Assembly (NCBI GenBank): GCA_030440445.1
Contig: CP098528.1
Location: forward strand, 2,294,001 to 2,358,000
Length of the DNA stretch: 64,000 bases
Direction: 5' to 3'
Origin: Halomonas sp. KG2
GTDB lineage: Bacteria; Pseudomonadota; Gammaproteobacteria; Pseudomonadales; Halomonadaceae
The translations under genes were made by a program, and so were the position numbers. Shown here one piece after another: positions 1 through 64,000 of this stretch (position 1 is the first letter of the stretch; each line of letters opens with the position of its first letter). The notes under the pieces were generated by a model. It did not search any database. It was not told where the DNA came from and saw only the letters and a list, made by a program, of their open reading frames with translations.

Positions 1-971
1 AAGGCAATCTGCATAGCCAGTACCGCCGTTGGGCCACTTATCGCCGTTGCAGCGAGCAACGCAGTGATACAAGTGCCCACATTGGTACCTAATGTGAACG
101 GATAGACCTGCCTGAGATTAAACACGCCAGTGCCAGCAAGTGGCACAATCAGTGCTGTGGTGGTAGAGGACGACTGCACCAGCAGCGTAATGATTGCCCC
201 CGAACACATACCCGAGACAGGCCCTCTCCCCACGCTTGCGTGCATGATGTCACGCGCCTTACCCACCATGACCTTGCGTAATACCTTACCAATCGCCGTT
301 ACCACAAATAGGATTAGTGCCACCCCAATAACAATCAGCGCAACGCCCATCCAGACCTGATTCGGCAGCCACGATACCGAGGCGCTCAGCACATCGGTCG
401 CCGGTGAAATCGCCATTTTCATGAAATTGACGCTTTTCATGTCGACGCTGGCATCGCTAACAAAAAAGCCCGCCAGCAAGGCGGAGGTTTTTTCTAAAAA
501 ACCAAACATCATTTCTAACGGAAGCAGTATAGCCACGGCAACGATATTGAACGCATCGTGCACCGTCGCCGCAGAGAAGGCACGACGGAACTCCTCACCA
601 CTACGCACATGGCCTAAACTGACGATGGTGCTGGTAAGCGACGTACCAATGTTGGCGCCCATGATGAGCGGGATCGCAATACTGACTGGCAAACCACCCG
701 CCACCATCCCCACAATGATAGCGGTTACAGTGCTTGAGCTCTGAATTAGCGCAGTTGCGACAACTCCGATAACTAACCCAATCATTGGATTAGTAGCAAA
801 TGAAAATAGCTCCTTAGCATTGCTTGCGGTAGCAGCCTTAAAACCGTCCCCGATAGCCCCCACTGCGGCTAACAACAAATAAACCAGTCCAATGACAATT
901 AACCATGATAGCCATTGCGACGTCCCTGGGCGCTCCCCCTGCGTCGGTAAGACAACTTCTGAAGTCGACAT
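1..971 (-). CDS. Na+/Pi cotransporter family protein (3' end beyond window)
   Basis: The reading frame starts at 971 and stays open to the left edge, giving about 323 residues of an incomplete protein. It probably imports phosphate with sodium across the inner membrane. Two copies of the family signature QSSS occur in the same frame, at residue 77 (IQSSSTVT) and residue 266 (VQSSSTTT). This matches the inverted-repeat architecture of the PNaS (NptA/PhoU-linked) family. An N-terminal membrane segment follows about 20 polar residues. A purine-rich ribosome site (AGGGAGGGGGAAC) precedes the ATG. The gene is divergent from the rsx operon. Whether a C-terminal PhoU-like domain exists cannot be seen. 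The family call is firm; the substrate is inferred. Confidence 0.88.
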   Translation of the reverse strand, partial: MSTSEVVLPTQGERPGTSQWLSWLIVIGLVYLLLAAVGAIGDGFKAATASNAKELFSFATNPMIGLVIGVVATALIQSSSTVTAIIVGMVAGGLPVSIAIPLIMGANIGTSLTSTIVSLGHVRSGEEFRRAFSAATVHDAFNIVAVAILLPLEMMFGFLEKTSALLAGFFVSDASVDMKSVNFMKMAISPATDVLSASVSWLPNQVWMGVALIVIGVALILFVVTAIGKVLRKVMVGKARDIMHASVGRGPVSGMCSGAIITLLVQSSSTTTALIVPLAGTGVFNLRQVYPFTLGTNVGTCITALLAATAISGPTAVLAMQIA

Positions 972-1244
972 GTGTTCCCCCTCCCTAGCTGATTTTAATT
1001 TGGATGAGGGTATGCAGCGATGATGTAGGTTTGATGACAGGTTCAAAACGGTCTCATGACCAATGCCTGTGCCTACCCCTGCCCCTGCCCCTGCCCCTGC
1101 CCCTGCCCCTGCCGTCATTTACGAAGATGGGCATCAGGAGAGCGGTAGCAAGTTCTGCTGACCAAGTACTTATTTCTGATAATAGTGAGTCATAGCGCTT
1201 CCCCCACTAGCCAGCAACGATTTTTCTGCGCACAATACGCCGCT
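972..1244. other. Divergent intergenic region with hexanucleotide tandem repeat
   Basis: This gap separates the phosphate transporter gene from rsxA and should carry promoters for both. The clearest element is a GCCCCT hexamer, five perfect copies at 1081-1110 preceded by one ACCCCT. A short open frame reading Leu-Pro repeats across it is a by-product of the repeat and has no ribosome site. I see no clear RNA gene or operator here. Confidence 0.6.
1075..1113. repeat. (GCCCCT)n simple sequence repeat
   Basis: Five exact head-to-tail copies of GCCCCT, with one degenerate copy on the left and a partial one on the right. The repeat lies about 130 bp upstream of the rsxA start. Hexamer repeats can change copy number by slippage and shift promoter spacing without affecting a reading frame. 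An effect on rsx transcription is only a possibility. Confidence 0.85.
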
Positions 1245-1826
1245 ATGAATGAACTCTTCTTGATTTTGGTCAGCACTGCGCTGGTCAACAACTTCGTATT
1301 GGTACAGTTTTTAGGGCTCTGCCCGTTTATGGGGGTTTCCAATAAGCTGGAATCCGCGATGGGTATGTCGCTTGCGACGACGTTTGTGCTGACACTAGCA
1401 TCTGCCGCTAGTTATGTGGTCTATCATGGCTTACTTGTACCCTTGGACGTTACCTATCTTCGCACTATCAGCTTTATCGTTGTTATTGCCGCCGTCGTGC
1501 AGTTTACCGAAATCATGGTGCGCCAACTCAGTCCCCTATTGCATCAAGTGCTGGGGATCTTTCTACCGCTGATTACGACTAATTGTGCGGTACTTGGCGT
1601 TGCCCTGTTATCACTTAACCGCGAGCTTAGTTTCTTTCATACGACTCTCTATGGCCTGGGTGCTGCGCTTGGGTTTTCGATGATTTTGGTGCTGTTCGCA
1701 GCGATGCGCGAGCGATTGGCCAGTGCTGATATACCAACCCCGTTTAGAGGCGCCGCCATTGCAATGGTCACCGCCAGTCTTATGTCACTGGCCTTTCTCG
1801 GCTTTTCAGGTTTAGTACAGGGGTAA
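1245..1826 (+). CDS. rsxA: Electron transport complex subunit RsxA/RnfA
   Basis: 193 residues, the same length as the E. coli protein. This is an integral membrane subunit of the Rsx/Rnf complex, which couples electron flow between ferredoxin-type carriers and NAD(H) to ion movement. In enterobacteria Rsx keeps SoxR reduced. The start was placed at [20 protein letters not shown] because the family begins there. A longer in-frame start at 1185 would add 20 atypical residues. The hallmark [13 protein letters not shown] follows, and the membrane Cys-containing TNCA motif is present. It is the first gene of a tightly packed operon rsxABCDGE-nth. Confidence 0.95.
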
Positions 1827-1831
1827 CCGCC

Positions 1832-2434
1832 ATGGGAGACATATTTTCTTGGTGGGGCATTCTCAGTGCAGTGGGGGTGTTGACCGGAATTGGCATCACG
1901 TTTGGAGCACTACTGGGAATGGCCAGTGTGCGTTTCAAGGGCGAAGAGAACCCGCTGGTAGAGCAGATTGATGCGCTGCTGCCACAAACCCAATGTGGCC
2001 AGTGCGGTTATCCAGGCTGTCGGCCATATGCCGAAGCCATCAATCAGGGCGATGCTTTGAATAAGTGCCCGCCTGGCGGCGAAGCGACTATTGACGCATT
2101 AGCAGACTTATTAGGCCGAGAGCCTGTGCCACTGGATGGCGAAGCAGCCAGCGAAGATAGCGTCGCATTTATTCGTGAAGCCGAGTGCATTGGCTGCACT
2201 AAGTGCATCCAAGCATGCCCAGTGGATGCCATTATTGGCGCTGCAAAGCAAATGCATACGGTGATAGAAGATGAATGCACCGGCTGCGATTTGTGCGTTG
2301 CACCCTGCCCCGTAGACTGTATTGATATGTTGCCCAGAAGCAAGCCTCTCAACCAATGGCAGCCTGTCGTCACCATAGCACCTTTAATCGCCAGCGATCG
2401 CCAGCTAACCAGGAGCCAGCATGCCAGCCTATGA
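1832..2434 (+). CDS. rsxB: Electron transport complex subunit RsxB/RnfB
   Basis: 200-residue iron-sulfur subunit of the Rsx/Rnf complex. One N-terminal membrane helix is followed by a four-cysteine cluster site (CGQCGYPGC...C). Two classical [4Fe-4S] ferredoxin motifs follow, [12 protein letters not shown] and [12 protein letters not shown]. It passes electrons between soluble ferredoxin and the membrane subunits. The start lies 5 bp after rsxA and the 3' end overlaps rsxC by 14 bp, so translation is probably coupled. The Ser/Gln-rich C-terminal tail after residue 185 is not conserved in the family as I know it. Confidence 0.95.
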
Positions 2435-4100
2435 ATTTCCAGGTGGCATTACTCCGCCCGAACGAAAAGACCGCTCTAACCAATCGCCGCTTCGCAACGC
2501 GACGCTGCCTACCCAGGTAACACTTCCGCTTAAACAGCATTCAGGTAATCCCGCGATCCCCTGTGTTGCTATCGATGATGCGGTTCAGGTGGGTAGCCTG
2601 ATTGCCCAGCGAGACGGCATGGTATCAGCCAACCTGCACGCCAGTATTAGCGGGACAGTGACTCAGATTAGTGATACCGCCATCACCATCGACGCCGATG
2701 GCTTAGACCGTTGGCACGTGCAACCCTCGCTTGACTGGCGTAGCGAAGACCACCAAGCGATCATTGCTAGACTAGACAGCTGCGGGCTAGTAGGCCTTGG
2801 TGGTGCCGGTTTTCCCGCTTATATCAAAGCCCAAATAGCGGATCATCACCGCATTGATACGCTCGTCATCAACGCCGCCGAATGCGAGCCGTATATCACA
2901 GCAGACGACTTGGCTCTTCGCCACTATCCAACCGAGATACTGGAAGGCGCGCAAATGGTCGCTAGGCTCTGCGGTGCCCGTCAGATTGTGGTGGGTATTG
3001 AAGATAATAAGCCCGAAGCGACCCATGCATTAAAGGAGGCGCTCGCTCACTTTCAACAGTCTGACTGCCAGCTTCCAGCGAGCATAACGATGAAGGTCAT
3101 CGAGACCCGCTATCCCAGCGGTGGTGAGCGCCAATTGATCAAGAAACTGCTCAACCTTGATATTCCCAGTGGTGGCCTTCCTGCCGATGTCGGCGTTCTC
3201 TGTCACAACCCCGGCACACTGCTGGCAGCGCTATACGCAGTACGTGATGGTAAACCTTTGGTCGAGCGAATCGTCACCTTGACGGGAGACGCCATCAACA
3301 CACCAGGCAACTACTGGGTGCGCCTTGGCACATCTGTTGAAACGCTGCTTCAGCAGGTAGGGTTAGCAAACCAACAGCTTCATCAAGTCATTGTGGGCGG
3401 CCCGATGATGGGCTCACCACTCACAACACTTGATGTCCCAGTGACCAAAACGACAAACTGCTTGATTGCAGCCACCCGTGAAAAGCTTCCTCCAGCCCCC
3501 AGTGAGTCTCCCTGCATTCGCTGTGGTGCCTGTGAAAGTGTTTGCCCTGTTCAGCTTCTTCCGCAACAACTGCATTGGTATGCCCGTGCAGAGAACGACG
3601 CTACATTGGAAAAATTCCACTTATTTGATTGTATTGAGTGCGGTGCCTGCAGTTATGTTTGCCCTAGCTACATTCCATTAGTGCAAGACTATCGTTCGGC
3701 AAAGCAGCGTATTCGCGTTAAGCGCATTGAGTCCGCCAAAGCCGAGCACGCTAAACATCGATTTGAATTTCGTCAGGCTCGACTGGCACGCGAGAATGCC
3801 GAGAAGCAAGCTCGTCGCCAAGCGAGGCAGGCACAAAATCGTCAGACGTCAGATAGCGCAAAGGCCACCGACAGTGCAGCGCCAGTGGTGGATTTACGCA
3901 GCTTGCGGATTGCTCAAACCGCCGCTAAAGCGGCAGTCAGAAAAGCTGAAAAAACCCTCGCAAGGGCTGCAGCAGAAGACCCAAGTCAGCGCCACGATGA
4001 TTTAGAAACCCAACTGGCCACCGCCCAAGAAAACCTTAAGGCAGCTGATACCCGGCTGGCTGAAGCTCGCGCCACGATGGCACAACAGGAAACGCCATGA
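2421..4100 (+). CDS. rsxC: Electron transport complex subunit RsxC/RnfC
   Basis: 559 residues. Peripheral NADH- and flavin-binding subunit that delivers or accepts electrons in the Rsx/Rnf complex. It opens with the typical [11 protein letters not shown] segment and has the glycine-rich nucleotide region [15 protein letters not shown]. Two [4Fe-4S] motifs lie near residues 365 and 405 ([12 protein letters not shown] and [12 protein letters not shown]). The last 130 residues are Ala/Arg/Gln-rich and helical. E. coli RsxC has a much longer repetitive tail, so this is a short-tailed form. Its stop overlaps the rsxD start (ATGA). Confidence 0.95.
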
Positions 4101-5146
4101 GCATGATGCACGCCTCGCAGCGAACGACTGAATCATTAAATACGATGCCACCCACCGCCCATCTAATGCGATGGGTGATCGTCGCCACCGCACCGGGTCT
4201 TGCCGCAATGACGTTTTACTTCGGCCTGGGCGTTATTAGTAATGTGCTTTTAGCCGCCCTGTTTGCACTCGGCGCCGAAGCGCTGGTGTTAAAACTTCGC
4301 CAGCGCCCGTTACAGCCTGCGCTTAGAGATTCAAGCGCAGTATTAACCGGCGTACTGTTAGGTGCATCGCTACCACCTGCTAGCCCCTGGTGGCTCATTG
4401 GGATAGGCGTTATTGCGGCCATCGTGGTTGCTAAACAACTGTATGGCGGCCTAGGCCAGAATCCTTTCAATCCCGCTATGGTGGGCTACGCACTATTACT
4501 CGTATCGTTTCCCACTTACATGACGTTATGGTCGCCGCCGCAGCCACTAATCTCAGAAAACCTATGGGCCCAGATAAGCGGAGCCTTACCAGCTTCCACA
4601 CTTGATGCGCTAAGTGGTGCTACGCCGCTAGATGCCTTTAAACATAAAGGCGAAACGCTACTGGCCAGCGAGTTTTGGGCTAGTCAGCCTTTACCTGAAG
4701 GAGCATTGAACGCTTGGCGCAACGTCGCGCTAGCCTGGTTAGCAGGTGGACTGCTATTAGTTGCCAAACGGATTATCAGTTGGCATATCCCTGTTGCAAT
4801 GCTTGTTAGCATAACAGTGCTCGCCACGCTTTTTTATGCCAGCGACCCAAGCCACTTCGCTTCACCCCTGTTTCACCTAACCACGGGTGCAGCAATGTTC
4901 GGTGCATTTTTCATTGCCACTGATCCCGTCTCAGCGGCGACCAGCCGCCGAGGAAAACTATTTTTTGGCGCAGGGATTGGCGCGTTGGTGATGATTATTC
5001 GCACGTTTGGCGGCTACCCCGATGCAGTGGCATTTGCCGTTTTACTGATGAACTTATGTGTACCGCTATTGGATATCTATACCGTGCCACGCCCTACGGG
5101 CCAGCCTAAAGCACAGCAGCATGCCAAGCACGGTGGCTCACCATGA
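4097..5146 (+). CDS. rsxD: Electron transport complex subunit RsxD/RnfD
   Basis: 349-residue membrane subunit with covalently bound FMN. The flavin attachment motif is visible as LSGATPLDAF, with the Thr as acceptor. Many hydrophobic helices surround it. The conserved GQNPFNPAMVGYA segment, a family signature in RnfD and NqrB, is present. ATGA overlaps with rsxC upstream and rsxG downstream indicate translational coupling. Start choice follows the overlap; the first 25 residues are polar. Confidence 0.95.
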   Translation: MSMMHASQRTTESLNTMPPTAHLMRWVIVATAPGLAAMTFYFGLGVISNVLLAALFALGAEALVLKLRQRPLQPALRDSSAVLTGVLLGASLPPASPWWLIGIGVIAAIVVAKQLYGGLGQNPFNPAMVGYALLLVSFPTYMTLWSPPQPLISENLWAQISGALPASTLDALSGATPLDAFKHKGETLLASEFWASQPLPEGALNAWRNVALAWLAGGLLLVAKRIISWHIPVAMLVSITVLATLFYASDPSHFASPLFHLTTGAAMFGAFFIATDPVSAATSRRGKLFFGAGIGALVMIIRTFGGYPDAVAFAVLLMNLCVPLLDIYTVPRPTGQPKAQQHAKHGGSP

Positions 5147-5802
5147 CGCCCCGCCAAGCCATGCTACGCGGCGCTTTCGCCTTAGGAATGTTCTCACTGG
5201 TCACCGCAGGTAGCGTTGCGTTAACCCGGGCGGTGACTGCCGAGCGTATCGCTGATCATCAGCTAGCCTACCAACACCGCCAACTGCAGGATGTATTGCC
5301 TGGCGCATTAACAGATATAGCGGTTCAAACGGTTTTAGATGGCGTATTCAAGCTCCCTAACCCAGAACAGCTGGGGCACCGCGAACCTCAACAAGGATGG
5401 TACGTCCAGCGCGGTCAACAGCGGGTCGTCATTCTGCCGGTTGTTACTCGCCAAGGTTATAATGGCGAAATTCGGCTACTGGTGGGCATTGACCAGCAGC
5501 AACGCATTACCGGTGTACGCGTTACACAACACAAAGAAACGCCTGGGCTTGGCGATGACATTGAGCGCCAGCGTAGTGACTGGATAACCACGTTTAACGG
5601 TTTGAGTTTAAATAGCCTGCCGCCGGGAGGATGGGCCGTACGTAAAGATGGTGGCAACTTTGACGCTTTTACGGGCGCCACCATTACGCCACGCGCAGTC
5701 GTTAACGCCGTCCATCGTGCACTGAGCTATGTCTCCGAACGTGTCGCCGAAAACGCCACCGAAACAGAACTCCCTATCACCTTCGAAGAGTCCAGCCAAT
5801 GA
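5143..5802 (+). CDS. rsxG: Electron transport complex subunit RsxG/RnfG
   Basis: 219 residues. An N-terminal membrane anchor (about residues 10-30) is followed by a periplasmic FMN-binding domain. The FMN-threonine motif is [14 protein letters not shown], and the upstream [12 protein letters not shown] is also characteristic of RnfG and NqrC. The protein takes part in electron transfer on the outer face of the inner membrane. The gene overlaps rsxD and rsxE by 4 bp each. Function is well supported by motif and operon position. Confidence 0.95.
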
Positions 5803-6500
5803 GTCAGTGGCGCGAACTAGCCCGAAACGGCCTATGGTCGAATAACCCTGCTCTCGTTCAGTTACTGGGACTATGCCCCTTACTGGCTGTTAGTGGTAGC
5901 GTTGTCAATGCACTGGGATTGGCATTCGCTACCCTGCTTGTCATGGTGGGTGCTAGCACGACTATTTCACTGATTCGCCACCAGGTTCCCAGCGCAGTAA
6001 GACTGCCTGCCTTTGTTATGGTGATTGCCGCTTTCGTGACCTGCGCTGAGCTTTTAATGGCTGCATTTGCCTATTCGCTTTACCAAGTATTGGGAATTTT
6101 TATTCCGCTGATTGTCACTAACTGCGCCATTTTAGGGCGTGCCGATGCGTTCGCTTCCCGCCAGCCAGTTATTCCGGCTGCCATTGATGGCTTTATGATG
6201 GGTCTCGGGTTCGGTGCCGTCTTGATCCTGCTCGGGGCACTTCGCGAGTTGCTTGGGCAAGGCACGCTGTTTAGCGATATGGTGCTGCTATTTGGGCCTA
6301 TTGCCAGCAACTGGCAACTCACCTTCGTAGATGATTATCAGTTTTTGTTTTTCGTACTGCCACCCGGGGCTTTTTTCGTTGCGGGGCTATTGATTGCGTT
6401 AAAGAATGTAATTGATCAACGCCGTAGCGCTCGCGTGCAACCTGCTCAAGCAGTGCCCCGAACAGATCGTCGAGTCCGTGTTACTGGCACTATCAAATAA
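5799..6500 (+). CDS. rsxE: Electron transport complex subunit RsxE/RnfE
   Basis: 233-residue integral membrane subunit, related in sequence to RsxA. Both carry [18 protein letters not shown] and [18 protein letters not shown] segments, and their Cys residues probably hold a shared membrane iron-sulfur centre. It closes the six-gene rsx set. nth follows after 15 bp, the same coupling of rsx with endonuclease III seen in enterobacteria. The C-terminal 25 residues are basic and cytoplasmic. Confidence 0.95.
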
Positions 6501-6515
6501 CCAAGAGAGCATCCG

Positions 6516-7154
6516 ATGAATGCCCAAAAGCGTCATGAAATTTTTGCTCGCCTACAGGCGGAGAACCCCCATCCCACGACTGAGCTAAACTGGAGCACGC
6601 CCTTTGAGCTGCTAGCCGCGGTGCTGCTGTCTGCTCAAGCGACGGACGTTGGTGTTAACAAGGCCACTGATAAGCTGTTCCCTGTGGCTAATACGCCGCA
6701 AGGGATTATTGACCTGGGTATCGATGGGCTAAAGAGTTACATCAAAACCATCGGGCTGTTTAACACTAAAGCCGAAAACCTGATGAAAACCTGTCACTTG
6801 CTGATCAATCAACATGGCGGCGAGGTGCCTGAAACACGCAAAGCGCTGGAAGCCTTGCCGGGGGTAGGCAGAAAAACCGCTAATGTGATTCTAAACACCG
6901 CGTTTGGTCAACCCACCATCGCCGTAGACACGCACATTTTTCGAGTTTCTAACCGCACGGGTATCGCCAAAGGCAAAGATGTCGTTGAGGTTGAGCAAAA
7001 GCTACTACGCCATGTTCCCAACGCATTTAAACAGGACGCCCACCACTGGCTGATTCTTCATGGGCGCTATACCTGCATTGCCCGCAAACCACGCTGCGGC
7101 AGCTGCATTGTTGAAGACCTGTGCGACTATAAAGACAAAACCGAACTTGCTTAA
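6516..7154 (+). CDS. nth: Endonuclease III (DNA glycosylase/AP lyase)
   Basis: 212 residues, the usual size. It removes oxidised pyrimidines and cleaves the resulting abasic site in base-excision repair. The helix-hairpin-helix LEALPGVGRKTANVIL contains the catalytic Lys, and VDTHIFRVSNRTG contains the catalytic Asp. The C-terminal [4Fe-4S] cluster is formed by CIARKPRCGSCIVEDLC. An AAGAGAG-type ribosome site precedes the ATG. It is last in the rsx operon, so redox transport and oxidative DNA repair are co-expressed. Confidence 0.96.
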   Translation: MNAQKRHEIFARLQAENPHPTTELNWSTPFELLAAVLLSAQATDVGVNKATDKLFPVANTPQGIIDLGIDGLKSYIKTIGLFNTKAENLMKTCHLLINQHGGEVPETRKALEALPGVGRKTANVILNTAFGQPTIAVDTHIFRVSNRTGIAKGKDVVEVEQKLLRHVPNAFKQDAHHWLILHGRYTCIARKPRCGSCIVEDLCDYKDKTELA

Positions 7155-7207
7155 GCCCATTGGTTGTTAACGTGAGCAAGGCGGGGGCTCGGCCAACAAT
7201 TCCGTGA

Positions 7208-8266
7208 TCAGTGCCCCATCAAAAGCGCACGGTAAGCGCGACGCCATTCGGGCCACTGCCACTGCTGGGTATTCAACAGTGCGGGTTGGCTAGCGGGGTC
7301 GGTTAACCAAGCGTGCAGTCGTTGGTAAAGCCCCTCTTGCGTGCCATCAAAGCGATAATTGTTAGGATAGAGTTCGGGGAAACACAGCCTGTTGGGTACT
7401 AGCGGAATCGCCCCGCGCTGGGCGGCTTCCATAATGGCTAACCCCTGAAACTCATGCCACGTGGTGGAGACCACAATACCACCGCCCGTTAGCAACGCTC
7501 GGTACTCCGCTTCTGGCTGTGGCCCCCAGCAAATCGTGTGCGCCGCCAAACGTTCTTCTGCCTCATCAAAAATGGCAGGCACATCCCGAAAGCGCTGCCC
7601 AAGCACCGCAAGCTCAAAAGGAACCTGCTGCTCACTCAGCTTGAACAGCACTGCAAAGAAATCCTCGGGATTTTTATCGTACTCCCAGCGATGATTCCAG
7701 ATAATCCGCCGTGGGTGTGCGTTAGTTGGGGAAGCTTTACCTGATGGCATTATTGGCACGGGCAACACTTTTGCGTGTTGGCGTAAGCGCTCTAACGGCT
7801 TAGCTGCTGGCAGATTTTCAGGCATTTTTTTTAACAGCCGCCGCGCGCCGTCGAAAAAAGAGTCGCGGTTGTAAGCGGTATTAAACACCAACGTATCCGC
7901 CGCCAACGCCGCGTACAAATTGACCATTTTGGCCTCTACCTGGGGAATTTGATCGCTAGACTCTGGGTAGGCAAACTGGTTTTCATGAAAGTAAACAATC
8001 TTTCTGGCACGCCCTAAATGAGGGAATAAGCCAACCAGCGTGGCAATATCGACCATCGAAGTGGCTAACACAACCTCATAGGATTCACTCAGTGTCTCGT
8101 ACTCTTTTAACCACCAACTCAATGGGTTACCGCGAATTCGCCACGAGAAATGGCGTGGTGGCAAGCTAAGCAACGTCCAAGAGACATCATTTACTTCGGC
8201 CATCAGACTTTGTGCCCAATAGCGATGACTAACAGCTTCATAAGCAGACAATAATAAAACGCGCAT
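7208..8266 (-). CDS. tRNA-queuosine alpha-mannosyltransferase-like glycosyltransferase (DUF3524)
   Basis: 352 residues. The start is set at [19 protein letters not shown], which has an AAGGTG ribosome site and is the conserved beginning of this family. An upstream in-frame start would add a hydrophobic stretch with no support. The N-terminal DUF3524 domain carries [18 protein letters not shown] and the HENQFAYP motif. A GT-B glycosyltransferase half follows with [20 protein letters not shown]. Relatives (QTMAN/GTDC1) add mannose to queuosine in tRNA-Asp. Bacterial members are assumed to do the same. The gene converges with nth and diverges from the receiver gene. Confidence 0.8.
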
Positions 8267-8420
8267 AAACACCTTAATAAAAAGCCCACTAAGCGAAGTA
8301 AACAGCAGCCACTTGATGAGAGACATGACGAGCATTCGGCCAAGGTCGTCTTGGCCTAACCTGTCGCGCTACATACACTCTAATCAAACACCTAACAACG
8401 ACCCCTTTAGGGAGGGCATC

Positions 8421-8795
8421 ATGGCCAAAGTACTCGTGGTCGACGACGAGCCCAATATTGTACTGTCTCTGGAATTTTTAATGGAGCAGGCAGGCTTTCA
8501 AGTTGTCACCGCCTACGACGGAGAAGCCGCACTCGAACGTATCAACGATTCCGCCCCCGACCTGCTACTGCTAGATATCAGCCTGCCCGGAATCAGCGGT
8601 TTTGATGTTCTAGAGCATCTTCGTCGTTCAGAAGCGACGGCCCAACTACCGGTCATTATGCTGACCGCCCATGGGCGAGATATCGAACGCGAGAAAGGTT
8701 TAGCGCTAGGGGCTGATGACTACATCACCAAACCGTTTTCGACCCAGTCGCTAATTGAAAAAGTTAAATCACTGCTCAATGGTAACCCACAATGA
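8421..8795 (+). CDS. Single-domain response regulator (CheY-like)
   Basis: 124 residues forming only a receiver domain. The acidic pocket is VDDE near residue 8, the phosphoacceptor is Asp52 in [10 protein letters not shown], and the switch residues are Thr82 (MLTAHG) and Lys104 (YITKPF). The start was chosen at ATG 8421, which has a GGGAGGG ribosome site; a longer frame from 8313 has neither family support nor a ribosome site. There is no output domain. It heads a plus-strand cluster ending with a hybrid symporter-kinase, which probably phosphorylates it. It overlaps the next gene by 4 bp. Confidence 0.88.
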
Positions 8796-10852
8796 CCCGT
8801 GACGGGCTCCCTAAACGTCAGCGACTCATTGGCCTATGGCTGCTGCTAAGTGGTATCAGTTTGCTGGGGGGCGCTATTTTTGCGGCGTGGCTGGATGCTC
8901 AGCTTTCGCCTACTGGCCCTACCCGTGTCGCGCTCTGGTTGGGCAGTTTTTCCGGCGGTGCGACGATATTTTTAGTTGGCCTGCTACTAGAACGCATGCT
9001 GTTCACCCCTCTACGCCATTTACAGGTTCAGCTGGCCAGATTAGTGGCAAACCCAGATGCTCGTGATGAACACCCGCCAGAAGGCTGGCTGAAAGGGCTT
9101 GGCCCTGACCTACGAAGGGTGCGTGAGAGTTGGCGCATTGACCGCAATCAATTAGCTACGGCTCATGCCGATGGCGCACGTAGCGCCGCAAAAATACGTC
9201 GCGAATTAGAAACGCTGCTGCAAGTACTCGAAACCCCCTTATTACTATGTGACCACCACCGCCGTTTGATGCTATTCAACCAGGCCGCGGAAGATTTCTT
9301 TGTCGATAATACGGCGTTGGGCTTGGGTAAACGCTTAGAGGCGCTGCTGCCCGTTGCCAGCCTGCAACAAGCGCTTAGCCAACTTCCCGCGGATGGTTCG
9401 CCCCGCGAACTGCTTGCCCCCTGTGATAACCGCTGGTTAAAGGTCGTGCTACGTCGAGTTCCTGGCAGTGATGGAGAAACACTACTAACGTTTAGCGATG
9501 CAACCGCGTCCTGGTCAAATGAAATGGGGGTTAGAGCAGAACTCGCCACCAAGCTACCCCTACTACGCCAACATACGGCAAGCCTGACCAGTGCAGCGGA
9601 TGCACTGATACAACTGCGCCATAACGGTGCGGAGAACCCTATGTTACGTCAGCGGTTCGAGCAGGTAATCCAAGAGGAAGGCGCCACCCTGGGTGATAAT
9701 GTTGGCCAAATCGGGCAGCTATTGGATGATTTGCAACATCAAGGTGAGCGCTTGACTCCCATGTGGTCGAATGACTTCTGGCAAGCCCTGGATGAACGCT
9801 TAGATCCAGCGCATCGACTCATCACCCCTGTTGGCATGCCTGCCTGGTTTAAAGGCGACGCACCGGCGCTGATTGTTCTGTTTGATTCCTTAGTGAAGCA
9901 TCTTAACTCTCACCTGCCGGTTAGCCATTTTGAAGGTGAGATATGCCTTGGCAACAAGCGGGTTTATTTGGACTTAATTTGGCAAGGCAGCCCCTTGCCA
10001 GAGCATGAACTAGCGAAATGGCGTCGCCAGCCCCTGCCATCGCTACCGCTTAATCCGCTGGTGTCTGACGTACTGCGCCAGCATGCGAGCGACATTTGGA
10101 GCCTTGCTGACGATGATGCTATTCATGCGCGCCTGCGCCTGCCGCTACCAGCTATGGAGCGCGTTGGAGCGCCTCGAGAAACCGCACCTCCGCGACCAGA
10201 GTTCCATGATTTCGGCATCGCTGACCTGCCGCCACCCGATGAGGAATTGGCGAACCGCACATTACGTAGCCTAGAAGTGGTTGCGTTTGATACCGAAACC
10301 ACCGGCCTAGAGCTACGCCGAGGGGATACGGTGATTAGCCTGGGGGCTTGTCGGGTGGTCAATGCGCGGCTGTTGGCTAGCGAGGTCTTTGATCAAAAAG
10401 TCGATCCGAAACGTCCAATCCCCCCTGCCAGTACAGCCATACACGGATTGACAGATGCTGATGTGGCCGGTGCACCGCCCCTTGATATTGTCCTAACGCG
10501 CTTTCGCGATTACGTCGGTGAAGCGGTTTTATTAGCCCATAATGCCGCGTTTGATATGCTCGCCATTACTAACAAAGGGGTTGTCTTTGACTTGCCTGTC
10601 ATCGATACCTTATTAATCTCAAGGGCATTAGACGAAGCGTTAGATGGGCATGATTTAGATACGCTGGCACAACGCTACGACCTGACGTTCCCACCAGGCA
10701 CTCGCCACACGGCGCTTGGGGACGCCCGTGTAACCGCTGAGTTATGGCTAGCGTTGTTACCCCGGCTTGAAGCACGTGGCGTGGACACGTTAGAGCAGCT
10801 GTTGGCGCTGCAGGCCAACGCGTTTGATCGCCAGGATGCCAGCGCCTCATGA
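8792..10852 (+). CDS. Membrane sensor-like protein fused to DnaQ-type 3'-5' exonuclease
   Basis: 686 residues. Two N-terminal hydrophobic helices (about 12-32 and 42-62) are followed by a HAMP-like linker, a PAS-like region (about 135-225) and a helical kinase-like middle part. The C-terminal domain is a DEDDh exonuclease. Its motifs are Asp500/Glu502 in [19 protein letters not shown], and [14 protein letters not shown] with the final His and Asp. The middle section lacks a recognisable ATP-binding kinase core. Similar exonuclease genes sit next to acetate-permease and symporter-kinase genes in Pseudomonas. The substrate is unknown and need not be chromosomal DNA. Confidence 0.82.
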
Positions 10853-11052
10853 AACATCCAGGCTCACGGCAAATCGAGCGTTTAATAGCCTTATTCGCCC
10901 TAGCAATACTGCTCTTCAGCCCCCCGCTGATTATCATGGTTGACCGGCTCACCTCTTTGAGCATGAGCTGGTTACCGCTTTATCTGTTTATTGCTTGGGG
11001 CGCGATAATTGGCCTCACCGCCTGGTTAATGGAACAACGTTCGGGACGCTGA
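10849..11052 (+). CDS. Small two-helix membrane protein upstream of symporter-kinase
   Basis: 67 residues, overlapping the exonuclease gene by 4 bp (ATGA). Two hydrophobic segments (about 13-33 and 42-60) and a basic end, MEQRSGR, suggest a small inner-membrane protein. Similar tiny proteins accompany sodium:solute symporters (YjcH-type with ActP). Here the position directly before a symporter-kinase hybrid suggests an accessory subunit. This is inferred from size, topology and place. Confidence 0.65.
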   Translation: MKHPGSRQIERLIALFALAILLFSPPLIIMVDRLTSLSMSWLPLYLFIAWGAIIGLTAWLMEQRSGR

Positions 11053-11054
11053 TC

Positions 11055-13823
11055 ATGCGTACAGATGCAGTGATTCTAGGAACGGCATTTGGCTATTTGG
11101 CGCTGCTGTTTGTCGTCGCCGCGTGGGGGGACCGACGTGCCGAGCAGGGCCGATCATTAATTGGCTCGCCTACGGTATATGCGCTATCAATTGCCGTTTA
11201 CTGCACCGCATGGACGTTCTATGGCAGCGTGGGACGCGCAGCAGACCATGGCCCCAGCTTTCTGCTTATCTATCTTGGCCCAACCCTGGCGATGCTTCTC
11301 GCCCCTGTCGTCATTCGCAAAATGGTGCGCATCGCATCCCGTCAGCGCATCACTTCTATTGCTGATTTTATTAGTGCTCGTTATGGCAAAAGCACCAGCT
11401 TAGGCGCACTCGTTGCATTAATGGCCCTCATTTGTATAACGCCCTACATTGCACTGCAGTTAAAAGCGATCACCGTTAGCCATGCGGTACTGGTGAACTA
11501 TCCCAATACCGCGGATGCCACCCTGGTTGATGAGCGTTTCTGGCTAGACAAATCGCTTTGGGTCGCCTTAGTGCTTGCGGTATTTATTATTCTTTTCGGC
11601 ACCCGCCATCTCGATGCCAGTGAACGACATGAGGGAATGGTCGCTGCTATTGCCTTGGAATCACTGGTGAAGCTAATTGCGTTTATGGCCGTCGGTATTT
11701 TTGTAGTGTTTGTGTTGTATGAAGGCCCCAGCGCGCTATTCGCCAGCGTCGCCACGATGCCAGAAATAGCGGACAAAATGGGGTTGGAAAGCGTACCAGG
11801 CGTTGCCACTGGCTGGGTCGGAATGCTAATACTCGCCTTTCTGGCTTTTTTAACCCTGCCTCGTCAGTTCCAGGTGTTGGTTGTCGAAAACGTCGATGAA
11901 CAGCATTTAGCCAGGGCGAGCTGGTTATTTCCGCTTTATATGTTGCTCATCAACCTGTTTGTTATTCCTATCGCCTTTGCTGGCCTTCTGTTAGGTGCTG
12001 GCGCGGGTGATTCCGATAGTTTTGTGCTGACACTGCCCCTTTCTGCAGGGCTTGAAGGATTACCCTTGCTGGTATTTATAGGCGGTCTTTCAGCAGCTAC
12101 CGGCATGGTGATTGTTGAAACGATTGCTCTTTCTACCATGGTGAGTAACCAGCTCATTATGCCCTTACTGCTAAGAACACAACGCCTTCACCTGAGCACG
12201 TCCGGCGAGTTGGCAGGTTGGCTGTTGGGCATTCGACGAATTGCCATTGTGCTGATTCTACTGCTTGGCTATCTATATCATGCGCTGATTGGTGACTCTT
12301 ACAGCCTTGTCACTATCGGGCTTGTCTCCTTTGCTGGAGTCGCACAATTTGCCCCAGCCCTGCTGATTGGCCTTTACTGGCGTGGCGCAACTCGCCAAGG
12401 AGCTACCGCTGGCTTAATCGCAGGCTTTTTAGTCTGGTGCTATACGTTACTGCTGCCGGGTTTTGCCCAATCCGGTTGGTTAGATGCAACATTTCTAACT
12501 CAGGGGCCATGGGGCATTGCATGGCTGATGCCTTACCACTTATTTGGCCTGGAAGATTGGGATATTTACTCCCACGCACTGCTGTGGAGTATGCTGGCAA
12601 ATGTTGGCTTACTGATTGGCGTGTCACTTTTTAGCCGCCCTACGCCACTTGAGCAAACCCAAGCCGCCCTTTTCACTGGCGCCTTACACCCTAACTTGCA
12701 AACGACCTCGTTATGGAGAGGACAGACGACTCAAGGCGCCTTAAAAGAATTACTTATTCGCTACCTTGGCAATCAAGTCACCCATCGGGTGTTTAACCAA
12801 AGCATTAATAAAAGCGACTACCGCTCAGACGAACCGGCAACAGCCGATCTAATTACCCGTTCAGAGCAGGCGCTGGCAGGCTCACTTGGCAGTGCATCAG
12901 CGCGCGTACTGATCAATTCAGTGGTACGCGGAGAAGCACTGGATCTTGAGTCGATTTTGAGTATTTTAGACACCACGTCACAAACCCTGGAGTACAACCG
13001 TCGGCTAGAGCAAAAATCACAACAGTTAGTCGCCGTCAGTGACGAGCTACGCAGTGCCAATGAACAGCTGCGCGAGCTTGACCGCTTGAAGGACGAGTTT
13101 GTCGCCATGGTAAGTCATGAGCTTCGAACCCCGCTAACCTCGATACGCGCGTTTGCCGAAATATTACGCGATAGCGATCAACTACCCGATGAAAAACGCC
13201 AACATTTTCTGGGCGTTATTGTCCATGAGAGCCAGCGTCTTTCGCGTTTAATCGAAGAAATTCTTGACCTTGCGCGCTTAGAAAGCGGTCGCCTGACGCT
13301 TCATCCTGTTCCCCTCGACCTAGCTGCCCTAGCGAGGCAGAGCATCGATGCGGTTGCCCGCTTACATGAAGATCGAGGTATTACCCTGGATATCAGTTTA
13401 GCGGCTGACCCCGCCATGGTGGTCGGTGACCAAGACCGCTTGGAGCAAGTCATTATTAACCTGCTCGATAACGCCAGTAAGTTTGCTGACCGCCAGCAGC
13501 CTCAAGTGCGGCTGGCACTTTATCGGCACCGCAATCATTTTCGTTTAAGCGTTGAAGATAACGGACCAGGTATCAGCGCTGACGAACGTGAACGCGTGTT
13601 TGAGAAATTTCATCAAATACAGCAAAGCGGCGAGACGCCGCGCGGACGCCCCAAAGGTAGCGGCCTTGGCTTGCCTATCAGTCGAGGCATTATTGCTCAC
13701 CTTGGTGGAAGACTTTGGGTGGAAGATGCTAAAACGCTGGGTGGCGCATGCTTAACCCTAGAGCTGCCGGCAGCCCCTAAGGAGTCAACTCTAGATAACT
13801 CTTCGCAGCTTACGGGGGAATAG
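11055..13823 (+). CDS. Sodium/solute symporter domain - histidine kinase hybrid (CrbS/MxtR type)
   Basis: 922 residues. The first ~560 form a multi-helix SLC5-type symporter domain, with TAWTFYGSVGRAADHG and ITSIADFISARYGKS as family marks. A PAS-less linker and coiled coil lead to a complete kinase. Its H-box is MVSHELRTPL with His688, the N-box is LLDNASKF, and the G-boxes are VEDNGPGIS and GSGLGLPIS. CrbS/MxtR relatives control acetyl-CoA synthetase and acetate use. The start at 11055 is preferred over 10995, which would overlap the previous gene and add 20 unrelated residues. The separate receiver at 8421 is a likely partner. Confidence 0.88.
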   Translation: MRTDAVILGTAFGYLALLFVVAAWGDRRAEQGRSLIGSPTVYALSIAVYCTAWTFYGSVGRAADHGPSFLLIYLGPTLAMLLAPVVIRKMVRIASRQRITSIADFISARYGKSTSLGALVALMALICITPYIALQLKAITVSHAVLVNYPNTADATLVDERFWLDKSLWVALVLAVFIILFGTRHLDASERHEGMVAAIALESLVKLIAFMAVGIFVVFVLYEGPSALFASVATMPEIADKMGLESVPGVATGWVGMLILAFLAFLTLPRQFQVLVVENVDEQHLARASWLFPLYMLLINLFVIPIAFAGLLLGAGAGDSDSFVLTLPLSAGLEGLPLLVFIGGLSAATGMVIVETIALSTMVSNQLIMPLLLRTQRLHLSTSGELAGWLLGIRRIAIVLILLLGYLYHALIGDSYSLVTIGLVSFAGVAQFAPALLIGLYWRGATRQGATAGLIAGFLVWCYTLLLPGFAQSGWLDATFLTQGPWGIAWLMPYHLFGLEDWDIYSHALLWSMLANVGLLIGVSLFSRPTPLEQTQAALFTGALHPNLQTTSLWRGQTTQGALKELLIRYLGNQVTHRVFNQSINKSDYRSDEPATADLITRSEQALAGSLGSASARVLINSVVRGEALDLESILSILDTTSQTLEYNRRLEQKSQQLVAVSDELRSANEQLRELDRLKDEFVAMVSHELRTPLTSIRAFAEILRDSDQLPDEKRQHFLGVIVHESQRLSRLIEEILDLARLESGRLTLHPVPLDLAALARQSIDAVARLHEDRGITLDISLAADPAMVVGDQDRLEQVIINLLDNASKFADRQQPQVRLALYRHRNHFRLSVEDNGPGISADERERVFEKFHQIQQSGETPRGRPKGSGLGLPISRGIIAHLGGRLWVEDAKTLGGACLTLELPAAPKESTLDNSSQLTGE

Positions 13824-13826
13824 CCG

Positions 13827-14954
13827 TTATAAGCGCTTTACTTGGTTAACAAACGCTTTGATTTGCTGTAAATCAAATTTCAGCAGTAGCCGCTCATCAT
13901 CATGAAGACGTCGCAGGTCCACCCAGCCGTCGGCTGTCTGCTCATGGGACTTATTGTGGCGTTGCTGCTCTAAAAGCAAGTGCTGCATACGCTTAAAAGC
14001 GGCTATCAGTAAGTTCGCCTGCTCCTTCGTCAATGCACGAGTGAAATGGGCGAGTGCCGTTAACCGTTCACGTGTGCCTATCTCACTTCGCTGGTAGCGC
14101 ACACAGAGCAATCGAGCAGCGCTTATTAGAGGCATCAATCCTTGTCGCTTAAGATCGATTGCTTGGTCATAGGGAGCCGCTAGCCCAGGATGTGAAGCAA
14201 TGCGACCAAACCGGTCAAGCGCCACCGGCAGCTCATCTAACAACGCCGCCATTTCATTCATGAACAAAGACGCGCTTGAGAGAGTTGAACGCACCCGTTG
14301 GCCTAACGTTTGTGCGAGCTCAGGGTTCCCTGCCACAGGATAAAAATCGAGCCATATATTGGTTTGCTGTACCCGCTTAACCTGACGATCCGAACTCCAA
14401 ATTACAAATTGCTGCTGCCATTCGCTCAAGCGCTTGCGCCACATTGGCCAACGCGCCATGACATGGCCACGGCAAAGCGGAATGCCCGCTTCATCTAAGC
14501 GTTGTGTAAAACGTTCGCCTAACGCCTGAAAGTAGCCATCAATTTCAACGTGTCGAGTGTCAGGATAGTCGTCAATAATCAGCGCATTGTCCTGGTCAGG
14601 GCCCAGCAAGCTTTCAAAGCGTGCCGCCGAGCCGAGCGTAACAACACAGTAATCCACCGGCGGCTTCCCCCACCCTTGCGCCTGCATCTCATCTAGCGCG
14701 GCGGCAATCGATTGACGATAAAGCCAAGCGATGTGGTCGCTAATGAGTTCGCTAATACGCCAAGCAGGCAAGTCATAACGCAGCAATGTCTCAACAAAAG
14801 AGAGCTGTGCGGCATAGGCGTCAGATAAGGATGGATTAAATAGAGAGGTATTCGTGTAAAAATCGCGAAGTGGAGCACTTAGCGCCGAGATATCCAATGA
14901 GCCATGATGACATACCAAGGAGCGCCAAGGGGAAGCGCGGTATATCATGTGCAT
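13827..14954 (-). CDS. DUF294-type nucleotidyltransferase-like protein
   Basis: 375 residues. The nucleotidyltransferase signature GSAARFESLLGPDQDNALI (about residues 108-126) has the GS motif and the Asp pair of the GlnD/DUF294 group. A helical substrate-binding half follows. Longer relatives carry cyclic-nucleotide and CBS domains at the N-terminus; these are absent here. It ends 3 bp from the symporter-kinase stop, in convergent orientation. In Pseudomonas, relatives sit beside the same exonuclease and acetate-permease genes. This suggests a shared signalling role, but no substrate can be named. Confidence 0.78.
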   Translation of the reverse strand: MHMIYRASPWRSLVCHHGSLDISALSAPLRDFYTNTSLFNPSLSDAYAAQLSFVETLLRYDLPAWRISELISDHIAWLYRQSIAAALDEMQAQGWGKPPVDYCVVTLGSAARFESLLGPDQDNALIIDDYPDTRHVEIDGYFQALGERFTQRLDEAGIPLCRGHVMARWPMWRKRLSEWQQQFVIWSSDRQVKRVQQTNIWLDFYPVAGNPELAQTLGQRVRSTLSSASLFMNEMAALLDELPVALDRFGRIASHPGLAAPYDQAIDLKRQGLMPLISAARLLCVRYQRSEIGTRERLTALAHFTRALTKEQANLLIAAFKRMQHLLLEQQRHNKSHEQTADGWVDLRRLHDDERLLLKFDLQQIKAFVNQVKRL

Positions 14955-14984
14955 ACTCCGCTCCTCAACTAAACGAAAAGCTTG

Positions 14985-15311
14985 CTAGGCTTCACTAGCA
15001 TTACGAGGATCAGCCGTAAACATCTCCTCACCCACTTCATCAATAAAGCGCTGCGCTTTAGCGACCATCATCGCATCACAGGCTTCACGACCTGGCAGCA
15101 TGTCAGAGCGTTCAAAGCGGTGCTCGTGAGTAACGCCCTCGCCATCCAACTTACGGATCCAACCGCTAACGCGAAATTGTCCGCTTTGGTTATCAGGCTG
15201 AGACACAATTAAATACTCTTTATATTCAACTGGCTCGGCCGCTTTGGTGCCTCCTTCCGAGGCGCCAGCCCCCGCGCCACCCAACAGGCCAGAAAATAGT
15301 TTTTTAAACAT
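14985..15311 (-). CDS. HlyU-family protein
   Basis: 108 residues. The start at 15311 has an AAGGAG ribosome site; an upstream in-frame start would add 17 residues. Family marks are MFKKLFSGLLGG at the start, then EYKEYLIVSQP, SGWIRKLDG and HRFERSDMLPGREACDAM. HlyU was named as a haemolysin activator in Vibrio, but many members occur without haemolysins and their role is unclear. It follows argG with a strong hairpin between them, so it may be transcribed by read-through. Confidence 0.8.
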   Translation of the reverse strand: MFKKLFSGLLGGAGAGASEGGTKAAEPVEYKEYLIVSQPDNQSGQFRVSGWIRKLDGEGVTHEHRFERSDMLPGREACDAMMVAKAQRFIDEVGEEMFTADPRNASEA

Positions 15312-15324
15312 TCGGACTCCTTCG

Positions 15325-15357
15325 CAATAAAAGCGGCCAGACTTAGTCTGACCGCTT
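15325..15357 (-). terminator. Hairpin after argG (terminator or attenuator)
   Basis: A 12-bp stem with one G-T pair (15331-15342 with 15346-15357) and a 3-base loop. On the minus strand it is followed by TTATT. It sits between argG and the HlyU-family gene. The short T-run suggests partial termination. Confidence 0.7.
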
Positions 15358-15364
15358 AGCATGC

Positions 15365-16585
15365 TTAGCTCTGTTGACGACCTTTACCGGCAGCAATCCG
15401 TAGACGCAATGCATTCAGCTTAATAAAGCCTTCTGCGTCTTTTTGATCGTACGCGCCCGCATCGTCTTCAAACGTTGCAATCGACTCATCAAACAACGAC
15501 TGCTCAGACTTACGCCCTACAACCGTTGCATTGCCTTTATAGAGCTTCATGCGAACAACGCCCGCGACGTTTTTCTGTGTTTCGTCGATCGCCGCTTGTA
15601 GCATACGACGCTCTGGGCTCCACCAATAACCGTTGTAGATCACTTCAGCGTATTTAGGCATTAGTTGATCTTTCAAGTGCGCTTCTTCACGGTCAAGCGT
15701 CAGCGACTCAATGGCGCGGTGAGCACGCAGCATGATCGTGCCCCCTGGTGTTTCATAGCAGCCACGGGACTTCATACCGACATAACGGTTTTCAACGATA
15801 TCCAGGCGGCCAATACCATTATCGCCACCTAGTTTGTTAAGTTTTTCAAGCACTTCATGAGGCTTAAGCGCTTCACCATCAATAGCGACGATATCGCCAT
15901 TCTCAAACGTCAGCTCTACATAAGTCGGCTGCTCAGGTGCTGCTTCAGGAGAAACACTCCAACGCCACATGTCCTCTTCTGCTTCGGCCCATGGGTCTTC
16001 CAGAATGCCGCCTTCATAAGAAATGTGCAGCAGGTTGGCATCCATGGAGTACGGTGATTTTTTCTTTTTATTAGAAAAATCAACGGGAATATTGTGCTCT
16101 TCGCAGTAGGCCATCAACTTCTCACGCGACGTGAGATCCCACTCGCGCCAGGGCGCAATAACCTTTACGCCAGGCTTGAGTGCGTAGCCACCCAGTTCAA
16201 AACGAACCTGATCGTTACCTTTCCCCGTTGCACCGTGAGAAATGGCATCAGCGCCCGTCTCATTAGCAATTTCAATCAAGCGCTTAGCAATCAACGGACG
16301 AGCGATAGAAGTGCCGAGCAGATACTCGCCTTCATAGATGGTGTTCGCTCGGAACATTGGGAATACATAATCGCGAACAAATTCCTCGCGCAGATCTTCG
16401 ATATAGATCTCTTTAACACCCAGTGCTTGAGCCTTAGCGCGTGCGGGCTCGACTTCTTCACCTTGACCGATGTCGGCTGTAAAGGTCACTACCTCGCAGT
16501 TGTAGGTCTCTTGCAACCACTTAACGATAACGGATGTGTCCAGGCCGCCTGAATACGCCAGCACAACCTTTTTGACATCGGACAT
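15365..16585 (-). CDS. argG: Argininosuccinate synthase
   Basis: 406 residues, the normal size. It joins citrulline and aspartate with ATP to give argininosuccinate in arginine synthesis. Signatures are the P-loop-like [15 protein letters not shown], then [14 protein letters not shown] and [12 protein letters not shown]. The start [14 protein letters not shown] is preceded by AAGGAG; longer starts at 16627 or 16603 lack support. A TATACT box lies on the minus strand near 16661-16666 and may be its -10 element. It is divergent from rnt. Confidence 0.97.
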
Positions 16586-16794
16586 TCTTTGCTCCTTGTT
16601 CATGAAAAGTAGTTCACCCAACGACACCGCGCTGAGCGCAGTGCAATAACATAAACTACGAGTATAGCGCTCTCAATGCTCAGCGAATACCGTCAACGAC
16701 GCCTAAGGGGTAAAGCTGCTAGAATCATAGCCAACAAAGGGGTTGCTTTAACCGCTTATTCTAACTACTTACTCGCTTTACTAAGGAGAGCTGC

Positions 16795-17463
16795 ATGAGC
16801 GAGGCATTTGCCCGCGAATTGATGGCCCAGCGTTTTCGCAGTTATCTGCCGGTTGTCATTGATTTAGAAACGGGTGGGTTTAACGCCCAAAGTGACGCAG
16901 TACTCGAAATTGCTGCCGTGACGCTCACCATGGACCCTGACGGTAATTTATTACCCGACGCCACTTACGCGTATCACATTCATCCGTTTGAAGGCGCGAA
17001 CGTTGAGCAATCTGCCCTTGATTTCACCGGCATTAATCTAGATGACCCACTGCGTCGCCAAGTGGCGCTAAGCGAATCTGAAGCGCTAGGTGAAATTTTT
17101 CGCCCCATCCGCAAATCAATCAAGGCACATGGGTGCTCACGGGCAATATTGGTTGGTCATAATGCTGCCTTTGATCATGGCTTCCTAAATGCGGCGGCGA
17201 ACCGCTGCAGCGTAAAACGGAATCCGTTTCACCCTTTTTCCAGCTTTGACACAGCAACCCTGGCAGGTTTTGTGTACGGCCAAACAGTGCTTGCTCGTGC
17301 GTGTCGAGCGGCAGGTATCGAGTTTGATAACAAGTCCGCCCACTCGGCACGCTACGATACCGAGCGCACAGCAGAACTCTTCTGTGCGATGGTTAACCGC
17401 TATAAAGACTTAGGCGGCTGGCGGCTGGCTCAGCAGGAACAGGAACTAGACGACAGCGAGTAA
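16795..17463 (+). CDS. rnt: Ribonuclease T
   Basis: 222 residues. DEDDh-type 3' exoribonuclease that trims tRNA and other stable RNA ends. Exo I is visible as [11 protein letters not shown], Exo II as [14 protein letters not shown], and Exo III as [16 protein letters not shown] with the catalytic His and Asp. A perfect AAGGAG ribosome site precedes the ATG. The protein works as a dimer in known relatives. It is monocistronic between argG and the phosphofructokinase gene. Confidence 0.94.
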
Positions 17464-17681
17464 TGAGCCTCCAAGATGCACCCACAGTGGCTTTGCGCTA
17501 AACTTCGCGGCTGCAGGCCAAGCGTTTGCACGATATTTCTACGTAAGCGTGTCATTAGTGGTATGCGTGCCATTAGTGCGCGCTGCTTAATGCACGATTA
17601 TGAAAACAAGCAAAGGGGCGTCGTTTCCCTTTGCTTGACTACTTGTTTTAACTACCCGTTTTCAGGAGATGAGACGTTTCC

Positions 17682-18941
17682 ATGGCCCAGCATAATGCCT
17701 TTTACGCCCAGTCCGGTGGCGTTACCGCCGTCATCAATGCCAGCGCCTGCGGCGTTATCGAAGCTTGCAGACAAGCGCCCGACCAGATTGGCAAGGTATA
17801 TGCCGGTCATAACGGCATTATCGGTGCCTTAACGGAAGATCTCATCGATGTGACACAAGAGAGCGATGAATCGATTGCTGCCTTGCGCCATACGCCTGGC
17901 GGTGCCTTTGGTTCCTGCCGCTATAAGCTGAAAGATATTGATACCCACCGTGCTCAATACGAACGCTTAATCGAAGTCTTCAAAGCCCACGATATTCGCT
18001 ACTTCTTCTACAATGGCGGCGGTGATAGCGCAGACACCTGCCTTAAAGTGTCCCAACTGTCTGAAAAGCTAGGCTACCCGCTAACCGCGATTCATGTGCC
18101 GAAAACCGTTGATAACGATCTGCCTATTACTGATAACAGCCCGGGATTTGGTAGCGTTGCCAAATATATTGCCACCTCTACCCGTGAAGCATCGCTGGAT
18201 ATCGCGTCTATGTGCGCCACATCCACTAAGGTATTCGTCCTTGAAGTGATGGGTCGTCATGCTGGCTGGATTGCAGCAGCGGGCGGTTTAGCGGGAGAAG
18301 GCGAAGGCGAACCGCCTCACCTGATTATCTTTCCTGAAGTATCGTTTGACCGTAAAGCGGTCATGGCGCGCGTTGAAGAGTGCGTTCAGAAGTACGGTTA
18401 TTGCGTCATCGTTGTCTCAGAAGGCGCACGCTATGAAGATGGCACTTTCCTTGCCGATGCGGGCAATACAGATGCCTTTGGGCACCGCCAACTAGGCGGC
18501 GTAGCACCAACGCTGGCAGGGATGGTGAAGCAAGACCTGGGTTATAAATACCACTGGGCAGTTGCTGATTACTTACAGCGTGCAGCGCGCCACTTGGCTT
18601 CTAAAACCGACGTTGAACAAGCCTATGCAGTGGGCCGCGAGGCGGTAACATTAGCACTTGCAGGCAAAAATGCCATGATGCCCGCCGTACGCCGTATTTC
18701 ACAGGACCCCTATCAGTGGGATGTCATCTCGGCGCCGCTGTCACAAGTGGCTAACCAAGAAAAATTCATGCCACGGGATTTTATTAGCGAAAATGGTTTT
18801 GCGATTACACCCGCCTGCCGAGCCTATCTCTCTCCGCTCATCCAGGGTGAGGATTTCCCTCCGTTTGAAAACGGTCTGCCTAAAGTAGCTAAGCTAAAGC
18901 TCGCAAAAGTGGAACAAAAACTGCCTAAATTCACGCTGTAA
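17682..18941 (+). CDS. pfp: Pyrophosphate-dependent 6-phosphofructokinase
   Basis: 419 residues. It converts fructose-6-phosphate to the 1,6-bisphosphate in glycolysis. Two positions point to pyrophosphate rather than ATP as donor. The loop reads NGGGDSADT where ATP enzymes have GGDGS, and the catalytic loop reads PKTVDNDLP with Lys where ATP enzymes have Gly. The reaction would then be reversible. An AGGAG lies 13 bp before the ATG, a rather long spacing. A pyrophosphatase gene lies 2 kb downstream. A strong terminator follows at once. Confidence 0.9.
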   Translation: MAQHNAFYAQSGGVTAVINASACGVIEACRQAPDQIGKVYAGHNGIIGALTEDLIDVTQESDESIAALRHTPGGAFGSCRYKLKDIDTHRAQYERLIEVFKAHDIRYFFYNGGGDSADTCLKVSQLSEKLGYPLTAIHVPKTVDNDLPITDNSPGFGSVAKYIATSTREASLDIASMCATSTKVFVLEVMGRHAGWIAAAGGLAGEGEGEPPHLIIFPEVSFDRKAVMARVEECVQKYGYCVIVVSEGARYEDGTFLADAGNTDAFGHRQLGGVAPTLAGMVKQDLGYKYHWAVADYLQRAARHLASKTDVEQAYAVGREAVTLALAGKNAMMPAVRRISQDPYQWDVISAPLSQVANQEKFMPRDFISENGFAITPACRAYLSPLIQGEDFPPFENGLPKVAKLKLAKVEQKLPKFTL

Positions 18942-18956
18942 ATAGTTAGCGTGTTA

Positions 18957-18997
18957 TAAAAACGGGGCGATGAAATCATTCATCGCCCCGTTTTTTT
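18957..18997. terminator. Strong intrinsic terminator, probably bidirectional
   Basis: A perfect 14-bp stem (18961-18974 with 18979-18992) with the 4-base loop ATCA. It has T residues on the right and A residues on the left. It can stop both the phosphofructokinase transcript and the opposing kinase/phosphatase transcript. Confidence 0.93.
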
Positions 18998-19033
18998 ATG
19001 GTTAGCGTTTATTAATTGAGCAGCTTTAAGCTT

Positions 19034-20749
19034 TTAGCGCAATAACCAGGAAAGCACCAATAAGAGCAGCAGAATACCCGCCACCCCCTGCCAAAAACGC
19101 CGTGACTCTTGGCGAGGCTCCTCACGGCTGGGCACGCGCCCCAACGGGACTCTTAAGGCATGCAGAAATTCGGAGAGCCGTCTAAAACGTAGTGCGCGCT
19201 GAGGATCTAGCGCACGGCGTAAAGCGTCATCAAGCTCCGTCGATATTTCTGGATTGGTTGTTCGGGCACTACGGTAGCTGAGCTCTTCAAGATCGGTGTG
19301 GCTGCGCAGTCGATTAGGCGTCAACGTATAAGGCAATGCCCCTGTCAGCAACCAATAGACCGTTGATGCTAATGAATACTGGTCACTACGCCGACCTACG
19401 CTATCACCCAGTGCGTACTCAGGGGCCGTGTGTTCATTAAAACCAATTTGGCGGAGTAGCTCGCCCGAGTGGCGATGGCCATCCACCTCGCGCATGTGGC
19501 AGGCGCTGAAATCTGCCAACACGAGTTTGCCGTGGGGGTCGATCAGCACATTATCCGGGGTAATTTGCTGATGAATGATATCGCGATGATGCAACGCTTG
19601 AACCGCTTTACCCAGTTGATTAGCGATATCCAGGCGCTGCACCAAACTCGCTTGTGGGTGCCTTTCTGCCCACTGGCGGAGCGTTTCACCTTCAACGTGC
19701 TGCATTAAGTAATAAAGGTAACGGCGTGGTCGTGACGACTGCATTACTTTAACGACAAAGGGCGAATTTACACGCTCTACCACCCATTGCTGCAGTAAAA
19801 AATGTTCCAGATAGGCATTACGCAAAGAGAGTTCTGGGCTGGGTGCTTTCATCACCATTTCACGCTCTGAATGCACATCACGGACACGATAAACTCTAGA
19901 TTGCGCATTACGTGACAGCACCGACAGCACTTCAAGCCCATCAAATCGCTCTCCTGGCGTCAGCTCGGGGGGAATAGGCAGGTCACCATAAATAAGCCCT
20001 GGGTGATCTTCAGACTCTTCCGGCAGCTCATCAATACGCAGCAGTTGGAAGCAAAATTGATCACCTCCATACCCCCTATCTTGGGCACGCTGCTTTGCTT
20101 CGCTCGCCAGGCACTCACAGGCTGCGTCTAGATCACTGGCATTTTGGCGGATCAGACGAACATAATCAGATGGCATTAAGGTGCCACGGACGCCCTGAGT
20201 AGTGAAAACAAAAAAGTCGCCCTGTTTAAGCGGTAGATGGGTATAGTCGATATCGACACTTCCATCCATCCCCAAAGCACGTGAGGGGTAACGATAGCCG
20301 CCAATATCGGTCACGTGGTCGCGGGTTAGCTGCTCGAACTCAGCGCCTCGCAATCGAAAAACTAACGTATCCCCCATATGAAATAGGTGCGCTTCACGCT
20401 CACGAAAGACCATCGCGGATAGCGAAGATACGAAGCTTCCTTCTTTAACATGCTTGCTTTGGCTGTAGCACCAACCATTGAGAGCACGAAGTACCCGGGT
20501 GGCCGACGTTTTCGTGTCCCAGTGGTCAGGCGTCGAGTAATAGTCAGCCAAAAAACCGCGAACACTTAAATCACCTGCCTGTTTAGCCAAGGTGTTACGA
20601 GAAATCGAGTCACTAATAACTGCGCAACCCCCTTTTACTTTCAACAGCTGCGCATCAGGCAACCGCACCGACATAGAGCTACGGTGTAGACGCCGATCAG
20701 GAGCCACAAAGGCTTGGCCATAACTAATTAGTAACTGGGCGTGCGCCAA
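19034..20749 (-). CDS. PP2C-like phosphatase / Ser-Thr kinase-like fusion with C-terminal membrane anchor
   Basis: 571 residues. Residues 1-240 form a PP2C-type domain with HMGDT and a final GGDQFCF metal motif. Residues 270-540 form a protein-kinase fold ending in a membrane helix (about 550-570). The ATP lysine is probably Lys301 (VMKAP). The catalytic loop reads HQQITPDN at 393-400, so the usual Asp of HRD is Gln395. The metal loop is DFS instead of DFG. The start is a TTG with AGGAGG five bases upstream; no in-frame ATG fits. The kinase part may be inactive or atypical. Confidence 0.82.
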   Translation of the reverse strand: MAHAQLLISYGQAFVAPDRRLHRSSMSVRLPDAQLLKVKGGCAVISDSISRNTLAKQAGDLSVRGFLADYYSTPDHWDTKTSATRVLRALNGWCYSQSKHVKEGSFVSSLSAMVFREREAHLFHMGDTLVFRLRGAEFEQLTRDHVTDIGGYRYPSRALGMDGSVDIDYTHLPLKQGDFFVFTTQGVRGTLMPSDYVRLIRQNASDLDAACECLASEAKQRAQDRGYGGDQFCFQLLRIDELPEESEDHPGLIYGDLPIPPELTPGERFDGLEVLSVLSRNAQSRVYRVRDVHSEREMVMKAPSPELSLRNAYLEHFLLQQWVVERVNSPFVVKVMQSSRPRRYLYYLMQHVEGETLRQWAERHPQASLVQRLDIANQLGKAVQALHHRDIIHQQITPDNVLIDPHGKLVLADFSACHMREVDGHRHSGELLRQIGFNEHTAPEYALGDSVGRRSDQYSLASTVYWLLTGALPYTLTPNRLRSHTDLEELSYRSARTTNPEISTELDDALRRALDPQRALRFRRLSEFLHALRVPLGRVPSREEPRQESRRFWQGVAGILLLLLVLSWLLR

Positions 20750-21006
20750 CTCATCCTCCTAGGCTTTAGGCTCTTCATGGGAACCACACAGCGGTTATGA
20801 TACACGCTGATCAAGGGAAGCGATGCCCGCCAAACGTCGTGATAGCGAAAAACGACGCTTATTTTTGGATTCATCGTCATTGTTAGCGGCACACACCTAT
20901 GTCGCATTGGTAATCCACTAGCCAACTTCGTATAATTCTCCGCCATTAATGCAATGCATCAACTGCTTAGCCTTCGCACTAAATAAGCCAAGCCAAGGAA
21001 TAAACG

Positions 21007-21537
21007 ATGAACTTCGATAACATCCCCGCTGGAAAGGATCTGCCCAACGATATTTACGTGGCGATTGAAATTCCCGCTAATCACGCGCCGATTAAGTATG
21101 AAATCGATAAAGATATGGGTGCCCTTCTGGTTGACCGCTTCATGGCAACCCCCATGTTCTATCCGGCTAACTACGGCTTTATTCCCCACACCCTGGCCGA
21201 TGATGGCGACCCGCTGGATGCCTTGGTAGTTACCCCCCACCCTGTGGCTCCGGGCAGCATCATTCGCGCTCGCCCTGTTGGCATTTTGAATATGACCGAC
21301 GAAGCAGGCGAAGATGCAAAATTGGTATGCGTCCCGCATCCCAAGCTGAGCACTCTGTATGATGATGTTCAAGAAGTGACTGATCTTCCTGAACTGCTAC
21401 GTCAGCAAATCGCTCACTTTTTCGAGAACTATAAAGACCTCGAAAAAGGTAAGTGGGTGAAAGTAGAGTCTTGGGAAGGTGTTGAAGCGGCACGCAAAGC
21501 GATTGAAAAATCAGTCGCGGCTTACCAAAAAGCTTAA
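21007..21537 (+). CDS. ppa: Inorganic pyrophosphatase
   Basis: 176 residues, a family I soluble pyrophosphatase that splits PPi to two phosphates and drives biosynthesis forward. Visible signatures are [41 protein letters not shown] with its cluster of Asp residues, and [10 protein letters not shown]. An AAGGA ribosome site lies 8 bp before the ATG. The gene stands alone and is followed by a good terminator. A cell that also has a PPi-dependent phosphofructokinase must balance the two uses of PPi. Confidence 0.96.
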
Positions 21538-21578
21538 CCTATCGGGTTGAGCAATAACGCCAGACCGCGCTCCCTCTT

Positions 21579-21606
21579 AAAGGCTGCCCATGTGGCAGCC
21601 TTTTCT
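21579..21606 (+). terminator. Terminator after ppa
   Basis: A 10-bp perfect stem (21579-21588 with 21594-21603), the 5-base loop CATGT, and a T-run. It lies 40 bp beyond the ppa stop. Confidence 0.88.
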
Positions 21607-21755
21607 GTTATCGGCCATTTAATCCTGAAACCTCAGCTTTTAACATTAACGGAGCATGAAGAAGCGCGTCACGTCACCGCAGCATCTACGCTGACATCAC
21701 AAGGTAGGATATGCTATTTCAAAATTCCCCTGATACGTCTGCGTAAGGATACTTC

Positions 21756-23636
21756 GTGTTGTCTTTTAAGCGTTTAAGTCTGTTACTGTTACTCTGCTGG
21801 CTTCCTCTGCTAGCCCACGCCCAGTGGTTTTCCTCTTCCAGTAATCAAAGCGATTTTTTACCTGTTCTAGAAGCCTTTCAGCCTACCGCTTGGCATGACG
21901 GCAGCGCCATTTATATTGGTATCGATATTGCGGACGACTATTATTTATACCGCCACCAATTTAGCATTAGCAGCACAACGGACGCTGTCTCCCTTGATGA
22001 ACCGCTACTTCCGCAAGGAACATTCACAACTGATGAATTCATGGGCGATGTGTATGTTTTTCGCGACCGATTAGTCTTTGAAACCCCATTTACCCCTTCC
22101 TATAGCGGCCCGATCAATATTGAACTGACGTTCCAAGGCTGTGCCGACGCAGGCCTTTGCTATCCGCCGGAAACCGTATCGCTTGACGCCTCAGAGTCAT
22201 CTCCCCCCACGGCCTTTGCTGACTGGGACGCTGCAGATCAAGCACTGTCAGGCGCTAAAGGCAGCGATGACCAGCAAATTAGTCAAACCGCGGGCACAAA
22301 TAGCAACACTGAATTTTCAGCCCCACAAAGCGAAGACAGCCGCTTTAGCGCATTGCTCGGCAGCGCCAGCCTCCCTCTTGCCTTAGGGTTATTTTTTATC
22401 GCTGGACTGGGCCTTACTTTCACGCCCTGCGTACTACCGATGGTGCCTATTTTGTCTTCAATTATCGTAGGACAAAAACCAACTCGGCCCCGAGCGTTTG
22501 TACTCTCAGCCAGCTATGTTTTGGGCATGGCATCAACCTACGCGTTAGTCGGTGTGTTGATGGGTCTGTTTGGCGCAGGCTTAAATCTTCAGGCCCACCT
22601 GCAATCAGCGCCGGTGCTAGTTACCTTTGCTGTTCTATTTACGCTATTTGCCTTAGCTATGTTCGGGGCGTTTGATTTAAGAGTTTCGCCGCGACTGGCC
22701 GCTAAAATTGACGGCTGGCAAGCACGTGCACAGCAAAGCGGTCCTGCAGGCCTAGCCCTCGCAGGCGCTCTATCAGTATTAGTGGTTTCCCCCTGTGTAA
22801 CGGCTCCACTTGCCGGTGCGTTAGTGTTTATTTCCTCGACAGGAAACGCTGCCATGGGCGGAGCTGTTTTATTTGCACTAGGCCTAGGCATGGGTGTGCC
22901 ACTGCTATTAGTGGGTACCTTTGGGGCAACGCTGCTACCCCGCTCAGGCGCTTGGATGAACGGCGTTAAAATTGCTTTTGGATTGCTGTTACTGGGCGTT
23001 GCCATTTGGATGGTTGAGCGATTAGTGCCGCCTTCGATGGCGCTTTTACTCTGGGCAGCGCTGGCCATAGGTAGCGCACTCATGCTGGGCGCCTTAAATA
23101 TGAATCAGCCACAAGGTTGGCCTAAAGCACGACAAACATTAGGGCTGATGCTACTGGCATGGGGCATTGCTCTTGTCATTGGCGCTGCTCAGGGCGGCAG
23201 CAACCCATTGCGCCCCTTAACGGCATCCAGCTCCTCAACGGACAGCGGCACGCCGCAAGCAACGCTTGCTTTTCAGCAAGTTGATGAACTGAGCGCACTT
23301 GAAACGGCACTCTCTGAAGCCGCGAGTGCCCAACAGCCTGCCTTTGTTAATTTCACTGCTGACTGGTGCATCTCCTGCAAGCTAATGGAGCGCGATGTTT
23401 TTCCAGACTCCAATGTGATCGCTGCATTGAACGATTTCCGCCTGATTGAGGTCGATGTCACCAAGACAGATGCTCAAAGTCGGGAACTGCTAAACCGATT
23501 TAACTTATTCGGCCCACCAAGCCTGCTTTTTTTTAGCCAGGGCGAAGAAGTGCGAGATGCGCGCATTCAAGGTGAAATAACGGCTACCCAGCTGGTACAA
23601 CACCTGGAAGCGTTACGGCGCTGGCAACAAGGCTAA
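21756..23636 (+). CDS. dsbD: Thiol:disulfide interchange protein DsbD
   Basis: 626 residues. It moves reducing power from cytoplasmic thioredoxin to periplasmic proteins. A signal peptide (1-22, ending AHA) leads to the N-terminal domain with the Cys pair in GCADAGLCYPPE. A membrane domain holds one Cys in FTPCVLPMVP and one in VSPCVTAPLAG. A C-terminal thioredoxin domain carries DWCISC. Translation starts at GTG with AAGGA upstream; this is the only start that keeps a full signal peptide. The architecture is complete. Confidence 0.94.
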   Translation: MLSFKRLSLLLLLCWLPLLAHAQWFSSSSNQSDFLPVLEAFQPTAWHDGSAIYIGIDIADDYYLYRHQFSISSTTDAVSLDEPLLPQGTFTTDEFMGDVYVFRDRLVFETPFTPSYSGPINIELTFQGCADAGLCYPPETVSLDASESSPPTAFADWDAADQALSGAKGSDDQQISQTAGTNSNTEFSAPQSEDSRFSALLGSASLPLALGLFFIAGLGLTFTPCVLPMVPILSSIIVGQKPTRPRAFVLSASYVLGMASTYALVGVLMGLFGAGLNLQAHLQSAPVLVTFAVLFTLFALAMFGAFDLRVSPRLAAKIDGWQARAQQSGPAGLALAGALSVLVVSPCVTAPLAGALVFISSTGNAAMGGAVLFALGLGMGVPLLLVGTFGATLLPRSGAWMNGVKIAFGLLLLGVAIWMVERLVPPSMALLLWAALAIGSALMLGALNMNQPQGWPKARQTLGLMLLAWGIALVIGAAQGGSNPLRPLTASSSSTDSGTPQATLAFQQVDELSALETALSEAASAQQPAFVNFTADWCISCKLMERDVFPDSNVIAALNDFRLIEVDVTKTDAQSRELLNRFNLFGPPSLLFFSQGEEVRDARIQGEITATQLVQHLEALRRWQQG

Positions 23637-23934
23637 GCTTAAGCCTATGGTCACCTTGTGTCGCGAACGTCGTCAAACGGTTGTTTAAATAACCAGCAGC
23701 GAGCTTATGCCGACCTCCACTAGACATGCCCGTACTTTTTCGGCAAACTTCGCAGCCATATCTGCTAAAATCCTCATTTTTTAGGACTTAGCACCGGGTA
23801 ACGTTCAAGATCGTGCAGCGTTCTGTTCATTTTCAAGCAAGGTTTACTGCGCTGTAACGGCGCTCAATGCAGCTGGCGATACGACACCCTCAACTGCATT
23901 GTGATTAACTTTCATCACTTTTGGGGCAACAGGT
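23637..23934. other. Intergenic region / accBC leader
   Basis: About 300 bp with no credible gene. In Pseudomonas and several relatives aroQ sits between dsbD and accB. No aroQ frame or remnant is visible here. The accBC promoter should lie in this stretch, but I cannot place it with confidence. Confidence 0.5.
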
Positions 23935-24399
23935 ATGGATATTCGTAAAGTTAAAAAACTGATTGAACTCCTCGAAGAATCAAACATTAGCGAAATCGAA
24001 ATTCAGGAAGGCGAAGAGTCCGTCCGCATCAGCCGCCATCCGAATGGTGCGACATGGCAGCCTCAGCCGATGCCACAGTACGCTCAAATGCCGCCTATGC
24101 AGCAGGCGCCCACTCAACCCAGCGCTCCGGCTGCTGAGGCAGAGCCCCAAGGCGTAAGCTATCAAGGTGAAGCGGTTAATTCACCCATGGTAGGCACGTT
24201 CTACCGTAGCCCAGCACCGGGCGCAAAATCGTTTGTGGAAGTTGGCGATACGGTTAAGCAAGGCGATACGGTATGTATCGTTGAAGCAATGAAAATGATG
24301 AATCAAATTGAAGCCGATCGCGACGGCGTCGTCGAGGCCATCCTAGTGGAAGACGGAGAGCCGGTGGAATTCGATCAACCTATGATCGTCATCGCTTAA
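23935..24399 (+). CDS. accB: Acetyl-CoA carboxylase biotin carboxyl carrier protein
   Basis: 154 residues. It carries the biotin that shuttles CO2 between the two half-reactions of acetyl-CoA carboxylase, the first step of fatty-acid synthesis. The N-terminal part is [17 protein letters not shown] Pro/Gln/Ala-rich linker (about residues 42-70) is followed by the biotinyl domain with [13 protein letters not shown], whose Lys is biotinylated. The thumb segment [14 protein letters not shown] is present. It is followed 30 bp later by accC. Confidence 0.96.
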
Positions 24400-24429
24400 T
24401 CTTTCACAACAACACGGGTGGATTCTCCC

Positions 24430-25770
24430 ATGCTGGACAAGGTACTTATCGCAAACCGCGGCGAGATTGCCCTTCGTATTCTCCGGGCCTGTAAAGAGCT
24501 AGGGATTAAAACCGTTGCGGTTCACTCCAAAGCCGACCGTGAATTGATGCATGTTCGCTTGGCCGACGAAGCGGTATGCATCGGCCCCGCTTCCTCAGCG
24601 CAGTCGTACTTGAATATTCCTGCATTAATAAGCGCTGCTGAAGTGACAGATTCAAGCGCCATTCATCCTGGTTACGGCTTTCTCTCGGAAAACGCTAATT
24701 TTGCTGAGCAGGTTGAGCGCTCTGGCTTTACCTTTATTGGCCCGCGCGCGGAAACTATCCGCCTGATGGGTGATAAAGTTAGTGCCATTGAAGCAATGAA
24801 GATTGCTGGCGTTCCTACTGTGCCTGGCTCAGACGGCCCGTTAGGTGACGATGAAGCCACCAACCTAGCCACTGCACGCCGCATTGGCTATCCGGTAATT
24901 ATCAAAGCGGCTGCAGGCGGTGGTGGCCGCGGCATGCGGGTGGTGCACACGGAAGGCCATCTGCTTTCAGCCATTACTGTCACCCGCACTGAGGCGCACT
25001 CAGCGTTCGGCGATGGCACGGTTTACATGGAAAAATTCCTTGAGAAACCCCGCCATGTTGAAGTCCAGGTGCTGGCTGACGGCCAAGGCAATGCTATCCA
25101 CCTTTACGATCGCGACTGTTCTTTACAGCGTCGTCACCAAAAGGTTCTGGAAGAAGCGCCTGCTCCAGGAATCGATCCGGAAGCGCGTGCAAAGGTACTA
25201 GAAGCATGCCGCCAAGCGTGCCTCGAAATTAACTATCGTGGCGCGGGCACCTTTGAGTTTCTGTACGAAGACGGTGATTTCTTCTTTATTGAAATGAATA
25301 CCCGTGTACAGGTAGAGCACCCTGTCACCGAGATGGTCACAGGCGTAGATATCGTTAAGGAACAGTTGCGCATTGCCTCCGGCCTGCCACTTTCGATTCG
25401 TCAAGAAGACGTAAAGATCAATGGCCATGCGTTCGAGTGCAGGATCAATGCGGAAGACTCGCGTACGTTTATGCCCTCTCCGGGCAAAGTCACCCTGTTC
25501 CATGCCCCGGGTGGCCTTGGCGTGCGTATGGACTCTCATCTGTACACTGGCTACACCGTACCGCCTCATTATGACTCACTGATCGGCAAGCTAATCACCT
25601 GGGGAGCTGATCGCGAGATTGCCCTGACGCGTATGCGCAACGCCCTAGATGAGCTGTTGGTCGAGGGGATCAAGACCAATATTGACCTGCAAAAAGATTT
25701 GGTGAGGGATAGTTATTTCCGCCAAGGCGGCGTCAATATTCACTATCTTGAAAAGAAACTCAGTAGCTAA
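24430..25770 (+). CDS. accC: Acetyl-CoA carboxylase biotin carboxylase subunit
   Basis: 446 residues, close to the 449 of E. coli. It carboxylates the biotin of AccB using ATP and bicarbonate. It begins [18 protein letters not shown]. An in-frame GTG four codons earlier is less likely. ATP-grasp marks are [12 protein letters not shown], the metal- and substrate-binding [14 protein letters not shown], and the [16 protein letters not shown] loop. It forms an operon with accB and is followed by a hairpin terminator. Confidence 0.96.
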
Positions 25771-25806
25771 TAGCTGTAAAAGCGATATGGATAGCTAATA
25801 ATGCTC

Positions 25807-25840
25807 AACGGGGTGGCCATAGCCACCCCGTTATTGTTTT
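25807..25840 (+). terminator. Terminator after accC
   Basis: An 11-bp perfect stem (25807-25817 with 25822-25832) with the loop CATA, followed by ATTGTTTT. It ends about 40 bp before the prmA start, so prmA must have another promoter or depend on read-through. Confidence 0.85.
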
Positions 25841-25878
25841 ACCTTTGCGTGAATGCACGTACGCAGTGGAGATTGCTA

Positions 25879-26790
25879 ATGCCCTGGCTCCAACTCAAAG
25901 CCCACGTTGCTCCAGAACAAGCCGAACTACTCGAAGATCTACTGTTAGAGGAAGGCGCGACGGCCATTGGTCTTCAAGACGCCCACGACGATCCTGTCTT
26001 CGAGCCCGAGCGAGGCACTACCCCGCTTTGGCAAGATACCATTCTCACTGGCCTATATGATGACTTAGATGGCGTTGAAGCCATGCTTGAGCGCATTCAA
26101 GCCGCCTGGTCTGAGCAAGTCCCCGGCGAACCCTGCCCAGCGATTGAGTATGAACTCTTAGCCGATAGAGACTGGGAAAGAGAGTGGATGGATGACTTTA
26201 CGCCGTTGCGAATGGGCCAACGACTATGGATCGTACCGAGCTGGCATGAGCCACCAGAAGCAAATGCCGTCAATCTCATTCTCGACCCAGGCCTTGCCTT
26301 TGGCACTGGCACCCATCCCACGACGGCTCTTTGCCTGGAGTGGCTGGATAGCCTTGCGGTTAGCGGCAAGTTGGAAGATAAAATCGTCCTGGATGTGGGC
26401 TGCGGCTCAGGCATTCTTGCCATTGCCGCACTAAAGTTAGGTGCATCCCACGCCGATGCTACTGATATAGATCCACAGGCACTTCAGGCAAGCCGTGACA
26501 ACGCAGCGCGCAATCAGATTAGCGACGCACAATTGTCCCTTTACTATCCTGAACAGCTGATCGACGGCCACTACCCAGTTGTCACCGCCAATATTTTAGC
26601 GGGACCATTAGTTGAATTAGCCCCAATGATTGCGGGCCATGTCGCGCCCGGCGGACACATAGCATTGTCTGGCATTTTAGCGAACCAAGCGAATGAGGTC
26701 TTGCAGGCCTACGAAGCCCAGGGTTTGACAATGGAAGAGCCCACTATTCGTGAAGGGTGGGTTCGCTTATCAGGCTACCGCGCTGTTTAA
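25879..26790 (+). CDS. prmA: Ribosomal protein L11 methyltransferase
   Basis: 303 residues. It trimethylates ribosomal protein L11 using S-adenosylmethionine. The start MPWLQLKAHV is the family's typical beginning and has a GGAG site 7 bp upstream. An earlier in-frame start at 25801 would run through the accC terminator hairpin. The SAM-binding motif is LDVGCGSGILAIAAL. DPGLAFGTGTHPTT and the catalytic TANILAGPL are also present. A long hairpin terminator follows. Confidence 0.95.
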   Translation: MPWLQLKAHVAPEQAELLEDLLLEEGATAIGLQDAHDDPVFEPERGTTPLWQDTILTGLYDDLDGVEAMLERIQAAWSEQVPGEPCPAIEYELLADRDWEREWMDDFTPLRMGQRLWIVPSWHEPPEANAVNLILDPGLAFGTGTHPTTALCLEWLDSLAVSGKLEDKIVLDVGCGSGILAIAALKLGASHADATDIDPQALQASRDNAARNQISDAQLSLYYPEQLIDGHYPVVTANILAGPLVELAPMIAGHVAPGGHIALSGILANQANEVLQAYEAQGLTMEEPTIREGWVRLSGYRAV

Positions 26791-26812
26791 TCTAGCCAAC
26801 GGCCTTCACCCC

Positions 26813-26866
26813 ATCGCCGAGTAGGCGTATCATACGCCCCCTTGAAACGCCTACTCGGCGATTTTT
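26813..26866 (+). terminator. Terminator after prmA
   Basis: A 16-bp perfect inverted repeat (26813-26828 with 26847-26862) with an 18-base spacer, followed by five T residues. It lies between prmA and dusB and argues against any dusB start upstream of 26867. Confidence 0.8.
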
Positions 26867-26889
26867 ATCTGTATCGACAGCGCAGCACA

Positions 26890-27930
26890 ATGACCACACA
26901 AAACTTTCAGCCACCAATGATAGGGCCTCACCAGTTACCCAACCAAGTTATCTTGGCGCCGATGGCTGGCGTTACCGACCGCCCGTTTCGCCAACTTTGT
27001 AGGCGTTTAGGTGCTGGATGGGTGGTCGGCGAAATGGTGACAGCCGACCCCTCTCTTTGGCATACCCGGAAGTCCAAGCTACGCATGGACCACCAAGGCG
27101 AGCCCGACCCACGGGTTGTACAAATTGCCGGGGGTGATGCTGAAATGCTTGCCAATGCTGCGCGCCTTAACGCCGAACTAGGCGCCCAGGTGATTGATAT
27201 CAACATGGGATGCCCGGCTAAAAAGGTCTGCAATAAGGCTGCTGGTTCTGCCCTAATGCGTGATGAAGCCCTAGTAGCCGAAATTCTGGACGCCGTTGTA
27301 AAAGCCGTTGATATTCCCGTTACCTTAAAAATCCGCACAGGCTGGTCTGCTGAAGCTAACAATGGCCTACGCATTGCTAAACTCGCGGAATCCGCTGGCA
27401 TCCAAGCCTTAGCGGTACATGGACGTCATCGAGAGCAGCGCTATACTGGATGGGCTGAGTACGACACTATCGCTGACATAAAATCGCACCTGACGATACC
27501 GGTTATCGCCAATGGGGATATTACCAGCCCTCAAAAGGCCAAAGAGGTCTTGTCATATACAGGTGCCGATGCAGTAATGATTGGCCGCGGAGCGCAAGGC
27601 AACCCATGGATATTCGAGCAGATTACCCACTATCTTGCCCATGGAGAACTGCTAACACCCCCGACTCTTGATGAGCGCCGCAATGTTCTCAATGAGCACT
27701 TACAAGCTCTGCACACGTTTTACGGCGATACAATGGGTGTTCGCATAGCGCGTAAACACCTCGGTTGGTACTTGAATGAAGACCCGCGCTTCAACGACAA
27801 ACAGTATTATCTGCTGAAGCAGCAATTTAATGCGCTTGCCACCCCAGCATCGCAATTTGATTGGATTAATGATGCCATGACGCAAGACGCTGCAGAGCGT
27901 CTGCTAGCTAAAGGAAGCCATGCTGCATGA
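26890..27930 (+). CDS. dusB: tRNA-dihydrouridine synthase B
   Basis: 346 residues. FMN enzyme that reduces specific uridines in tRNA to dihydrouridine. Marks are the N-terminal APMAGVTDRPFR, the catalytic Cys region GCPAKKVCNKAAGSAL, and the FMN phosphate loop VMIGRGAQGNPW. The ATG at 26890 is the first sensible start past the prmA terminator; the ribosome site is weak. It overlaps fis by 4 bp, the classical dusB-fis operon that lets dusB control fis translation in enterobacteria. Confidence 0.94.
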   Translation: MTTQNFQPPMIGPHQLPNQVILAPMAGVTDRPFRQLCRRLGAGWVVGEMVTADPSLWHTRKSKLRMDHQGEPDPRVVQIAGGDAEMLANAARLNAELGAQVIDINMGCPAKKVCNKAAGSALMRDEALVAEILDAVVKAVDIPVTLKIRTGWSAEANNGLRIAKLAESAGIQALAVHGRHREQRYTGWAEYDTIADIKSHLTIPVIANGDITSPQKAKEVLSYTGADAVMIGRGAQGNPWIFEQITHYLAHGELLTPPTLDERRNVLNEHLQALHTFYGDTMGVRIARKHLGWYLNEDPRFNDKQYYLLKQQFNALATPASQFDWINDAMTQDAAERLLAKGSHAA

Positions 27931-28250
27931 CTGAACGCGACCTGCTTTCGAACGAGCTCTCTCACCGTCTCTCAGGCACTCTGGCGGACCCCGCCGCGAG
28001 CGTACCGCCCCAACCACTTAGAGAAGCGGTTGAGACGGCGATACGCCGTTACTTCGAGCATCTCGATGGCAGCCAGGCAACTGATCTTTATGCGATGGTG
28101 ATGGCCGAAGTAGAAGCGCCGCTACTTAGCTGCGTAATGGAACATACTGAAGGCAACCAGACCCGAGCCGCGGATGTATTGGGCTTAAACCGTGGCACAT
28201 TGCGCAAAAAACTTAAGCTCTATGGATTGATTGAAGGTGACGCCCCATAA
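27927..28250 (+). CDS. fis: DNA-binding protein Fis
   Basis: 107 residues. Nucleoid-associated regulator that bends DNA at rRNA promoters, origins and recombination enhancers. The C-terminal helix-turn-helix GNQTRAADVLGLNRGTLRKK is nearly identical to that of known Fis proteins. The N-terminal half carries LREAVETAIRRYFEHLDG. It is coupled to dusB by an ATGA overlap. The stop codon lies in the loop of a 7-bp GC hairpin (28240-28257) that may act as a terminator before purH. Confidence 0.95.
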   Translation: MTERDLLSNELSHRLSGTLADPAASVPPQPLREAVETAIRRYFEHLDGSQATDLYAMVMAEVEAPLLSCVMEHTEGNQTRAADVLGLNRGTLRKKLKLYGLIEGDAP

Positions 28251-28257
28251 GGGGCGT
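28240..28257 (+). terminator. GC-rich hairpin at the fis stop codon
   Basis: The stem ACGCCCC pairs with GGGGCGT around the loop ATAA, which contains the fis stop codon. The T-rich run after it is interrupted, so termination may be weak. purH follows 53 bp downstream. Confidence 0.55.
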
Positions 28258-28310
28258 TGTCGTTTGTAATTTTCGATGTTAATTCCTTGACTCTGCACAC
28301 GAGCACTCTA

Positions 28311-29891
28311 ATGGCTGATAGTACTGCTACCCCCGTCCGTCGCGCCCTTTTGAGCGTATCCGATAAAACCGGCATTGTTGAATTCGCCCGCGGTTTAAGC
28401 CAACACGGCGTAGAACTTCTTTCAACTGGCGGAACCTTCCGACTGCTTCAGGAAAATTCTGTTCCTGTTAAAGAAGTCTCTGAGCACACTGGTTTTCCTG
28501 AAATCATGGATGGCCGTGTAAAAACACTGCACCCCAAAATCCATGGTGGAATTCTGGCACGCCGCGGTCAGGATGATGCTGTGATGGCAGAGAACGACAT
28601 CACCCCCATCGACATGGTCGTCGTTAATCTTTATCCATTTGCTGCCACTGTCGCCAACCCAGACTGCACATTGGAAGACGCCATCGAAAATATCGATATC
28701 GGCGGACCGACCATGGTGCGCGCATGCGCAAAAAATCACGCCTATACCACCATCGTGGTAAATGCTGATGACTATGCTCGGGTACTGGGAGAGCTGGCTG
28801 CGCAAGACGGTCAAGTGAGCGCCGCTACCCGCTTTGATCTGGCCGTGAAAGCATTTGAACACACCGCCGGTTATGATGGCGCCATTGCCAATTACCTTGG
28901 CCGTAAAGTGACTAGCGAAAACGCAACCTTTGCTCGCACTTTCAACCTGCAATTAGACAAAAAGCAGGACATGCGATACGGCGAAAACCCGCATCAGCAA
29001 GCTGCTTTTTACGTGGATCCCCAAGCAAGCGAACCGAGCGTCGCCACTGCAAAAACTCTGCAAGGTAAGCCACTCTCCTTCAATAACGTGGCTGACACAG
29101 ATGCAGCATTTGAGTGCGTTAAAGCGTTTGATGAAACTGCTTGTGTCATCGTCAAACATGCCAACCCTTGCGGTGTAGCCATTGGCGCTACTGCACTTGA
29201 GGCATATGACAAAGCCTTTGCTACCGATCCGACCAGCGCTTTTGGCGGCATTATTGCGTTTAACGTAGCGCTAGATGCTGAAACCGCTCGGGCAATTATT
29301 GATCGCCAGTTTGTTGAAGTTATTATCGCACCCGGCGTGAGTAATGAGGCAGTTGCTATCGTGGCAGAGAAGCAGAATGTACGTCTGCTTGATGTCAGTG
29401 CCCACTGGCCTGGCGAAACACAGCCTGCGTTTGACTTTAAACGTGTTAACGGCGGACTGTTGGTACAAGAGCGCGACCAGGGCATGGTAACCCGCGAAGA
29501 GCTGACCGTGGTTAGCGAACGCGTTCCAACAGAACAAGAACTTCGCGACCTGGGTTTTGCTTGGCGAGTCGCTAAATTCGTTAAATCGAATGCGATTGTA
29601 TACGCCAAAAAGGGTCAAACAGTGGGTGTTGGCGCAGGCCAAATGAGCCGCGTTTACTCAGCGAAAATTGCTGGCATTAAAGCGGCAGATGAAGGTCTTT
29701 CAGTGCCAGGCTCGGTAATGGCGTCAGATGCATTCTTCCCTTTCCGCGATGGTATTGATGCCGCCGCAGCCGCAGGTATTACTGCCGTTATTCAACCCGG
29801 CGGTTCCATGCGTGATCAGGAAGTCATTGATGCCGCTAACGAAGCGGGCATTGCCATGGTATTTACTGGCATGCGCCACTTCCGCCATTAA
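28311..29891 (+). CDS. purH: Bifunctional AICAR transformylase / IMP cyclohydrolase
   Basis: 526 residues. It catalyses the last two steps of IMP synthesis. The N-terminal cyclohydrolase domain begins [20 protein letters not shown] and has [15 protein letters not shown]. The C-terminal transformylase domain contains [14 protein letters not shown] and the [11 protein letters not shown] loop. The start at 28311 was chosen over 28257 because the upstream 18 residues are unlike the family and overlap the fis hairpin. It ends in a terminator shared with the opposing gene. Confidence 0.96.
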
Positions 29892-29913
29892 TCGCCTCGT
29901 CTTGCCATAAAAT

Positions 29914-29951
29914 CAGGCCCCCAACGGATTTCCGATGGGGGCCTGCTTGTT
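29914..29951. terminator. Terminator between convergent purH and gabD
   Basis: A 9-10 bp stem (29914-29923 with 29936-29945) around a 12-base loop, with a modest T-rich tail. It lies between two converging genes. Confidence 0.7.
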
Positions 29952-29952
29952 G

Positions 29953-29984
29953 ATAGCGCTGTTTATTTATAGCACTGTTTATTT
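29953..29984. repeat. 16-bp tandem duplication
   Basis: ATAGCGCTGTTTATTT is followed directly by ATAGCACTGTTTATTT, differing at one base. It lies in the gap between the terminator and the end of the dehydrogenase gene. It looks like a small slippage duplication; no function is apparent. Confidence 0.75.
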
Positions 29985-30003
29985 ATAGAACTTGCGCCTG
30001 TGC

Positions 30004-31461
30004 TTAACCTAGATCAATACACAGATATTTTGTCTCAAGGTACTCTTCCAAACCTTGATGCCCACCTTCACGCCCAAGGCCGGACGCTTTAACGCCACCA
30101 AAAGGAGCGGCCGCATTAGAAATAAGGCCGGTGTTAATGCCCACCATGCCATACTCAAGTGCATCAGCGACGCGCCAAACGCGACCCAGATCTTGTGAGT
30201 AGAAATAGGAGGCTAAACCATACTCGGTGTCATTAGCCATCTCGATAGCAGTTTCCTCTTCATCGAAGGGAAAAACCGCCGCCAGAGGGCCAAAGGTTTC
30301 TTCGTGAGCCACCTTCATCTTATCTGTTGCGAAGCTAATCAGCGTCGGAGTAAAGAAGTTTCCACCGAGTGGGTGCGGATGACCACCGAGCAGCAGCTCA
30401 GCCCCATTATCGACCGCATCCTGCACATGCTCACTGACCTTTTTGACCGCCTCACCGTCAATCAACGGGCCGATGTTAATATTGGGCTCGGTACCATTAC
30501 CAACGTACAGCTCACTATTCATAGCAACCGCCAACTTCTCACAGAAGGCGTTAATAACGCTAGACTGCACCAAAAACCGGTTAGTGCATACGCATGTTTG
30601 ACCAGCATTACGAAACTTCGCGGCCATGGCGCCTTCTACAGCGGCATCAAGGTCTGCATCTTCAAACACGATAAAGGGCGCATTGCCCCCCAGCTCAAGG
30701 GATATTTTTTGCACATGCTCGGCCGCCTGCGCCATGAGCTTGCGGCCAACTTCTGTAGACCCCGTAAAGGTGATTTTGCGCACTTTGGGTGACTGAGTAA
30801 GTGCACTGGCAATATCTGCAGCACTGCCAGGCACCACATTGAACACGCCACGGGGAATACCTGCTCTTTCCGCCAACATAGCAAGAGCCGTTGCAGAAAA
30901 TGGCGTTTGGCTTGCCGGCTTAACGACAATTGTACAGCCCGCGGCTAACGCGGCGCCTGCTTTACGCGTGATCATCGCAGCCGGAAAATTCCAGGGGGTA
31001 ATAGCCCCCACAACACCGACAGGCTGTTTTGTCACTACAATACGCTGGTTTGATTTAGCGGCGGGAATAGTCTCGCCATAAACACGGCGCGCTTCTTCCG
31101 CAAACCAACGTAAAAAACTAGCGGCATAGACAATTTCGCCCTCTGCCTCTTTTACTGGTTTGCCTTGCTCGTAGGTCATGAGCAAGGCGAGATCATGTTT
31201 ATGCTCTAGCATGAGATCATGCCACTTCAGCAGCAGATCAGCGCGTTCTTGAGCGGTCAACGCACGCCAAGCGGGTAACGCGGCATCCGCCGCATCGATA
31301 GCGCGCTCAGTCTCAACTTTACCCAGTCGTGGCATATCGCCCACGGACTCACCCGTTGCAGGGTTTAAGACATTAATTTGCTCACCGCTGTCGGCGGCTA
31401 CCCAGCTACCATCGATATAGGCAAACGGGCAATACAGCTGTGTTTCTTTCAGCGCTTCCAT
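30004..31461 (-). CDS. gabD: NAD(P)-dependent succinate-semialdehyde dehydrogenase
   Basis: 485 residues of the aldehyde dehydrogenase superfamily. It oxidises succinate semialdehyde to succinate in 4-aminobutyrate breakdown. Marks are the cofactor loop FTGSTEVGRKL, the general base Glu in LELGGNAPFIVFEDAD, and the nucleophile Cys in NAGQTCVCTNRF. The start MEALKETQLY has CAGGAG upstream; a longer start at 31491 is less likely. No gabT transaminase lies nearby, so related semialdehydes such as glutarate semialdehyde are possible substrates. Confidence 0.85.
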   Translation of the reverse strand: MEALKETQLYCPFAYIDGSWVAADSGEQINVLNPATGESVGDMPRLGKVETERAIDAADAALPAWRALTAQERADLLLKWHDLMLEHKHDLALLMTYEQGKPVKEAEGEIVYAASFLRWFAEEARRVYGETIPAAKSNQRIVVTKQPVGVVGAITPWNFPAAMITRKAGAALAAGCTIVVKPASQTPFSATALAMLAERAGIPRGVFNVVPGSAADIASALTQSPKVRKITFTGSTEVGRKLMAQAAEHVQKISLELGGNAPFIVFEDADLDAAVEGAMAAKFRNAGQTCVCTNRFLVQSSVINAFCEKLAVAMNSELYVGNGTEPNINIGPLIDGEAVKKVSEHVQDAVDNGAELLLGGHPHPLGGNFFTPTLISFATDKMKVAHEETFGPLAAVFPFDEEETAIEMANDTEYGLASYFYSQDLGRVWRVADALEYGMVGINTGLISNAAAPFGGVKASGLGREGGHQGLEEYLETKYLCIDLG

Positions 31462-31580
31462 GACAGACTCCTGACCAAATATTGGCCTCACGGGCTCATT
31501 GACCTGTTCATGCTAAGACGAAACCGCGTGTTTAACCAAATCTTTGCAATGAAATCTGCCAAAGATTCTTAGCCAATATT

Positions 31581-32132
31581 TCAACTGATTAACGTTAAGA
31601 ATTCCTGCCGCGTTGCTTGGTTGCTGCGAAAACTCCCCAGCATCACAGAAGATGTCATGCTTGAATTTTGCTTTTCCACACCGCGCATCATCATGCAAAG
31701 ATGGCGTGCCTCAATCACCACAGCGACACCTCTTGATTGGGTAACTTGCTGCACTGCCTCGGCAATTTCACGCGTCAAGTTCTCTTGAATTTGCATACGC
31801 CTAGCATACATATCAACAATACGGGCAAACTTCGAAAGCCCTAGTACTTTTCCACTAGGCAGATAGGCGATATGACATTTGCCAATAAAGGGAAGCAAGT
31901 GGTGCTCGCACATGGAGTACAGTTCAATGTCTTTTACAAGGACCATTTCATCTGTTTGTGACTCAAATACCGCGCCATTAACAATCTCCTCAAGTGATTG
32001 CTGGTAGCCAGCATTTAAGAACTGCATTGCTTTTGCGGCTCTTTTTGGCGTATCGCGCAGTCCTTCACGGTCAGGATTTTCGCCAATTGCGGCGATAATG
32101 TGGCGGTAGTGTTGAGCAATGTCGTCGGTCAT
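31581..32132 (-). CDS. folE: GTP cyclohydrolase I (FolE type)
   Basis: 183 residues. It opens the purine ring of GTP in the first step of folate or tetrahydropterin synthesis. The zinc and active-site motif [18 protein letters not shown] is present, along with [15 protein letters not shown] and the C-terminal Cys in [10 protein letters not shown]. The start [12 protein letters not shown] was chosen from family length and a GAGG site; an upstream frame adds 38 unlikely residues. It is transcribed alone, upstream of the dehydrogenase gene on the same strand. Confidence 0.94.
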
Positions 32133-32429
32133 TTGAAGCCTCATCAAAACTGTACGTGCTAGCCACTGAAAAACGCCTGGACCACTAGAGCGTGTAATCA
32201 ACAGCGAAATATTGCTATCTATCAATAGCTGAGAGCTGTGCGCCAATCATGTACAAAAAATATACGCTAAACAACTTTTGCACAATAAAAAACACCACAT
32301 CCCGTTATTTTAACGCACCTAACCCTGCTGTGGCAGAGTGCCGCGCACCCCCCTTTGAGACTATTTAAGCTGTGCTATCATGGATCGAACTAGTCAGCTT
32401 AATTCGTAGCGCTCATCTGAGAGTTCCTT

Positions 32430-33023
32430 ATGTCATTCAAACCTGCACCGTTTTTCTTAACTGCCCTATTGGGAACTGCATTGGCAACACCCTTGTTAGC
32501 CGCCGAACAGACATTAACACTACCTAAAGGTGCCAGTGTCGGTGTCGAGGTCATCGAAGAGTTTGCTTTTACCGACAGCCAATCGCGTTATGAAGCTATC
32601 TTACTTCATCCCACGCAAGCTGGCAGCGCCTCGCATCAGCTGCCCGAATACTGCGTTTTAGTTGCCAATGCACAGTTCACTAATGGACGTATTCGTATTA
32701 CAACTCAAGACGCAACTTGCATTGAAACACACGATGCTGAAAGCGCTATTTTCACTGGTTCATTTAGTGCTGGTGCGTATGCAGAAGACGGTCAGTACGG
32801 TCTTGCCTGTGATGAGTCGTCTTGTACCTTATCGCCAGGCCAAGCATTCGTGGTGACACTGGATGAAAGCATCGATATCAACGCTCAAGATAACCCTTCA
32901 GCGGAAATTAATGCTGCTCGACGAGAGGCTGATGGAGAAGGCGTAGCCAACCCCATCCCATCAGATCGACCCGACCCCGATGCAAGTGCTGAAAACCCAC
33001 GCTCCGTCAATCAACCGGAATAG
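32430..33023 (+). CDS. Exported protein of unknown function
   Basis: 197 residues. The first 25 form a clear signal peptide with a hydrophobic core (FFLTALLGTALATPLL) and an Ala cleavage region, so it is periplasmic or secreted. Four Cys residues lie in the mature part, two of them in CDESSC, and could form disulfides. The last 35 residues are rich in Asp, Pro and Ser and look disordered, typical of salt-adapted proteins. A GAGAGTTCC site precedes the ATG. I do not recognise the family. Confidence 0.75.
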   Translation: MSFKPAPFFLTALLGTALATPLLAAEQTLTLPKGASVGVEVIEEFAFTDSQSRYEAILLHPTQAGSASHQLPEYCVLVANAQFTNGRIRITTQDATCIETHDAESAIFTGSFSAGAYAEDGQYGLACDESSCTLSPGQAFVVTLDESIDINAQDNPSAEINAARREADGEGVANPIPSDRPDPDASAENPRSVNQPE

Positions 33024-33079
33024 AACCACGTCACTCATCGTCAATGGGGGCGATGCTTAATTAACTACCGGTGCAATTG

Positions 33080-34054
33080 TTATGCTAGCCAAATAGGCTT
33101 TTCAAGCTGTAACAACTGCTGCTCAAGCTGGCGGATGTGCTGATCCCAATAACCGCTCTCCGCCAGCCATGGGAACGCACGTGGAAATGCTGGATCATCC
33201 CAGCGAGAAACAAGCCACGCGGTGTACCGGATAAGACGATAAGCCCGCAATGGCTCGATCAGCGACAGCTGGTGCTGCGGAAATGTTTGCTCCTCTTCAT
33301 AGCCTTCAACAATTTCACTTAGCTGCGCTCGCCAACCAGATGGATCATCAACGGGTAACAGCATCCATATATCTTGGATAGCGGGCGCCATAAGGCAATC
33401 GTCAAAATCCACCAAGGTAAATGTGTCATCTCTTCCTAACACATTGCCCAAATGACAATCACCATGCGTTCGAATCATTTGATCGCTGGCAATGGGATGC
33501 TTTTCAAGATGACGAAGAATTTTCTGTACAACGCTGTGATATGCGCGCTGCTGATGCTTGCTTAGCCTTTTACTCTCGATAACATGGGCCTCAGCATCAT
33601 CAATATCGTCCTGCCACTCTAATGTTGGACGGTACTGAAACGCCTTTCGTGATGACACTGCATGTAACCGCCCTAACGCATTACCTAATGCAAAAAGATG
33701 CGACGGATTGTCTAGCTCAGGCGCTTGGCCACTGCATTGAGGGTAAAGCGTGAAGCGAAATTGCTGGTAAGTATGGAGTGATTCGCCGTGCTGATCCCGC
33801 CAGGGCGCAACAACGGGCACATTTTCAGCAGCCAACTCTTGAAGAAAATCATGCTCTTCCTGAATGATCTCATCTGCCCAACGACCAGGACGATAGAATT
33901 TCACAACCCAGCGCTCACCGTCATCGTCACGAAACATTAGCACTCGATTTTCATAGCTATTAAGTGCAAACGGCTCGCCAGCCGGCCAAATCCCAACAGA
34001 CTCCGCAGCAGACATCACTGTGTCCGGAGAAAGCGTACTAAACGGGTGTGGCAT
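33080..34054 (-). CDS. srkA: Stress response kinase SrkA (YihE/RdoA-like)
   Basis: 324 residues of the aminoglycoside-phosphotransferase-like protein kinase fold. It begins with the family pattern near SYENRVLMF, has the ATP-lysine region WVVKFYRPGRW, the catalytic loop RTHGDCHLGNVL and the metal motif LVDFDDCLMAP. E. coli SrkA phosphorylates proteins on Ser/Thr and counters stress-induced death through the MazEF and Cpx circuits. It is encoded just after the comF-family gene on the same strand, 30 bp apart. There is no neighbouring dsbA, unlike in E. coli. Confidence 0.9.
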   Translation of the reverse strand: MPHPFSTLSPDTVMSAAESVGIWPAGEPFALNSYENRVLMFRDDDGERWVVKFYRPGRWADEIIQEEHDFLQELAAENVPVVAPWRDQHGESLHTYQQFRFTLYPQCSGQAPELDNPSHLFALGNALGRLHAVSSRKAFQYRPTLEWQDDIDDAEAHVIESKRLSKHQQRAYHSVVQKILRHLEKHPIASDQMIRTHGDCHLGNVLGRDDTFTLVDFDDCLMAPAIQDIWMLLPVDDPSGWRAQLSEIVEGYEEEQTFPQHQLSLIEPLRAYRLIRYTAWLVSRWDDPAFPRAFPWLAESGYWDQHIRQLEQQLLQLEKPIWLA

Positions 34055-34087
34055 ATACCGCTCCTGTGCAATTAAGCCTGCATTCTA

Positions 34088-34807
34088 TCAATTATGCCCC
34101 AGAGGTGTTCGAGCAACTGCCCAAATATCGACACGTTTAGCCCCCGCACGAAGCGCTTCTTCAGCAAGTGCCTGGCAGGTCGCGCCAGTAGTAACAACGT
34201 CGTCAATGATGGTGAGATGTGATGGCAGTGGACGATTAATATGAAAGGCACCTACTAAATTTTTTGCTCGTTCCTTTCTGCTCAACGTCCGCTGAGAAGG
34301 CAGCTGTTGGCGACATTCAGCCGTTAACACGGGCAATTTGACTCGTTTGCCTAGTTGATTAGCCAACCAGCAAGACTGATTAAAACCACGCTGCCGCGCT
34401 CGAGTGGTATGCATCGGTACAGGCAAGAGACCTCCTCCCAAACAGCTGGGAGCTTTACTCATCATCAGCTCTACCAGCAACATTCCCGCACGGGGCGACG
34501 CATTAAATTTAAAGTCATGAACTAACGCTCTTATAGGCTCTTCAAATAAAAGCTCCACCGTCGCAACGGTAAACGCTGGTGGGTTCTCTCTGCAGTGCCC
34601 ACAAAAAGATTGAACGGATGCTACGTCCTCAACATCCAAAGGCTCTTTACACTGCCAGCAAGCATTCACATTCCAAGGCAACTGTGCAAAGCACTCCTGG
34701 CACCAACCACCACTGGTTTGCCTGGGAGAAAGGCAAAACGCACAATAACCCGGCAGCCCCTTTTTGGCCCAAGTGCTTGCACCATGCACCAATCGCGTCA
34801 GAAACAT
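34088..34807 (-). CDS. ComF family protein (phosphoribosyltransferase-like)
   Basis: 239 residues. An N-terminal zinc-ribbon-like region has paired cysteines (CAFC...CQEC, CWQC...CGHC). The C-terminal phosphoribosyltransferase domain has the PRPP loop LTIIDDVVTTGATCQAL. Relatives (ComFC, GntX) help DNA uptake or use of exogenous DNA, with an undefined reaction. It is preceded by the tRNA-Leu gene on the opposite strand. Family assignment is firm; the physiological role is inferred. Confidence 0.88.
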   Translation of the reverse strand: MFLTRLVHGASTWAKKGLPGYCAFCLSPRQTSGGWCQECFAQLPWNVNACWQCKEPLDVEDVASVQSFCGHCRENPPAFTVATVELLFEEPIRALVHDFKFNASPRAGMLLVELMMSKAPSCLGGGLLPVPMHTTRARQRGFNQSCWLANQLGKRVKLPVLTAECRQQLPSQRTLSRKERAKNLVGAFHINRPLPSHLTIIDDVVTTGATCQALAEEALRAGAKRVDIWAVARTPLGHN

Positions 34808-34851
34808 ACTTTCCCCAGACTGATTTAATTAACAATTTTAATGACACACCG

Positions 34852-34879
34852 TTGACATTAATACGAATGCTGTTAATAT
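34852..34879 (+). promoter_or_regulatory. Sigma-70 type promoter of tRNA-Leu
   Basis: A perfect -35 TTGACA (34852-34857) and -10 TAATAT (34874-34879) with a 16-bp spacer. The mature tRNA begins 15 bases after the -10 box. Confidence 0.8.
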
Positions 34880-34893
34880 ACGTCTCGTCTTCA

Positions 34894-34978
34894 GCGGATG
34901 TGGTGGAATTGGTAGACACGCTAGATTTAGGTTCTAGTGCCGTAAGGTGTGGGAGTTCGAGTCTCCCCATCCGCACCA
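34894..34978 (+). tRNA. leuW-like: tRNA-Leu (anticodon UAG)
   Basis: 85 bases with an encoded CCA end. The acceptor arms GCGGATG and CATCCGC pair fully. The anticodon loop TTTAGGT sits between CTAGA and TCTAG, giving anticodon TAG. The T arm contains GTTCGAGTC, and a long variable arm marks it as class II. tRNA 3' ends are favoured integration sites for lambda-like phages, and foreign genes begin right after this one. Confidence 0.95.
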
Positions 34979-35310
34979 ATTACTTGATTGTTTTCAGTGG
35001 ATTAGCTTCTAGTATCTTCTGAAAATGGTCACGATATAGCCTAGTTTGGGCATATCTTAGTCAGTTTTTTAGTCAACATTAAAAGCACCTCGTCAGGTGC
35101 TTTTTTTGTGCCTGTAATTTAGCCCAACTCTTCTCACGTTGTACCAAACAACTAATATTTTCATATCTTAGTCACGCCTGCCGTGTAGCTATAGCTAGGG
35201 TGCAGCAAAATATCAAACGGGTCCTGGATTCTTGCTTTGACTTAATCTCAAAGCATCTTATGCTGAGAAAGTGCGCTACGCACACCTTTGAACCAACAGT
35301 GGAGGCAAAT
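34979..35310. other. Gap after tRNA-Leu, probable left prophage/island junction
   Basis: About 330 bp without a convincing gene. It contains a terminator (35081-35107) and two copies of the 13-mer CATATCTTAGTCA (35051-35063 and 35162-35174). The second copy lies about 150 bp before the first accessory gene. An attachment site is likely near the tRNA 3' end but cannot be proven without the right junction. Confidence 0.5.
35081..35107 (+). terminator. Terminator downstream of tRNA-Leu
   Basis: A 10-bp stem AAAAGCACCT pairing across the loop CGTC, followed by seven T residues. It lies 103 bp after the tRNA. Confidence 0.9.
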
Positions 35311-35565
35311 ATGCCTTTAGACTTGAAGAGCAAAAAATCATTGGTTTTGTCAGCATTTCCAAACGCGTTCTCGGTTGGTTTTGACCGATATGGAGATCGC
35401 TGCGTCGTTACCGATAATGCCAATGGCAGGGTGCTAGGTTTTTCAATGGCTTACTGCAACACCTGGTTTAGTGTAATCAATCGTCTCTCATGCATTAGAA
35501 GCTTCTTACGCAACGAGCTTAACCATAAAATCAGCTACGCATGGGAGCGGGAAAAGATCATCTGA
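35311..35565 (+). CDS. Small protein of unknown function at the prophage edge
   Basis: 84 residues. The start at ATG 35311 has GGAGG five bases upstream, much better than an in-frame start at 35200. The protein is basic and has three Cys residues. I do not recognise it. It stands alone between the tRNA and the umuDC cassette. Such small genes at prophage ends are often lysogen-expressed, but no function is implied by the sequence. Confidence 0.55.
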   Translation: MPLDLKSKKSLVLSAFPNAFSVGFDRYGDRCVVTDNANGRVLGFSMAYCNTWFSVINRLSCIRSFLRNELNHKISYAWEREKII

Positions 35566-35845
35566 TGTGACCATAGATACGCGCAGGATGTGCTATCTAT
35601 CAATATCCACCTCTCCCTCTTTTTCCTGCCTTTCAATCCTCCGACAGCTTACCACCCCAATTACCACAGCTCATCTCTTTGCTTATAAATCAAATGTTTA
35701 GCTATCTTCAATGATTACGCGCAGTGCATTTTCCGCATGCAGTCTGCGACCACTCGCTTATTCCTATCGCTAGACGCATCGATACCCTACTGACTATACT
35801 CGCCCTTAATGCTGTATATAACACCAGTTTAATCAGGAGGCGTTT
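35566..35845. other. Upstream region of the SOS cassette
   Basis: About 280 bp without a gene. Its right end holds the LexA box and the ribosome site (CAGGAGG) of the DUF1654 gene. The rest shows no repeat or RNA gene that I can support. Confidence 0.5.
35812..35827 (+). promoter_or_regulatory. LexA (SOS) box
   Basis: CTGTATATAACACCAG fits the proteobacterial LexA operator CTG-N10-CAG exactly and has the usual TATATA core. It lies 18 bp before the start of the DUF1654-umuD-umuC operon, where bound LexA would block transcription until DNA damage. Confidence 0.88.
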
Positions 35846-36079
35846 ATGTCAGAGAAAACGTACCAAGCCCTGGTCGAGCGCATGAAGCGTAAGATCGGCA
35901 GCCCTGGGGCACAGTCTAAGCAATGTGTCGAGATCAAGCGCCGGGAAGATGACAGTGCTGATGACTGGGCGCGCATGCTTGAAGACTTGTGCACGGTTGA
36001 GAACGTTACGGTCATTCCACTTGACGACACTGCTGAGCATATCCGTTTGCGCTGGAACCCAGAGGAATCGATGTCATGA
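35846..36079 (+). CDS. DUF1654-like small protein in SOS operon
   Basis: 77 residues. The pattern YQALVERMKRKIGSP, a central DDWARMLEDL and a final IRLRWNP resemble DUF1654 proteins of Pseudomonas and its phages, which also sit with umuDC-type or SOS genes. Function is unknown. An AGGAGG site precedes the start. The stop overlaps the umuD start (ATGA), so the three genes are translationally coupled under one LexA box. Confidence 0.7.
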   Translation: MSEKTYQALVERMKRKIGSPGAQSKQCVEIKRREDDSADDWARMLEDLCTVENVTVIPLDDTAEHIRLRWNPEESMS

Positions 36080-36525
36080 GTATGCATCTTTCCATTCTAG
36101 GGCGCGTTGACACTACCACCCCGCCGTTAAAGCTACCGCTTGCCGCAGGTGAAGTCCGTGCGGGTTTCCCTTCGCCGGCAGATGACTATCTGGAAGCAGA
36201 ACTGGATCTTGTGGAACACTTGGTGCAGCACCCCAGCGCTACCTATTACCTGCGTGCCAAAGGCACATCAATGACCGGCGCCGGCATCTACGATGGAGAC
36301 CTACTGATTGTGGATCGCTCAATAGAGCCTAAGCCAGGTCATATCGTCATCATGAGCGTGGACGGTGAACTGACTTGCAAACAACTAGGCACCATCGGCA
36401 ACCGCCCCTACTTAATAGCTTCGAACCCTGAGTTCCGCCCTATCCCGCTTGAGGGTAAAGAGTGCCTTGTGTGGGGCGTGGTCACACATAACATCCACTC
36501 GCTTGCGCCCGGGTTCACCGTATGA
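36076..36525 (+). CDS. umuD: UmuD-like translesion polymerase subunit (self-cleaving)
   Basis: 149 residues. It matures by RecA-stimulated self-cleavage and joins UmuC to form DNA polymerase V. The cleavage site reads RAGFPSPADDY, so the scissile bond is Ala29-Gly30 rather than the Cys-Gly of E. coli. The catalytic pair is Ser65 (GTSMTGAG) and Lys102 (ELTCKQL). It overlaps both neighbours by 4 bp. An N-terminal segment of about 20 residues precedes the region matched to E. coli UmuD. Confidence 0.94.
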   Translation: MSMHLSILGRVDTTTPPLKLPLAAGEVRAGFPSPADDYLEAELDLVEHLVQHPSATYYLRAKGTSMTGAGIYDGDLLIVDRSIEPKPGHIVIMSVDGELTCKQLGTIGNRPYLIASNPEFRPIPLEGKECLVWGVVTHNIHSLAPGFTV

Positions 36526-37796
36526 TCGCCCTCGTTGACTGCAATAATTTCTATGTGTCATGCGAGCGCGTGTTCAACCCCAAGCTGGAAGGTAAGCCCG
36601 TTGGCGTGATGTCGAATAATGACGGCTGCGTCGTCGCCCGATCAGCTGAAATAAAACAGCTCGGCGTAGAAATGGGGATGCCCGCACACCAGATCGACCC
36701 GCGCATTCGCCGCCAGTGCACTCTGCTATCAAGCAATTACGCGCTTTACGGAGACATGAGCCGGCGCGTCACTGACGTGCTCTCACAACACACGCCCCAT
36801 GTCGACGTGTACTCGATCGATGAATCATTCTTGAGATTTGAAGGCTTCCAGCCTGAAACGCTGACTGACCGCTGCCAGGTAATGCGTCGCCAGGTGCGCC
36901 GTGATACTGGCATACCCGTTAGCGTGGGGTTGAGCACATCTAAAACGCTGGCAAAGATCGCCAACCACCGGGCCAAGAAAGAACCTGGCTTTAACGGCGT
37001 GGCCATCATGGAATCCGATAGCGACGACACACGCTCGTTCCTTGAGCAGTTGCCCGTAACCGAGATATGGGGCGTGGCTGAGCGCAGCGCCGTCCGCCTG
37101 CGTACCCTCGGCATTGGTACAGCCTGGCAGCTACGCGAAGCAAGCCCTAAGCATTTGCGTAAACATTTCAGCGTGGTGATGGAACGGATTGTATGGGAAC
37201 TGCGAGGCGTCGACTGCATCCACCTGGACGACATGACCCAGCCAAAGCAGCAGATTATGGTCAGTCGCAGTTTTGGGCGCCTCACCAACAACAAGGCAGA
37301 TCTTCATGAAGCGATTCGCGTGCACACCTCCCGCGCCGGCGAGAAGCTACGCAAGCAAAGCGGCTTGGCTCAATCGATCATGGTGTTCGTGCGCACGAAC
37401 AGATTCCGCGATGATCTACCTAGCTATAACAAAAGCCTAGTAATTCCACTGCCTCACCCTACTGACGACAGCCGTGAGCTAGTTCGCGCAGCCATCGCAG
37501 GGCTTGAGCGTATATTCAAAGAGAACATCTGGTATCAGAAATGCGGCATCATGCTCATGGATCTTTGCGATCACGACAATGAGCAGTTAGGACTGTTAGC
37601 TGAACCGTTGAGTGATGAAAAGCGTGCCAAGAATGAAAAGCTAATGGCCACGCTAGATAAGCTGAACCGCGAGCACGGTAAAAACACAGTGAGGCTGGGG
37701 ATGCCGAGAAAGGTCAATGCTTGGGAATTGCGTTGCGAGCATCAAACGCCTAGGTATACTACGAGGTGGGATGAGCTAGCAGAAGCTTTACTATGA
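36522..37796 (+). CDS. umuC: UmuC-like Y-family DNA polymerase (Pol V catalytic subunit)
   Basis: 424 residues, the standard UmuC length. It copies across DNA lesions at the cost of mutations. Motifs are MIALVDCNNFYVSCERVF with the first catalytic Asp, GVMSNNDGCVVARS, and YSIDESFL with the second acidic pair. A helix-hairpin-helix region and little-finger domain follow. It is the last gene of the LexA-controlled cassette. The copy lies next to a prophage, so it may be prophage-borne rather than the host's own pol V. Confidence 0.95.
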   Translation: MIALVDCNNFYVSCERVFNPKLEGKPVGVMSNNDGCVVARSAEIKQLGVEMGMPAHQIDPRIRRQCTLLSSNYALYGDMSRRVTDVLSQHTPHVDVYSIDESFLRFEGFQPETLTDRCQVMRRQVRRDTGIPVSVGLSTSKTLAKIANHRAKKEPGFNGVAIMESDSDDTRSFLEQLPVTEIWGVAERSAVRLRTLGIGTAWQLREASPKHLRKHFSVVMERIVWELRGVDCIHLDDMTQPKQQIMVSRSFGRLTNNKADLHEAIRVHTSRAGEKLRKQSGLAQSIMVFVRTNRFRDDLPSYNKSLVIPLPHPTDDSRELVRAAIAGLERIFKENIWYQKCGIMLMDLCDHDNEQLGLLAEPLSDEKRAKNEKLMATLDKLNREHGKNTVRLGMPRKVNAWELRCEHQTPRYTTRWDELAEALL

Positions 37797-37831
37797 CACT
37801 CTAGAGAAATAAATAATACAGGAGTCATTAA

Positions 37832-38878
37832 ATGTCTGGCAATCGCCACCACTTTATACCTCAGTTTCTACAAAAAAAATTCATATGCACAGAAAGAAAA
37901 AAAGGATCTATAACCCATGTGTACAGAAAAAATGGAAGCCATTTCTCAGCCAATGTAGTCAACACAAGTGTTGAAAATAAATTTTATACATCTGAAACTC
38001 TCGACGCTGATGAGAACATAACTAAAGAAGAAAACAAAATACTTAGCATCCTTAGAAAAGAAGAGCCGGACTCGGCTGAAATGGCGATAGTCATTGCTCA
38101 CTTTGAAATAAGAACTAAAAATTTGCGAGTCATGTTCGCATCAACAATAGATAGTTTACTAAAATCAGCATACAAAAAAATACTTAATGATCAATATCTA
38201 AAAGAACTAATAAAAAAACTATTCCAAAACAACCCAAATATTATAGATAATGAGTTCAATAAAATACAAGGCAGAAATCAAATACCCAAACAACTCAAGA
38301 AGAAACTAATAAAAGAGGTTAAACTAGGCAAGTCAAAATCTATAGAACTTTTTGTTGAATCATACATAAAAGTTGCGCAAGATAAATTCAGTAATTATTC
38401 TCTTGAGATAGAAAAATCAATAAAAAACGGACACATAAAGATATTACAAGACAGCTTCTCATTAAAAAAAAGAACAGCGCGTTATAAAAGACTCACTTAC
38501 ACATTACATCACATTGAAGACTCAAGCATGATACTTGGAGATAGTGTAGTAGTATTTAAAGTTCACTCCAAGGGCGAAGTTACGTGGAAGCAATTCACAG
38601 ATAGAGACGATGAAATTCTATGCATTGCAATTCCAATAGCAAGTAACAAAATAATTATTGGTCTCAATGAAGATACTGTGAAATACAAACCTGACATACC
38701 GGAAATAAAACTAGCTCTATCTAAATGCTCGTTAGAGCAGTTCATATCAAGTAAAAAAACCAATGAGAACATTGAGCTAGCAAAACATATCGGCACAATG
38801 TCCCCACCTCTTACTCAAAAAGAAATTGACACCATCGTTATAGAAGGTTTTGAAAACGCAGTACTAAAACGAGAATAA
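37832..38878 (+). CDS. DUF4238 domain protein
   Basis: 348 residues. The beginning, NRHHFIPQFLQKKF, is typical of DUF4238 proteins, which have a conserved HHxxPxFxL opening. The gene is strikingly AT-rich, with many AAA, ATA and AGA codons, unlike all its neighbours, so it was probably acquired recently. DUF4238 genes are often found on mobile elements and near defence genes, but no activity can be stated. It converges on the phage J gene at the left border of the late region. The protein is Lys-rich (positive), unlike the acidic host proteins. Confidence 0.78.
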   Translation: MSGNRHHFIPQFLQKKFICTERKKGSITHVYRKNGSHFSANVVNTSVENKFYTSETLDADENITKEENKILSILRKEEPDSAEMAIVIAHFEIRTKNLRVMFASTIDSLLKSAYKKILNDQYLKELIKKLFQNNPNIIDNEFNKIQGRNQIPKQLKKKLIKEVKLGKSKSIELFVESYIKVAQDKFSNYSLEIEKSIKNGHIKILQDSFSLKKRTARYKRLTYTLHHIEDSSMILGDSVVVFKVHSKGEVTWKQFTDRDDEILCIAIPIASNKIIIGLNEDTVKYKPDIPEIKLALSKCSLEQFISSKKTNENIELAKHIGTMSPPLTQKEIDTIVIEGFENAVLKRE

Positions 38879-38942
38879 AACTCTATTTATAATAGTACAT
38901 GTCAAACTTATCACATCCAATAACCAAAAAATGATAAATACT

Positions 38943-41633
38943 TTAAGGCACAGCATCATCATACTGATACAGTCGCTCGTCGTAGCCATCCGCCGTCGCA
39001 TTAATATTACTCATGCCTGACGGCGTGTAGCTTTGCGCTATCACGTACTCAACCCGACCAAACAGCAAATGGGGCGGCTCTTTTGTTGGATCAACAACGG
39101 GCACCGGGTCGTCACCCATTAACGCAATTACGTGATAGTCGCTCTCCCCTCGCGTGACCTCATACGCTTTTGACGACTCACCCTCTGGATTGCGCCAGTA
39201 AATAACATGCTGCTGGATGCCGCCCCAGTTAAGCGCCTCATTTACCAGCATATGTACGCCATCATCAGCTACCTGAACATGCTCTATCAGCGCTGATTTC
39301 GCCCTGTTGGGGATCGGCCCCACTACTGGCAGGTAATCGCCTATGTTGCTGTTTAGCAAGTCCGTCGTAGTGCCCCACGTGTACCCTTTGCGCACATACA
39401 AGTGACGCATTAAGCGGCGCATGCCGTGCCGCCACGCCCGTGTTTTGTCTCTCACGCCCTCAACGCGAATGGTCTCTACCCGCGTCGGCGGGTCTTCGGA
39501 AACGCGGCACTCTACCGTTTCGACAACGCCCGTGATAGCGCTCTCATACTCAACGTCAACCGCGTCGTAGTCGTCCGGCATGACTGCCCGAATGGTTTTT
39601 GTCAGCAGGGCATCAGCGCGCATGTTCTGCGGGCTGTACATGTGACCCAGATCAGTACGCGGCTCATCGCGTACTGGGGTTAGCACCTCGTCCCACGTTA
39701 ATTGGGTCCATATTGCTGCTAGAGCACGCTCCATTACCGCTTTTACGGTGTCATCGCTATTGTTGTTATAGTCGTATGCATCGCCCCTCAGCGCAGTTAT
39801 ATCGTCTATACGCTGCATGGCCTCCATGTTGATCTCGTCGTCTGAGATCCCGGACTGATTCGCCGCATTACGAACAAAATCAATCGCTGAGCGGGTCGGC
39901 CCTACGGTGCCATCCATGCGTTTGAGTATCGCCGTGGGCACGCACGTAATGCGGTTTTCGCTCTGCGATGCTATCGCGTCACTGCCAACAATCGTCATTG
40001 CTAGCACAGTAATGTCATCGTACTGCGTCGGGGACTCAGCGAGCCGTGAGCTGAGCTGCGTCCAGTGCATTTCATCCATACTTTGAATGTCTGTTAGCTC
40101 CGGTTCTGATCTGCGTAAGCGGCACTCCACGGCCATGGGCTGAGGCAGCTCAACATCAATCGTAAAACCTAGCTGATCCCGCGTCCCTTCCTCCATCTCG
40201 TATGGCACCGAAACCCACTCGCCTGCACCGATCTCGCGCCACTCAAGTTCGACGCTCCGCTTACGCCATCGCACATAATCAGTCTCTGCTTTGCCGAGGC
40301 CGCGCGGCATTAGCACAATCGCCTGTAAGCGGTTGATCAGCGTGCCGGATTTTTGCGCATTGAATGGGCCTAGCCATTGACCTTCAGAATAGATGTCATC
40401 AACTCGCACGCGCCAGTTGTTGTGATAGCGTGCGTTTGTCCATCCCTGCCATGCCGTGTCTAGGTTGCCGTCTGCTAGTAACTTTTCGACCATGATCGAA
40501 TCTGCAGTGGTAGTAACGATTCGATAGCGCGCGCCGAGTCTATCGATAGACACCAAATAAGTGCCGCCCGTTGGGCTGGTCACAGGTGATAGATCGGGAT
40601 AGCTAAGCGTTAACTCTGTCGAACTCACGCTGTGCACTATGTATTCACCTGCTAACACGCTGTCTGTCATTACAATGCTGTCGCCTACAGACAGCCCTAG
40701 ATCGCTAAAACTACCGTTGTAAATAGCGCGCACATCCGGCGATGTTGGCGATGATGCTACTATCTGCCTCTGTATAGAGATGTTTAGCAGTAGGTCCTGA
40801 GCCCAGTCCGTCGGTATGTCAGCATCAGCAGGCACGGTAATGGTGTCGTCGCTAACATCTATATAAGACGCCGTTAGTTCTGTCGTTATATCGACTGTGC
40901 TTTTGAGCTTTAACCCCGCCTGACCGTTGCCCGCTGCGCCAACTTCGGGGGCGGTGTACCACAGCTCGTGCGCACGATGCGTGCTTATATCCTCACCGGG
41001 CATAAACGCCTGCCAGTTGACGTCAGTACCAAGCGCGTTGATCGGAGTTTCACCAATGCGTATTTGGGATGAAGGCAGTAGGCACGGCCCCCACGTGACG
41101 CAAAGCAGGATGTCCACCGCTTTAGTACGCGGGTCGATAAAGTACGTGTGGGGAGGAGCCAGGTAGTACGGCGCCAACTTCACTTGCCCAGCGATTTGGT
41201 TGATAACCCCGTTAAGGCGCGGGCGGTTAATCGTCGTGTTGGGGTCGTTGATTTGCGAGCCTTGATCAATGCCGCCGTTAGCGTTGGGCGTTGGGATCGA
41301 CGGCATTAACCAGCTGAATACACTGCTAAATAGATCAACGACGGCGCTAAAAATCGAGCCAATAGCACGCCGCTGAGGGTTTGCATAGATATGCACGACG
41401 AGCACGCTATCGAGCATCACCCCTGCATAATCAGACGGGGGCACAACCTCCCCGCGCTGACCTTCTAGCTCAATTTCCCACGGCGTAAAATCAGGATTTT
41501 CGGCATACGCGGGCAGCGCATCCGCTAGAAAGTCATATAGCGAGCCACTATCAACGGTTTTTGTGCGTATGGGCTGCGTGGGCACGCAATTTAGCTCGCG
41601 TATCAGCGACGGATATAGGTGGATCTCGCTCAC
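38943..41633 (-). CDS. J: Host specificity protein J (TipJ-type tail tip protein)
   Basis: 896 residues. Central tail-tip protein that contacts the host receptor and starts DNA injection. The N-terminal 80 residues resemble a ubiquitin-like I-type segment. Hydrophobic membrane-like and tail-assembly regions follow (near residues 90-115), then fibronectin-like and tip domains rich in paired Arg/Trp motifs. It overlaps the K gene by 4 bp and is last in the late operon. Lambda J is longer (1132), so the C-terminal receptor-binding part is short here. Identity rests on size, position and domain style. Confidence 0.82.
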   Translation of the reverse strand: MSEIHLYPSLIRELNCVPTQPIRTKTVDSGSLYDFLADALPAYAENPDFTPWEIELEGQRGEVVPPSDYAGVMLDSVLVVHIYANPQRRAIGSIFSAVVDLFSSVFSWLMPSIPTPNANGGIDQGSQINDPNTTINRPRLNGVINQIAGQVKLAPYYLAPPHTYFIDPRTKAVDILLCVTWGPCLLPSSQIRIGETPINALGTDVNWQAFMPGEDISTHRAHELWYTAPEVGAAGNGQAGLKLKSTVDITTELTASYIDVSDDTITVPADADIPTDWAQDLLLNISIQRQIVASSPTSPDVRAIYNGSFSDLGLSVGDSIVMTDSVLAGEYIVHSVSSTELTLSYPDLSPVTSPTGGTYLVSIDRLGARYRIVTTTADSIMVEKLLADGNLDTAWQGWTNARYHNNWRVRVDDIYSEGQWLGPFNAQKSGTLINRLQAIVLMPRGLGKAETDYVRWRKRSVELEWREIGAGEWVSVPYEMEEGTRDQLGFTIDVELPQPMAVECRLRRSEPELTDIQSMDEMHWTQLSSRLAESPTQYDDITVLAMTIVGSDAIASQSENRITCVPTAILKRMDGTVGPTRSAIDFVRNAANQSGISDDEINMEAMQRIDDITALRGDAYDYNNNSDDTVKAVMERALAAIWTQLTWDEVLTPVRDEPRTDLGHMYSPQNMRADALLTKTIRAVMPDDYDAVDVEYESAITGVVETVECRVSEDPPTRVETIRVEGVRDKTRAWRHGMRRLMRHLYVRKGYTWGTTTDLLNSNIGDYLPVVGPIPNRAKSALIEHVQVADDGVHMLVNEALNWGGIQQHVIYWRNPEGESSKAYEVTRGESDYHVIALMGDDPVPVVDPTKEPPHLLFGRVEYVIAQSYTPSGMSNINATADGYDERLYQYDDAVP

Positions 41634-42025
41634 GTAAAATACTCCACGGTTGTAAATTTGCAGGCGAAAGAGCGCACAGACTGCCAGCGTACGCCCGCAT
41701 CAACAGTGCACTCCAGCACGCCCAGAAGACCGTTTAGCGGGACGACAACGCCACAATGCAACGCCAACTCTCCCGTCCAGCACAGCACCATGGCGCCCGC
41801 CTGCACGCCGCACGGCTGTAGCCCCTGCCGCACCTCGCGCAGCGCGACATTTACCCGCCGGGGGTTGTCAGTGGGTACGCCCGCGTAGGTGGGCAGTGTG
41901 GGCAATCCGTACTGCTCTGCACGCACCGCTCGCACTAACCCATAGCAATCAAACATACGGATGCCGCCCACGCGCTCACCCCGCCCGCCGCCTTTATAGC
42001 GGGCACTCCGGTACTTATCGAGCAT
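41630..42025 (-). CDS. NlpC/P60-like tail protein (lambda K position)
   Basis: 131 residues. The catalytic Cys lies in FDCYGLVRAVRAEQYGLP and the catalytic His in ALHCGVVV, followed by an Asn/Asp-type position, as in NlpC/P60 peptidases. In lambda-like tails this enzyme trims peptidoglycan during entry or assembly. The frame is open to 42169, but that would overlap the upstream gene by 134 bp. The start at 42025 gives a normal beginning (MLDKYRSARYKGG). It is coupled to J by a 4-bp overlap. Confidence 0.82.
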   Translation of the reverse strand: MLDKYRSARYKGGGRGERVGGIRMFDCYGLVRAVRAEQYGLPTLPTYAGVPTDNPRRVNVALREVRQGLQPCGVQAGAMVLCWTGELALHCGVVVPLNGLLGVLECTVDAGVRWQSVRSFACKFTTVEYFT

Positions 42026-42035
42026 AAAAAAATCC

Positions 42036-42533
42036 TTACGTGAACAACGCCACGCCGGGGTATTTTTGGGCTGTGAAGCGGCCCAGCAAAAAGCGCCGGA
42101 ACAGCAGGTCACGGTGACGGCAGCGCACCTGTAGAGTGCCATCCGGCTGGAACACTGGCTCATCAACAATCATGCGCAGCGGGCGCCGCGCCGGGGCAGA
42201 GAGATCGTTAGAGACGTACATGCGCAGCGTGAGATAGATAATCGCGTTAGCGTCTAGCGCCATGTCGACTAACTCCTCTGCATCTGCGTTTACGCCACCC
42301 AGCGCAAACCCTAGATTTTGCTGACCGCTGTCGTTGCGTGCAGGCAGTGCGAGATCCAACGCAGATCCTAGATAGTGGTGCTGCTGGCCATCCTCATGCC
42401 CCAACAACAGATCATCCCAGCCAGGTATATTGCGGATAGCCGATGGCCACGGCGCACACGTCAGCTCTAGCGCGGGGATACGATAAATCGTAGGGTCGTG
42501 GCCGCTGAGTAGCTGTGCGAGTACGTCATTCAT
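42036..42533 (-). CDS. DUF1833-like tail protein (lambda L position)
   Basis: 165 residues. The region ALELTCAPWPSAIRNIPG near the start, the ELVDMALDANAIIYLTLR core and the final LRMIVDEPVFQPDGTLQVRC fit DUF1833 tail proteins, which occupy the place of lambda gpL before the NlpC gene. It probably forms part of the tail tip below the tape measure. The start ATG overlaps the stop of the small gene upstream (ATGA). Confidence 0.75.
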   Translation of the reverse strand: MNDVLAQLLSGHDPTIYRIPALELTCAPWPSAIRNIPGWDDLLLGHEDGQQHHYLGSALDLALPARNDSGQQNLGFALGGVNADAEELVDMALDANAIIYLTLRMYVSNDLSAPARRPLRMIVDEPVFQPDGTLQVRCRHRDLLFRRFLLGRFTAQKYPGVALFT

Positions 42534-42685
42534 TCGTGCATCACCGTCAGCCGCGCATCATGAGCAACTAATGCGCTGCCCCAGATCGCACGTGGGATTA
42601 AAAGCCGACCTGTATAAACAAACAACCCCGCTTGCGCGGGGTCGTGTCCTTGCTTTACGAGCCACTGATTAATAGTGATTTCCAT
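42530..42685 (-). CDS. 51-residue protein coupled to DUF1833 tail gene
   Basis: A short complete frame, starting MEITINQWLV and ending RLTVMHE. It has an AAAGGTG ribosome site directly upstream of the ATG, and its TGA stop overlaps the next ATG in an ATGA arrangement. Such coupling is typical of real genes. I do not recognise the protein. The position between the peptidase gene and DUF1833 makes it a small tail or assembly factor by inference only. Confidence 0.6.
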   Translation of the reverse strand: MEITINQWLVKQGHDPAQAGLFVYTGRLLIPRAIWGSALVAHDARLTVMHE

Positions 42686-42706
42686 ACATCACCTTTTTTT
42701 CAGGCA

Positions 42707-42729
42707 CAAAAAAACCGCTCAATGGCGGT
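42707..42729 (-). terminator. Terminator after the S11 peptidase gene
   Basis: On the minus strand ACCGC-CATTGA-GCGGT is followed by seven T residues and GTGCCTGA. It lies about 20 bp after the stop of the large gene and just upstream of the 51-residue gene. Its downstream flank matches that of the terminator at 45609. Confidence 0.75.
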
Positions 42730-42749
42730 GGTTCGGGCGTAGCTGATTA

Positions 42750-45590
42750 CTAGTAATAGGTCTGCTCTACGTAATCCATTACAAGTTTTAACTGCTCGTA
42801 GCGATCTGGATCAGTCGTACTGCCTACGATTGTGAAAGCGACAATATCCCCCCCAGGCATCTCTGCTAGTAGCGTCAATGACTGTCCCGTGATTCCGGTG
42901 GTTCCGGTCTTTGCAGCAAGCACGTTGTGGAGTCTGTTAGCGTTGAATGAATTGAATTCAATCGACGTCACGTAATCGATAGTCCGTGGTTCTGGACCGT
43001 CAACGATAGTTGCAGTGTGGCGCGACTGCCTCATGATGCTCATGAGCCGTTGGCTAGAGTTGACTAGACACATCGCACGACATACATCGAGCGAGCAGAC
43101 CTGAGTGCCTTCTAGCGTACCGGCTATAAAGCCATCGAACTGGGGCCTGACCATTCCTAAATCACGGCCTATCCTTTCCATTTCCCGGTAGCCACGAAAG
43201 TCAGCTGACTCACCGTCTTGCACGCCTTCTGTTTCTTGGATTATCTGTCCAACCCTGCGCCCTACTGCAGTAGAGCAGGCGTTATTGGATGGTATCAGCA
43301 TTAATGAAACGGCGTCCTGCACCGACATAACATCCCCGACTTGTAGACCCGCACCTTCTACATCAATAGGTGCGGCAAGTTCGGCATTGAAATCAAGCAC
43401 CCATTGATCGGCAATCAGCGCCGTAAAAACTTTTGTCATAGACGCAATGTTCTGTCGAGCATAAGGGTTTTGCTCGAAAAGGATAGCTCTGTCTTTAACA
43501 CGCATGGCGCAAACAGATGTCGCCTGCAGCACCGGCTTTTCTAACTTGCGGTGAACCACCAGGGGTTTTCGGATCGGCTCAGCAGCCCATTTTTCGAGCT
43601 GCATGCGCTCGTCATCACTGACGATATGGTCGGTGAAGCACATTCTCCCGAAAGCTACACCTCCCGCGTCAAAAGAGGCGCCTTTAAATAAGTCTGTCCG
43701 ACGGGAACGCGTCAGCCCCGAAGGCATAGTGAAAGTGTCGACAAGCAACCCGTTACACCAGAACTCGGATTTTTCTGGCGCTTCCTTAAGCACGAGGCTA
43801 AAAACACCCCAAGCGTCTTGGGGTGCGTTCGCCGCAAGGGGATCGCCCGTACCTGAAGCACCGTCCACAACACCATCAATAGCGATACCCAAGCGTCCAG
43901 GGCGGGACAGCCAGTTGCCGTTACTGTCGCGTATCGCGTTTGCGTTGATGCGCAAGCGACTGCCCGATTCGGGATCATCTTCACCCAGGCCGCCGTGCAC
44001 CAGGGAGCGCAGCGTACTGAAAGCGCTGTCCGCATACGTCGCGAACACCATTGTCCCGGGCCCATACGTCACCCCGCCGCCAACGGTCATGCGGACGTTC
44101 TCGTCGACCCCGATGGACGTGATGCACGGATAGCCTTTAATGACTGACCGAACCGGCTTACTGAAGATACCGCCTAAAGCCTCTAGCGGGCGCGCCGAGA
44201 TGCTGTCGTTTATTGACTCGACGGTATTATTGCCGCTGAGGTGGACGCTGTTGTCGTCGACGGGGTCATAGACGTTAACATTTGCAGCGTTGCGTAATAG
44301 CTTAGCAGGTAGGCTACCAATCGACGGTCCGTGATATTCGCTACTAATGTGAGGCGTGGCGAAAAGCTTAAGGACCGCAATAATGCCCGTTGTACCAGTT
44401 AGTCGCAGAAATGGGCGTGCATAGGTTGCCCCCGCCGGCATATCGAAACGATGGCTACGAACAACATTGTCAGCCATCGCTTGGAGTGTGCCGCTGACTG
44501 CAAAACTAAGACCTACAGCCTCACTGATGTAGTTTCGATCTTGATCAAACCACGCCACCGCAACTTCTATATTGCCATCTGCTGGCGGCTCGAACTGCAA
44601 TATAGAAGCGCTGTAATTAATGTCGTAGAGAAACTCACCCCGCTTTGAGACGGGAATTAGATTAGCAAGCCCCAAACAACTACGGGAGGTAGCCGCAATA
44701 ATCGACAATCGCTGCCCAAGGCTGCCTGACTGTGCCTGCACTGAACTAGCACTTCTTGGGAATGCAGCATGGACGTCGAAAACATAATTCGCAGGATTAT
44801 TACCCACATATCCTTTATATTCAGCGCCCGCAGACTCTCTAATAGCTATCGACTCGGTTATGTCAGTTATGGTCAGCTCAGACCCCCAGAACCTCCCAGT
44901 CGTCGAATCAGTTCCAATATAGGGCAGCATATAAACAGCGCCAGAAGGAAATTCGATGTCTCCTACTTCATTTTGCACCGTAAAACGAAAACGTTGCGAG
45001 TCTGCAGAAAGCGGGCCTCTGTAATACTCAGTAGATGGAGTTTCGGAAAGTCTCAACTTATCTTTATCAAACCAAGCAATACCTATAAAAAAATCATCAT
45101 TTAGCTCACCAGAAGAAACCCCCGATAAAACCCTGATCTCAAATGCCAGACTGGAGCGCACGCTCGTTAACTTGCGAATAGCAAGTATATTGGGCGCTTG
45201 AATGGAATATGCGCTCCCTGTCACCGCGTTAGACCTGAGAAATTCAAAACTCCCCGAGTACGTTAGCGGTGGACGCTGACTAGAATCACCGTTGGCTAGG
45301 GTTGAGGTATAAGCCAAAGGGTTATCTGCAATACGATCTAAGACTTCGTTACTTATCGCGCTAAGCCACGCCTGAGTAATATCCTCGCCACCACCCACAA
45401 TCGCGTTAGCTGCTTCCTGAAGCTGCGTTAACAACCAAAGCGTTGGCGACTCTTCGCCAAATCGGTTGATCCACTTGCTCAGCTCTTTCGTATTCACAGC
45501 TATATCGAGATTTTTAGTATTGATGTCTCGAATTAATGGGTGAGAGCTGCCCAGCGGTTCAGACGCGGGGTCAAATGGGGGTGTCGACAT
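42750..45590 (-). CDS. Large tail-module protein with C-terminal S11 (D-Ala-D-Ala carboxypeptidase-like) domain
   Basis: 946 residues. The start MSTPPFDPASEPLG has a GGAG site 8 bp upstream. Residues 1-60 look like a tail-attachment segment. The middle (about 80-460) has two repeated beta-rich stretches, each with AVAWFDQDRNYIS- or IAWFDKDKLRLS-type motifs. Residues about 470-680 resemble a LamG/concanavalin-like domain. The final 250 form a penicillin-binding-type serine peptidase with all three motifs: Ser717-M-T-Lys720, Ser768-N-N770 and Lys894-T-G. It would cut or trim peptidoglycan stem peptides. Lambda has no counterpart at this position. Confidence 0.8.
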   Translation of the reverse strand: MSTPPFDPASEPLGSSHPLIRDINTKNLDIAVNTKELSKWINRFGEESPTLWLLTQLQEAANAIVGGGEDITQAWLSAISNEVLDRIADNPLAYTSTLANGDSSQRPPLTYSGSFEFLRSNAVTGSAYSIQAPNILAIRKLTSVRSSLAFEIRVLSGVSSGELNDDFFIGIAWFDKDKLRLSETPSTEYYRGPLSADSQRFRFTVQNEVGDIEFPSGAVYMLPYIGTDSTTGRFWGSELTITDITESIAIRESAGAEYKGYVGNNPANYVFDVHAAFPRSASSVQAQSGSLGQRLSIIAATSRSCLGLANLIPVSKRGEFLYDINYSASILQFEPPADGNIEVAVAWFDQDRNYISEAVGLSFAVSGTLQAMADNVVRSHRFDMPAGATYARPFLRLTGTTGIIAVLKLFATPHISSEYHGPSIGSLPAKLLRNAANVNVYDPVDDNSVHLSGNNTVESINDSISARPLEALGGIFSKPVRSVIKGYPCITSIGVDENVRMTVGGGVTYGPGTMVFATYADSAFSTLRSLVHGGLGEDDPESGSRLRINANAIRDSNGNWLSRPGRLGIAIDGVVDGASGTGDPLAANAPQDAWGVFSLVLKEAPEKSEFWCNGLLVDTFTMPSGLTRSRRTDLFKGASFDAGGVAFGRMCFTDHIVSDDERMQLEKWAAEPIRKPLVVHRKLEKPVLQATSVCAMRVKDRAILFEQNPYARQNIASMTKVFTALIADQWVLDFNAELAAPIDVEGAGLQVGDVMSVQDAVSLMLIPSNNACSTAVGRRVGQIIQETEGVQDGESADFRGYREMERIGRDLGMVRPQFDGFIAGTLEGTQVCSLDVCRAMCLVNSSQRLMSIMRQSRHTATIVDGPEPRTIDYVTSIEFNSFNANRLHNVLAAKTGTTGITGQSLTLLAEMPGGDIVAFTIVGSTTDPDRYEQLKLVMDYVEQTYY

Positions 45591-45608
45591 AAATAGATCT
45601 CCAGGCAC

Positions 45609-45635
45609 AAAAAAAGCCCGCCGTGCGGGCTTTGG
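45609..45635 (-). terminator. Terminator upstream of the S11 peptidase gene
   Basis: A perfect 9-bp stem AAAGCCCGC/GCGGGCTTT (45613-45621 with 45625-45633), a 3-base loop, and T residues continuing on the minus strand. GTGCCTGGA follows. It separates the M-position gene from the peptidase gene inside the late operon. Confidence 0.88.
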
Positions 45636-45659
45636 AAATGGGGTGGTGCTAATTTGGGG

Positions 45660-46112
45660 CTAGGCTTTCGGCCAGTGCTTGTTCATGGTTCTATCAAACA
45701 CATCGCTATAAAGGATCTCGTCGGGGTATTGCGTATCTAGCTCGCTAATGGTCTGCCGCTTGAGGATTTTCACCGGCGCGGTGACGATCCATAGCCCGCC
45801 CTTGGAGCGATGCGAGTACATGCGCATTTTCATCTCAAGATCTCTATGAATCCCTAAACTGGTCTTCATCGGCCCGCGAAACGGCAGCACCCCGTCATGT
45901 ATCTCCCAGCGAAACCAGCCTTCGAACAGCTGGAATTCTGGGTACTCAAACAGAAATCTTACCGTTAGATTCGTGGGCACCGTGCCCATTTGGCGCTCAT
46001 CTCGGGTACGTCCGTTGCCCAGTGGGGTGCGTAGAATGGGGTCGTGGTGCTGCGCATCAAAAGAGTCATCCGGCGGTGGTAGCTGGGGTGGGTAAACTGG
46101 CATTTCTGGCAT
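45660..46112 (-). CDS. Phage tail protein (lambda M position)
   Basis: 150 residues, beginning with a Pro-rich stretch (MPEMPVYPPQLPPPDDSF). It lies directly after the tape measure gene, with a 1-bp overlap, where lambda has gpM. The sequence has no motif I can name; the aromatic-rich core FLFEYPEFQLFEGWFRWEI is typical of tail-tip baseplate folds. Role as a minor tail protein is inferred from place. Confidence 0.65.
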   Translation of the reverse strand: MPEMPVYPPQLPPPDDSFDAQHHDPILRTPLGNGRTRDERQMGTVPTNLTVRFLFEYPEFQLFEGWFRWEIHDGVLPFRGPMKTSLGIHRDLEMKMRMYSHRSKGGLWIVTAPVKILKRQTISELDTQYPDEILYSDVFDRTMNKHWPKA

Positions 46113-49100
46113 TACCTAGCCCCTCGTTTCATGCCGTAGGTATTAGCTACCTGCTCGGCGTAGGAATTGCTGGCACCGCTGGCGAGGTCTTCGCGCATCG
46201 TCTGCAGTACGCGTACTTTAAAGCGGTCATCGCTCACGCGCTCCACTGTCGCAGTGGCCTGCACGGGCTGGCCCTGGTTGATGACTTCGACATCAATTTG
46301 CACGTTAGAGCGGCCACCGTTTGAGTCATTCGCGGCGCGTTTTTCACTAGCTAAGAAACGATCTAGCTCGTCCGCTTGCTGGCTCATCATCACACGCTGG
46401 CCTTGGTCCAGCAGCCAGGTGCCCTCTTTGGGTATGCGATCGACGCCCGCGTGCGACATGCCTGTAGGCTGTATCGCGCTTAACATCGACGACAATGCGC
46501 CCGTTTCCAGCACGGTTTTTGCAACGATAGGAATGTTCGCTGGAAAAGGCGCGCTTGCCCACGCTTGTGCAATCGCTTGGTAGCTAGACACCATGGTGCT
46601 AGCCATCGAGTACGCTTTATGGGCAGCAAACAGGCCGCGATAAATTGACGACTGCTCACCCGCAAACACCTTAGCCAACCCAGCAAGATCGCCATACATA
46701 CTAGCGTTGCCCGCCAAACGGGCTTGGCGGCTTTGCCTTTCGTACTGCTCTACCGTTTCAATGTTTCGCCGTTCTAGCTCAGCCAGCGCCGCTTGAGCCT
46801 GTTGCTTTACGCCGTACTCTTCGTTGGTAAACTCTCGCAGCAGTTCCAGCCGTTGCTGGTACTGCTCGCGATAGCGCTCCATCTCCCGATCTAAGCGATC
46901 GGCTTCACCAAACGGGCCGGAAACTGACGCGTCTAGCGATGTTGGCACCTGCAGGCCACGCGTGGCAACGTTGCCCAGCTCGCGTTCTAGCTGTTTTGCA
47001 GCGAGGTTGCCGAGGCCAGGATCTAGCATCTCAATCGCCATCGAGTCGCGCTGCAGCGTTTTCAGGCGCTCAAGATCGGGCACGTAGGTATTAATCAGCG
47101 ATGAGCGACGCTCCAGCAGCGAAAGTTCTTCACGCAACTGCAGCAGGTTGTCTGCCTGCGTTTGATTGAGTTCACGAAGATTGCCGCGCTCAAGTTCATA
47201 GCGCAGCTTGGCAACTTCACCAATTTCACCATGCAGGGCTATATCACGTTGCAGTGTTTCCAGTTGACCATCATAAAGCCCCTGCACACGCTCAATTTCT
47301 CGCTGCCGTTCGCGCAGTGCTGCCGCTGCCATTTGCTCGCCCTTGCGGGCTGCTGCGTTGGCTTCCTGCTCTGCTTTGCGGCGGCGCTCTACTGATGCGC
47401 GGTACTCATCCTGAAAGATGGCCCCTTGCACAATGGACTCGGCCAGCTCTGGCGGGATGCCGCCGTCCTGCGCAGAAATCCAGCGCCGCGCTTGGCCTTC
47501 ATTGCTCGGGTCCATCATCTGGGCAATGGATTCATTCATCCGCTTGAGATAATCGTTCGCCGCTGATCGGTTGCCTTCCATCGCCCTTGTCTGGGCGTCG
47601 ATGCTGCTGGTAGCGTCATCTAATGCGGGCTTTAGATCCCTTTGCCTGCCAATCAAGCCCTGAAGCGTTTGGTTTGCGTCGTCATATTCGACCTCCAGAT
47701 TGCGAATAACGCTGGCATGAGATTCGGTGGCCACTAACGGGAATTGTTGTTCAAAAAGCTCTGCAAGCGTTCCGGCCTCGCGGATACCCTCGCTAACCTC
47801 TTTCAGCGCCGTCCGCATGACCTGCAGACCTTCACGCTGGTTAGGCCCGCCCACAGATTGCGACATACGGTCTATTTGCTGCAGTGCGCGCGCCATGACT
47901 TGCTGCTGCTGGTTAATCTCGTCCTCAAGCCCCTGCATCGTCAAATTCCGCTGTGATAATGCTAAGCCATCAAACGCCTCAGTGGCCTGTTCCGTCTCGG
48001 TGCGTAAATCAACAATGCTATCGCGGATTTCTTTAGCGGTGCGGCTCGCCTCGCTCATATTGGTTGATAAGCGATACACCGCATAAGCGCCCAGCATAAG
48101 AACACCAGCAGGGCCACCCATTAATGCCATGGCCCCATGGGCACCGCGTACTGCTAACGCCATCGACGTATGAGCAAGCGACGATGCACGGGCTGCTGCC
48201 GTTTGCGACAACGTGGCGGCGGTGGCCGTAGCAGTGGCGCGCTGATACTCAATCTTAGAGAGCGTGGCTAAGCGGGTTGCAGATGCTTCCCCTGCCACTG
48301 CGGTATTAAGCGCTAATTGTGCAGCACGCTGCTGTACTGTTAAGGCTTGCTCAGTGCGGCGTATTTCGGCTAACCGGGTTAACGAGCGCTGACGCCCTAC
48401 ATCACTAATCTGCGCTTGCAAACGCTGAGTTTCTAGAGCGCGCTCTGCTGACATCATTTGCTGAGTAGATTGCACTCGCTGCAAATCCTGCCGCGCAGCC
48501 TCAAGGGTATGCCGGGCACTCTGCTGAGCGCGCTGTGCTTCCTGCACTGCCTGGGCACGCTCTGCCGCTTCACGGCGCTGTGCTTGGGTCACGGCAGCAC
48601 GGTCTTGTTCCATACGGCGCAGGGTTTCTGCTGCCGCCATGCGCTCACTTTCAGCACGGCGGCCAACTGCAGCGGTGTACGACCCCAACGCTTGCACGCC
48701 ACGGCCCGCTATAATAACGCCCGCCGCCATGCCTACTTCCGCCAGGGTTTCGATGTTATCGGCAGCTAATTCAATGCCCGCCGCTAACACGCCGGTGGCT
48801 GAATGCGCTTCGTTCGCTTGGCCGATGTACTGCATCCATGCGTTATTAAACACCACCCTGGCATCTTCAACCGAGGTGGGCATGCGCTCCAGTTCCTCGA
48901 CCATGGTCGCCACCTGACCGGTCAAGGCGGGCATCACAACGTTTGCCGTCAACTTCCCGGCAGTAGCCATTTCGTTTAGCTCACGCGTGGTTACCCCCAG
49001 CCCTTCCGCCAGCGCTTGCTGCAAGCGCGGCGCGTTCTGAATCACCGCGTTGTAGGCGTCGCCCTGCAACTTGCCGGCGATCATCGCCTTGCCGAACTGG

Positions 49101-49615
49101 TCGATCAGTGAGGTCGAGTCTTGCGTTTTGGTACCGCTAATAACCATCCCCGCCGAAAGTGCTTCGGTTAGATCCAGCACATCCCGCGTGGCAAAACCAA
49201 CTTCTTTCAGAGGCCGCACGGTATTGACGAACAGCTCTGAAATATCCATCAGTGGCTTGTAGGTGTTGCGGGCGGTCTGCATCATTCGCTGCTGCACCAT
49301 GTCGTACTCGAGCGTCGATTCAGTCACCAGCCGAATTCGGGACGCCATTTGCGAGTACTCATCAGCGGTACCAATAACATTGCGCGCGGTGAACATACTC
49401 GCCAACGCCACACCAGCGCTTAGTGCTGTGTTCTTTAGAAACGCAATTTGATGGCTAGTGTCTTGAACGTCTTCACCGAATTTCTGAGAGCGCTGGCCGC
49501 TATTATCCAGCTCTTTGCCCAAACCCGTGACTTCATCACGCATTTGACGCATGACGCGAATGCCTCCGCTGGCGTCGCCATTAATTACAAACCGGGTCTG
49601 CATTTCGCGCGACAT
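46112..49615 (-). CDS. H: Tape measure protein (lambda H-like)
   Basis: 1167 residues, the longest phage frame. It sets tail length and is ejected ahead of the DNA. The N-terminal part has the tape-measure domain (GKAMIAGKLQGDAYNAVIQN, QALAEGLGVTTRELNEMA). Long Gln/Ala/Arg-rich coiled coils follow (about 325-460 and 570-620). A hydrophobic stretch around AMALMGGPAGVLMLGAYAVY may cross the host membrane. At roughly 3 residues per 4.5 angstroms this implies a tail near 170 nm, an estimate only. A GAGG ribosome site precedes the ATG. Confidence 0.93.
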   Translation of the reverse strand: MSREMQTRFVINGDASGGIRVMRQMRDEVTGLGKELDNSGQRSQKFGEDVQDTSHQIAFLKNTALSAGVALASMFTARNVIGTADEYSQMASRIRLVTESTLEYDMVQQRMMQTARNTYKPLMDISELFVNTVRPLKEVGFATRDVLDLTEALSAGMVISGTKTQDSTSLIDQFGKAMIAGKLQGDAYNAVIQNAPRLQQALAEGLGVTTRELNEMATAGKLTANVVMPALTGQVATMVEELERMPTSVEDARVVFNNAWMQYIGQANEAHSATGVLAAGIELAADNIETLAEVGMAAGVIIAGRGVQALGSYTAAVGRRAESERMAAAETLRRMEQDRAAVTQAQRREAAERAQAVQEAQRAQQSARHTLEAARQDLQRVQSTQQMMSAERALETQRLQAQISDVGRQRSLTRLAEIRRTEQALTVQQRAAQLALNTAVAGEASATRLATLSKIEYQRATATATAATLSQTAAARASSLAHTSMALAVRGAHGAMALMGGPAGVLMLGAYAVYRLSTNMSEASRTAKEIRDSIVDLRTETEQATEAFDGLALSQRNLTMQGLEDEINQQQQVMARALQQIDRMSQSVGGPNQREGLQVMRTALKEVSEGIREAGTLAELFEQQFPLVATESHASVIRNLEVEYDDANQTLQGLIGRQRDLKPALDDATSSIDAQTRAMEGNRSAANDYLKRMNESIAQMMDPSNEGQARRWISAQDGGIPPELAESIVQGAIFQDEYRASVERRRKAEQEANAAARKGEQMAAAALRERQREIERVQGLYDGQLETLQRDIALHGEIGEVAKLRYELERGNLRELNQTQADNLLQLREELSLLERRSSLINTYVPDLERLKTLQRDSMAIEMLDPGLGNLAAKQLERELGNVATRGLQVPTSLDASVSGPFGEADRLDREMERYREQYQQRLELLREFTNEEYGVKQQAQAALAELERRNIETVEQYERQSRQARLAGNASMYGDLAGLAKVFAGEQSSIYRGLFAAHKAYSMASTMVSSYQAIAQAWASAPFPANIPIVAKTVLETGALSSMLSAIQPTGMSHAGVDRIPKEGTWLLDQGQRVMMSQQADELDRFLASEKRAANDSNGGRSNVQIDVEVINQGQPVQATATVERVSDDRFKVRVLQTMREDLASGASNSYAEQVANTYGMKRGAR

Positions 49616-49639
49616 AGAAATACCTCAAATAACGGGCAT

Positions 49640-49660
49640 AAAAAAACACGCTTAAGCGTG
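49640..49660 (-). terminator. Terminator just upstream of the tape measure gene
   Basis: On the minus strand CACGC-TTAA-GCGTG is followed by seven T residues. It lies 25 bp before the tape measure start, downstream of the lipoprotein moron region. It may limit read-through from the head and tail-tube genes. Confidence 0.7.
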
Positions 49661-49787
49661 CTGGATTATTAGCTTCAAAGTTATGCCGATTTTTACGTCG
49701 GCTTTCTAATAACTTTCTAGATTTCACTAATCAAATAATTCATTATTGGCAACGCAAAGCGCACTTAACTTAAAAAAGGGAACATAA

Positions 49788-50279
49788 ATGAGAAACAAAG
49801 TCATATTGACAGCTGTTTCAGCAATGCTCTTAGCAGGCTGTGCTGGGCCCTCATATCAGCCTCCCTCTGACCAAGAGAAAAACTACTCTCAGATCTACAA
49901 TGCTGATTTTGATAAAGTTTGGGAAGCAACCGTTGATTGGTTCGCCATCAACAATATTCCTATTAAAAATATTGAGAAAGATTCAGGAATTATCGGCTCA
50001 GACTACAGCCTAGGATCTAGCTATACACAGGTTGATTGTGGCGTAATTAGCCCTGGTGACATGCATGTAATGTTTGATCAAACAGTGGTAGCCAATATTA
50101 ATGTGCTAGTCAGGGAAACCAGCAGTGGCGCCAATGTTCAGCCTAATGTGTTTGGAAGCGGTACCTTTATGATTCGCGATGTGCTGAACAATATACCTCA
50201 GACAATGCGTGCCGATAGATGCGTTAGTACTGGCGAACTTGAGAACAGCTTGCATAGGCACTTAAGCAACAGCATCTAA
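49788..50279 (+). CDS. Prophage lipoprotein (moron)
   Basis: 163 residues. A short signal peptide ends in the lipobox LLAGC (Cys18), so the protein is a lipoprotein. The mature part begins with a Pro/Ser linker and contains FDKVWEATVDWFAINNIPIK, similar in style to BamC-like helix-grip domains. It is encoded against the late operon, between the G-T and tape measure genes, and is more AT-rich than its neighbours. That is the pattern of a moron expressed in the lysogen. Phage lipoproteins often block superinfection, but this is not shown here. Confidence 0.78.
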   Translation: MRNKVILTAVSAMLLAGCAGPSYQPPSDQEKNYSQIYNADFDKVWEATVDWFAINNIPIKNIEKDSGIIGSDYSLGSSYTQVDCGVISPGDMHVMFDQTVVANINVLVRETSSGANVQPNVFGSGTFMIRDVLNNIPQTMRADRCVSTGELENSLHRHLSNSI

Positions 50280-50331
50280 CATGGTCCCTTGGTCTGCTAG
50301 CTTCTGCTATCAGGCCAGGGGCTTAATAATG

Positions 50332-51014
50332 TTATCTATTCAATACCTCACGTGCCCCGCTCTCAATCACTCGCACCTGGGCAATGCAGGCACGCCGATC
50401 TTCTACGCCGCACAGCTCCATGGCCGTGGTAACGCTGGACAAATCTAATCCCTGGTAATGAACACCGCCAATGCCGGTAATTACCCGCCACTGGTTATCA
50501 CACGTGCTGTACACCTCCCACGCGAGCAGATGCTCGGGCCATATTTCTACCTCATCCGGCTCCATGTAACGCTCCACCGTGGCTAGGGCAATTCCAAAGG
50601 CAGCCGCGTCACTCTCCAGCGATGAGGAACCCCCTTGGCCGCCTCCTGCCCAGTGGCGGCCAAGGGCGGCTAGTTTTTTGCGCGGGCCTCTGGGCCGCAC
50701 TCCTGAGCGGTTACCCAACTGTTAATCAAGGCGCGGCGGAAAAACGTTAGCTCCATCAACCCTTCCAGCAAGTCGGGAGTAAATTCTAGCGGCTTACCTT
50801 TGTCATCTTTCAAATCATCCATGCTGATCAGATCACGCTCTACCAGGGCACTATCGTCCATCTTGCCCAAATTGAGCTGCTTAGATGTTTCTCGGTAATC
50901 ACTAAAGGGCAGCAGCTTCCAAGTCGCGTGGATCGTGCTGGGCTGCTCTTCATCGGGCACGTGGATCTCTACCGGTACCCGATGCGTAGCGTATTTTTTA
51001 ACAACAAATGACAT
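50332..51014 (-). CDS. Tail assembly chaperone G-T fusion (made by -1 frameshift)
   Basis: The frame of the G chaperone ends at TAG 50670-50672. A second frame, shifted by -1, is open from 50718 to 50332. The slippery heptamer A AAA AAC lies in the right phase at 50673-50679, directly before the stop. A -1 slip there would join 114 G residues to 113 T residues, a 227-residue product, as in lambda G-GT. The T half has no own ribosome site. In lambda both products bind the tape measure and are absent from the virion. Confidence 0.85.
50670..51014 (-). CDS. G: Tail assembly chaperone G (short product)
   Basis: 114 residues, the main product when no frameshift occurs. The sequence starts MSFVVKKYATHRVPVEI and ends ...GPEARAKN. 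Its acidic, helical second half (LEGLMELTFFRRALINSWV) is typical of tail assembly chaperones. It lies between the tail tube gene and the T frame, as in lambda. An AAGGATCC-like site is located upstream of the ATG. Confidence 0.85.
   Translation of the reverse strand: MSFVVKKYATHRVPVEIHVPDEEQPSTIHATWKLLPFSDYRETSKQLNLGKMDDSALVERDLISMDDLKDDKGKPLEFTPDLLEGLMELTFFRRALINSWVTAQECGPEARAKN
50673..50679 (-). promoter_or_regulatory. Programmed -1 frameshift site (A AAA AAC)
   Basis: Read on the minus strand as GC[A AAA AAC] TAG. The heptamer is in phase with the G frame and is followed at once by the G stop codon. After slipping, both anticodons re-pair with AAA AAA or near-cognate codons and reading continues with CTA GCC GCC. 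It is one of the most efficient known slippery sequences. Confidence 0.9.
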
Positions 51015-51025
51015 GGAAGGATCCT

Positions 51026-51961
51026 TTAAGTGAACACCAGCGTGAACTCGTCATCGCCTTGGTTACGCGTATAAATTGTATCCATGGTGTAGTGAACGAT
51101 GCCGTTAGAATCGCTACGCGATAACGTAGAGAGCTGCACTTTAGGGCCAGTGAGGGTGACGATATTGCCAGGCTTGGTACCGTGACCAATCTTCACTTCA
51201 TCTTTTGTCACGCCGTTATGGCTCTCAATCGCCGCAAAGTAGTCTTTCGTGGCAATATTAGGTGCTTCAATTTCCACCTGCCCTTTGCTTTCGCGGCCGA
51301 TGATTTTCACCGTTTCGCAACCAATTAGGTTGCGGTGTACCACTTCGTTGCCCATGTTGAGCGACAACGACTGTAAGCACCCAGCATAGCCGTGAACATT
51401 ACGGACTGGGGTGTTTTGCTTGTTCACCACCAGCTCTTCAGCAATATCCGTAATCTGTTTTTCGATTTGCGTGCCAAGTTGGGCAACTTTTTTATACATG
51501 CCAGTCAGCGTGTATTGCTGAGTAGGATCTTGCTTGGCGGTTAGATTCAGCTCTACGTTACCGCGCACACCGGGCATTTCTTGCACCTGCCCTTCTTCCA
51601 CAAACCAGACACAGCAGCTTTCTTGGCTATTGGTTACAGGTTGATAGGTGACACTGATGTTCTCTTCAATTTCCTCACTTAGCCCACATGAGCGTAGCAA
51701 TTGGTGGAAATTGGGTGGAGTACCTGGTGTACCAGATCCTGCCAGCGGGATAGTGGTGGTGATGGTGCTGTAGGGTGCGGCGTTAATCTCCTGATTAGCA
51801 CCGAACGTTGGCTGCATTCGCTCACGGGTAATGCGGTCACCTTCATACGGGTTACTATCCAACTCGCTGGTAATCAGCATCACTGCGTCTTCAATGTTAG
51901 CGCCCGCCCCATAAGTGGTCTCAGGTGCGACTAACAGCATTCTCAGCTTTGTGCGCATCAT
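51026..51961 (-). CDS. V: Tail tube protein (lambda V-like)
   Basis: 311 residues. It begins MMRTKLRMLLVAPETTYG, the usual opening of siphovirus tail tube subunits, and has SGTPGTPPNFHQLLRSCGL, a typical tube-protein loop. The rest is beta-rich and acidic. An AAGGA site lies 8 bp before the first ATG. It overlaps the small upstream gene by 41 bp. At 311 residues it is longer than lambda V (246), with the extra length at the C-terminus. Confidence 0.85.
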   Translation of the reverse strand: MMRTKLRMLLVAPETTYGAGANIEDAVMLITSELDSNPYEGDRITRERMQPTFGANQEINAAPYSTITTTIPLAGSGTPGTPPNFHQLLRSCGLSEEIEENISVTYQPVTNSQESCCVWFVEEGQVQEMPGVRGNVELNLTAKQDPTQQYTLTGMYKKVAQLGTQIEKQITDIAEELVVNKQNTPVRNVHGYAGCLQSLSLNMGNEVVHRNLIGCETVKIIGRESKGQVEIEAPNIATKDYFAAIESHNGVTKDEVKIGHGTKPGNIVTLTGPKVQLSTLSRSDSNGIVHYTMDTIYTRNQGDDEFTLVFT

Positions 51962-52109
51962 CAGCTTTTTCCTTCTGTTTTTTGGCGGCGCTGCTGGTTT
52001 CTACGGCAGCGGGCGGGGTGGGTTTGTCGGCACTGGTACCACCGCTATGATCGACAAGCACGGGCTCGCCTCCGCGAAGCACGTAGCTTCCACCGGATCT
52101 AATGGGCAT
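51921..52109 (-). CDS. Small phage protein of unknown function
   Basis: 62 residues, basic at the start (MPIRSGGSYVLRGG) and rich in Ala, Lys and Glu in the second half. Similar small genes with a short beta-hairpin start lie between the tail terminator and tail tube genes in other lambda-like prophages. The overlap with the tail tube gene and the lack of other frames in the 165-bp gap support it. Confidence 0.55.
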   Translation of the reverse strand: MPIRSGGSYVLRGGEPVLVDHSGGTSADKPTPPAAVETSSAAKKQKEKADDAHKAENAVSRT

Positions 52110-52125
52110 GGGGTTAACTCCTGGA

Positions 52126-52533
52126 TTAGGCGGGGGTGCTGATCATGTGGGTGTCGGTCTCCCAGTAAGAGATCCACCACACGATGCTGCCTTTAATGTC
52201 CTCAACTTTGCCGCTGTGAAACTGCAATGGGTCGTGGCGCGGACCGGCTTGATAGCCAAATAAGGCGTCGTAAAGCTCTTGCTTCTGCTGCCGGAAATCA
52301 TCTTTACGCGCGACCAGCCACACGCCGTAGCGCAGCTTTACCCGCTGGCGGGGGCGCAGGGTTTCCGCGTCGCCGGTGGCAGCCTCTGCAACCAGGTAGG
52401 GGCATGCCATGGGCAGCTGTCCGTTGTAGTCGTCTAATGGCGTGTGAAACCACGCCTCTTCCACGCTGGATAGCTCAGGGCATAGCTCCTGTATGCGTTC
52501 AATCAGTGGATCGATAATGTCGTATTGGTTCAT
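52126..52533 (-). CDS. U: Tail terminator protein (lambda U-like)
   Basis: 135 residues, similar in length to lambda gpU (131). It would cap the tail tube and join it to the head. The core WLVARKDDFRQQKQELYDALFGYQ is consistent with the family's helix. It overlaps the Z-like gene by 4 bp, and the small gene follows. Assignment is mainly by position and length. Confidence 0.7.
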   Translation of the reverse strand: MNQYDIIDPLIERIQELCPELSSVEEAWFHTPLDDYNGQLPMACPYLVAEAATGDAETLRPRQRVKLRYGVWLVARKDDFRQQKQELYDALFGYQAGPRHDPLQFHSGKVEDIKGSIVWWISYWETDTHMISTPA

Positions 52534-53132
52534 TTTTTCGCGGCCTCACGGCTTAGCAGGTAGTCCATTTGCTGGCTAAATTGCCGGGGCAGGTCGTCTC
52601 GCACCATGTCTTGTGCGGCATCCATAACACGTTGATTGCCGACCATTTCAGGGATTGACGGCCCAAACCGCATGAGCGGATCACTCTGGTTATCTGCCTT
52701 GTCTCGACGTCGCAGAATATGCCCTTTGGCGTGCCAGCCGCCTTGTACTAGCTGCCTGCCGTTATCCTTGCGGATACGCACCGTCACGCCACGACGGCGG
52801 GCAACCCGACCTTTACGGGGGCCAGACTGCACCTTTCGGCCACTGCTCACCGGCACCCAACGCCCACGCGGTTTGAACTGCGCAAGTGGCAAGCGGCGCC
52901 CGGTGTAGAGAATCGCCCGAGATGCATCACGGTTAACGCGCTGTATCTGCATACGGCGACGAATGTCACCGGCGCTAATGTCGTAAATATCCCGCGTGTA
53001 GCGACTGATAAACGTGGCCGCTTTGCGTGTCGATCCGTTGACACTTCGGTCAAGTGCCTTATCGACAATTTTAGGGTCGTAGCGATTACGCAGCGCCTGC
53101 AGCTGGCGTATATCAAACTGTAGATTCGGCAT
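52530..53132 (-). CDS. Z: Minor tail protein Z-like (tail completion)
   Basis: 200 residues, very basic, close to lambda gpZ (192). It contains DKALDRSVNGSTRKAATFIS, an opening common to gpZ and HK97 gp10-like neck proteins, followed by Arg/Lys-rich loops (GPRKGRVARRRGVTVRIRK). It takes part in fixing the tail to the filled head. It overlaps the tail terminator gene by 4 bp. Confidence 0.8.
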   Translation of the reverse strand: MPNLQFDIRQLQALRNRYDPKIVDKALDRSVNGSTRKAATFISRYTRDIYDISAGDIRRRMQIQRVNRDASRAILYTGRRLPLAQFKPRGRWVPVSSGRKVQSGPRKGRVARRRGVTVRIRKDNGRQLVQGGWHAKGHILRRRDKADNQSDPLMRFGPSIPEMVGNQRVMDAAQDMVRDDLPRQFSQQMDYLLSREAAKK

Positions 53133-53141
53133 AACCTCCTC

Positions 53142-53447
53142 CTACGTCACCCAAAGGCGCCGTACATGGCCGTCATCCTCAAGCACTTCCTCCACAATCC
53201 ATGTTTTGCCGGGCGCTTGTATAGTGTCGCCTTGATTACTGGAAGGCACATCGGCAACCATTACGCTGATCGTGTTGATGCGCCCTGCTAGTTGCTGATC
53301 GTCGCTGTAGGGTTCCCAGTTACGATCCAGCACCACCAGCTTGCCTAAGAGCACCGCGCCACCCGTAATCTGATAGTCAGCGAGAAAACCAGCATCTTGA
53401 AAGATGCTGGTCATATCGCTGCGTACTTCATCATCAAAGGCGCTCAT
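53142..53447 (-). CDS. FII: Head-tail joining protein (lambda FII-like)
   Basis: 101 residues; lambda gpFII has 117. It begins MSAFDDEVRSDMTSIFQDAG and ends in a beta-rich segment with VEEVLEDDGHVRRLWV, in line with the FII fold. It binds the portal-connector after packaging to make a docking place for the tail. The start overlaps the FI-like gene by one base. Confidence 0.78.
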   Translation of the reverse strand: MSAFDDEVRSDMTSIFQDAGFLADYQITGGAVLLGKLVVLDRNWEPYSDDQQLAGRINTISVMVADVPSSNQGDTIQAPGKTWIVEEVLEDDGHVRRLWVT

Positions 53448-53746
53448 TACTCATCACCAGAACCGCCGCCAGAACCTTCTCCGGTACCGGTGCCCTCGCC
53501 TTTGCTGTTTTCGTCATCACCGGTACCGCCTGTTGGATTTTCTGGCGGGGTAGATGAGCGCTTGGCTTTACTGGTGCCCTTGCCCTTGCCCTTGGCAGGG
53601 GCACCCAATTCAGCGATCACGCCTGCATCCAGCAGGCGTTTCTCTTCGGCGGCATTTTGGGGTTTGTAGGGCTCGCCTTGTTTGGCTAACACCTCTTTGC
53701 CCTTTTCGATCTGCCCACGTACTACCACATACTGTTTAGCTGCCAT
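53447..53746 (-). CDS. Phage head packaging protein (FI-like position)
   Basis: 99 residues. The first 50 form a compact part (KQYVVVRGQIEKGKEVLAKQG, then NAAEEKRLLDAGVIAELG). The rest is a low-complexity tail: Lys/Gly repeats followed by a Gly/Glu/Thr-rich acidic end. Lambda gpFI sits at this place and assists packaging. Many phages carry a comparable small protein here. The Gly-Lys repeat is encoded by a GCCCTT-type hexamer array on the plus strand, so its length could vary by slippage. Confidence 0.6.
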   Translation of the reverse strand: MAAKQYVVVRGQIEKGKEVLAKQGEPYKPQNAAEEKRLLDAGVIAELGAPAKGKGKGTSKAKRSSTPPENPTGGTGDDENSKGEGTGTGEGSGGGSGDE

Positions 53747-53815
53747 GACAACCTCCGCTGCTTATCTAGAATTGACTGCCCAGAAACAACTCACCCCGCC
53801 ATTAGGCGGGGTGAG

Positions 53816-54862
53816 TTAGACGACCTTGGCGTAGACGAAGGCGTCAGGTTCGTGGAAGCCGGGGATCGGTGCGGACTGCATCATCAGCCAGCGAACACCG
53901 GGATCTTTTTCAGTCCAGCTTTTCGGGTAGCGATCGACATCAAACAGACCGCCCTCGATGGCTTCCACATCTTCGATAGCCCCATACAGCATGGAGTTGC
54001 GGCTCGAAGTGGTACCCACGATCAAACCGCCGGCAGGAATCATCGGCTCATCGTCCAGGAGGCTTTCATCTTCTTCACTATCCGAGTCGGGCGTGAACCA
54101 TTCGTCATAGGAGTACAGATCAAGGCCCGGATCATTGATGTAACCCAGGTAGGTGACACCATCCGGCAGCTGGTCAGGCTTAATAATGCCCATATCAACA
54201 CGGCGGGTATTAAGCTTTTTCAATACCTCTTCGCTATCCAGAAAAGCATCCGCCGCTTCCGCGCTCATTACACAGGCATTGGCGGTACGGCCACTTTTCT
54301 TCGAGACACGACGCTTGTACTTGCGTAGGTCAGCAATGGGATCGGCACCAGCTGCTGTCCAAAGCGTGGCTTCGGTCACCAGGTTTTCGGCATCCATCTG
54401 ATAGTCAATGATGTCATTAACGCCATCACCGATGACATGCACTTGGCCAGTAGTAAGCGCCCGCGCAATCATCCACTCTTCACGGCGGCTGATACGATCA
54501 TCCAGATCCTGCATATCGCGGCCTAGCTGATCACCCGCACGCTCCAGTGGAGTACGCGCCGAGTAGATATGTTCACCTGCTTGGCGGGTTAGCAAGTTTC
54601 CTGCACGCGTCGGCATTTTCGGCTTCACGTAAGCAGGCTTATAGCTACGCATTACCGAGCCGGGGCGATTGACAACGCTACCGGGGCGATTGGGCAGCAC
54701 AAACGGTGCCATGCGGCGATTGCCCTTAATGATATCGATATCGATATGCTGGGTAGTCGCCACAATCGGCTCAGCACCAAAGAAGGTCGTCGTCAGGAAT
54801 CGACGCGGGCGCGGCATACGCTCTACCGCCGCTAGCATCGTGCGGAGTTCAAATAGGTCCAT
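53816..54862 (-). CDS. E: Major capsid protein (lambda E family)
   Basis: 348 residues; lambda gpE has 341. It begins MDLFELRTMLAAVERMPRP and has FFGAEPIVATTQHIDIDI, both typical of lambda-type capsid proteins of the HK97 fold. Conserved central segments PAYVKPKMPTRAGNLLTRQAGE and LGRDMQDLDDRISRREEWM follow. It forms the icosahedral shell with the decoration protein encoded upstream. Start has a GGGAG-like site. High expression is expected. Confidence 0.92.
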   Translation of the reverse strand: MDLFELRTMLAAVERMPRPRRFLTTTFFGAEPIVATTQHIDIDIIKGNRRMAPFVLPNRPGSVVNRPGSVMRSYKPAYVKPKMPTRAGNLLTRQAGEHIYSARTPLERAGDQLGRDMQDLDDRISRREEWMIARALTTGQVHVIGDGVNDIIDYQMDAENLVTEATLWTAAGADPIADLRKYKRRVSKKSGRTANACVMSAEAADAFLDSEEVLKKLNTRRVDMGIIKPDQLPDGVTYLGYINDPGLDLYSYDEWFTPDSDSEEDESLLDDEPMIPAGGLIVGTTSSRNSMLYGAIEDVEAIEGGLFDVDRYPKSWTEKDPGVRWLMMQSAPIPGFHEPDAFVYAKVV

Positions 54863-54907
54863 GGGGTTCTCCCGGATTAAAGTAAAAGGGTTTCGCTAAG
54901 CGCTTGC

Positions 54908-55258
54908 TTAGTGAACGAACAACGACCAGCGCCGCAGCGCTTTGCGCACGGACTCGATTGTGTGGCCTTCGCCAAGCGTTAGCGCCGCTGAGCGTAGGTC
55001 TCCGGTCAGCATTACTTCCGCAGGCACCGGGCCATCGGTTGCGTCTACGTCTTCCCAGAGGACTACGCTGGGCGCTTCACTGCCATCAGCGGCGGCGGAC
55101 GCGCTCAGCTTGTACTCTTCGTCGGCAGTGACTTCACCAAGTACACTGCCCTGTTCGAGCACTTCACCCGCTGCAATCATCACTGTTGCGAATCGGATCG
55201 GGAATTCACCGCCAACCAGCTGACGGTGCCGGTGGGCTGTTTGCGTCATGCCAGGCAT
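54908..55258 (-). CDS. D: Head decoration protein (lambda D-like)
   Basis: 116 residues, near lambda gpD (110). It trimerises on the capsid threefold sites and stabilises expanded heads. Marks are the small Gly/Ala-rich core and the VLGEVTADEEYKLSASAAADG segment. It lies between the protease/scaffold and capsid genes, the lambda order. A second ATG three codons inside is an alternative start. Confidence 0.85.
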   Translation of the reverse strand: MPGMTQTAHRHRQLVGGEFPIRFATVMIAAGEVLEQGSVLGEVTADEEYKLSASAAADGSEAPSVVLWEDVDATDGPVPAEVMLTGDLRSAALTLGEGHTIESVRKALRRWSLFVH

Positions 55259-55294
55259 GGGCTTGCTCCTATCAGTAAAGGGTTATCCGCGGGC

Positions 55295-55687
55295 TTACTT
55301 AGCCCAGCGCTTGGAAATGGCGTCCACCGCCTGGGCGCGCTCAGTTTCGGCAGCATCGCCATCCTTAGGCGGCGTGGTGGTACCAGCTTCAGTGCTGTCG
55401 CCCTTAATGCTCTGTAGGCTAATGCCACGGTCTGTGGCTGCCTTGAACAGCGCTAAGCCGGTGGCTTCTACGCTGTCGCCATTGGCCAGGGCCGCAGCGA
55501 CTTCCTTTTCAAAGCCGGGCATTGCCAACGCCTGAATGCCGATACAGCGCTGGCGTTCAGCTTCAGCCGCTTCAGTACGCAGCTTGTCGGTATCGACGGT
55601 TTCAGCCGCGGCGATTTGAATTGTCTTCGGGTCGGTACCGGCCTCGATCGCTGCCTGCAGCTCTGCCGTGCTTTTCACGGTGGTCAT
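55295..55687 (-). CDS. Nested capsid scaffold protein (lambda Nu3-like)
   Basis: 130 residues in the same frame as the protease gene, beginning MTTVKSTAELQAAIEAG. An AGGAG site lies 7 bp upstream of this internal ATG, as expected for independent translation. It would shape the prohead and then be removed. The arrangement matches lambda C/Nu3. The sequence is helical and Ala/Glu-rich. Confidence 0.75.
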   Translation of the reverse strand: MTTVKSTAELQAAIEAGTDPKTIQIAAAETVDTDKLRTEAAEAERQRCIGIQALAMPGFEKEVAAALANGDSVEATGLALFKAATDRGISLQSIKGDSTEAGTTTPPKDGDAAETERAQAVDAISKRWAK

Positions 55688-56524
55688 AGTGATGCTCCTG
55701 GGTTGGTTACTGGCAGAGGAACCGGCCAGTTCGGCAATAAGGGATTCAAGCGAGCCAAGACGATCCGCCATGCCCGCTTCGATCGCCAGCGCACCAGTGG
55801 CGATACCGCCCTGGCGGAAACGGTCGTTGACCTCTTCACGGGGGATACCACGGTTGCGGGCCACCTTGTAGAGAAACACGCTGGCCAGCTCATCAGTTCG
55901 CGCCTGCAGCTGCGCCATGCCCGCTTCAGTCTCTAGGTCGGGCCGCTTGTTGGGCGCGTTGCTGGATACGATTTCGTAGCTTTTCTCACCGGGGCGGTCT
56001 TCGCGCTTACGCAGGCTCAGCACCACGCCTACGCTGCCAAGCTGTGCGGTATCATCCACCACGACTTCATCAGCGGCGCTGGCTATCCAGTAGCCCGCAC
56101 TGGCGGCCATGCCGCTAACGTAGGCAACCACCGGCTTGCGGCCCCGCATGTTGTAAATCAGGTCGCCCAGCTCATTGATGCCGGTAGCTTCCCCACCTGG
56201 TGTATCAAACACCGGAATGATCGCTTTGATAGCCGGGTCGTCGAAAGCGGTCTGAAAGTCAGTCGCCAACACTTGGGTACTGGTGGCCCCGCTGATTTCG
56301 GTGAACAGGTTGGCGTAGCGGAAGATAGGCCCGGTCACCGGAATCACCGCCACGCCATCGCGCACAGTAACGCTGCGGGTGTTATCCAGTGAGCGGCCTA
56401 GTCGTGTTTCCAGTGCTTCTACATCGCCCTGACGATCAGCCACCGCCATCACGGTATCGAGCGCTTCGCTGGTGATCAGCCACGGGCGACCCGCCGCTAG
56501 TTCCAGTGCGGTTCTCATAGTCAT
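55295..56524 (-). CDS. C: S49-family head maturation protease with C-terminal scaffold (lambda C-like)
   Basis: 409 residues. Residues 1-275 form an SppA/ClpP-type protease that processes head proteins. The active Ser lies in GMAASAGYWIA and the fold region is PVFDTPGGEATGI. The last 130 residues are helical and acidic and correspond to the scaffold (Nu3) part. An internal start for that part is present at 55687. It follows the portal gene, with about 35 bp between. Confidence 0.9.
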   Translation of the reverse strand: MTMRTALELAAGRPWLITSEALDTVMAVADRQGDVEALETRLGRSLDNTRSVTVRDGVAVIPVTGPIFRYANLFTEISGATSTQVLATDFQTAFDDPAIKAIIPVFDTPGGEATGINELGDLIYNMRGRKPVVAYVSGMAASAGYWIASAADEVVVDDTAQLGSVGVVLSLRKREDRPGEKSYEIVSSNAPNKRPDLETEAGMAQLQARTDELASVFLYKVARNRGIPREEVNDRFRQGGIATGALAIEAGMADRLGSLESLIAELAGSSASNQPRSITMTTVKSTAELQAAIEAGTDPKTIQIAAAETVDTDKLRTEAAEAERQRCIGIQALAMPGFEKEVAAALANGDSVEATGLALFKAATDRGISLQSIKGDSTEAGTTTPPKDGDAAETERAQAVDAISKRWAK

Positions 56525-56558
56525 ACTCCAAAAGGAAAGCCCTGCTCATTGGCAGGGC

Positions 56559-58217
56559 TTAGGCGGTGTGCTGTGGCTCAGGCTTAGCATCATCTTCATG
56601 AACTTTACCGCCGATATAGAGCGGCACCCCATCCACGTTTTTACGCTGGATCTCGCGGGCACGGTCTTTGTGAACGTCTTCCCAGTCCTCGCCGTGCAGC
56701 GCCATCGTTTCCAGATGTTCGTTACTGGTGCCGTTGGCGATGCGCTCCGTCGCGGCACGGGCGTCAATCAGTTCGTTGAGCGACCCTAACGGCTCACCAA
56801 TCCAAAGCGAGCGAACATAGGCACGGCGCTTGGCCGGGTCTCGGTACCCAGGCAACGTGATCATGCCATTGGCCACCATTTCATCAATGACCAGCTCATA
56901 AATCGGCTGGCACCACTGCACGGTCAAATGGTGACGGCGTTGTTTTACGAACTTGAACAGCTGGTTGAACGCCGCACGAGCTGCGGTGTAGCTAGTAGAG
57001 AAGTGCATTAAAATGACTTCAGCAGGCTGCTCTAGTGCTGCGCCAATCTGTTTCACGACGGCCATGAAGAACGGATCAAACTCAGGGTTTGGCCGGTTGG
57101 AACTAATCGGTACCGGTGTGGCGCCATCTTCCAAATCCCAGACTGCGCCTTCGCCTAACGTCAGGTTGTCCCCTTCCGGTTCATGATCGCGGTTACTCTG
57201 CACCACTGGACGCGCTGGTTTATTGGGATCGTTGCTCTGCTCATCCCACATTGTGGCTGCGCCGCCAATTCCCTGCTCTTCTTCTCCGTTTTGATGAGTA
57301 ATGGCCACCGTGAACATCGCGCTGATCACAGCGGCGGTTAGCTCTGCCTGGCTGAAGCGTTCTAATTTCTGCAGTGCCTCCAGGATCGGTGCCAGGTAAG
57401 GAACGCCACGCACTTGGCTGGGGCGGTCCTTTTCGTTCATTAACTGCAGTATCCGCCGGCGGCCAGTTTCAGCGCCGAACACAGGTACCCACTCCCAGTC
57501 ATGGCGAGTTAGATGATCGTTTGGATAACCGCTGCATAGCCGTACATGGGTCGGTCTACCTAGCCGATCCACACGAATGCCGTCTTGCTCGCGTTCCGTG
57601 TTTAAGACGTTGAAGGGATTACCTACCCGCTCTGCTTCCACTAGCTGCAGCTTTAGACCAAACAGCCCACCTACCCGCTTATCAAACGGCGTGAAGCCAA
57701 ACACATCGCCGCTAGCCAGCGCACTGACGAAGGCCAGCCGTTGCTGCATGTAGAAGTCCATCGTGGCTTCCGCATCGCATTCATTTGGATCCTGCGCCCA
57801 AAGGGCGAAGCCGCGTGCCAGTTGATCATTGAGGGCGTCGGTGGCGTCGTCATCCAGTCCTAGTACCTTGCCGTCTACATTCGGGCGAACGGTTAACCCC
57901 ATTCCCACTACGTTGGTAGCGGCACGGCTAATGGCGGCGCGACCCAACATATGGTTGCGATAGGCATCCCGTGACCGGGCAATCAGCGTTTCCCGTTCGC
58001 TGGTCGGCGTATCCTGCCGTGGGCTACCCAATCCGGGGATCCAGCTCAACATGCTACGTATCATACGGCTGGCACCGCGGTGTCGGGTCTCGCTGCCCAC
58101 GTTTGCTTGGCTGCTCGGCTGGGTTTTCTTTAGGCGTTGAATCTCCTCTAGCGCTTGCTGGGCTTGAGTCTCTGCTAGCTTCGCCCGGGCGCTGCCTAGA
58201 TTTGGAAAAATGCCCAT
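56559..58217 (-). CDS. B: Portal protein (lambda B family)
   Basis: 552 residues; lambda gpB has 533. It forms the dodecameric DNA channel at the head vertex. Typical segments are RSRDAYRNHMLGRAAISRAATNV, LVEAERVGNPFNV, and LGEGAVWDLEDGATPVPISSNRPN. The N-terminal 50 residues are coiled-coil-like and may be removed during assembly. It is directly preceded by gpW and followed by the protease gene. Length and order are normal. Confidence 0.92.
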   Translation of the reverse strand: MGIFPNLGSARAKLAETQAQQALEEIQRLKKTQPSSQANVGSETRHRGASRMIRSMLSWIPGLGSPRQDTPTSERETLIARSRDAYRNHMLGRAAISRAATNVVGMGLTVRPNVDGKVLGLDDDATDALNDQLARGFALWAQDPNECDAEATMDFYMQQRLAFVSALASGDVFGFTPFDKRVGGLFGLKLQLVEAERVGNPFNVLNTEREQDGIRVDRLGRPTHVRLCSGYPNDHLTRHDWEWVPVFGAETGRRRILQLMNEKDRPSQVRGVPYLAPILEALQKLERFSQAELTAAVISAMFTVAITHQNGEEEQGIGGAATMWDEQSNDPNKPARPVVQSNRDHEPEGDNLTLGEGAVWDLEDGATPVPISSNRPNPEFDPFFMAVVKQIGAALEQPAEVILMHFSTSYTAARAAFNQLFKFVKQRRHHLTVQWCQPIYELVIDEMVANGMITLPGYRDPAKRRAYVRSLWIGEPLGSLNELIDARAATERIANGTSNEHLETMALHGEDWEDVHKDRAREIQRKNVDGVPLYIGGKVHEDDAKPEPQHTA

Positions 58218-58220
58218 GGC

Positions 58221-58442
58221 TTAAAACCCCACATAGCGAATGCGGTTTCGCCCACGGCCCGATGCTGCTCGCTTCTCAAGAGCCGCCATTTTTGCGTAAT
58301 GACGCTCCATACGTTCAAGGGTGAAAATATTAGCTCGCGTATATTGCCTACCGTTGAAGCTCCATGACTGTGAGCCGGTTAGCAGTTTATCGATCGCTTC
58401 ACGTACTTTAATGAGGCGTTCGGCATAGGTCTCGGTGCTCAT
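58221..58442 (-). CDS. W: Head-tail connector protein gpW-like
   Basis: 73 residues; lambda gpW has 68. It plugs the portal after packaging and lets FII bind. It contains a typical short helix (AERLIKVREAIDKLLTGSQS), then a beta hairpin with FNGRQYTRANIFTLERM, the usual W core. The start overlaps the terminase stop by 4 bp. Confidence 0.88.
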   Translation of the reverse strand: MSTETYAERLIKVREAIDKLLTGSQSWSFNGRQYTRANIFTLERMERHYAKMAALEKRAASGRGRNRIRYVGF

Positions 58443-60439
58443 AAGCTGCTCTTCCGTGTGACGCGGCGTCCACGCCGCTTGCCTGTAGCTTGCGGTGAGT
58501 GTATCGCTGCCGGTGATTCAAACAGGGTTGTTTGGGTTAGCGTGACTTCGAGACGGTCCCAGTCGCTTGCCTTTAACACGTGAGTACGACAGCTACGCGC
58601 CGCGTGTAGGGCGTACACTTCGCAATCCAGCGCTTCGTTTGGCTTGCCTGCTTTCTTCTGCCATACGCGTTTACGTGGGTTTCTCGGATGCGGTGCTTTT
58701 ACTTCCGCTGTCAGCTGTTCCCAGTAGTCGGGGCGAACATCTTGGTACCAGTGCATTCGACCGGGGCCAGTGCCCTTAAGACGTATGCGGGCGTCAATCA
58801 GATCCTTAGCTTTATGGGTACCGACGATGAACGGGCGCAGGCCGTACTTATCGGCCTTGGTGTTTTTGCTGTTCGTGTCATCCGATGTCTTGGGCCGGCT
58901 GAAGATCTCTTTGTTCTCGCTATTCAGCGAGGCACCTTTAACGGCCATGACGCCGTGCCGCTGACGTGCTCGCACGTAGTGATAAATAGCATCACTGGTG
59001 TGGCCGTCTGAGCTATCGATACCCACTGCAGAAACCCGAAGCGATGCACCACTCTCATGTTCAAAGCCGGTGGTCATGAGCTTGTCTAGCTCTTCATATA
59101 CCGGATCGGCTTTATCCATCGTGTTGCCGTAGAGCTCGCCCCAGTAGATCAGCCAGCTCTCTTCGCCACGGCCCCAGGCGCGTATTACCACCGCTAGGCG
59201 GTCGTGTTGCACATCGATACCAGCCGTGAGCAGCAAGCCACCACGGGGGATGGTTTTCTCTGCATACTCTTCAGCCCGGTCTTTCAGCTCATCCACTTCC
59301 GGTGCATCACCTTTGAACTGATACGCCAGGCCCATTGAACTGTTGGTGAATACGATTAGGTCGCTAAAATCGCCCTGCTCAGCGTTGTGCTGTGCTGAAA
59401 GCCACTTTTCCATCAGCTTTGCAAAGCGCGAATCGGGAAAGGTGCTTAGCAACTCATTCATGTAGTAGCCAGCCACGCCGCGAAACTCAGCGGTGGCTAC
59501 CCATTTCCCTTTACGCAGGTTGGCGTTCTTATCCCGATCGTTCCACTCGCTACCACAATGTGGGCAGGCGTAAACGGTTTGCTCTGGCCGGAATGCGCCA
59601 TAAATGGGATGCGGCTGTTCAGCCGTCGTCGGGCATACCAAGTTATCGAAACTCAGTTCGTGCGATTCACCACAGTGATGGCACGGCACCAGGCAGCGGC
59701 GCTTGTCGCTTAACTGCATTTCCGCTTCGATAGAAGAGATACCCGCGATGGTGGGCGTTCCACCGATGATGTACTTCTTACGACCACGGCCGTAGGTTTT
59801 GCCACGCTCTTTGAGCAGCAGGATCGAATCACCCTGCCCCTTAAGGTTCAGGTTGCAGTCGTCAGGTTCTTCGACAAAGCCGCGGGGGCTGGGCGTCGAC
59901 TTCACCGACGATGGCGAATTGGAACCCACCAACTTCAGGAAGCCGCCCGGGAAGCGCTTGAATTGTTGGCGTTGCTGCAGCTTCCGCGAACGTAGGTCTA
60001 TCTTGTTACGCAGCCGTGGTGTCGCTTCCACCATCGGCTCAAACTTTTCCGCTACGTACTCTTTAGCGGCACCGTCTTTTGGGAACAGGCCGATGATCGG
60101 AGAAGGGTCAATGTCGATCCAGCGGCCAAGGGCGTTACCTAAAACGCCAGATGTCCACGCGACCTGTGCCGATTTCTGACAGCACACCTCTTCAACGTTG
60201 GGATCGTCGATCGCTTCCAGCGGGCCACCGGGCAATGCCAGTGCCGGCGTAACGTGAATGCTATATTTACCCGGCCTGGCTGTTTCAACTTCACTCATCC
60301 AGCGGTGTTTGTTTGCCCAATCCATAGTGCCAATACGTTCTGGCGGGGCCCACTTTTTTGCCAACTTGTTTGCCCATCGCGCAGCGTTACGCTTCAGCGC
60401 TCTCCGCATCTTCCGGTTCAAGTTGGCTGCTGGATTCAT
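58439..60439 (-). CDS. A: Terminase large subunit (lambda gpA family)
   Basis: 666 residues; lambda gpA has 641. Motor ATPase and nuclease that cuts at cos and pumps DNA into the prohead. The adenine and Walker A-like region is CCQKSAQVAWTSG, an acidic FVEEPDD takes the Walker B place, and the nuclease part starts TAGIDVQHDRLAVVIRAWG. A zinc-like Cys group (CHHCGE...CPHCG) lies at about residues 240-300. It overlaps the small subunit by 53 bp, as in other gpA-type phages. Confidence 0.93.
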   Translation of the reverse strand: MNPAANLNRKMRRALKRNAARWANKLAKKWAPPERIGTMDWANKHRWMSEVETARPGKYSIHVTPALALPGGPLEAIDDPNVEEVCCQKSAQVAWTSGVLGNALGRWIDIDPSPIIGLFPKDGAAKEYVAEKFEPMVEATPRLRNKIDLRSRKLQQRQQFKRFPGGFLKLVGSNSPSSVKSTPSPRGFVEEPDDCNLNLKGQGDSILLLKERGKTYGRGRKKYIIGGTPTIAGISSIEAEMQLSDKRRCLVPCHHCGESHELSFDNLVCPTTAEQPHPIYGAFRPEQTVYACPHCGSEWNDRDKNANLRKGKWVATAEFRGVAGYYMNELLSTFPDSRFAKLMEKWLSAQHNAEQGDFSDLIVFTNSSMGLAYQFKGDAPEVDELKDRAEEYAEKTIPRGGLLLTAGIDVQHDRLAVVIRAWGRGEESWLIYWGELYGNTMDKADPVYEELDKLMTTGFEHESGASLRVSAVGIDSSDGHTSDAIYHYVRARQRHGVMAVKGASLNSENKEIFSRPKTSDDTNSKNTKADKYGLRPFIVGTHKAKDLIDARIRLKGTGPGRMHWYQDVRPDYWEQLTAEVKAPHPRNPRKRVWQKKAGKPNEALDCEVYALHAARSCRTHVLKASDWDRLEVTLTQTTLFESPAAIHSPQATGKRRGRRVTRKSSL

Positions 60440-60941
60440 AGTTACTCAATGTGCTTAACGCATCTTCGATATGGCGGCGGATCACAGACACATCCACCTC
60501 TTCGCCCAAAATCGCCGTTAGCTCAGCAGCCAACGCATCGGGCATGTTAAACAACAGCTCAGCGCGGGCAGCTTCCACCAACGCGTCATACTCAACATCC
60601 AAGTCTTCGGGCATGACTAGAACGTCATCTTCTTTAAGCATCTCGCGTTCGAGCTGGTCACCGCGCAAACGGTCAAGGCGATCTTTGGCAGACTCGCGGG
60701 TAGTGTCATTTGCACGAACCATTAGCCAGGCCAAAACCTCAGCCGGTGAATACTCGTTGCTGGCACCACGGCCAGCGGACACCGCCACCGGCAAGCCTTT
60801 TTGCTGCCAGTCAGTCAGCGTCCTTTCGGAGACTTCAAGCAGCTCAGATAACGCCCGCTTGTTTAACGATGCGGGCAAGCCAGCAGCGTGCCAGTTAAGC
60901 AACGCCAGCTGACAAACGTTGATCAACTCAACTGACGTCAT
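60387..60941 (-). CDS. Terminase small subunit (lambda Nu1-like)
   Basis: 184 residues; lambda Nu1 has 181. It recognises the cos region through a winged helix-turn-helix, seen here as KRALSELLEVSERTLTDWQQKGLPV. The C-terminal part, with its helical acidic tail, should bind the large subunit. It lies directly upstream of and overlapping the terminase large subunit gene. The start MTSVELINVCQLALLNWH may be preceded by cos, located in the gap to the Rz1 gene. Confidence 0.87.
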   Translation of the reverse strand: MTSVELINVCQLALLNWHAAGLPASLNKRALSELLEVSERTLTDWQQKGLPVAVSAGRGASNEYSPAEVLAWLMVRANDTTRESAKDRLDRLRGDQLEREMLKEDDVLVMPEDLDVEYDALVEAARAELLFNMPDALAAELTAILGEEVDVSVIRRHIEDALSTLSNYESSSQLEPEDAESAEA

Positions 60942-61057
60942 GCTGCTAACCTATTGATCAGATTAAAAGTAAGGAAGCCATGCACACTTTTTAGCTGCAC
61001 GAATTCCGCGGCTATCGTCCCCCGTATACCGCGCTACCTAGCCAGAAGGACCCACGG
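60942..61057. other. Gap between lysis and terminase genes, candidate cos region
   Basis: 116 bp without a gene. In cos phages of this type the cohesive-end site lies just upstream of the small terminase gene. The stretch has GC-rich, partly symmetrical words (CCGCGG near 61005 and GTATAC near 61025). I cannot assign the exact cut. Confidence 0.35.
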
Positions 61058-61336
61058 TTATTGCTCACCTACCGAACCCGGCTTAAGCAACAGCTGATAG
61101 ACAGATGCACGGTCAGCATTGGCACGGCGGCGCAGTGATTCATAGTCAGCTAGCAACTGTAGTAGGTCGCGGTTATGCGACACACGACGCTGAGGTTCAC
61201 TCAGTGGCGTCACCAGGTGTGGCGGCAACTCCGGCGTCACCACCACGGGAATCGTCACCGGCTTCGGGGAGGTCACGCACCCACTGGCCAACAGCAGTAG
61301 GCAGAGGCTGCCCAGCCCAATCACTAGTCGTTGCAT
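61058..61336 (-). CDS. Rz1: Outer-membrane spanin Rz1-like lipoprotein
   Basis: 92 residues. A signal peptide ends with LLLASGC, and Cys20 would carry the lipid. The mature part is Pro-rich (TSPKPVTIPVVVTPELPPH), as in Rz1 proteins. It overlaps the Rz frame by 140 bp in another phase. Together with Rz it fuses inner and outer membranes as the last step of lysis. Its C-terminal half is helical and extends past the end of Rz. Confidence 0.85.
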   Translation of the reverse strand: MQRLVIGLGSLCLLLLASGCVTSPKPVTIPVVVTPELPPHLVTPLSEPQRRVSHNRDLLQLLADYESLRRRANADRASVYQLLLKPGSVGEQ

Positions 61337-61637
61337 CGTCTCTCTCCAGTTGCTGGGCCGTCTGCCGCATCATGTCTACTAGCTCAGTGTCACGTTGCAG
61401 TTGCTCATCACGTGCTGATAGCACCGCACTCAGTGTGTTGATCTGCTCACGCTGCCAGCGCTGATGTTCCTGCAGTATCTCCACCTGATCGTGTGCCCGA
61501 GCTAATCGCGTTTCGGTTGCCGATAGTTGCAACGCATACTGCCGCGCCTGCATGCCAGCAAAGATCGTGATGCCCAACAGTCCAGCGACCATCCAGCCAG
61601 ACAAGTTGCCTAAGATGCGCTTAATCATTTCAGCCAC
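61197..61637 (-). CDS. Rz: Inner-membrane spanin Rz-like
   Basis: 146 residues. An N-terminal membrane helix (about 13-30, MVAGLLGITIFAGMQ) is followed by a long coiled coil (ARAHDQVEILQEHQRWQRE). This is the standard i-spanin layout. The second half of the gene overlaps the Rz1 lipoprotein gene in another frame. It overlaps the holin gene end by 13 bp. Confidence 0.85.
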   Translation of the reverse strand: MAEMIKRILGNLSGWMVAGLLGITIFAGMQARQYALQLSATETRLARAHDQVEILQEHQRWQREQINTLSAVLSARDEQLQRDTELVDMMRQTAQQLERDDATTSDWAGQPLPTAVGQWVRDLPEAGDDSRGGDAGVAATPGDATE

Positions 61638-61948
61638 CGCCCGATGATCTTCTCATAGAGCTCATCCGCTCGATTGCCAAACCACTCCGTTCCCTTGAAC
61701 GCCACTACCGCGCCAAGGGCAGCTGCTAAATCAACCGGAAGGCCGAAGTAGTGAAGCACTGGGAAAGCCGCCAGGGTTAAGCAGCCGCAAAGCATGGCCT
61801 CTAGCCAGCTCTTGCTGACTCTGTTGCCCGCGTGCAGGCTGCGCAACATGCCCACTAAGAACGCCAGACCCGCCGCGTAAAGCTGAGGCCAAGCGGTGGC
61901 GACATACGCAAGCAACGCCTGCCATAAGTTAGGGTCACGTCCCGGCAT
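61625..61948 (-). CDS. Holin (lambda/HP1-type superfamily)
   Basis: 107 residues. A typical start MPGRDPNLWQALLAY is followed by three hydrophobic helices (about 18-36, 52-67 and 72-86) and a charged C-terminus (ELYEKIIGRWLK). The helix LHYFGLPVDLAAALGAVVAFKG is the family mark. It makes membrane holes that set lysis time. It is placed between the amidase and the spanins. Confidence 0.85.
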   Translation of the reverse strand: MPGRDPNLWQALLAYVATAWPQLYAAGLAFLVGMLRSLHAGNRVSKSWLEAMLCGCLTLAAFPVLHYFGLPVDLAAALGAVVAFKGTEWFGNRADELYEKIIGRWLK

Positions 61949-61973
61949 GAGAAGACTCTTTATTGAATGAATG

Positions 61974-62552
61974 TCACGCCGCCCGCGCCGCGTCCGCGAT
62001 CACGCCTGCCACCGCATCAACGAACTCGTCGTAATGCTGTTTGAACTGGTACAGGTCGTTAGCGTTGGATAAGAAGAACAACTCAAAGATAAGGCCACCG
62101 CCGCCACTCACGAACGCCAGCCGTTCGTGGTACCCAGCATCCTCGGGCTTGGCGCCACGGTTAGCGATGCCCAACAGGTCAGCGGTCACACGGCAGAGCT
62201 GAGCACCCAGCGGCTTGTTATGAGCGCGGGATAACGTCTCAACACCCGTTGCACCAGGGCCTCCACCGTTGGTGTGAAACTCAATCGAAATGTCACAGCC
62301 TTGAGCAATTCGAACAGCCTGGCGCAACGGCAGGTTTTCGCCGGGTTCACCGTCTAACACATGGCGTATACCCAGGCTAGCTAACCGCACGCTAACGTCA
62401 TCGCGGAACAGCTGAACGATATCGGCCTCTTTATAGCCGTTGGCAACGATCCCCGGCACCGTGTCGCTATGCCCTGCTGAAAGCATCACTGTGTTGCGTT
62501 GGGGTGGCCGTTGGGGCACCGCGTTAACGTGATCAATCCACCGCATGCCCAT
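61974..62552 (-). CDS. N-acetylmuramoyl-L-alanine amidase (endolysin)
   Basis: 192 residues. The start MGMRWIDHV has an AGGAGG site 7 bp upstream; a longer frame to 62693 would run through the terminator and lacks support. The Amidase_3 zinc ligands are visible: His in LSAGHSD, Glu in GYKEADI, His in IEFHTNGGG, and the catalytic Glu in IFELFFLSN. It cleaves the bond between muramic acid and the peptide stem at lysis. There is no signal peptide, so it depends on the holin. Confidence 0.88.
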   Translation of the reverse strand: MGMRWIDHVNAVPQRPPQRNTVMLSAGHSDTVPGIVANGYKEADIVQLFRDDVSVRLASLGIRHVLDGEPGENLPLRQAVRIAQGCDISIEFHTNGGGPGATGVETLSRAHNKPLGAQLCRVTADLLGIANRGAKPEDAGYHERLAFVSGGGGLIFELFFLSNANDLYQFKQHYDEFVDAVAGVIADAARAA

Positions 62553-62649
62553 TGGCCTACCTCCTAAAATAAAATGCCCCGCACCGGATAACCGATACGA
62601 GGCACCGCCCACCACGGACGGGAGCACTGGTTGTCTACTAGCGCCGAAC

Positions 62650-62677
62650 AAAAAGCCCCAGCGGGTTGCTAGGGCTT
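62650..62677 (-). terminator. Terminator in the late leader (tR'-like position)
   Basis: On the minus strand AAGCCC-T-AGC pairs with GCT-G-GGGCTT (one internal mismatch), followed by a T-run. It lies between the Q-like gene and the endolysin gene, the place of lambda tR'. Confidence 0.6.
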
Positions 62678-62815
62678 CGTGACTTAGGCGCATCTACTAG
62701 ACAGTAGCTGAATGGTGGCCCTTGACTGCGGTGGCATCAAGCCGTTTTTAATGCCAAACGATAAATCCAATTACAGCGTTAGGCATGGTTGGGCAAGCAT
62801 CGAAAAACTTAATGA

Positions 62816-63193
62816 TTAACGTCTTTTTGTTCGCTTACTACGGTTACGCAGCTGGGCTCTGATCTCGATGTGCAGCTTGTGGAGGCGATCGTAGTATGTG
62901 CGCTCAGCAAGTCCGAGACGTGCCGCCTTCGCATCGTTGTAGCCATTCCACAGGTAATGCTCGTGGGCCAACACCTGAAGCTCATCGCTCAGACCGTTGA
63001 CGGACTGTTGGACTTCCCATGCAGCATCATCCATATCACCTAGGCCCATCAAATCCTTCGAGCCGCGAGGGCTGCTGGTGGGCATCACACCGCCAAATTC
63101 AGCAAGGCGGCCCAGCGGTGTGCATTGACGCATTCCCCGCCCTTTCAGCTGATCGGCCCAGTGGTGCAACAAATCGTCGATCTCTTTCAGCAT
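62816..63193 (-). CDS. Q-like late gene regulator (antiterminator-like)
   Basis: 125 residues, basic at the end (RNRSKRTKRR). The C-terminal part holds a helix-turn-helix-like segment, GYNDAKAARLGLAERTYYDR, resembling phage antitermQ and sigma-region-4-type proteins. The middle part (GLSDELQVLAHEHYLW) is also common to that group. It lies right before the lysis and packaging genes with a terminator between, as lambda Q does. The regulatory role is inferred from position and motif. Confidence 0.6.
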   Translation of the reverse strand: MLKEIDDLLHHWADQLKGRGMRQCTPLGRLAEFGGVMPTSSPRGSKDLMGLGDMDDAAWEVQQSVNGLSDELQVLAHEHYLWNGYNDAKAARLGLAERTYYDRLHKLHIEIRAQLRNRSKRTKRR

Positions 63194-63237
63194 TGGTTTG
63201 CTCCTGTCTTCGGCCTGGTGGGTAGCCGTGGTTCTAC

Positions 63238-63450
63238 TTATCTGACTTGAGCCATCACATCAGCCTGATGCTGGATTGCCATCGCCTTAACCAAATCCCC
63301 TAACAATGCCGGGTTCTTTTCGAAGAAAGCCGGGTCTAGATGGCGATCCGCGATATCAATAGCGGCCACTAGGTACGCCTCAACCGCTTCAGCCGATTGC
63401 TTCTGGAGGGCTTGCCGCTCTAACTTATCTTGCCTATCGAGTTCATTCAT
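63238..63450 (-). CDS. Small phage protein, paralogue of its neighbour
   Basis: 70 residues, helical and soluble. The core YLVAAIDIADRHLD and FFEKNPALLGDLVKAMA matches the next gene upstream (63472-63762) closely in spacing. No domain is recognised. It lies at the 5' end of the late strand, before the Q-like gene. Confidence 0.6.
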   Translation of the reverse strand: MNELDRQDKLERQALQKQSAEAVEAYLVAAIDIADRHLDPAFFEKNPALLGDLVKAMAIQHQADVMAQVR

Positions 63451-63471
63451 TATCTAACCCTTACCTTGTGC

Positions 63472-63762
63472 CTACTTGTTGAACGAGCCGATTGCAGCAA
63501 CGGCTTTATCGAGCGAATCAGAAACTTCATCTAGCGATTCCCGCAAAGCGACCTCTTGATCCTGCATAACGGAACAAACACAGGACGTATGAAAGTCTTG
63601 AGCGCTCGCCCGAATCATTGCCGCCAACAGCTCAGGGTGCTTCTCTGCATAGCCCTCGCCGAAATGCTCATCAAGGTAACGACTGCAATCGACTAGGTAG
63701 GTATAGGCCGTCTGTGGCGCCTGTCGCATAAGTGTATTGAAGTCAGCATCTATGGTTTGCAT
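63472..63762 (-). CDS. Small phage protein, paralogue of its neighbour
   Basis: 96 residues. The core TYLVDCSRYLDEHF and YAEKHPELLAAMIRASA resembles the 70-residue protein encoded just downstream, which suggests an old tandem duplication. A C-terminal Asp/Ser-rich helical extension (about residues 66-96) is unique to this copy, and it has three Cys. An AAGAGGATTTTCC site lies upstream. Function is unknown. Confidence 0.62.
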   Translation of the reverse strand: MQTIDADFNTLMRQAPQTAYTYLVDCSRYLDEHFGEGYAEKHPELLAAMIRASAQDFHTSCVCSVMQDQEVALRESLDEVSDSLDKAVAAIGSFNK

Positions 63763-63787
63763 GGAAAATCCTCTTCGTTTTTAAGGC

Positions 63788-63999
63788 TGTCACAGGTGTC
63801 ACAGGTATCTATTTAGACCTGTGACAGAAAAAGTTCTTTTAAAACAAAGATGTCACACTTGTCACAGGTGTCACACAAGGAAGTAAATATAAATGTGCGC
63901 GCCCGCGTGCGCGTATACGTGCGCGAAATACCTGTGACACCTGTGACACCTGTGACACGACTGAATCATAAGCACTTTTTATAATGCAGACCTGTGACA
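63788..63999. repeat. Array of 9-bp repeats TGTCACAGG / CCTGTGACA
   Basis: Eight exact copies: TGTCACAGG at 63788, 63797 and 63860, and CCTGTGACA at 63818, 63931, 63940, 63949 and 63991. Two near copies lie at 63851 and 63869. Several are directly head to tail with a 9-bp period, and the array changes orientation across the window. It may continue past the edge. Iteron-like binding sites are the simplest reading. Confidence 0.88.
63893..63926. repeat. Alternating purine-pyrimidine (GC/GT-rich) tract
   Basis: About 34 bases of almost strict alternation, such as TGTGCGCGC and GTGCGCGTATACGTGCGCG, between the two halves of the 9-bp repeat array. GTATACG at its centre is self-complementary. Such tracts can adopt Z-form or melt under supercoiling. 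Confidence 0.7.
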
Positions 64000-64000
64000 A

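What the first reader, a model, noticed from the sequence alone, without database searches (positions are those of the whole stretch)
42750..45590. Complete penicillin-binding-type (S11) peptidase built into a phage tail module
Seen: a 946-residue protein between the M and L positions of a lambda-type tail operon ends in a domain with SMTK (717-720), SNN (768-770) and KTG (894-896). These are the three active-site motifs of D-Ala-D-Ala carboxypeptidases. A LamG-like part precedes it. Known: S11 enzymes cleave peptidoglycan stem peptides; tail enzymes are usually NlpC/P60, lysozyme or transglycosylase types, and this phage also has NlpC/P60 at K. Inference: a virion-borne DD-peptidase may trim host wall cross-links at entry, or modify the wall of the lysogen.
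Basis: partly seen in the sequence, partly recalled or inferred. Interest (0 to 1): 0.72.

Follow-up and report, generated by a model that had tools for sequence, protein, structure and literature searches.

The report
Phage tail fibre with DD-peptidase domain
A dormant virus in a Halomonas-type bacterium carries what looks like a tail-fibre protein ending in a complete penicillin-binding-type peptidase, and relatives of this enzyme in other viruses, some with its two halves in swapped order, suggest an overlooked way for viruses to process the surface of their host.

Summary
The gene (42750-45590, minus strand, 946 aa) ends in an S11-fold domain with SMTK 717, SNN 768 and KTG 894; its model matches Streptomyces K15 DD-transpeptidase (Foldseek E 1.3e-14). 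The 'LamG-like' part was not supported. The protein is best read as a tail fibre: residues 6-51 are 65% identical to the start of a fibre in the same slot of a Halomonas colorata prophage, which ends in a weakly SASA-esterase-like part; a Synechococcus phage has a BNR-type end there. It has no evident signal peptide and no room for its own promoter, so wall modification of the lysogen is unlikely. A second prophage in this genome encodes a similar 841-aa protein. The domain belongs to a distinct S11 branch seen in tail-module proteins of Erythrobacter, Ruegeria and Microcystis phages and, circularly permuted (halves swapped; model pTM 0.89), in staphylococcal-type phages. Two cellular relatives are fused to, or lie beside, a Mur ligase and a glycosidase-like protein, hinting at a peptide other than ordinary murein. 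Likeliest role: processing of a host-surface substrate at adsorption. Activity, substrate and presence in virions are untested. New variant of a known kind.

The parts
42750..45590 (-). Gene of the 946-aa tail-fibre-like protein with C-terminal S11 domain
45423..45590 (-). Residues 1-56: fibre anchor, residues 6-51 65% identical to the G205 slot protein
44274..45422 (-). Residues 57-439: middle part; residues 69-261 similar to the second prophage protein; two jelly-roll-like repeats by eye only
43542..44273 (-). Residues 440-683: claimed LamG-like part, not supported; residues 567-683 similar to the second prophage protein
42753..43541 (-). Residues 684-946: S11-fold domain
43431..43442 (-). 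SMTK 717-720 (SxxK, predicted nucleophile Ser717)
43281..43289 (-). SNN 768-770 (SxN)
42984..42998 (-). GPEPR 865-869: GxxxR motif, invariant G and R in 8 of 8 rows of A3, a mark of the tail-type branch
42903..42911 (-). KTG 894-896
45613..45633 (-). Terminator-like hairpin upstream, followed by TTTTTTTGTGCCTGGAGA before the ATG
42714..42729 (-). Terminator-like hairpin downstream of the gene
46112..49615 (-). Tape measure protein
45660..46112 (-). M-position protein, phrog_384 virion structural protein
42036..42533 (-). L-position protein, DUF1833 / phrog_396 minor tail protein
41630..42169 (-). K-position protein, weak NlpC/P60 match, phrog_329
38943..41633 (-). J-position tail protein, phrog_469

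Best explanation
The gene encodes an enzyme-tipped tail fibre of a siphophage-like prophage of Halomonas kin. Its first ~50 residues anchor it to the tail, in a slot between the M- and L-position genes; the middle part is shaft and binding modules; the last 260 residues are a serine enzyme of the S11 fold with an intact SxxK/SxN/KTG centre. Made with the late genes, it is carried on the virion and, when the fibre touches the cell, forms an acyl-enzyme on Ser717 and cuts a D-amino-acid-type amide or ester bond of a substrate on the host surface, as enzyme ends of fibres in the same slot are presumed to do with theirs. Shown by computation: motifs, fold, slot, shared anchor, late-gene junction. 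Inferred: presence in the virion, catalysis, and a surface substrate rather than murein.
For: Motifs; S11 fold; profile of 8 relatives aligned with K15 DD-transpeptidase over its length. Anchor shared with a slot protein that is a phrog_4201 tail fibre, E 2.2e-79. Same gene order in G205 and Synechococcus phage Ssp-JY37 with other ends in the slot, SASA-like (weak, E 0.016) and BNR_2 (E 1.1e-7); those two share their N-terminal part. Same hairpin-TTTTTTTGTGCC[CT]GGAGA junction in all three. Second prophage of this genome with a similar 841-aa last tail-module protein that shares a collar with the Synechococcus fibre (60% over residues 46-104). S11 in tail-module proteins of other phages.
Against: No experiment. 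The anchor match to the proven fibre family is 46 residues; the window protein itself hits no tail PHROG. Two phage relatives have lost the Asn of SxN (Microcystis phage SGS, Tedan SGG), so the domain need not always be catalytic. The junction element is not fibre-specific. LamG part unsupported.
Confidence: 0.55

Rival explanations
1. Entry enzyme for murein: the S11 domain trims stem peptides or cross-links of peptidoglycan while the tail crosses the envelope, beside the NlpC/P60-like K protein.
For: Nearest solved structures are DD-peptidases of murein; phages of a wall-exposed host, Staphylococcus, carry the domain too.
Against: A fibre of a phage of a Gram-negative host is expected outside the outer membrane (general knowledge); a candidate murein enzyme already sits at K; slot ends in two related phages are not murein enzymes.
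Confidence: 0.25
2. Binding module: the S11-type domain has become, or acts as, a receptor-binding domain without catalysis.
For: Loss of Asn in SxN in 2 of the phage proteins aligned; fibre ends often only bind (general knowledge).
Against: All three motifs are intact in the window, the second prophage, the Erythrobacter phage, L026 and the permuted proteins.
Confidence: 0.15
3. Lysogenic-conversion cargo: an inserted gene expressed in the lysogen that alters its own wall.
For: Terminator-like hairpins flank the gene; GC3 of its N-terminal and S11 parts is 0.44 and 0.51 against 0.60-0.65 for four neighbours.
Against: No signal peptide by eye; no promoter-like site between upstream hairpin and ATG; fibre-type N-terminus; the same junction precedes tape-measure-like, endolysin-like and fibre genes elsewhere (by eye).
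Confidence: 0.05

Closest known systems
Peptidase S11: Streptomyces K15 DD-transpeptidase (1es4, 1skf), Bacillus DacB (3mfd), PBP5/PBP7 types
   Same: Fold and SxxK/SxN/KTG in order
   Different: End of a phage tail-type protein, no signal peptide by eye; longer loop before the EMN helix and a GxxxR motif where ordinary S11 have NxN; separate branch, bootstrap 97
Erythrobacter phages ZS04 (gene 37) and vB_EliS-R6L (gp77), 755 aa
   Same: Tail-type S11 with GxxxR in the last gene of the tail module; annotated 'virion structural protein' and 'D-alanyl-D-alanine carboxypeptidase'
   Different: S11 in the middle, Laminin_G_3 after it; other anchor; after the J-position gene
Circularly permuted S11 of staphylococcal-type phages (UHP46, L031, L032, L033, L084)
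   Same: Same branch, all three motifs and GxxxR; on a BppU_N-type protein in L031
   Different: KTG half first, SxxK/SxN half last
Enzyme-ended fibres of the same slot (G205 prophage, Synechococcus phage Ssp-JY37)
   Same: Slot, junction; anchor (G205)
   Different: Ends are SASA-like (weak) and BNR_2

Membership tests
Peptidase S11 | SxxK, SxN, KTG in order and spacing | tested here: met
Peptidase S11 | Penicillin-binding / DD-peptidase fold | tested here: met
   predicted model against PDB, E 1.3e-14
Peptidase S11 | Pfam PF00768 curated cut-off | tested here: not met
   27.0 against 27.6 bits, E 3.8e-6; the second prophage protein passes with 66.4 bits. I therefore call the window domain S11-type by fold and motifs; the family models alone would not file it
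Peptidase S11 | DD-carboxypeptidase/endopeptidase activity, penicillin binding | not testable with these tools
   needs the assay named in the next steps
Phage tail fibre | Fibre-type N-terminal anchor in the fibre slot | tested here: met
   65% over residues 6-51 with the G205 slot protein; same gene order
Phage tail fibre | Match of the protein itself to a tail-fibre family model | tested here: not met
   only phrog_5304 'peptidase' and one chance-level match
Phage tail fibre | Presence in virions | not testable with these tools
   mass spectrometry needed
LamG-containing protein | LamG fold at residues 440-683 | tested here: inconclusive
   no Pfam hit, no profile match, low-confidence model
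Circular permutation of S11 (relatives, not the window) | Both halves homologous, in swapped order, folding to one domain | tested here: met
   crossed alignments, confident model; non-sequential superposition could not be run

The most novel reading that the evidence does not exclude
The window belongs to a tail-type S11 lineage spread over phages of Pseudomonadota, Cyanobacteria and Staphylococcus, one branch of which is circularly permuted, and whose proper substrate is not murein but a surface peptide made by Mur-ligase systems: glycosidase-like protein + Mur ligase + S11, fused in one protein in G237 of the window's genus, and three neighbouring genes with a permuted S11 on a Staphylococcus saprophyticus plasmid. 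The window's own host has the glycosidase-like-Mur ligase protein. The fibre would be a depolymerase or receptor-processing enzyme for that unknown peptide.
Probability: 0.22. Interest if true: 0.82.

Novelty: new variant of a known kind. Interest (0 to 1): 0.62.

Why it matters
Enzyme ends of tail fibres and spikes decide which surface polymers a phage can use or get through. An S11 end lies outside the usual set (lyases, glycosidases, SGNH esterases; general knowledge), is open to penicillin chemistry and so directly testable, and its natural circular permutants are an unusual rearrangement of the penicillin-binding fold. The Mur-ligase neighbours point to a surface peptide that could be looked for.

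Tried and rejected
LamG assignment: no support. IMG/VR scans with the single window protein or the second prophage protein: no relatives. 390 order genomes with profile A2: 378 have a match at E 1e-10; the two own loci score 424 and 385 bits but are rows of the profile, so match by construction; the other listed rows score 100.2 bits or less and lie in frames of 246-671 aa; the listing was cut, and I saw no further tail-type protein in it. I first took the hairpin-TTTTTTTGTGCCYGGAGA element as a mark of the fibre slot; one search shows it before many kinds of genes, so it speaks for a late gene, not for a fibre. Alignment A7 for the permuted model misplaced strands and was replaced by A11. BFVD gave no meaningful match for the permuted model. 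Of the many human-faecal phage records hit two were opened; both look like cell-wall S11 enzymes with an N-terminal hydrophobic stretch; the rest were not opened. Of 23 IMG/VR loci (L026, L031, L032, L033) have S11 in an ORF over 600 aa; the other 19 lie in ORFs of 251-485 aa and were set aside as stand-alone enzymes. An anchor search of genome contigs returned only the G205 genome itself (1 of 75 candidate stretches), so the window's anchor is rare or fast-changing.

Full report
What is there. The ORF lies on the minus strand, 42750-45608; the ATG at 45590 gives 946 aa. Pfam sees Peptidase_S11 at E 3.8e-6, 0.6 bits under the cut-off, best over residues 684-775. A model of residues 440-946 from 25 sequences has ten-residue blocks of pLDDT mostly 79-97 over the S11 part (lowest blocks 61, 65, 69) and below 50 over most of what precedes it. 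Foldseek puts the model with Streptomyces K15 DD-transpeptidase (E 1.3e-14, TM 0.82 by target length), a DD-endopeptidase, Bacillus DacB and PBP5/6. A profile of 8 relatives, the window among them, aligns with K15 over most of its length, motif on motif. So the domain is S11 by fold and motifs. The LamG claim failed each test made. Coordinates of the models could not be read, so active-site distances were not measured.

Where it sits. The prophage has small and large terminase, portal, head protease, major head protein, endolysin and Rz-like genes, then a tape measure, an M-position protein, the S11 gene, and L-, K- and J-position genes. A prophage there has the same order, with a 749-aa protein in the slot and an extra 254-aa gene after it. 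Its start is 65% identical to the window's over 46 residues; it matches phrog_4201, tail fiber protein, at E 2.2e-79 over residues 57-749; its end is a weak SASA match, E 0.016, below cut-off. Synechococcus phage Ssp-JY37 has a like order; its slot protein shares its N-terminal part with the G205 fibre and ends in BNR_2, E 1.1e-7. The three genes share the junction hairpin-TTTTTTTGTGCC[CT]GGAGA. In 275 family genomes the 18-mer occurs in 4, once each, with none for the reversed control: the window slot, the G205 slot, and before ORFs of 62 and 1114 aa in two other genomes. Of the 126 matches looked at (those 120 stretches, one with two, plus five known places), 114 of the 125 with enough upstream sequence have a hairpin ending at the T-run; by eye the genes that follow include endolysins, tape measures and fibres. 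Seven long fibre-like proteins of these were scanned: one has GDSL, one SASA, one YadA_head, one a match below cut-off, three none. So the S11 gene is wired as a late gene, in a slot whose far end differs between phages.

How common. In 275 family genomes, 5 have a match to the window protein at E 1e-6: own genome (window and a second prophage), G205 (N-terminus only), G258 and G267 (stand-alone ORFs of 297 and 294 aa) and G237 (1365-aa frame). The second prophage's protein has 841 aa, follows a 1656-aa tape-measure-like protein (by eye) and two others, is similar to the window over residues 69-261 and 567-941, and passes Pfam S11 with 66.4 bits. Of 50,697 phage records the window protein matches 12 and the second protein 57. 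Opened and translated: Erythrobacter phages ZS04 and R6L (755 aa each, S11 with Laminin_G_3 after it; only ZS04 was scanned), Microcystis phage Mwe-JY26 (524 aa, S11 then Laminin_G_3), Ruegeria phage Tedan (512 aa, S11 first). IMG/VR prophage L026 has S11 then Laminin_G_3 in 742 aa.

The permutation. In staphylococcal phage UHP46 (ZCSS1 gives the same hit but was not opened) and IMG/VR contigs L031, L032, L033 and L084 the half with KTG comes first and the half with SxxK and SxN last, ending the protein. Pairwise BLASTP shows it: window domain residues 97-255 match L032 11-164, and 32-105 match L032 219-296; the second prophage domain and L031 likewise, at 38% and 50% identity. A profile of 5 permuted rows hits Bacillus DacB in two crossed stretches. 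The model of L031's domain, from 10 rows of which 6 are half-domains, has mean pLDDT 87.7 and pTM 0.89; Foldseek, which keeps sequence order, finds only part-length S11 matches (TM 0.28-0.38 by query) and nothing at E 0.001, as a permuted fold would give. Hosts of the IMG/VR contigs were not established. A tree of 33 chosen domains (LG+G4, 243 columns) parts 13 tail-type domains, three of them stand-alone or cellular (G258, G237, L087), from 20 ordinary S11 domains (ultrafast bootstrap 97) and groups the four permuted ones (98); the window's own place is unsettled and branches are long.

Cellular relatives. G237 has one 1364-aa protein: a glycosidase-like part (weak Pfam GH88, E 0.0076), a Mur ligase (E 1.3e-29) and a tail-type S11. 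A Staphylococcus saprophyticus plasmid has the three as neighbouring genes: 451 aa (41% identical to the G237 part over 462 columns; weak GH76, E 0.0057), a 685-aa Mur ligase and a 257-aa permuted S11. A Staphylococcus simulans plasmid has the permuted S11 without an annotated Mur ligase within about 6 kb. 36 of 275 family genomes have the glycosidase-like part, among them the window's own (a 1075-aa ORF), where none of the six S11 matches lies near it. The substrate of this branch may thus be a Mur-ligase product; this is a lead from two cases, with one case against, and not a test.

How it most likely works. Made late and held by its N-terminus, the fibre presents the S11 domain at its far end; Ser717 attacks a D-amino-acid-type carbonyl, with Lys720, SNN and KTG assisting as in the family (recalled mechanism), and the acyl-enzyme is hydrolysed. 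This would process or clear a receptor polymer. Murein is the chief rival substrate. That FmtA, another penicillin-binding-fold enzyme, removes D-Ala from staphylococcal teichoic acids is recalled; no call supports it, but it would fit the permuted enzymes.

Literature. Ten searches of the held library listed no paper whose listing describes an S11 or DD-carboxypeptidase end on a tail fibre, or a permuted S11. Only passages were read of PMC6509535 (an endolysin), PMC5463345 (gene table of R6L, naming ORF 77 a D-alanyl-D-alanine carboxypeptidase; the term mass spectrometry does not occur), PMC5694896, PMC10453261, PMC12419801 and PMC9294509 (the term is in its reference list). The library lacks most subscription papers and preprints, so this is weak evidence of novelty, and records already name such proteins carboxypeptidases or serine hydrolases.

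Noticed in passing
G237 = L019:8663-12757 (-); L218:6022-10558; own genome L229:7191-10418 (+): A glycosidase-like protein joined or next to a Mur ligase, with a tail-type S11 fused (G237) or beside it in permuted form (S. saprophyticus plasmid); function unknown. 36 of 275 family genomes have the glycosidase-like part.
   Followed up: partly
   Followed up: partly
L007:6098-8659 (-), about 2.87 Mb of G000:C1: 853-aa fusion of a DacA-like S11 domain, a MurF-like ligase and an acylphosphatase-like part (by eye), beside a Ddl-like and ATP-grasp-like genes.
   Followed up: no
L217:8037-8879; L087:7854-8699: Stand-alone tail-type S11 enzymes of 280-281 aa on a 34.5-kb Atlantibacter hermannii plasmid (beyond the annotated ORF start) and behind the tail genes of a Mu-like contig.
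   Followed up: partly
window 42530-42685 (-): Small ORF of about 50 codons between the hairpin after the S11 gene and the L-position gene, holding another terminator-like hairpin (42622-42645).
   Followed up: no
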